IMG/VR virus record: IMGVR_UViG_3300029922_001100
Coordinates: 1 to 20,077 of that record
Source: a virus
DNA: 20,077 bases
Direction: 5' to 3' (one strand)
This document shows, one piece after another, positions 1-20,077 of the stretch. Under the pieces are notes generated by a model, which did not search any database, was not told where the DNA came from, and saw only the letters and a program-made list of their open reading frames with translations. Positions within the stretch are counted from its first letter, which is position 1. Every line of letters begins with the position of its first letter. A program made the translations under genes and the position numbers.

Positions 1-34
1 TTGTAGATAGTGATCTTAGAATTGATATACCCAT
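1..34 (-). CDS. 5' end of a gene running off the left edge
   Basis: An ATG at 34-32 on the minus strand opens a frame reading MGISILRSLST before the window ends. It lies 41 bases after the stop of the 206-aa gene, behind an AT-rich leader like those of other genes here, and continues the same co-directional row. Eleven codons are too few to name a product; the call rests on position and spacing only. Confidence 0.35.
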   Translation of the reverse strand, partial: MGISILRSLST

Positions 35-75
35 GTTAAATATTATTGAGAATTAATGTTTTTATTTTTTTATTA

Positions 76-696
76 CTATTCTTCTTCTGTTGATTGCATC
101 TTTGCCGCAAAATCCTTTCCAAACAATTGCTCTATAATTACTTTCTTTTCAGCATCAGTAGCATTTGCTACCTTAGCAATCAGAGATTCACCCTGCGGTT
201 TCAATTCAACATCAAGAACTTCCTGTCTTGTCATTTTGAAAACAATCTTATATTCAGGAACTCCTTTTGATATTGCTTCGTAGTGAACAAAATTATCAGG
301 ACGACCATCAGCCCAATTTTCAGATCCTTGTATTGGAACAGAATGAGATTTTTCACCTTTTGCATAAAGTGTACAATCCGGTTCTGTTTTAATATTAGGA
401 TTAGTTACGATAACTTCAACTTTTTTTCCTTCGTAATCTACAAATGTAGTGCGAAAAACATTGAGATAATACCTTCCAGAAGCATCAAAGTATATGTATG
501 GATAATTTAAATAGGTTGCATCAATTGTTTTACCTACACCATTATCATCTACATCCTGAATATCAACAAAATCATTGTCTTTTGTTTTCCTACGCATAAT
601 AACAGGTTTTTTTACTGTTACTGGTGGATTATCCCTTAAAAGGGATTGAAGTTCTGGAGTTATGTTTACTTTGTTGCCTTTAACAGATACTATCAT
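76..696 (-). CDS. Hypothetical phage protein downstream of the capsid gene (206 aa)
   Basis: I do not recognise this protein. I chose the ATG at 696, giving MIVSVKGNKVNITPEL, although the frame is open further upstream to 903. The upstream part would overlap the secreted-protein gene and a strong terminator, and it has no protein-like composition. The chosen start is preceded by an A-run and ATATTGTTATG, almost the same leader as the internal scaffold start at 3165. The protein is acidic at its C-terminus (STEEE) and hydrophilic, with no signal peptide or membrane segment. The middle is rich in aromatic and beta-prone residues (YLNYPYIYFDASGRYYLNVF). Its place just after the capsid unit would fit a head-associated or structural accessory protein, but this is inference only. 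It lies beyond the terminator at 743-765, so it needs read-through or its own promoter. Confidence 0.75.
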   Translation of the reverse strand: MIVSVKGNKVNITPELQSLLRDNPPVTVKKPVIMRRKTKDNDFVDIQDVDDNGVGKTIDATYLNYPYIYFDASGRYYLNVFRTTFVDYEGKKVEVIVTNPNIKTEPDCTLYAKGEKSHSVPIQGSENWADGRPDNFVHYEAISKGVPEYKIVFKMTRQEVLDVELKPQGESLIAKVANATDAEKKVIIEQLFGKDFAAKMQSTEEE

Positions 697-742
697 AACA
701 ATATTTTTTTTTTGCTTTCTTAAAAAGATATTACTTTCACCT

Positions 743-765
743 AAAAACCCCGCACAAGTGCGGGG
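743..765 (-). terminator. Rho-independent terminator after the capsid unit
   Basis: On the minus strand an 8-bp G+C-rich stem (CCCCGCAC/GTGCGGGG) with a 2-base loop is followed at once by TTTTT. It lies 20 bases past the stop of the secreted-protein gene (786) and before the start of the 206-aa gene (696). It would end the transcript carrying protease, scaffold, capsid and secreted protein. Confidence 0.85.
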
Positions 766-785
766 CAAGTATTTCAGATGTGAAT

Positions 786-1277
786 TTAGTCTTGCGATTG
801 CCCATATTGATACCAACCAATCCCATATAGGCATATAAAATCCATTATAAGCGTATGGGATGCTGTCGGGGAAACAGATGTAGCAGCAGAAGTTAAATAC
901 CATTGATTTGCCAATCCAGAAAATGCAAGGAATTTAACCTTACTTGTTATAGCCGGCGCATTGATAATAATGTGCATCCTTGAATAATTATAAGATGCAG
1001 TTACATTTGCGACAGAAAGAACACATGAATCTTTAAGATTAAGTATATAATACTTATCGAAAACATTCAATCCCGGTTGAATTAATCCCGGAATTAACTG
1101 AATTGTATCAATTGTTGCCCCAAGCGTATCTGCTATTGTTGTTATTCCTAATTGCAATGAACGATATGTTCTGTCAGAATTTGATGCAGTTCCGAATAAA
1201 GGTACATTAGGATAAACTGTTTGTGCTTTTACTCCAATTGATGTTATCAGAGAAAGAAAAAGAATTATTTTTTTCAT
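786..1277 (-). CDS. Secreted phage protein with Sec signal peptide (163 aa)
   Basis: The protein starts MKKIILFLSLITSIGVKAQ, a textbook Sec signal peptide: KK, then a hydrophobic core, then a likely cleavage after KA before Q. The -KAQ ending is frequent in exported Bacteroidota proteins. The mature part of about 144 residues is rich in T, S, I, V and aromatic residues and looks like a beta-structured domain, without a motif I can name. The C-terminus (LYGIGWYQYGQSQD) is aromatic. The gene directly follows the major capsid gene and is closed by a terminator, so it would be expressed late and in bulk with the capsid. An exported protein here is odd. It might be a head decoration, a cell-surface exclusion factor, or an accessory gene picked up from a host. 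I cannot choose between these. Confidence 0.8.
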   Translation of the reverse strand: MKKIILFLSLITSIGVKAQTVYPNVPLFGTASNSDRTYRSLQLGITTIADTLGATIDTIQLIPGLIQPGLNVFDKYYILNLKDSCVLSVANVTASYNYSRMHIIINAPAITSKVKFLAFSGLANQWYLTSAATSVSPTASHTLIMDFICLYGIGWYQYGQSQD

Positions 1278-1332
1278 TTTATTAAGTTTAATTTGATTTA
1301 GATTTTAATTATTTCTTATTTAGATTTTAAAT

Positions 1333-2367
1333 TTACTGAGGATTAACAACTGGTGGTAAAAATGATGCAGCGGTTAAAGTTGTATAAAGAAATATCATAT
1401 CACTCCAACCGTAGTTTACATCAAATTTCCATTTAGCAAGCATTGCATATTGTTCTGCAAAAATGTTACCATCCAATTGCCCGATACGGAGATTCCAGTC
1501 GGCTTCGCTATTCATTGCTACATGGAAATTTCCGATATTTGGATCGGTAGATGCCCTTGTAAAGATAATTGTATTATCTGGCATACCTGCAAGCGGAACA
1601 ACTTCCCATCCTTTCCAAGTTGGAGTTCCACGTTCATCAAGAGGGCCACCTTTAAATGTTGTATTTGCCAACTGTTCTTTATATAATATCCAAGTTAAAG
1701 TTGAGCAAAGGAATTTCATATCCCTATGAGAATCTTTATCCGAAATTAATGCTTTATACAACTTAGCTGCCTGTTGGATAAGATCATCTAATACTGCGAA
1801 AATTGTTGTATTAGTTAAGGTTGCTGGTGTGATTGTAGAAAGATTAACTAATGGATCATTTACCATCCTTTGCAAATATCCATTAAAATACTGCAATTGG
1901 TATTGTGATTGACCCCAAACATAATGTCCGGCATAAGCTAAAGAACCCATCCAGAACATATTTTCAATCTGCTCACCTGAGCGACCCAAAAGAACCTGTA
2001 CCATCTTTCCAGATAAATCCGGGCCTCCGGTTGGTATAATTTCTTCAAGAATTGGTTTTGCAAGATATTTACTCCAAACAGTAGATTCCAAATCACGAGG
2101 ATTTGCAACCTGAAATGTTTGAAAATTTGCCGGTGTCATTGTCCTTGAATCCAATGTCCATCCTGATCCCGGTTGCGCTGTTGGAATAGCCTGAGATGGA
2201 GAAAGTGGATTTACTAAATCCAAACGATCAATAGTGAATACCTTTTTAATATCACTATCAACAGCTACAACTCCCTTTTCGAGTGTATCCATTGAATAAA
2301 GTGCTTTAAGGATAACATATTGAGCATATAAACCGCTCCAAGAATTATCTACTGAAATGAAAGACAT
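1333..2367 (-). CDS. Major capsid protein, HK97-fold type (344 aa)
   Basis: This is most likely the main shell protein of the head. Support comes from its length, its place directly after a protease-scaffold gene, and features typical of HK97-fold capsid proteins in Bacteroidota phages. These include a central segment with an FNGYL motif (about 162-166; the related families have FDGLL or similar) and a late W-x-G-x-x-V-x-P-L-A-G-M-P-D-N-T-I strand-loop segment (about 253-269). The latter matches the usual 'P....pdntilft...n' region. There is no signal peptide and no obvious N-terminal delta domain; the scaffold is supplied by the upstream gene. The leader contains TTAAAAATCTAAAAT and a pair of 15-bp repeats instead of a Shine-Dalgarno sequence. 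The family call is from memory of the pattern, not a search. Confidence 0.8.
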   Translation of the reverse strand: MSFISVDNSWSGLYAQYVILKALYSMDTLEKGVVAVDSDIKKVFTIDRLDLVNPLSPSQAIPTAQPGSGWTLDSRTMTPANFQTFQVANPRDLESTVWSKYLAKPILEEIIPTGGPDLSGKMVQVLLGRSGEQIENMFWMGSLAYAGHYVWGQSQYQLQYFNGYLQRMVNDPLVNLSTITPATLTNTTIFAVLDDLIQQAAKLYKALISDKDSHRDMKFLCSTLTWILYKEQLANTTFKGGPLDERGTPTWKGWEVVPLAGMPDNTIIFTRASTDPNIGNFHVAMNSEADWNLRIGQLDGNIFAEQYAMLAKWKFDVNYGWSDMIFLYTTLTAASFLPPVVNPQ

Positions 2368-2396
2368 ATATTGTGAATTTTAGATTTTTAATTTAG

Positions 2397-2430
2397 TTTG
2401 TTAGATTCGGTTCGCTTTGTTAGATTTGGT
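2397..2430. repeat. Two 15-bp direct repeats in the capsid leader
   Basis: Positions 2397-2411 and 2416-2430 match at 14 of 15 bases (TTTGTTAGATTYGGT on the plus strand), with a 19-bp period. They fill most of the 63-base gap between the protease-scaffold stop and the capsid start. They could be a translation or RNA-stability element, or a chance tandem duplication. Confidence 0.5.
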
Positions 2431-3165
2431 TTAGTTAGCAGCGGAAACAATTTTACCATCAGACAACCTTGTTATAATTCCATTGCTGATTCGGATTTGT
2501 TTATCTTTAATTCTCTGCATATTAAATGCAATGACTGTTTTCAAATCATTCATTTCCAATTCCTTACCTTTTCCTAAGCGAACATCTTCACCATTTTTTG
2601 CCATCTTTGGAGCAGTTGCTCTAACTGGTATGAATGAGAATTGAGTTGCAACATCTTCATAATTATCAGTTGCTTTGTTTATAAGGAACTCCCTTACTTC
2701 AGGGAGTGGCATATCATCGGTTGCCTGAACACGATTTTGTGCAATTAATTTATCTACTAAAGTAGTTGCCTTTTCGGTGCGAAGTAATTTAGCAGATTCT
2801 TTTGCTGAATTTTCAGCCTTTTCTTTTTCTTCCTTCATGGATTTATTATCCATTTCCATTTTGTCATGTGCTTCTTTCATCTTATTATATTCGCACATGG
2901 AATCTTCTGCTTTCTTTTTGAAATCCATAGCTTCCTTTTCCTTTTCGGACATTTTGTTTTTCAAATCTTCACCCAATGTTTTTGAATCAAGAATAATTTT
3001 TTCTTTATCCATCATTTCGTCATTAACTGAACGAAGACGATTTTCAAGACGAGATATAGCTGACACTACTTCGTCCTCATCTGCATCAGATGCTAAATCG
3101 AAACCAATTTTGGTTTTTTCCTTTGAAATTGCATTAAGACGATTTACTACTTTTGGAAATGGCAT
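2431..3165 (-). CDS. Nested in-frame scaffold protein (244 aa), internal start
   Basis: An internal ATG (codon 244 of the protease-scaffold gene) begins MPFPKVVNRLNAISKEK. Just upstream, the coding sequence becomes a leader-like A-rich run, AAAAACTAAAAAAAATATAG. The last 18 bases including the ATG match the leader of the 206-aa gene at 1 mismatch, and the composition resembles the leaders of the fibre and capsid genes. The resulting protein would be the scaffold without protease, mostly coiled coil. In-frame nested scaffold genes are established in other phages, lambda C/Nu3 being the classic case. The existence of a second product here is inferred from the leader and domain boundary. Confidence 0.55.
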   Translation of the reverse strand: MPFPKVVNRLNAISKEKTKIGFDLASDADEDEVVSAISRLENRLRSVNDEMMDKEKIILDSKTLGEDLKNKMSEKEKEAMDFKKKAEDSMCEYNKMKEAHDKMEMDNKSMKEEKEKAENSAKESAKLLRTEKATTLVDKLIAQNRVQATDDMPLPEVREFLINKATDNYEDVATQFSFIPVRATAPKMAKNGEDVRLGKGKELEMNDLKTVIAFNMQRIKDKQIRISNGIITRLSDGKIVSAAN

Positions 3166-3894
3166 AACTATATTTTTTTTAGTTTTTAAATTTATATTTT
3201 GTTCAATATCTTCTGCAACAAACTTATTTTGAGCATTTTGATATTCTCTGTAATAATAAGATAATTCAGAACTGTTTAATGCTATTGGATCTTTTTCTAA
3301 TCTAACAACTTTTCCTTTTGCATCAACAATATTATCAATTAAACCTTCATCGTGCATCTTTTCAGCATCCCACCAAGTTTTATCTTTCATTAAAGAAAGT
3401 ATATCGCTTTGTGTCTTTTTTGGTTTTCCATTTCTTCCAGATTTACTTGCAATTGTTCTTGAAATTATATCAACAACATTGTCCATAAAATCTGACTTTT
3501 CTTCTGGATTTTCAGGGTTATAAGGCATGTGGCACATCCACCTTCCAGTTTCCCTAACCATATCAACTTTGTCTGCCGCAAGTGGAATCCAACCTGCACA
3601 ACTAAAAGCAAATCCTGTTATTACAGAATGTGTTTTTCGATTGCTCATTGATATGCTATTGAACATATCTAATGAATGTTGAACATCTCCTCCTTGACTA
3701 TTTATATAGAAAAGAAGTTTTGAAATATCTGCATCATTAAAAGAAAGAACTTCACTTGCAAAAACCTTACCATCAATTCCCATTCCATCACCTTTCTGAA
3801 TAATCTCTCCATTTTCAATTATATCCTTATCATCACCTATATGCTGGTTGATTTGGAAAATTGGGGTTTTAGATTGTTCATTAATGACATACAT
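2431..3894 (-). CDS. ClpP-type prohead protease fused to a scaffold domain (487 aa)
   Basis: The N-terminal 200 residues have the ClpP/crotonase-like serine protease layout used for head maturation. There is a strand plus oxyanion GG in INSQGGD (65-70), the nucleophile Ser98 in GFAFSCAG, His122 in RWMCHMP and a probable third residue Asp187 in GLIDNIV. The C-terminal 240 residues are charged and heptad-like from about 280 to 376, rich in K, E, M and D. This is typical of capsid scaffolds, which are co-assembled and then cut by the protease. The far C-terminus is a short globular tail. A Met at 244 has its own A-rich leader and probably starts a separate scaffold product. The gene precedes the major capsid gene, as expected for protease-scaffold-capsid cassettes, and follows a terminator and candidate promoter, so this trio looks like one transcription unit. 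Confidence 0.85.
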   Translation of the reverse strand: MYVINEQSKTPIFQINQHIGDDKDIIENGEIIQKGDGMGIDGKVFASEVLSFNDADISKLLFYINSQGGDVQHSLDMFNSISMSNRKTHSVITGFAFSCAGWIPLAADKVDMVRETGRWMCHMPYNPENPEEKSDFMDNVVDIISRTIASKSGRNGKPKKTQSDILSLMKDKTWWDAEKMHDEGLIDNIVDAKGKVVRLEKDPIALNSSELSYYYREYQNAQNKFVAEDIEQNINLKTKKNIVMPFPKVVNRLNAISKEKTKIGFDLASDADEDEVVSAISRLENRLRSVNDEMMDKEKIILDSKTLGEDLKNKMSEKEKEAMDFKKKAEDSMCEYNKMKEAHDKMEMDNKSMKEEKEKAENSAKESAKLLRTEKATTLVDKLIAQNRVQATDDMPLPEVREFLINKATDNYEDVATQFSFIPVRATAPKMAKNGEDVRLGKGKELEMNDLKTVIAFNMQRIKDKQIRISNGIITRLSDGKIVSAAN

Positions 3895-3971
3895 TTGAAG
3901 AAATTAGCTTGTAGGCATAAAAGTAAGGTGTAATTGAGTATGTAACGCCATTTCTTAATTATTTGCTAATA

Positions 3972-4002
3972 CAAAATAATTAAAAATGTAATAAGTGTCA
4001 AT
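3972..4002 (-). promoter_or_regulatory. Candidate promoter of the capsid unit
   Basis: On the minus strand ATTG (4002-3999) is followed, after 19 bases, by TTATTTTG (3979-3972). The Bacteroidota pattern is TTTG, about 17-23 bases, TAnnTTTG; the -7 box here matches at all but its second base. The site lies just downstream of the terminator at 4012-4043 and about 78 bases ahead of the protease start, where a new promoter would be needed. AT-rich sequence makes chance matches common. Confidence 0.4.
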
Positions 4003-4011
4003 TCAGCGCAT

Positions 4012-4043
4012 AAAAAAGCCAAATCCTTAGAAAAGGATTTGGC
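4012..4043 (-). terminator. Rho-independent terminator ahead of the capsid unit
   Basis: An 11-bp perfect stem (GCCAAATCCTT/AAGGATTTGGC) with a 4-base loop is followed on the minus strand by six T residues. It lies 25 bases past the stop of the 96-aa gene. It separates the tail and accessory genes from the protease-capsid unit. The plus strand has no T-run after the stem, so it acts in the minus direction. Confidence 0.85.
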
Positions 4044-4068
4044 GTAAAAACCAGAAACATAAAAATGT

Positions 4069-4359
4069 TTAACTAAGTCCTATAAGTGTTGAATAATCGG
4101 CTGATGCACTTCCATAATTTGGAGTTGTTGATGTTCCAAAATATTTTACATCCTGAATATTGCAAGAAAGTTGATTAATTTGGTCTTTATTCCAAACAAA
4201 TGAATAATCAGTTGTTGTTGATATTTCTAAATTAAGAGTTGAATTTGTTACTGGATAACAATGTTCGTTTCCTGTTATTAAATTTGTTATCTGCCATGAA
4301 TAAACTGATGAGTTTGTTCCTTTAATAACTTTAATTTGCCATGTGCTTTGAGTTGCCAT
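4069..4359 (-). CDS. Small hypothetical protein (96 aa)
   Basis: Not recognised. The protein begins MATQSTWQIKVIKGTNSS and is rich in T, S, N, Y and short beta-prone segments, with no charge clusters, signal peptide or membrane segment. This composition fits a compact beta-sandwich, as in small virion or decoration proteins, but no motif supports a specific role. An A-rich leader (ATAAAAACTAAAACTCAAAATT) precedes the ATG and a strong terminator follows the stop, so it is the last gene of the upstream unit. It stands about 120 bases away from the hairpin that follows the 98-aa gene. Confidence 0.65.
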   Translation of the reverse strand: MATQSTWQIKVIKGTNSSVYSWQITNLITGNEHCYPVTNSTLNLEISTTTDYSFVWNKDQINQLSCNIQDVKYFGTSTTPNYGSASADYSTLIGLS

Positions 4360-4479
4360 AATTTTGAGTTTTAGTTTTTATGTTCGATCCTCGTTTTGCA
4401 GGACTATTGTATTCGCCTCTTTAAATTCCGCAATCTGATTGATTTTAATCCTCTCCAATTGTCTGTTTCATAATTATTT

Positions 4480-4512
4480 GCACCCCTCCCTGTATCGAAC
4501 AGGGAGGGGTGC
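4480..4512. terminator. Strong hairpin after the 98-aa gene, no U-tract
   Basis: A perfect 14-bp G+C-rich stem (GCACCCCTCCCTGT with its complement) closes a 5-base loop. It begins 9 bases past the stop of the 98-aa gene. The minus strand then reads CAAATAATTATG, which is not a T-run, so it is either an atypical terminator or a 3'-end stabilising hairpin. It could form on both strands. Confidence 0.6.
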
Positions 4513-4521
4513 CACAAGTGG

Positions 4522-4818
4522 TTAATTTCTTGATGGCCAATCCCAATAAGTAGAATAAATTTGATCGGTTGTGCCATCTTCATTTTTGATGAACGCCTCT
4601 GATTTATGATGCACTGAAAAGCGCAATACATTAGGCGCATCCACCGCCATAGTGAAGCATTGTAGGTTTGCAATGAGATTTCCACACGCCTGAACCACTA
4701 TTGCGGGTACATACTCCGCTCCATTAGCATTACATAAGATATCATTCCCGCATCCATAAAAATGTACAATTCTACCTGCGGTAGGTATCGAAACTGCATT
4801 ACTTCCTATTTGTTCCAT
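4522..4818 (-). CDS. Small phage protein of unknown function, W-x-W-P C-terminus (98 aa)
   Basis: The protein matches a pattern I know from many small phage proteins of unknown function: GRIVHF near the start (15-20), a VPAIVV strand (37-42), a NLQCF segment (50-54), a SVHH segment, and a YWDWPSR ending close to the C-terminus. I cannot assign an activity. Base composition differs from its neighbours: positions 4621-4740 have 56 G+C of 120 by my count, while much of the surrounding sequence is near one third or less. With its own downstream hairpin, it looks like an extra gene ('moron') inserted in the phage. The alternative frame at 4404-4685 is a shadow of it. Confidence 0.75.
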   Translation of the reverse strand: MEQIGSNAVSIPTAGRIVHFYGCGNDILCNANGAEYVPAIVVQACGNLIANLQCFTMAVDAPNVLRFSVHHKSEAFIKNEDGTTDQIYSTYWDWPSRN

Positions 4819-4888
4819 AATTATAATTGTGCCTTCTACGAGGCTGTTTTAACTTATTTTTTCTTTTTTAAGTTTTTATTTTAAGTTT

Positions 4889-5134
4889 TTAATTAGAAGA
4901 TTTAATAAGTTGTTCCATCGTAATTTTAATTTTATCCTTTTTAGGAAACATTTTTAAAAAATCTGGATGAGTTGTAATTAAGTCAATAACGGCTTTGTTT
5001 CTTGATTGATATTGTTTTGAGAATTTGTCTATTTTTTCATTAAGTATAGAATCAACTCTTAATGTAATTACTCCACTATTTGATTTCTTTTTATTTTCAA
5101 TCTTCTCTTGTTGGGATAGGATGGCTTTGCGCAT
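4889..5134 (-). CDS. Ribbon-helix-helix-like DNA-binding protein (81 aa)
   Basis: Residues about 20-53 (SGVITLRVDSILNEKIDKF, then SRNKAVIDLI) have the layout of a ribbon-helix-helix (Arc/MetJ/CopG) domain: a short beta-strand of alternating residues, helix A, a turn with SR-N, and helix B. The basic N-terminus and lysine-rich tail would suit DNA contact. Such proteins are dimeric repressors, binding operator pairs through the beta-strand. Length fits the family. Three bases separate its ATG from the stop of the lipoprotein gene upstream, so the two are co-expressed. The likely target is a phage promoter or its own operator, but nothing in the sequence identifies it. A non-regulatory role cannot be ruled out. 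Confidence 0.6.
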   Translation of the reverse strand: MRKAILSQQEKIENKKKSNSGVITLRVDSILNEKIDKFSKQYQSRNKAVIDLITTHPDFLKMFPKKDKIKITMEQLIKSSN

Positions 5135-5137
5135 ATA

Positions 5138-5506
5138 TTAATTGTAAAATTTCAAAGTATTCCAATACCACAATCCGCTTATAAAATCTCCCTGATACCT
5201 TATCATTGTATCTCCATAAACTTCGCATACATAAAATTCCTCACCAAAAGGATATGATATTTTCTTCATTGTATCTCCACCTAATTTAATCATTGGAGTA
5301 AATGAAGATGGGCAACATGATAAATATAATTCTTGACACCAACAACTATATGATAAATCTTGATACCGAAATAATTCAGTAGAATCATCACATAATTTCC
5401 ATACCGTAATTACATAATCTGTTGGTTTATTTTCAATTACATCTTTAAATACAACTTGTTTAGTACAAGATGAAAATAATGCGATGACTAAAATTAGTTT
5501 TTTCAT
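5138..5506 (-). CDS. Probable phage-encoded lipoprotein, Cys-rich (122 aa)
   Basis: The start MKKLILVIALFSSCTK is a short lipoprotein-type signal: two lysines, a hydrophobic run, then FSSC with Cys14 as the expected lipidated residue. The -3 residue is Phe rather than the commoner Leu, so this is a near-consensus lipobox. The mature part has a cluster of cysteines (CWCQELYLSCC, about 56-66) and no recognised domain. It would be exported and anchored in a membrane of the host. It sits between a fibre gene and a regulatory-like gene. Phage lipoproteins are known as superinfection-exclusion factors or outer spanins; its 122-aa length and cysteines are not typical of spanins, and I cannot decide. 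The start lies six bases after the fibre stop on the opposite side of the gap, consistent with an operon. Confidence 0.65.
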   Translation of the reverse strand: MKKLILVIALFSSCTKQVVFKDVIENKPTDYVITVWKLCDDSTELFRYQDLSYSCWCQELYLSCCPSSFTPMIKLGGDTMKKISYPFGEEFYVCEVYGDTMIRYQGDFISGLWYWNTLKFYN

Positions 5507-5512
5507 AAAAGT

Positions 5513-6367
5513 TTATTTTATTTCAGCAATAATATTAAAATCAAATAAGTGATTTCCCGATGATTCAAATGTAAATCCGTTCATTGGAAATAATTCTATA
5601 CTATCTGTTCCTAATAATGATGCACATAATGGATTTCCACTATCGAATAATCCACATAATAAATTTCCTGAAACATTATTAAAAATAATTGGAAGTGTAG
5701 GATTTGGAGTAACGTTTATTAGAGATACTGTTCCGGATAGAGAAAATGAACCTTGAAATTGCCAATGTATTGTTTTATTATCTAAAATTTTATATCTATT
5801 ATATGCTTGCGAATAAACAGTTGCGGTTCCTCCACCTGTTGCTGTTATTGTTAATCCTGAAATTGGTATCCAGCTTCCATAATTAACTATATTCCCAAAA
5901 TCACTTGCAGTATTACCGCTCAAAGTTCCACTACCAGATGTGCCAGAATTTAAAATAACAGTTCTATAATAATGGATATTTGCGTTTCCTGTTCCAACAA
6001 ATTCCTGCGGGTCTGCATAGGTTTCTCCAATTGCATTTACTGGTTGCCAAGATGTTAATCCTAAATTTGCCGTGATGTTTGCTGGAGTTGCGGATGTTGG
6101 AAATCCCGTTGTTAAGTATATCTCACCATTATAAAACATTGCACCGGCAGATATTGTTGTATTACCACCTGCAATAGTTTGAACACATCCATAAAGTATG
6201 TAAACAACTGCATTTGAATAAGATGCTCCAATTAAGGTTTGTATAATAGTTGCATCGTTTTGATTATATGCAGTTTCCATGAAATCCAATGTACCCCTTT
6301 TAAGATATACATCAATTCCACCGGGATTCATTATTGCGTCTAAGTATGGTTGAAATCTATTTGCCAT
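5513..6367 (-). CDS. Tail-fibre or receptor-binding-like protein (284 aa)
   Basis: The protein is rich in G, S, T and N with few charges, typical of fibre beta-structure. The segment VVYILYGCV with TISAGAMFYNGEIYLTTGF (about 54-90) resembles a recurring N-terminal motif of fibre proteins in Bacteroidota phages and prophages, 'ILxGC ... sGxvxyNGEiy'. A low-complexity glycine/serine stretch follows (about 141-153), and the C-terminal half looks like a compact domain that may bind the receptor. The N-terminal 30 residues (RFQPYLDAIMNPGGIDV) would attach to the baseplate. It follows the tail-protein-I-like gene, which in contractile tails connects fibres to the baseplate. The A-rich leader has TTAAAAATCTAAAAAAAATT before the ATG. 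Assignment is by composition, motif and context. Confidence 0.65.
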   Translation of the reverse strand: MANRFQPYLDAIMNPGGIDVYLKRGTLDFMETAYNQNDATIIQTLIGASYSNAVVYILYGCVQTIAGGNTTISAGAMFYNGEIYLTTGFPTSATPANITANLGLTSWQPVNAIGETYADPQEFVGTGNANIHYYRTVILNSGTSGSGTLSGNTASDFGNIVNYGSWIPISGLTITATGGGTATVYSQAYNRYKILDNKTIHWQFQGSFSLSGTVSLINVTPNPTLPIIFNNVSGNLLCGLFDSGNPLCASLLGTDSIELFPMNGFTFESSGNHLFDFNIIAEIK

Positions 6368-6404
6368 GTAAATAATTTTTTTTAGATTTTTAAAATTTTC
6401 AATC

Positions 6405-7316
6405 TTAATAAACTTGTACAGTATATGACGTTCCAGCCATCAACATTTTATTTACAACGCTCGAAATTATCTCAACATAAGATACTCCCAAAGCTACACT
6501 TAATGATGTAGGTATCCAAACAATAAATTTATAAGTTGTATCAGAACCAGAAATTGCAGAATCAGAAACAACTGAAAAATTAGGAATATCACCAACTAAT
6601 CCTAATTTTACATCTGCAACTAAAAGTGTAGGATATGTAACCGCAACTGTTGTTATAAAAATATCAGAAACATTATATCCACCTGCTGATAAGTACCATA
6701 TTCCTAATATTGATGTTGCATTAACTGTATATGCTACTGTTCCATCCCTATATGATGTTGGTTGCCTAAATGTAGTTCTAAACCAACGATTTAAAGCATA
6801 TTCCATTATCAGTTTTTGGCTATTATATTGCGCTCTTTCTTGCGCTCCAATATAGGATGGTGCTATTTTGTACCAACAATACGATGTAGTTTTTGTTGTT
6901 GGATCGAAATTTAATAAACCCCAATCTGTTGAAGATGGTGGATTTGAAGTAGTTGCAACTAATACTTGATAATAATTTCCATCAAAATAAAGAACTACAT
7001 TTCCTGATGTATAAGTTCCTGTAATCCAATATAAAGGATTGTCTGGTGAATTTCCAAGATTATTTCCACAAGTTGAAATATAAACTCCTTGATATGTAAT
7101 TACTGTATCATTAATTGAATATCCTATTGTGCTAATCCAACTATTAGATACTAAATCTCCATAACAGTAATTCCAAAAATTCTTATTTAGCCACATATTC
7201 TGCCCAAGCATCCCTTGTTGCCATGCGATAAATCGAGGCGTTCTATGGGATGTCGGAAGAAACTCTATTGCAAGATCATTCCAATCTATTATTGGTAGTT
7301 GTTGGACTGTTGGCAT
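6405..7316 (-). CDS. Tail protein I-like baseplate protein with two inserted modules (303 aa)
   Basis: The N-terminus (LAIEFLPTSHRTPRFIAW, 15-32, then LNKNFWNY) and the segment AQYNSQKLIMEYALNRWF (162-179) fit a Bacteroidota phage family that follows baseplate J genes. There one sees 'LLP..R...w...L' and 'LE..LN..F', and the family stands in the place of P2 gpI, linking baseplate to fibres. Between these two segments lie two modules rich in aromatic residues, about residues 60-97 and 98-132 (GYSINDTVITYQGVYIS; TYTSGNVVLYFDGNYYQV), each ending at a P-x(n)-W. They resemble chitin-binding-type (CBM5/12) modules. The remaining C-terminus is a beta-rich domain of unknown role. The order J-like, small genes, I-like, fibre matches this function. 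The module call is by pattern. Confidence 0.6.
   Translation of the reverse strand: MPTVQQLPIIDWNDLAIEFLPTSHRTPRFIAWQQGMLGQNMWLNKNFWNYCYGDLVSNSWISTIGYSINDTVITYQGVYISTCGNNLGNSPDNPLYWITGTYTSGNVVLYFDGNYYQVLVATTSNPPSSTDWGLLNFDPTTKTTSYCWYKIAPSYIGAQERAQYNSQKLIMEYALNRWFRTTFRQPTSYRDGTVAYTVNATSILGIWYLSAGGYNVSDIFITTVAVTYPTLLVADVKLGLVGDIPNFSVVSDSAISGSDTTYKFIVWIPTSLSVALGVSYVEIISSVVNKMLMAGTSYTVQVY
6921..7139 (-). other. Two carbohydrate-binding-like modules inside the tail-protein-I-like gene
   Basis: This stretch codes for residues 60-132 of the tail-protein-I-like protein. Each module has the pattern W/T-x-x-G-x-x-Y-x(3)-D/N-x-V-x-Y-x-G-x-Y-x, then P and a closing W. They sit between the two conserved blocks of the host protein family, that is, inserted in its core rather than added at an end. 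Confidence 0.55.
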
Positions 7317-7318
7317 AT

Positions 7319-7528
7319 TTATTTTGAATAATCTCTTATTCCTAATTTTTCATCAAATGAAACTGTAATATATAATCCAGTACATTCAAATTCTTTTAAA
7401 GTTTTAATTAATTCTTTTTTTGAATAAAATTTAAACTTTCTTTTATTTCCAATTCTGATAGTTCCTTGACGGTAGCAGTAATTATATTTATCCTTTACAA
7501 ACTCACCATCTTTCAACCTATTTGGCAA
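7319..7528 (-). CDS. Small basic protein, TTG start; possibly the second half of a split gene (69 aa)
   Basis: The frame opens at TTG (7528-7526), reads (M)PNRLKDGEFVKDKYNYCY, and has no ATG. It overlaps the 3' end of the upstream 41-aa frame by 11 bases. It is basic and contains GTIRIGNKRKFKF, comparable to SGKIRIKIGDKIL in the 41-aa frame, which hints at two copies of a small beta-rich unit. Removing one A from the A6 run at 7530-7535 would join both frames into one protein of about 110 residues with no other change. This may therefore be one gene with a programmed or mutational frameshift, or a sequencing indel. The stop is two bases from the start of the tail-protein-I-like gene. Function unknown. 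Confidence 0.5.
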   Translation of the reverse strand: MPNRLKDGEFVKDKYNYCYRQGTIRIGNKRKFKFYSKKELIKTLKEFECTGLYITVSFDEKLGIRDYSK

Positions 7529-7643
7529 CTTTTTTACAATTTAAAATTTTATCACCAATTTTAATCCTAATTTTTCCAGACTTTACAATTTCGTATAAAA
7601 TTCCATCGAAATTAACAAATAACTTAGATAAAACAAAACTCAT
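7518..7643 (-). CDS. Short ORF coupled to the baseplate J-like gene (41 aa)
   Basis: The ATG at 7643 overlaps the TGA of the baseplate J-like gene in an ATGA arrangement, a strong sign of translational coupling. The frame reads MSFVLSKLFVNFDGILYEIV and on to KKVAK, then TAG. The protein is small, basic and beta-prone, with no signal. It ends shortly after an A6 run beyond which the 69-aa frame continues, so it may be the first half of a split or frameshifted gene. No family recognised. Confidence 0.6.
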   Translation of the reverse strand: MSFVLSKLFVNFDGILYEIVKSGKIRIKIGDKILNCKKVAK

Positions 7644-8677
7644 ACGGCTATACAATTAAGATTTAAAATTCCGCTTGTACCTGTCCTAAAATCACTTAAT
7701 TGAGAAAAATTAATAGAACCACCAGTTGATGTATTATTTTCTAAAGATATATATCCGGCTATTGATGACCAACTTTTTGCGTTTTCTGTTGGATTTAAAC
7801 CTCCACTCCATCCTGTACTTGTATTCCATATTGCACCATTTGAAACAAGATATTCCTGATATGAAGTTCCCCAAGTTGGCAATCCGGCAGATGTTATATC
7901 CGGTCTTACAGCTACATTTATAAACTCAACATCATTAACTCCTGTTACTGATAATATTGCATTTTCTAATGCAGATAATTTCATTGTTGCAGATAAGTTA
8001 CTATTAAATGCTGTTGTTGATAATGAATTAAGAAAATTTGTTATCGCTGTTTGTACTGATGCGAATATGATTGCAGAATAAGCTCCATTATAATAAACAT
8101 CTAATTGTAAAAATAACCAATCGCTTTTTGCAGAACTTACAACATAAGATATTCCCGGTGCTGCAATTAAGTTAGAGAATGATACTGCAGATGCTAAAAC
8201 TCCAGATGAAACTGGAACAGGTAAACCATTTGAAGATGATGCTATTTTTATTAAACATTGTCCTGAGTATCCTTCTTGAGCTATACAAAATGCAATTGGT
8301 AGATTTGCTGGATTTGCAGGTTGCGACCAAATTACAGATAAAGGATTAACTCCTGTTGATGGTTGTATTTGTGGTAATATCGGAGTTGTTGAATTATACT
8401 GCATATTTAGGAATTGATATTGGAACCATCCTAAAGTTTGCGGTTGCGCTGCGGATATTAATGCTTCTTGTTGAGATAGAAATAAATCGTACTGCTGTTC
8501 CTCAAAACCAATACCTGAGGCAACTGTATTCAAAAGTAATAATTTATAATCCGTTTCTGATAAATTTCCGGGAACAGATACCCAATCTTGTGGATTTATG
8601 GTAATTCCTAAAGATGCAGCAGCAGCGACTAAATCAGCAGAAAGTCCATTTTGAATTAAGATTATTGGTCGTGCCAT
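7640..8677 (-). CDS. Baseplate J-like protein (345 aa)
   Basis: Baseplate J proteins form the wedge of contractile tails and link the hub to the fibres. The pattern here fits the shorter versions found in Bacteroidota phages. A helical N-terminus has ISAAQPQTLGWFQYQFLNMQY (about 94-114), in the place of the usual 'a....W....l' opening. A middle beta region carries YVVSSAKSDWLFLQLDVYYNG, and then a helix has AITNFLNSL. A conserved-type ending ALENAILSVTGVNDVEF matches the 'l..ai..v.GV.dv' of the family. The last 80 residues (W-G-T-S-Y-QEY onward, G/S/T/N-rich) are an extra tail, possibly attaching a fibre. It follows the tail-terminator-like gene, and its TGA overlaps the next ATG. By-eye family call, fairly firm from the GVNDVEF region and context. 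Confidence 0.65.
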   Translation of the reverse strand: MARPIILIQNGLSADLVAAAASLGITINPQDWVSVPGNLSETDYKLLLLNTVASGIGFEEQQYDLFLSQQEALISAAQPQTLGWFQYQFLNMQYNSTTPILPQIQPSTGVNPLSVIWSQPANPANLPIAFCIAQEGYSGQCLIKIASSSNGLPVPVSSGVLASAVSFSNLIAAPGISYVVSSAKSDWLFLQLDVYYNGAYSAIIFASVQTAITNFLNSLSTTAFNSNLSATMKLSALENAILSVTGVNDVEFINVAVRPDITSAGLPTWGTSYQEYLVSNGAIWNTSTGWSGGLNPTENAKSWSSIAGYISLENNTSTGGSINFSQLSDFRTGTSGILNLNCIAV

Positions 8678-8686
8678 CTTTATTTA

Positions 8687-9592
8687 TTAGATTCTACAAA
8701 TTATATACCAATGAGCAGGTGTAAAAATTATATCTGAATTTGAAATGATACATTGATAACAAAAACCACCAATATATATAAAATTGTCGGTATGGTATGC
8801 CGTACCCGAAACCCATATAGGCACATACGCCCACTTTACAGCCTCAAACGTTGCGTCATTATTAGTAGTGGTGCATAGGTATTCTCCTACTAAATTCGGG
8901 GCTAAATTCAAATATACACAATTTGCAAATGCGACATATTCTGTACCTGAAATCCAAGTAGATTGCGGAGTTTGATTAAGTGTAGCATTTATTTGTACAG
9001 AAGTTTGGTATCTGAATGATTTAGGATCGTACATAGACCCTTTCGTATCATTAAAACAAAATGAAAATCCTCTTAAATATTTTGTTATTGTATTGTGTTT
9101 ATAATCTTCTTTATCATATCTACTCATCATTGCAGATGAGAATGAAGTGTGAAAACCGTTGAAATTTGAAGTTATTAAATCTCTTAAATAAAAAATTTCA
9201 AAGTTTGCATCAATTAAATTAGAATAGTCTGAGCGATTATCAGTAGCTAATTGATCTGAAAAAATATGAAAGTAAACGCAAGCATCCATATATTGAGTTA
9301 CGCCTCCTAAAATATCACTTCCTTCTCCAGATATAAACTCAATAAAAAGTGAAGGGCATTTAACTATAAATCCATCACCTTTTTTTAATGATTGCGTTTC
9401 TATATCAATTTGGTCATTCCAAATTCCAATATACTTAAAAACTTGATTTACATTTGACGGAGTTTTTTGGATATTATTTGCAGGTTTAGGCGTAGGTATA
9501 GGATTGTCAACCAAGATTGTATTGGCTTTTGCTATTATATCTGTATATACATCTGAAAAGCCCATATTACCTAAATTGCCTATCCAACTCAT
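8687..9592 (-). CDS. Tail-terminator-like protein with two C-terminal modules (301 aa)
   Basis: The core (about 50-200) contains KCPSLFIEF, GGVTQYMDACVYFHIFS and a helix with LRDLI and GFHTSF. This resembles a family near gpG-like genes in Bacteroidota phages: 'P..fiEf ... v.fhI', which in Mu-like clusters is the tail terminator or gp37-like joining protein. Residues 213-295 form two tandem modules of about 40 residues (WISGTEYVAFANCVYLN to W254; WVSGTAYHTDNFIYIGG to W295). Both share W-x-SGTxY-x(3)-n-x-V/I-Y and end in W, like CBM5/12 chitin-binding modules. The start overlaps the gpG-like gene by 26 bases, so the two are translated together. Positions 8791-8860, inside the module part, are 34 G+C of 70, unlike the core (9061-9120: 12 of 60), hinting at later acquisition. 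Confidence 0.6.
   Translation of the reverse strand: MSWIGNLGNMGFSDVYTDIIAKANTILVDNPIPTPKPANNIQKTPSNVNQVFKYIGIWNDQIDIETQSLKKGDGFIVKCPSLFIEFISGEGSDILGGVTQYMDACVYFHIFSDQLATDNRSDYSNLIDANFEIFYLRDLITSNFNGFHTSFSSAMMSRYDKEDYKHNTITKYLRGFSFCFNDTKGSMYDPKSFRYQTSVQINATLNQTPQSTWISGTEYVAFANCVYLNLAPNLVGEYLCTTTNNDATFEAVKWAYVPIWVSGTAYHTDNFIYIGGFCYQCIISNSDIIFTPAHWYIICRI
8708..8956 (-). other. Two tandem carbohydrate-binding-like modules at the C-terminus
   Basis: The stretch codes residues 213-295 of the 301-aa protein. Two units begin W-x-SGT-x-Y and end W, with four aromatic residues at corresponding positions. They are more similar to each other than to the modules in the 303-aa protein. G+C here is visibly higher than in the rest of the gene. 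Confidence 0.6.
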
Positions 9593-9998
9593 TAATTAAA
9601 AGTGAAACTTGCTTATTCTCTAATTCTTTAGATTGTGTAACAAACTCTCTTTTAAATTCAGTTTCACTTCTATATTGATTTTCTCCATCCTGATGATATG
9701 AAGCATATCCTTTTCCTCTTTCATCTATTGGATCAATTGTAAGAGTTCCTGTATTTCCCACAATTATTGGCTTATTTCCAATCGCTTCACTTTTTAAATC
9801 TCCACTTAAATCTAATATTGGTGGTGGTGTATCCCTATAAGAAATTCCATTCCAACTTGAACCAGTTTCCTTATTTGATTCAGTATCAAAATTCTCCTTC
9901 ATCTCCTCTTGCGCCAATTCAATGCCTTTTTGTAAAAATCTTCTTTCTACAACTTTCATTCTTGATGCTACTTGTTTGAAGTTGAATTTAGATGACAT
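9567..9998 (-). CDS. Head-tail completion protein, Mu gpG / HK97 gp10-like (143 aa)
   Basis: The layout fits the phage virion-morphogenesis family: a helical N-terminus (about 10-38), a segment with WNGISYRDTPPPILDLSGDLKS (49-70) equivalent to 'W.......p..L...G.L..s', then strand regions, YASYHQDGE (about 98-106) equivalent to 'yA..hn.G', and a C-terminal helix ending the protein. Members act when the tail is joined to the filled head. The length is normal for the family. The gene lies between the portal group and the tail-terminator-like gene, whose start it overlaps by 26 bases. Upstream are three tandem 17-bp repeats. The start ATG at 9998 is preceded by GATTAAGTCTT-like AT-rich sequence, without a ribosome binding site I can point to. 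Confidence 0.7.
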   Translation of the reverse strand: MSSKFNFKQVASRMKVVERRFLQKGIELAQEEMKENFDTESNKETGSSWNGISYRDTPPPILDLSGDLKSEAIGNKPIIVGNTGTLTIDPIDERGKGYASYHQDGENQYRSETEFKREFVTQSKELENKQVSLLINELDRQFR

Positions 9999-10016
9999 AC
10001 TATCTGATTAAGACCG

Positions 10017-10089
10017 AAAATCAATTCACACTAAAAATCAATTCACACTAAAAATCAATTCACACTAACAAAAAAATTAATTCACGCTA
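10017..10089. repeat. Three exact 17-bp tandem repeats plus a diverged fourth copy
   Basis: AAAATCAATTCACACTA is present three times without change at 10017-10033, 10034-10050 and 10051-10067. A related unit, AAAATTAATTCACGCTA, lies at 10073-10089. On the minus strand the fourth copy holds the last codons and TAA of the 54-aa gene, and the exact copies follow between it and the gpG-like gene. It therefore looks as if the 3' end of that gene was duplicated in tandem. Each copy has TAG and TGA stops; the 17-bp period puts stops in all frames. Confidence 0.9.
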
Positions 10090-10241
10090 AATGGCAAAAT
10101 AACGTAACAACTTTTATCCTTATATTGAGCAAATTGATTATTAGAAAATATATAATGTTCAGATACTGAGAAATAAGCAAAACATTGTTTTGAAATAGGA
10201 CAAACAATGCTAAATCCTAAAAATGATTTTTGAATTTGCAT
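10077..10241 (-). CDS. Small protein (54 aa) with a strong ribosome binding site
   Basis: The ATG at 10241 lies in a TAATG overlap with the stop of the upstream 200-aa gene. It is preceded at a 5-base distance by AAAGGAGG, the best Shine-Dalgarno sequence in the window. The product, starting MQIQKSFLGFSIVCPISK and ending FSVN, is aromatic-rich with three cysteines, without a signal or clear membrane segment. I recognise no family. The gene fills most of what would otherwise be a 240-base gap between the 200-aa and gpG-like genes. The stop lies in the fourth unit of a tandem repeat. Coupling and ribosome binding site make it more likely a true gene than chance, despite its size. Confidence 0.6.
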   Translation of the reverse strand: MQIQKSFLGFSIVCPISKQCFAYFSVSEHYIFSNNQFAQYKDKSCYVILPFSVN

Positions 10242-10843
10242 TACAACCTCCTTTCTTTTGGTTTAATATATTCAATCCTACTCGTTAGTGGTACTTTATT
10301 CATTATCTTTAAATCCGAATTTATCTTTTTGCGAATTGGTTCCATTATCTGAAATTCAATTCCATCAAGAACATATTGAAGTTTAATGCAAATTTCTGCA
10401 ATTTTTGGATATGCAACTTCGTTGAAGTATTCTAAAATCCAAAAATTAATATTTCCATCAAATTCTTTATATGTTTGAATACAATCAGATGAATCCCAAA
10501 CTTCTTCCGGTGTAGCCCTTCTCAAAATCTCAATAGCCTGAAACATTTCAGCACAGATGAACTTTCTCTTAAAAGTACAAAGATTATCCCATGTAGTACA
10601 AACAACTCCACCATTTCCATCATTAAGAATAATTTCACGATTATGCCAAACGTTCATTTGAACTGGATTCTGAAACTTCATCAATCCAATTAGAGTTTCT
10701 TTAAATCCTTCTGGATATTCATCCTCTGGAAAATTTATTTTAGAAAGTTCAGATAATCTTGTTCTTTCATAAAATTCCTGAGCTTGTTGAACATTTTGAT
10801 AGTCTTTGTTTTTAGGAATTATTTTTACTTGATTTAAGTCCAT
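10241..10843 (-). CDS. Hypothetical protein downstream of the portal (200 aa)
   Basis: I recognise no family. The protein begins MDLNQVKIIPKNKDYQNVQQ and is mixed alpha/beta and hydrophilic. Its middle has MNVWHNREIILNDGNGGVVCTTWDNLCTFKRKFICAEMF, and the C-terminus is basic (KERRL). There is no signal peptide or membrane segment. The four cysteines and the block GNINFWILEYFNEVAYP may be useful for profile searches. It sits between the portal and the completion protein; in related clusters this is where head proteins and small accessory virion genes occur, so a virion or assembly role is possible. Its stop overlaps the start of the 54-aa gene (TAATG), and the last codons double as that gene's ribosome binding site. 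Confidence 0.75.
   Translation of the reverse strand: MDLNQVKIIPKNKDYQNVQQAQEFYERTRLSELSKINFPEDEYPEGFKETLIGLMKFQNPVQMNVWHNREIILNDGNGGVVCTTWDNLCTFKRKFICAEMFQAIEILRRATPEEVWDSSDCIQTYKEFDGNINFWILEYFNEVAYPKIAEICIKLQYVLDGIEFQIMEPIRKKINSDLKIMNKVPLTSRIEYIKPKERRL
10242..10254 (-). promoter_or_regulatory. Strong Shine-Dalgarno sequence before the 54-aa gene
   Basis: The minus strand reads AAAGGAGGTTGTAATG, with GGAGG five bases from the ATG. It lies in the end of the 200-aa gene, where the two AGG codons encode Arg-Arg. Other starts in the window have A-rich leaders, so this one stands out. Confidence 0.65.
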
Positions 10844-10871
10844 TGTATTTGCTTGCTTTTTAGATTAATAA

Positions 10872-12335
10872 TTAAGTTGTAGTTTCTGGATCTTTTTTAA
10901 TTTCAGTTTTACTATCTTTTTTCTCATCCAACTCTTTCTTTGGTTCAGCTTTGATAAATCCACCTGTAATTTCAGGTAAAAGATTATTTAAGTCTGATAT
11001 GTCTGCAATTTGCACTCCACCGTCATATCCATCTTTGACGCACTTCATCATTGCTCCATAATGCGATGTAAACCTACGAGCAACTTCTTGATCCTCTTTG
11101 TCGTTAGTAAGACCATAAATATATCCATCTGGAACAAAATCCAAACCTTTATATCCTATATATCTTCCTAATTTACGAAATGCAGGAAATGAAATTTCAT
11201 TCATTTTTGCAATCTCAAAATTAGAATAAGTATTCTGTTTTTGATTAATTGCTTGCTCCATTGTGGATTCATTGAATCCATCTTTATTTGAAGTTACATT
11301 TGCTCCAACTTTTCCCGGAGTTGTCATCATTGCATCTTCGTGTCCTAAAGCTAATTGAGATAATTCCTTCTTTAAGAAGTTAGCAGCATCTCCATGAGAT
11401 TTCCATCCAGTACCAGTTCCGCTTCCTGTTGCTGTTTCAAATTTAACTTCATCCTGAGTTCCTCTATCTAAAAGTATATATTGATTTGAAGATGGGTTTG
11501 CTAAAAATGCTTCAAATTTTTGACGAGCTTTACCCTGCTTATTAGTTGTTCCAACCCTTGTTGGTTGACCGTAATTTTCGATGAAATCCATTCTCCATCC
11601 TTTTAGGTGTTTAAGGTGGATTGCATATTCTGAAATGTTATATAACATTCCATATCCAACTTTAGAAACACCCCTATTCGATTTTGTTGGTATAAAATGA
11701 TTAAACATTTTAATTATTTCATCATTTTCTACCTGAATACCATCTATATAATAAGGAACAGAAGTTAATAATGCACCTTTCCATAAGTCTATCCTGATAT
11801 TTTCAGGACGAGTAAAAGTCATATTTGGAAATGGATTTGGCAAAGTAGAATCAAAATCTCCTAATTCTATTAATCGAAACCCCCAAAGTATTGCATCTAA
11901 TACTAATTCCCTGTAATCCCTTAACCAAAAATGCGCATTTAATGATTGTGTTAAATCTTTACTAACAACCTTTTTTTTACCGGAGTTTGGTTTTTTTGGA
12001 TCAATTTGATACTTATAAACTTCCGGATCTCTTTGAAGAACCAATTCCTTCATCCTGTATATAAGTGCCTTAACGAAAACATCCTCCTGCGTATCAATAT
12101 AAATTCTTGTAGCCTTAGTTGTGAATGGAAAAAATGGCAACTCCATTTCTTTTATCGCCTCTCTCCAATCTGAAATATCTGCCGCCCATCTTTGGAATTG
12201 AATTGGAGCAATCGCATTTGATAAATGAGTTGGAGTTATAGCACCCCTGCCGGAATTTTGCGACCAATATCCAAAAGGATTAAACACTCTTGGATCTGGA
12301 ATTAATGTTTGTTGTCCTAAGCGGGAGAGTTGCAT
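10872..12335 (-). CDS. Portal protein, DUF935 / Mu gp29-like (487 aa)
   Basis: The portal is the dodecameric ring at the head vertex through which DNA enters. This protein has the DUF935-like order: an N-terminal region with SDWREAIKEMELPFFPF, a helical core with a R-D-Y-R-E-L-V-L-D-A-I-L-W-G segment (about 139-152), strands with PENIRIDLW, and the marker ENYGQPTRVG (253-262), matching 'fG.P.r.g'. This is followed by a segment that reports position (FLANPSSNQYILLDRGTQDEVKFE) and a long C-terminal helix region around 330-420. Length is in the family's range. The C-terminus is a charged KKDPETTT-type tail. The start follows the 59-aa gene's stop with one base between. The packaging order TerL, MTase, connector, portal is compatible. 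Confidence 0.75.
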   Translation of the reverse strand: MQLSRLGQQTLIPDPRVFNPFGYWSQNSGRGAITPTHLSNAIAPIQFQRWAADISDWREAIKEMELPFFPFTTKATRIYIDTQEDVFVKALIYRMKELVLQRDPEVYKYQIDPKKPNSGKKKVVSKDLTQSLNAHFWLRDYRELVLDAILWGFRLIELGDFDSTLPNPFPNMTFTRPENIRIDLWKGALLTSVPYYIDGIQVENDEIIKMFNHFIPTKSNRGVSKVGYGMLYNISEYAIHLKHLKGWRMDFIENYGQPTRVGTTNKQGKARQKFEAFLANPSSNQYILLDRGTQDEVKFETATGSGTGTGWKSHGDAANFLKKELSQLALGHEDAMMTTPGKVGANVTSNKDGFNESTMEQAINQKQNTYSNFEIAKMNEISFPAFRKLGRYIGYKGLDFVPDGYIYGLTNDKEDQEVARRFTSHYGAMMKCVKDGYDGGVQIADISDLNNLLPEITGGFIKAEPKKELDEKKDSKTEIKKDPETTT

Positions 12336-12336
12336 C

Positions 12337-12516
12337 TTATAGTGTATCTTTTACTATTCTTTGAAATAAAGATAAGCAATCTAATGATTTTTTTCTTACT
12401 TCTTCTGAAACAGAATAATCTTGATTGATGTACTTTACAAAACCAAATATAGAATCGTGTAGTATATCAATTTCTTTCCAAGAAAGTTTTATTTCAAATA
12501 TTGTATCTTTTTCCAT
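12337..12516 (-). CDS. Small hypothetical protein upstream of the portal (59 aa)
   Basis: The frame reads MEKDTIFEIKLSWKEIDILH and ends IVKDTL before TAA, one base away from the portal ATG. The sequence is helix-prone, amphipathic and slightly acidic, with no signal. I recognise no family. Its support is tight packing (17 bases after the 116-aa gene, one base before the portal), a sensible composition, and the fact that it fills the only sizeable gap there. A small assembly factor is possible, but this is speculation. Confidence 0.6.
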   Translation of the reverse strand: MEKDTIFEIKLSWKEIDILHDSIFGFVKYINQDYSVSEEVRKKSLDCLSLFQRIVKDTL

Positions 12517-12533
12517 TTTAATTTAAATTTTAA

Positions 12534-12884
12534 TTATCCTATAAATTCCTCTTTTAATTCTTCAAAAGCCTTTTTCATTTCATCAATCTTATTCCTGTTT
12601 AACATTGCTTCCGTTGAAGCCCCATCATTAGTAAGTGATATTTTCTTTTCTTCTTTTGGAGTTGTATAAAATTCAATCAAATTTGATATGCTTTTAGCAT
12701 ATTCAAATTCACCAATTGATATGCACTGCATCTGAACTTTATACAAAATAGCTACAAACCAATTTTTGTTAGTTTGATATTTATCATTTTTGCTTTTTTG
12801 TACTAATTCAAATATATTATATCCGCTCCAAATTGAACCTAAAAAAAGAAAAATACAACCTATGAAATAAAATGCTTGAGCCAT
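12534..12884 (-). CDS. Protein with N-terminal membrane segment (116 aa)
   Basis: The start MAQAFYFIGCIFLFLGSIWSGYNIF has a single hydrophobic stretch (about 5-26) that should be a membrane anchor or uncleaved signal. It is followed by a basic NDKYQTNKNW segment, a helical region (VQMQCISIGEFEYAKSISNLIEF), and an acidic C-terminal helix (KIDEMKKAFEELKEEFIG). No family recognised. One transmembrane segment plus a soluble helical domain could fit an accessory membrane protein, such as one involved in lysis or exclusion, or a virion-associated protein, but no feature selects one. The gene lies in the connector-portal group, 17 bases after the previous stop, so it is co-transcribed with virion genes. 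Confidence 0.65.
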   Translation of the reverse strand: MAQAFYFIGCIFLFLGSIWSGYNIFELVQKSKNDKYQTNKNWFVAILYKVQMQCISIGEFEYAKSISNLIEFYTTPKEEKKISLTNDGASTEAMLNRNKIDEMKKAFEELKEEFIG

Positions 12885-12901
12885 TAGATTAGTTGCTTGA
12901 T

Positions 12902-14011
12902 TTAAAAAGTATTAATTATCTTCGGCATCCCTCCCCAACTAATATTCCCACTTTGCTCCGGTTGAATAATGGGAATTAAAGTAGTATCTTCTCCTTTCTT
13001 TATTAATTCCAATTTTCTATAAGCCCAATCTCTTTTAATTGCCCTTTCCTTAATCATAAAAGAATTGCGAATATTGAGATGACTTAAAGCTATTGCAACA
13101 ATAATTTCCTTCATTATTGGATCTCTATTATCTCCAACATTCCACTGTTTTCTATATCCATCAGTCCATGCTGGAATACCACAATTTAATTCTGGATCAT
13201 TCCAATTTGTAGCAAATGGTAAAACTGATTTAAAGAAAAATTCACCATTATCATTCCATTGGGATTTTCCGCAATCAAATCCAAATCCTAAATTAAATCC
13301 ACCTTTTTGATTAGGAAAAATATTTGGTGGAGGAATATTTGATATTTGGTAGTATTGCTCTTTTGCTTGATGACCTGTTGCTATACTTTGCTGGATGCAT
13401 GTATATGTATGATTTGCCCAACAAGTATTATCGTTAACATAATATACGCCGGGAGTTTCAACTCCAATTTGAGGTGATGGCATTAATTGAAATATAGGAT
13501 ATGGAAATGGAACATTATAAATATCATACCAAGTTCCTATTGCAGTCCAGTTTGCAGTATTCCAAACTTTATCCGAATTTGGTTGAGCGCAACAATATCC
13601 AATCCAAGTTGAACCATCTTGAAAATTTCCAGTATAAACTCCATTTGAATATCCAATTCCACCGTTGTATAATACACAATCACCTATTGCATAAGATTGC
13701 TCAGAACTATTAATACTTTCACCTTCAATTCCAGATGAACCAATCCAAGTTGGAAAATTAATTATACACCTATCTCCAGCGAAATATTTTCTATTAAAAT
13801 AAAAAGGTTTAATATCTCTAAATTCAAAATCAAGATAAAAATAAGATCCTAATTTAGAATAAACTTCTGATATTGCGTAAGCCTCGGCGTTATTTCTTTC
13901 TAAATCACCACCTTCTGCAACGTAATCTAATAATTGATTAATTAATTGATCCGATCTTATTGTGGTAAGATAGTCGTTAAGTATTAAATATGGTGTGTAT
14001 TGCCCTTTCAT
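12902..14011 (-). CDS. Head-tail connector, gp36/DUF1320-like, with large inserted region (369 aa)
   Basis: The ends of the protein match the DUF1320 / Mu gp36-like joining-protein layout. The N-terminus has LNDYLTTIRSDQLINQLLDY, then NNAEAYAISEVYSKLGSYFY (40-60), the 'D......A...A...v..yL' helices. The C-terminus has DPIMKEIIVAIALSHLNIRN (298-317), and then a helix ending LELIKKG, the usual '...L..i..G'. Between about residues 72 and 295 there are over 200 residues not expected in this normally 130-150-aa family. The insert is aromatic- and cysteine-rich, with YAIGDCVLYNG (107-117), a NGVYTGNFQDGSTW segment and VYYVNDNTCWANHTYTC (189-205). These resemble CBM5/12-like modules. The order with TerL, portal and gpG-like supports a connector. 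Confidence 0.6.
   Translation of the reverse strand: MKGQYTPYLILNDYLTTIRSDQLINQLLDYVAEGGDLERNNAEAYAISEVYSKLGSYFYLDFEFRDIKPFYFNRKYFAGDRCIINFPTWIGSSGIEGESINSSEQSYAIGDCVLYNGGIGYSNGVYTGNFQDGSTWIGYCCAQPNSDKVWNTANWTAIGTWYDIYNVPFPYPIFQLMPSPQIGVETPGVYYVNDNTCWANHTYTCIQQSIATGHQAKEQYYQISNIPPPNIFPNQKGGFNLGFGFDCGKSQWNDNGEFFFKSVLPFATNWNDPELNCGIPAWTDGYRKQWNVGDNRDPIMKEIIVAIALSHLNIRNSFMIKERAIKRDWAYRKLELIKKGEDTTLIPIIQPEQSGNISWGGMPKIINTF
13367..13786 (-). other. Module-bearing insert of the gp36-like connector
   Basis: The stretch codes residues 76-215. At least two, possibly three, units show Y-x-x-G/N-D-x-V/C-x-Y/W-x-N/G ... Y-x-C and Trp-rich ends. The connection to the modules of the 301- and 303-aa proteins is by shared pattern, not by identity, and is weaker than the similarity within the 301-aa pair. 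Confidence 0.5.
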
Positions 14012-14061
14012 ACGCCTAAAGTGCGAATATAAGTAATAATTTTGCTAAAAACGAATTTATT

Positions 14062-14775
14062 TTAAAACCATAAGTCGTCCTCAATTTCGTATGGTAAAAA
14101 TAATGAATTTTTATGGATGTAACGTTCAAAATCTTTTTTTGATTTTTCGCAATATTCTTGATTTATTTCTATACCAGTAAAAGGATATCCTAAAACAAAA
14201 GCTGCAATTCTTGATGCACCAGAACCTAAATTTGTATCTATTATTGAAACTTTTCTTTTTAATTTTTCTTCGATTGGTTTAAGATATATTTCAAATAAAT
14301 CTTTATATAATTCCATTGGCTTTCCTGTTTCATGCCAAGATTCTGCATCAGATCTATTTCTAAACATTCGTGTATTTATCTTCTTTTCACTTAATTCATG
14401 ATCCGATACCCAAGCCATTTCAAATTGAGAATAATGCATCCCCCTCGGTATTTTTTTATCCCAAACATACCAATTATTATTTGGATATAAAAATGGATAT
14501 CCTTCTTTATTAATAAGTCCTGTAAAATAATTTCCACCAAAAATTATCTGCTCATAGCTTATTCTAAATAGATGATAGAAAAATTCCTCTTTTGGCGCAC
14601 CTAACCAAGTTTTAAATCCGCCTTTTTTTCTATTTGCAATATCTGGTTGATTTTCATCTCTATATTCAGGATCTACTATTGCTACATCAAATTGTTTATC
14701 TTTACATGAACGCATGAATAATATATTATCCATACATAAAACTTGACTACTGATTTTTTGCTTAATTTCTACCAT
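14062..14775 (-). CDS. DNA methyltransferase, beta-type amino-MTase (237 aa)
   Basis: This should methylate an amino group of adenine or cytosine in DNA using S-adenosyl-methionine. Motif IV is VDPEY (34-38), in place of the usual DPPY; motif I comes later, at DTNLGSGASRIAA (180-192), followed by GIEIN (201-205). Order catalytic first, SAM-binding second, marks beta-class enzymes. Between are an IIFGGNYF segment (77-84), WYVWDKK, FEMAWVSD and WHETGKPMELY (147-157). The last aligns with the family's HPTQKPVxLY. The third motif-IV residue is Glu instead of Pro, so activity or specificity may differ. Placement after TerL suggests protection of phage DNA against host restriction, or a role in packaging marks. 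No restriction partner is visible. It starts with a 14-bp repeat shared with the end of TerL. Confidence 0.75.
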   Translation of the reverse strand: MVEIKQKISSQVLCMDNILFMRSCKDKQFDVAIVDPEYRDENQPDIANRKKGGFKTWLGAPKEEFFYHLFRISYEQIIFGGNYFTGLINKEGYPFLYPNNNWYVWDKKIPRGMHYSQFEMAWVSDHELSEKKINTRMFRNRSDAESWHETGKPMELYKDLFEIYLKPIEEKLKRKVSIIDTNLGSGASRIAAFVLGYPFTGIEINQEYCEKSKKDFERYIHKNSLFLPYEIEDDLWF

Positions 14776-14799
14776 TTACTTGAATTTAATTTCTACCAT
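14762..14799. repeat. 14-bp direct repeat at the TerL/methyltransferase junction
   Basis: TTAATTTCTACCAT occurs at 14762-14775 and 14786-14799, 24 bases apart. The first holds the methyltransferase start codons (ATGGTAGAAATTAA on the minus strand); the second covers the last codons and the stop of TerL. The second copy also gives an ATG with a 7-codon frame (MVEIKFK) ending before the methyltransferase ATG. Confidence 0.8.
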
Positions 14800-16850
14800 G
14801 AATTTTTAGATTGTTTTTTTGGTGCAATAAAAATTTCATCATCTTCTTCTTCGCTATCATCTTCAATTTCAGAATATTTAGTATCTCCTCTAAATTTCTT
14901 ATTTTTCTTAACAGCATCGGAATCTTCTTGAAAAACTCTACCTCTCGAATCCTTTTCCCATCCATTTCTAATTGAACGTTTTCCACCAACTGCATCCATT
15001 GTCATTTCTCCGTTCTGATAAGTTAAATATTCTTCCATAAAATTTTCGCACATGATATAATCTGCAATATCGCATAGATGCCCAAATGGTTGAACTTGCC
15101 TAACTCCACTTACTATCTTTGTTGATTTGTCTTTATGTCCAGACTTTTTTTCATTGCGAATATCTTGCATTACGTTTTGAAAATCCTCTATTAACTTAGG
15201 ACAACCTTTTCTACTTATCCTAATTTTAATTCCAAATATTTCTGAAAATAAAACAAGATTCATAAATTCACCCCTAAGTCTATTATTTGGATTTGCATCT
15301 TGAACTCTTATTTCTGGTTTAAATTTCTTTAAAGCGGTTTGTATTATAGTGAATGTATTTTGTCCTTTTTCTAATTTTATATCTTCTTTTTTAGATGTTG
15401 CATCACCGTTTATATACCATCCTGCTTTATGATCTACACCTTTTCCGCTATCGCCATCTATATACCAATCTCCAGCCCAATCTTTTATTAACATTTTAGA
15501 TACTCCTGTAATATTATTTTCTGGATTATATCCTAAATATTCTTTTATAAACCACATCTCCTGACCATGCCTTTGAGCTATTAATGTTGGAAGATACGGC
15601 TGAGTATTTTCATCCCAACCATTTATTATTGGTTTTGTTTTAAAATAATCTAAATCTTCTTCACTATGTTTTTCATAAGAAAACCGATTGTAATAAAGTT
15701 GTGCATTTAGTTTAGTTCCCCAATCTCCGTTTGCGTATCTTGTAGCTAAATTCATATCAAATCCAGCCTGAACAACAAGTTTAAACCAATATGCGTAATG
15801 ATTTTGACAATAATTATCTATATAATCGCTATGGTGAATTTTAACTCCAATAGATTTAAATATTCTCCTTTGTACTTGATCTTCTTTTGTTGCAGAACCT
15901 TCTTTAAATATATATCTCCAAAGCCATGAACCATCTTCATCCGAATCTATTGGTATAACATCACAGGCATTAAAGCATCCTATTAATAAGGTATCAACTC
16001 CTGGCCGTCTTAAACGAGAATAAAGCATCCCGAATGATTTAAATGAAATTTGATTTATTTCATCTATAAGTATGTGAGTTGGATTATTCCAACCTTTTAT
16101 TTTCCCTAATTCATCGCAACCAAAAATTTGAAATATTCCTTTATTTTTGATGCAATGTATATTCTTACTTCCATTATCCGCTTCTGAAAAATTAAATAAT
16201 TCTTCCCATCCATTTCTTTTTATCTCCTCAATTATGTTTTTATGTAACTGAGTTGCCATTTCTTTTTCCTGCCTGCCATAAAAACATACAAATTTTCCTT
16301 TTCCTGAATTTAAGCAGATAAGTAAAAGATGTGTTATTGCCCAAGTAGTTTTACCTGAACCATAAGAACCATCTAAAAATAGTAATCCTTTTGTTTTTTT
16401 CCATAATTCTATGAAAGCATCATTTACAAAAACACCACCATGTTCCCTAACGTGTTGATGGAAGTCGTTTTCCATCCACGTATCTTGTGCAGGATCATGT
16501 ATTGTTCCATCTTTATCTACATATAGAGTTCCTGCTTCTGATTTAGATTGCTCTAATTCTTTAAAGTTTGGATATATTTTTATTCCTTGTTGTTCAAAAT
16601 ATTGCTGATCTTTTAGGTTTTTCAGGTTTCTTCTTCTGAAAACTTCTTGAATTTCACCTTTTTCATCCAAAATTGGTATTCCTTTTTCATCGGATAATAT
16701 CTCAACTTCCGCTTCATCTACCTCTGGCTCTCCTTTGATTATTGTTTTTCGTTTATTCCAAACAGATCCCGGACATAACCAATAATCCGAATTTGGTAGT
16801 TTTACCGCTCCGGGGATTCCGAGGTTGATTCTTTCTTTTGTTTCTTTCAT
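14793..16850 (-). CDS. terL: Terminase large subunit (685 aa)
   Basis: This is the packaging motor ATPase and headful or cohesive-end nuclease. Walker A is GSYGSGKTT (161-169); Walker B is ILIDE (260-264); a coupling motif follows at LLIGCFNA (288-295). The nuclease domain starts at WDENTQPYLPTL, Asp412 being the first metal ligand; Asp518 in VQDANPNN is the likely second and Asp594 in HLCDIADYIM the third. The N-terminal 150 residues (WLCPGSVWNKRKTIIKG onward) are an extra region, so the length exceeds the common 450-600. The C-terminus is acidic and ends EEEDDEIFIAPKK. Its ATG overlaps the TerS-like stop in ATGA. The 3' end has a 14-bp repeat shared with the methyltransferase start. Confidence 0.9.
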   Translation of the reverse strand: MKETKERINLGIPGAVKLPNSDYWLCPGSVWNKRKTIIKGEPEVDEAEVEILSDEKGIPILDEKGEIQEVFRRRNLKNLKDQQYFEQQGIKIYPNFKELEQSKSEAGTLYVDKDGTIHDPAQDTWMENDFHQHVREHGGVFVNDAFIELWKKTKGLLFLDGSYGSGKTTWAITHLLLICLNSGKGKFVCFYGRQEKEMATQLHKNIIEEIKRNGWEELFNFSEADNGSKNIHCIKNKGIFQIFGCDELGKIKGWNNPTHILIDEINQISFKSFGMLYSRLRRPGVDTLLIGCFNACDVIPIDSDEDGSWLWRYIFKEGSATKEDQVQRRIFKSIGVKIHHSDYIDNYCQNHYAYWFKLVVQAGFDMNLATRYANGDWGTKLNAQLYYNRFSYEKHSEEDLDYFKTKPIINGWDENTQPYLPTLIAQRHGQEMWFIKEYLGYNPENNITGVSKMLIKDWAGDWYIDGDSGKGVDHKAGWYINGDATSKKEDIKLEKGQNTFTIIQTALKKFKPEIRVQDANPNNRLRGEFMNLVLFSEIFGIKIRISRKGCPKLIEDFQNVMQDIRNEKKSGHKDKSTKIVSGVRQVQPFGHLCDIADYIMCENFMEEYLTYQNGEMTMDAVGGKRSIRNGWEKDSRGRVFQEDSDAVKKNKKFRGDTKYSEIEDDSEEEDDEIFIAPKKQSKNSW

Positions 16851-17746
16851 TTTATTTCTTCAAATTCAGTAAATTCACCATCATCTCTTTTTTCTTCTTT
16901 AATATCATCGTCATTATCTCTTTCCTCAAACGCATCGTTTAAGCCTTGTAAAAACTTATCCAAATCTTTTCCGGTAATAACTTTCTGTTGTGGTTTTTCT
17001 TCAATAATCTCAATTTTCTTTCCCCACCTTTTTCTATCCATAAATTCAGCATACCTACTTGACCAAAGAGCAATCTCCCTAACTAATCCAACATGCTGCA
17101 TACTTAAATCTTCCTTAACCAGCCATTCCATCAAAAATTCCTTTGCCCATTGCATGTACTCTTCACCAGATGATTGATATGCAAATATCAATTCATCTAC
17201 TTTTTCTGTTTCCTTTGCCCAATAGCAGTATATAATATTTGTAAGAGATGGCATATAATCTCTCATCATATTAACTATGTCCTTTGTTGATTTTCTTAAG
17301 TATATAAGGTTTGCTATTAGCTCAATATTTTTATCAAGAAAATCAAATTGCGCTTGATATTTATGTTCAGTTTTGCGCTCAGATTTTTCTCCTTTTGTAT
17401 TATTTCTTCTTAATGATAATCCAAAATTCAAATTTTCTTCCATTTCGTCAGCTATTTTATTAAGTGTATCTAAATCTTCTTGACCGTATTCTGCATTTTT
17501 TATTCTATGGTATTCATCTCCGTATCGTTTGTATGTTTCATATAGATTTGGATATCCCGGAACCATTGTTGCAATCCTATCCTTATCTCCACCATTTCTC
17601 AAATAATCCCTAATGCGTTCATACATTTGAGGATTCATTTCTTTTGGATCAAATCTAATAGTTACTTCAACCTTTCGTTTTCGTTCTGAAAATTCAGGCT
17701 TTTTATTTCGTTTTCTATCAGATTTTTGTTTCCACTTCATAATCAA
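16847..17746 (-). CDS. Terminase small subunit-like protein (299 aa)
   Basis: The small subunit recognises the packaging site on DNA. The match is to the pattern of such proteins: LIYLRKSTKDIVNMMRDYMPSLTNIIYCYW (about 148-177) resembles 'S...i......ps..tvy.Wl'. ALWSSRYAEFMDRKRWGKKIEI (about 227-248) resembles 'r....w.a.k..Pk.yGdk'. A basic N-terminus (MIMKWKQKSDRKRNKK) and an RDYLRNGGDKDRIATMVPG segment, the latter helix-turn-like, precede. The C-terminus is very acidic (EERDNDDDIKEEKRDDGEF). It is longer than usual small subunits. The stop overlaps the TerL start in ATGA; that coupling and order strengthen the call. Family assignment is by pattern, not search. Confidence 0.7.
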   Translation of the reverse strand: MIMKWKQKSDRKRNKKPEFSERKRKVEVTIRFDPKEMNPQMYERIRDYLRNGGDKDRIATMVPGYPNLYETYKRYGDEYHRIKNAEYGQEDLDTLNKIADEMEENLNFGLSLRRNNTKGEKSERKTEHKYQAQFDFLDKNIELIANLIYLRKSTKDIVNMMRDYMPSLTNIIYCYWAKETEKVDELIFAYQSSGEEYMQWAKEFLMEWLVKEDLSMQHVGLVREIALWSSRYAEFMDRKRWGKKIEIIEEKPQQKVITGKDLDKFLQGLNDAFEERDNDDDIKEEKRDDGEFTEFEEIK

Positions 17747-17783
17747 TCGGTATTAACTCCCAACTTTAACCTCATTTTAAACT

Positions 17784-18527
17784 TCAAATTTTAACCTCCT
17801 TTTCCAATTCCTTCTTACACCTTTTAATAATCAAAGATATTGTTGCCTTAGTCCAAACCGAATCTTTATATGGCGTTTTAAATCCACCATCATTAAGTAG
17901 TTTGCATATAAATCCAAGACTTTTTCCGCTTTGATGTAAAGAATATACCAATCCTCTAACTGGTTTTTCTTTTTCAAATCTTTCTTTTTTCTTACTTTCC
18001 GCTAAAGCCCTTATTTCGGATGCAGCCATTTTCCCTTCTTTTGGATTTTCATTTTCAAATCCAGATTTTCCAATTGGGCAACCTAATCTGAAATTTGGAT
18101 TTTTCTGCAATTCTCTTTCTCTTAATCTTCCAAGTGCATTTTTAGTGTTATTAGATAATGTATCGGAATAGTCTTGCGCAACTAATGCTAATATTCCTAT
18201 TGTTAATGGATTTGCATTTGGATTATCGCAACAAGTAAAATCTACGTTTGAATCTTGAAGCATTAAAACTAATGATGCTTTTCTACTTAAACGAGATACA
18301 TTTGCAATAATTAACCTACCTTTTAATTTTTTAGTTAGTTCGAGTGCTAATCCTAATTGTTCTCTTTCTTCGTTAGTTCCAGTTTCGATTTCTGTAAATT
18401 CGTAATCTGGTTCTTCTCTTAAATATCCAAATACAAGGTTTTTTTGAGATTCAAGACCTAAGCCGGATTCCCCTTGTTTTTTAGTGGATACTCGATAATA
18501 AGCGATTGTTGGTTGTTTGCTTGCCAT
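17784..18527 (-). CDS. Serine recombinase, resolvase/invertase family (247 aa)
   Basis: The N-terminal catalytic domain has YYRVSTKKQ with the nucleophile Ser14, ESGLGLESQ, the TGTNEERE stretch, and SRLSR with Arg79 and Arg82, the equivalents of the two conserved arginines in gamma-delta resolvase. A helix-turn-helix lies at about 187-240 (GFICKLLNDGGFKTPYKDSVWTKATISLI). The spacing and the GESGLGLE motif put it in a widespread 'recombinase family' group of phages and bacteria. Unusual: around 114-129 the expected A-E-x-E-R...E/K-R-T is AQDYSDTLSNNT, so the conserved Glu and Arg pairs of the start of helix E appear as Y-S and N-N. Function could be integration, resolution or inversion of phage DNA, or a reduced activity. 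A candidate promoter and a palindrome lie upstream. Confidence 0.8.
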   Translation of the reverse strand: MASKQPTIAYYRVSTKKQGESGLGLESQKNLVFGYLREEPDYEFTEIETGTNEEREQLGLALELTKKLKGRLIIANVSRLSRKASLVLMLQDSNVDFTCCDNPNANPLTIGILALVAQDYSDTLSNNTKNALGRLRERELQKNPNFRLGCPIGKSGFENENPKEGKMAASEIRALAESKKKERFEKEKPVRGLVYSLHQSGKSLGFICKLLNDGGFKTPYKDSVWTKATISLIIKRCKKELEKEVKI

Positions 18528-18555
18528 GTTATATATGTTTTTGTAAAGGTATAGT

Positions 18556-18580
18556 TTCTAATTGGTACTACCTAATAGAA
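18556..18580. promoter_or_regulatory. 25-bp imperfect palindrome upstream of the recombinase
   Basis: Two 12-bp arms flank a central base; 10 of 12 positions pair (arms TTCTAATTGGTA and TACCTAATAGAA, plus strand, around C18568). It begins 28 bases ahead of the recombinase start and lies in its predicted leader. It could be an operator, or a binding site of the recombinase or another dimeric protein. Single-base centre symmetry fits an operator better than a crossover site with a central dinucleotide. Confidence 0.5.
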
Positions 18581-18627
18581 ATTAGACGTTAACAAATTAA
18601 TAACAAAATCACCGATGCTAAAAATAA

Positions 18628-18656
18628 CAAACCTATTGATACGCCTTAATACCAAA
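18628..18656 (-). promoter_or_regulatory. Candidate promoter of the recombinase
   Basis: On the minus strand TTTG (18656-18653), a 17-base spacer, then TAGGTTTG (18635-18628) fit the Bacteroidota TTTG/TAnnTTTG pattern exactly in the boxes. The spacing is at the short end of the known range. The -7 box overlaps the stop of the 128-aa gene. It would start RNA near 18621 and give a leader of about 95 bases including the palindrome. Confidence 0.55.
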
Positions 18657-19019
18657 TCCTATTTTAATCGAACTATCGAATTTTTTCTTATTCACCATCT
18701 TATTATTGATGTAGTAGTATCTGATTGTATCTTCTTTTAATCTTCTACATAAATACAACTCATGATTTATTTGAAAGTTAAGAATTGTACAATTTTCTAA
18801 ACCATTTAAAATAATAGAATCGGATATTCTATCACTTTCTATGTAAAGTAGTAGAGAATCGTTTTCGTGTTGGAGTTGGTTAATCTGCATAACTTTTTCG
18901 TATTCTAATTTTACTGTATTGTCATGTCTCTTAGTATCAAAATAAATAGTTGGTAATGCTATTAGAAAAAATACAAATAACGCAATAATCCAAGTTTTTA
19001 AATTTTCTGAAATTTTCAT
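18633..19019 (-). CDS. One-TM protein with helical region (128 aa)
   Basis: Residues about 9-26 (TWIIALFVFFLIALPTIY) form one membrane segment; the part before is short and charged, and the part after starts basic (TKRHDN), so the bulk should be outside the cytoplasm or the orientation should be N-in. A helical, coiled-coil-prone segment follows (KLEYEKVMQINQLQHENDSLLLYIESDR), then a less regular tail with two cysteines and YYYINNKM. The arrangement (TM then coiled coil, about 130 aa) resembles inner spanins, but no endolysin or holin is visible nearby, so I leave the function open. Its leader has the same 21-base sequence as the DUF4031-like gene. Confidence 0.65.
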   Translation of the reverse strand: MKISENLKTWIIALFVFFLIALPTIYFDTKRHDNTVKLEYEKVMQINQLQHENDSLLLYIESDRISDSIILNGLENCTILNFQINHELYLCRRLKEDTIRYYYINNKMVNKKKFDSSIKIGFGIKAYQ

Positions 19020-19037
19020 ATTTTATGATTTTAAGTT
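19017..19037 (-). promoter_or_regulatory. Shared 21-base leader, copy 1 (128-aa gene)
   Basis: The 21 bases covering the ATG of the 128-aa gene and its leader (ACTTAAAATCATAAAATATG in the minus strand, plus one base) are repeated exactly at 19294-19314. No Shine-Dalgarno sequence is present; the A-rich run probably works as the ribosome site, as is usual in Bacteroidota. Confidence 0.55.
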
Positions 19038-19296
19038 AAATTCTATTTTTGTTTATTAATGATCTGTTTTCTGCAAGCCATCTTGATTCAACTTCTTTTG
19101 CACCAAATAATATTGCTTTCTTTTTCATTGAAAGACAAATATCAAAATGCTCTTTATCCGTATTTGGATATTGTATCCATTTAATATTTACTCCAATTCG
19201 TTTTGCCATATTTATTAATTCTTCGTGTGTATCAGCAAGCATGTGGCACATTAACATCCTTCCAAATGGATGATTAAAATTATCTATATAAACCAT
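19036..19296 (-). CDS. DUF4031-like protein (86 aa)
   Basis: The protein fits the DUF4031 pattern: MVYIDN at the start, then CHMLADTHEELINMAKRIGV (17-36), where the family has 'HM.ADt..ELh.fA..iGl'. Then come WIQYPNTDKEHFDI (40-53), the family's 'hYDl', and KKAILFGAKEV (59-69), the family's 'r..A...GA..v'. Length is normal for this small domain. No activity is established for the family to my knowledge; conserved His and Asp residues would suit metal or phosphate chemistry, but this is a guess. It sits in the row of small early-type genes. The leader repeats that of the 128-aa gene over 21 bases. Confidence 0.75.
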   Translation of the reverse strand: MVYIDNFNHPFGRMLMCHMLADTHEELINMAKRIGVNIKWIQYPNTDKEHFDICLSMKKKAILFGAKEVESRWLAENRSLINKNRI

Positions 19297-19314
19297 ATTT
19301 TATGATTTTAAGTT
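19294..19314 (-). promoter_or_regulatory. Shared 21-base leader, copy 2 (DUF4031-like gene)
   Basis: Exact second copy of the leader at 19017-19037. A third gene (52 aa, start 19478) has a related but diverged one (ACTTAAAACAATTATAAATG). The conservation beyond the start codon's immediate surroundings suggests a translation signal or recent duplication. Confidence 0.55.
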
Positions 19315-19319
19315 TTTAA

Positions 19320-19478
19320 TTAGTTTTTATATATTTTTCCGTGTGCAATCATTTTATCAATACTATCATTAGTTGCTTTATTTGCAAATATCTGTTTCTT
19401 TATAGTAGTATGAACATTATGCCAGTTTATTACTTCCAATATTGAACCGTAATAAGATAATAGTTTTTGTTTTGTCAT
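19320..19478 (-). CDS. Small hypothetical protein (52 aa)
   Basis: The frame starts MTKQKLLSYYGSILEVINWH and ends GKIYKN before TAA. The protein is small, basic and helix-prone with several aromatic residues; no family or signal recognised. It is supported by position, 16 bases after the stop of the 88-aa gene and 23 bases before the DUF4031-like start, by its A-rich leader shared in form with its neighbours, and by filling an otherwise empty 200-base gap. Confidence 0.6.
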   Translation of the reverse strand: MTKQKLLSYYGSILEVINWHNVHTTIKKQIFANKATNDSIDKMIAHGKIYKN

Positions 19479-19494
19479 TTATAATTGTTTTAAG

Positions 19495-19761
19495 TTAAAA
19501 TAATTCTTTTTGTTTCATTAAAATTAGATTAAATGAATCACGAGAATTTAGAATAATTTTTGTACACTCGTTTATTATCATTTCTGTAAATTCTGAAAAA
19601 GTAATATTAATAATATCGAATGTTAATATATCCGATCTTATATTTCCTCTTTTTACGAAAAAACTTATTGTTCCAAATTTATTAGTATATGTGTAATTAA
19701 ATCCTATATTATTTATTGAATAAATAAAATTTTCAATTTTAATTACTTTTTCTTGTATCAT
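19495..19761 (-). CDS. Small hypothetical protein (88 aa)
   Basis: Not recognised. I chose the ATG at 19761 (MIQEKVIKIENFIYSINNIG) over the GTG at 19794, because this ATG overlaps the TGA of the preceding 59-aa gene as ATGA, indicating coupled translation. The longer form would run deep into that gene. The protein is rich in I, N, F and T, with a beta-rich middle (FNYTYTNKFGTISFFVKRG) and a helical C-terminal part (FSEFTEMIINECTKIIL). No membrane segment or signal. It is part of the row of small overlapping genes at the right end. Confidence 0.65.
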   Translation of the reverse strand: MIQEKVIKIENFIYSINNIGFNYTYTNKFGTISFFVKRGNIRSDILTFDIINITFSEFTEMIINECTKIILNSRDSFNLILMKQKELF

Positions 19762-19937
19762 AAGATTAAAATTTTGCGATAAATAATATAACACTCTTGT
19801 TGATTTGGAAACCTATTAAATTTACAATAAAATTTTAAAACATCTTCGTATGAAATAATGTTAGATTGAACAAAATTTATTATTTCTTGTTTTTGTTTTC
19901 CGGTAGCGATAGTTAATTTAATTAGCGTTTCTTCCAT
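19758..19937 (-). CDS. Small hypothetical protein (59 aa)
   Basis: The frame reads MEETLIKLTIATGKQKQEII and ends YRKILIL, with TGA overlapping the next ATG. The protein appears helical; segments SYEDVLKFYCKFNRFPNQQECY look like one compact helical domain. No family recognised. Both ends overlap neighbours: the start lies 16 bases inside the partial gene at the window edge, the stop shares two bases with the start of the 88-aa gene. Such tight overlaps support a real gene. Confidence 0.6.
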   Translation of the reverse strand: MEETLIKLTIATGKQKQEIINFVQSNIISYEDVLKFYCKFNRFPNQQECYIIYRKILIL

Positions 19938-20077
19938 AAAAAATTTTTTAATCTCCTAAAAAAAATAAACCATTTTAAACTTTTTCTAAAAACAATAGGA
20001 TTTGGTTTTTCAAATTCAGCCAATCTTATTTTTTCAGCTTTTTCTTTATAAGAATCCGATCTTTCTTCGCATATGCT
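19922..20077 (-). CDS. C-terminal end of a gene running in from the right edge
   Basis: The frame is open from the right edge and ends at TAA (19924-19922) after 51 codons. It reads SICEERSDSYKEKAEKIRLA and on to a hydrophobic and basic end (RRLKNFLWKKR). A stretch KWFIFFRRLKNFLW near the C-terminus is amphipathic and might touch a membrane. The start is outside the window, so I cannot say what it is. It overlaps the 59-aa gene by 16 bases, as its neighbours do with one another. Confidence 0.5.
   Translation of the reverse strand, partial: SICEERSDSYKEKAEKIRLAEFEKPNPIVFRKSLKWFIFFRRLKNFLWKKR

Follow-up and report, generated by a model that had tools for sequence, protein, structure and literature searches.

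Genetic organization of the locus

The window, meaning the whole stretch of DNA analyzed here (IMG/VR record IMGVR_UViG_3300029922_001100), is a virus contig of 20,077 bases with its virion genes on the minus strand. Several gene names were assigned from gene order. The features that matter for the analysis are:

17784-18527, serine recombinase (PF00239 and a weak PF07508 match), upstream of the packaging genes
minus strand, terminase large subunit (PF04466)
14062-14775, N6/N4 DNA methylase (PF01555), between the terminase and adaptor genes
12902..14011, minus strand, gp36-like head-tail adaptor, 369 aa, relative of Mu gp36 / PF07030
13133..13816, minus strand, adaptor insert, residues about 66-293, taking the place of a short loop that joins two helices of the core
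13538..13714, minus strand, adaptor module 1, CBM5/12-type, residues about 100-158 (HMM 9.6 bits at 106-122)
13337..13456, minus strand, adaptor module 2, CBM5/12-type, residues about 186-225 (HMM 9.4 bits at 189-215)
10872..12335, minus strand, Mu-type portal protein, 487 aa (PF06074, 73.6 bits)
8687..9592, minus strand, tail-terminator-like protein, 301 aa, role assigned from position
8825..8956, minus strand, terminator C-terminal module 1, residues about 213-256 (HMM 2.6 bits at 218-255; the weakest unit)
8702..8824, minus strand, terminator C-terminal module 2, residues about 257-297 (HMM 6.2 bits at 264-295)
7640..8677, minus strand, baseplate-J-like protein, 345 aa (phrog_38413, E=2.4e-6), with no module in the window copy
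6405..7316, minus strand, tail-protein-I-like baseplate protein, 303 aa, named by gene order, following the J-like protein
7023..7139, minus strand, tail-I-like module 1, residues about 60-98 (HMM 7.8 bits at 66-97)
6915..7022, minus strand, tail-I-like module 2, residues about 99-134 (HMM 10.3 bits at 100-132)

The remaining virion genes encode tail completion and fibre proteins, a Clp-type protease (PF00574) and the capsid. The contig stops before the sheath, tube and tape measure genes. The serine recombinase could be an integrase or an inversion enzyme, and a temperate lifestyle is therefore possible. Among named phages, the Flavobacterium phages FPSV and lotta8 (Winoviridae) are the closest, with portal identities of just 21-24%. 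The source is an uncultured phage with a Mu-type head, and its host is probably a member of the Bacteroidota. Most relatives in which all three genes were seen share the close succession of gp36, terminator and tail I.

The adaptor, the terminator-like protein and the tail-I-like protein are all intact open reading frames. The adaptor groups with Mu gp36: a helical core flanks its insert, and among the conserved genes the PF06074 portal comes next. Its relatives pass PF07030. The window adaptor has no Pfam match of its own, and jackhmmer joins it to the gp36 homologue of lotta8-2 (E=5e-38). In BFVD, its AlphaFold model (pLDDT 69, pTM 0.72) matches an uncultured phage protein named ‘Bacteriophage Mu, Gp36’ (E=2e-16), and the best match among named isolates is the DUF1320 protein of lotta8 (E=1.3e-3). 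The names given to the other two proteins in the first-pass annotation are provisional: they come from position and family membership, and no profile match names either protein. The terminator-like protein belongs with the lotta8-2 gp31 family (jackhmmer E=9e-24) and weakly matches phrog_6911, a family of unknown function that also occurs in its relatives. The tail-I-like protein matches a relative’s protein (L016:8965-9633) at a jackhmmer E=1e-50. No Pfam or PHROG match names it, either in the window or in its relatives, a PDB search with its alignment gave no match, and its AlphaFold model (pLDDT 49) is too poor for a fold search.

Detection of the modules

The modules cannot be demonstrated by BLAST or Pfam within the window. 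Pairwise BLAST between window proteins gave E about 0.4, which is not significant, and none of these proteins passes the Pfam CBM cut-off, the best score being 12.2 bits (tail-I-like) against 26.2. Relatives were therefore needed. Scans of IMG/VR with the single window proteins gp36, portal and terminase returned no relative, and neither gp36 nor tail I from the window gave a tblastn match in phages. A scan with a portal alignment yielded 80 related IMG/VR contigs, and gp36 homologues were then gathered by jackhmmer. In a phylum-wide sample of bacterial genomes, prophage copies were present in 4 of 396.

We trained a module HMM on the modules of the relatives, leaving the window out. Domain scores above zero were obtained in exactly the three proteins that the first-pass annotation had proposed to carry one module type, with no such domain in the 18 others of the 21 window proteins. 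In a six-frame search of the record, a second module profile gave a single hit, at 13649-13696 (E=0.0019), within gp36 module 1.

The shared pattern might in principle be an artefact of composition in aromatic, glycine-rich phage proteins. The three proteins are indeed among the richer ones in the window in Trp and Tyr (8-12%), and the insignificant BLAST scores between them also fit this explanation. The sum of the two best module-HMM domains was therefore compared with 5,000 composition-preserving shuffles per protein. The observed sum was reached by none of the shuffles for gp36 and tail I and by 2 for the terminator; shuffling the segments alone again produced at most 2 matches in 5,000. 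None of 828 other phage ORFs reached the sums of the three proteins. We consider an artefact very improbable and reject it for gp36 and tail I; for the terminator, the case stands on the 2 in 5,000 shuffles. The modules in the three proteins are beyond chance, and the triple decoration with two modules per protein was seen in this record alone.

Relationship to CBM5/12

The first-pass annotation had likened the segments to CBM5/12, and this identification holds by sequence for the relatives, through Pfam and PDB 1ED7, and more tentatively by predicted fold for window gp36. Several inserts in gp36 relatives exceed the Pfam CBM_5_12 cut-off (among them L013 38.0 bits, L067 27.3, L016 27.2, L024 27.0). 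In L013, the insert scores 38.0 bits with CBM_5_12 and its flanks score 34.8 bits with Phage_Mu_Gp36. The module profile retrieves 1ED7, the chitin-binding domain of chitinase A1, at E=3.6e-7, followed by chitin deacetylases and phage tail fibres. The window modules are linked to CBM5/12 through intermediates: they match the relatives’ HMM above shuffles, and the relatives’ modules in turn match 1ED7. The link is weakest for the terminator. Module 2 of the tail-I-like protein reaches E=0.19 with Pfam CBM_5_12, below the cut-off, and P=4.7e-4 in hhalign; terminator module 2 reaches P=5.7e-4 over 33 columns.

In the model of window gp36, the helical core is broken by short strands at both modules, at residues 112-115, 118-122 and 155-160 in module 1 and at 195-198 and 201-205 in module 2, where a small three-stranded beta fold would have them. 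Chitin deacetylases, chitinases and their binding domains prevail among its PDB matches (1ED7, TMt 0.63; 2D49, TMt 0.58). These matches are individually weak, the best having E=9e-3 and none reaching E<=0.001.

Distribution of the modules among relatives

For all three proteins, homologues without the segments exist, which identifies the segments as additions to the cores. The adaptor is best sampled. The proposal of a gp36 insert with at least two modules stands. The limits proposed for the segments were close to those found here, but the gp36 insert is wider, spanning about residues 66-293, and a loop interrupts its first module. Among 56 distinct gp36 homologues, 31 carry strong modules, either one or two, at a common site in the adaptor, and 15 have no insert; the latter are 137-189 aa long, and their core runs on across the gap. 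In a further nine, the window included, the insert is weak or diverged, and the remaining one is a fragment. The division between strong and weak inserts is our own, made at about 20 bits. The insertion site is identical in all insert-bearing homologues. Human gut Bacteroides phages match gp36 in the core alone.

The first-pass annotation had called a connector split in this way unusual. This does not hold within the clade, where most of the relatives found share exactly this split. The alignments indicate that the split adaptor is clade-wide, with a shorter or weaker form in the cultured Flavobacterium phages. We found no paper on CBM5/12 modules inside a head-tail adaptor in the part of the literature that was searched. 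On the tree of gp36 cores, in which the window is only loosely placed on a long branch (2.38), the insert must have changed state two to three times, by gain or by loss. In four homologues of 356-378 aa (L013, L024, L006, L082), the insert also holds roughly 100 additional residues beside the modules, with no assigned fold.

In the tail-I-like protein, the insertion site lies after the N-terminal helices and before the motif I-G-x-x-E-R. The reported placement of two units inside the core is supported, as 11 relatives have one module at this site (degenerate in L012) and about nine have none; the window has two. Across the 18 non-window loci that show all three genes, the tail-I module occurs only where gp36 has modules, a co-occurrence that may stem from mere shared ancestry. 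The tail-I module of L016 also matches proteins of the Vibrio phages 2.058.O, 3.058.O and henriette 12B8 and of the uncultured marine phage MedDCM-OCT-S30-C28, at 41-55% identity over 38-65 residues; one of these is annotated as carbohydrate binding. The module thus occurs in unrelated phages.

Modules are found at other positions in two relatives. The tail-I-like homologue L021:4167-4853 bears one elsewhere in the protein, at residues about 130-160, a placement that points to repeated, independent acquisition. The J-like protein L006:6639-7673 (phrog_38413, E=3e-49) has a C-terminal module at 300-334 that scores 40.5 bits with the HMM and 21.2 bits with Pfam (cut-off 26.2). Judged by these profile matches, it is a fourth type of virion protein to receive the module in the clade. 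Together, the two positions imply that the module type was added more than once.

The terminator is the weakest of the three cases. Its two C-terminal units score 6.2 and 2.6 bits, in agreement with the earlier description, and are absent from 53 homologues. These are 150-224 aa long, against 301 aa in the window, where the extra part is C-terminal. A search of this C-terminus against phages gave nothing better than E>=0.4. Of all the modules, those of the terminator are the least secure, and among the sequences compared they are unique to this record.

These alignments also bear on whether the segments are simply ordinary family core with nothing inserted. The gp36 insert is shared by most relatives found and is, in that sense, normal in the clade. 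Against this stand the homologues that lack the segments and have a continuous core: 15 of gp36, about 9 of the tail-I-like protein and 53 of the terminator. As a rescue would need ancestral modules to have been lost many times, we reject this explanation, which we regard as scarcely credible.

Predicted sugar-binding residues

Three residues, Tyr, Tyr and Trp, are invariant across the phage modules. In CBM5, a consecutive exposed aromatic pair is important for chitin binding, and conserved Tyr and Trp form the hydrophobic core (PMC8449059). The invariant residues appear to include the two of this hydrophobic core. At the position of the Trp-containing ChiA1 loop, the module profile reads Gly-x-x-Pro, as do most modules. 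The Trp of this loop, Trp687, takes part in chitin binding, according to the title of a study cited in PMC8449059. An aromatic residue five positions before the last Trp is present in 20 of the relatives’ 61 modules, as well as in window gp36 module 1 (W150, W155) and both terminator modules. As a guess, this residue could rebuild a binding face. Sugar binding by the window modules is putative.

This pattern lends some weight to a structural alternative, in which the modules have the CBM5/12 fold but no sugar ligand, and act as clamps or spacers, making the adaptor ring and baseplate thicker or touching neighbouring virion proteins. Most of the prototype’s exposed binding aromatics are unconserved, residues of the core type are invariant, and the modules are located inside assembly proteins. 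However, the number of modules at the site varies from zero to two among homologues, which shows that the core can do without them. Tail-fibre proteins in PHROGs and the PDB are also matched by this module type, and the aromatic before the last Trp is retained in a third or so of the relatives’ modules. Overall, we consider a purely structural role rather unlikely.

Proposed role of the modules

On balance, the observations are probably best explained by added, exposed modules at the neck and baseplate that make weak, avidity-driven contacts with polysaccharide. The added units leave the assembly cores intact and probably project from the surface of the neck and baseplate. They would most likely act through many weak contacts; CBM5 modules bind soluble chito-oligosaccharide at about 2 mM only (PMC8449059), so avidity would matter. 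Candidate ligands are capsule or envelope glycans of the host, or environmental particles. Such contacts may keep the virion close to a cell until its fibres take hold. In cryo-EM of Mu, the adaptor is dodecameric and the terminator hexameric, with the terminator C-terminus reaching the sheath (PMC11915804). With 12 copies of the adaptor, 6 of the terminator (as in Mu) and an assumed 6 of the tail-I-like protein, a virion would display about 48 modules.

We tentatively extend this to the clade. It is possible, though somewhat doubtful, that in these phages of Bacteroidota the dodecameric adaptor bears as many as 24 glycan-binding modules arranged in a ring, and that here the terminator and baseplate bear them too, giving graded avidity to polysaccharide along the virion. 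The usual view of the adaptor is that of an invariant component of assembly. Across these relatives its inter-helix loop takes from none to two modules, and consequently resembles a natural site for display on the neck of the phage. A joint protein that is essential thus seems to have a second role as carrier of possible sugar-binding modules. If the modules do bind sugar, adsorption would start with many weak contacts of neck and baseplate.

Comparison with known systems

The window adaptor resembles Mu gp36 (PF07030; 9KHX, 5YDN) in its helical core and its place beside the portal gene. Mu gp36 has 141 aa and no insert, in contrast to the insert of about 230 residues between the core helices here. 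The gp36/DUF1320 ‘head-tail adaptor’ of FPSV-S1 and lotta8 (Winoviridae) is the same protein with the same insertion site. Its inserts are shorter, at about 45-90 residues: that of FPSV-S1 contains a weak module (12.5 bits), and that of lotta8 falls below the HMM threshold.

Like CBM5/12 (PF02839; 1ED7, 2D49, 1AIW), the phage modules show the pattern Y-x(2)-G-D-x-V-x-Y ... Y ... W, and the gp36 model tentatively suggests a similar three-stranded fold. They differ in having a shorter loop before the last Trp, in mostly lacking the exposed binding Trp, and in residing on virion assembly proteins, whereas the CBM5/12 prototype is found on secreted enzymes.

A close parallel is provided by the lactococcal 936 siphophages, whose neck and tail carry CBMs that attach to host cells (Hayes et al. 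2019, PMC6669499). There too, several neck, tail and baseplate proteins have added CBMs (the neck passage structure, the tail protein extension and the evolved Dit), two of which were shown to bind host cells. In contrast to the present modules, those of the 936 phages have other folds, serve phages of a Gram-positive host, and are placed on dedicated collar or extension domains, not in the adaptor ring. CBM-decorated virions are already known, and modules within the adaptor ring differ from them.
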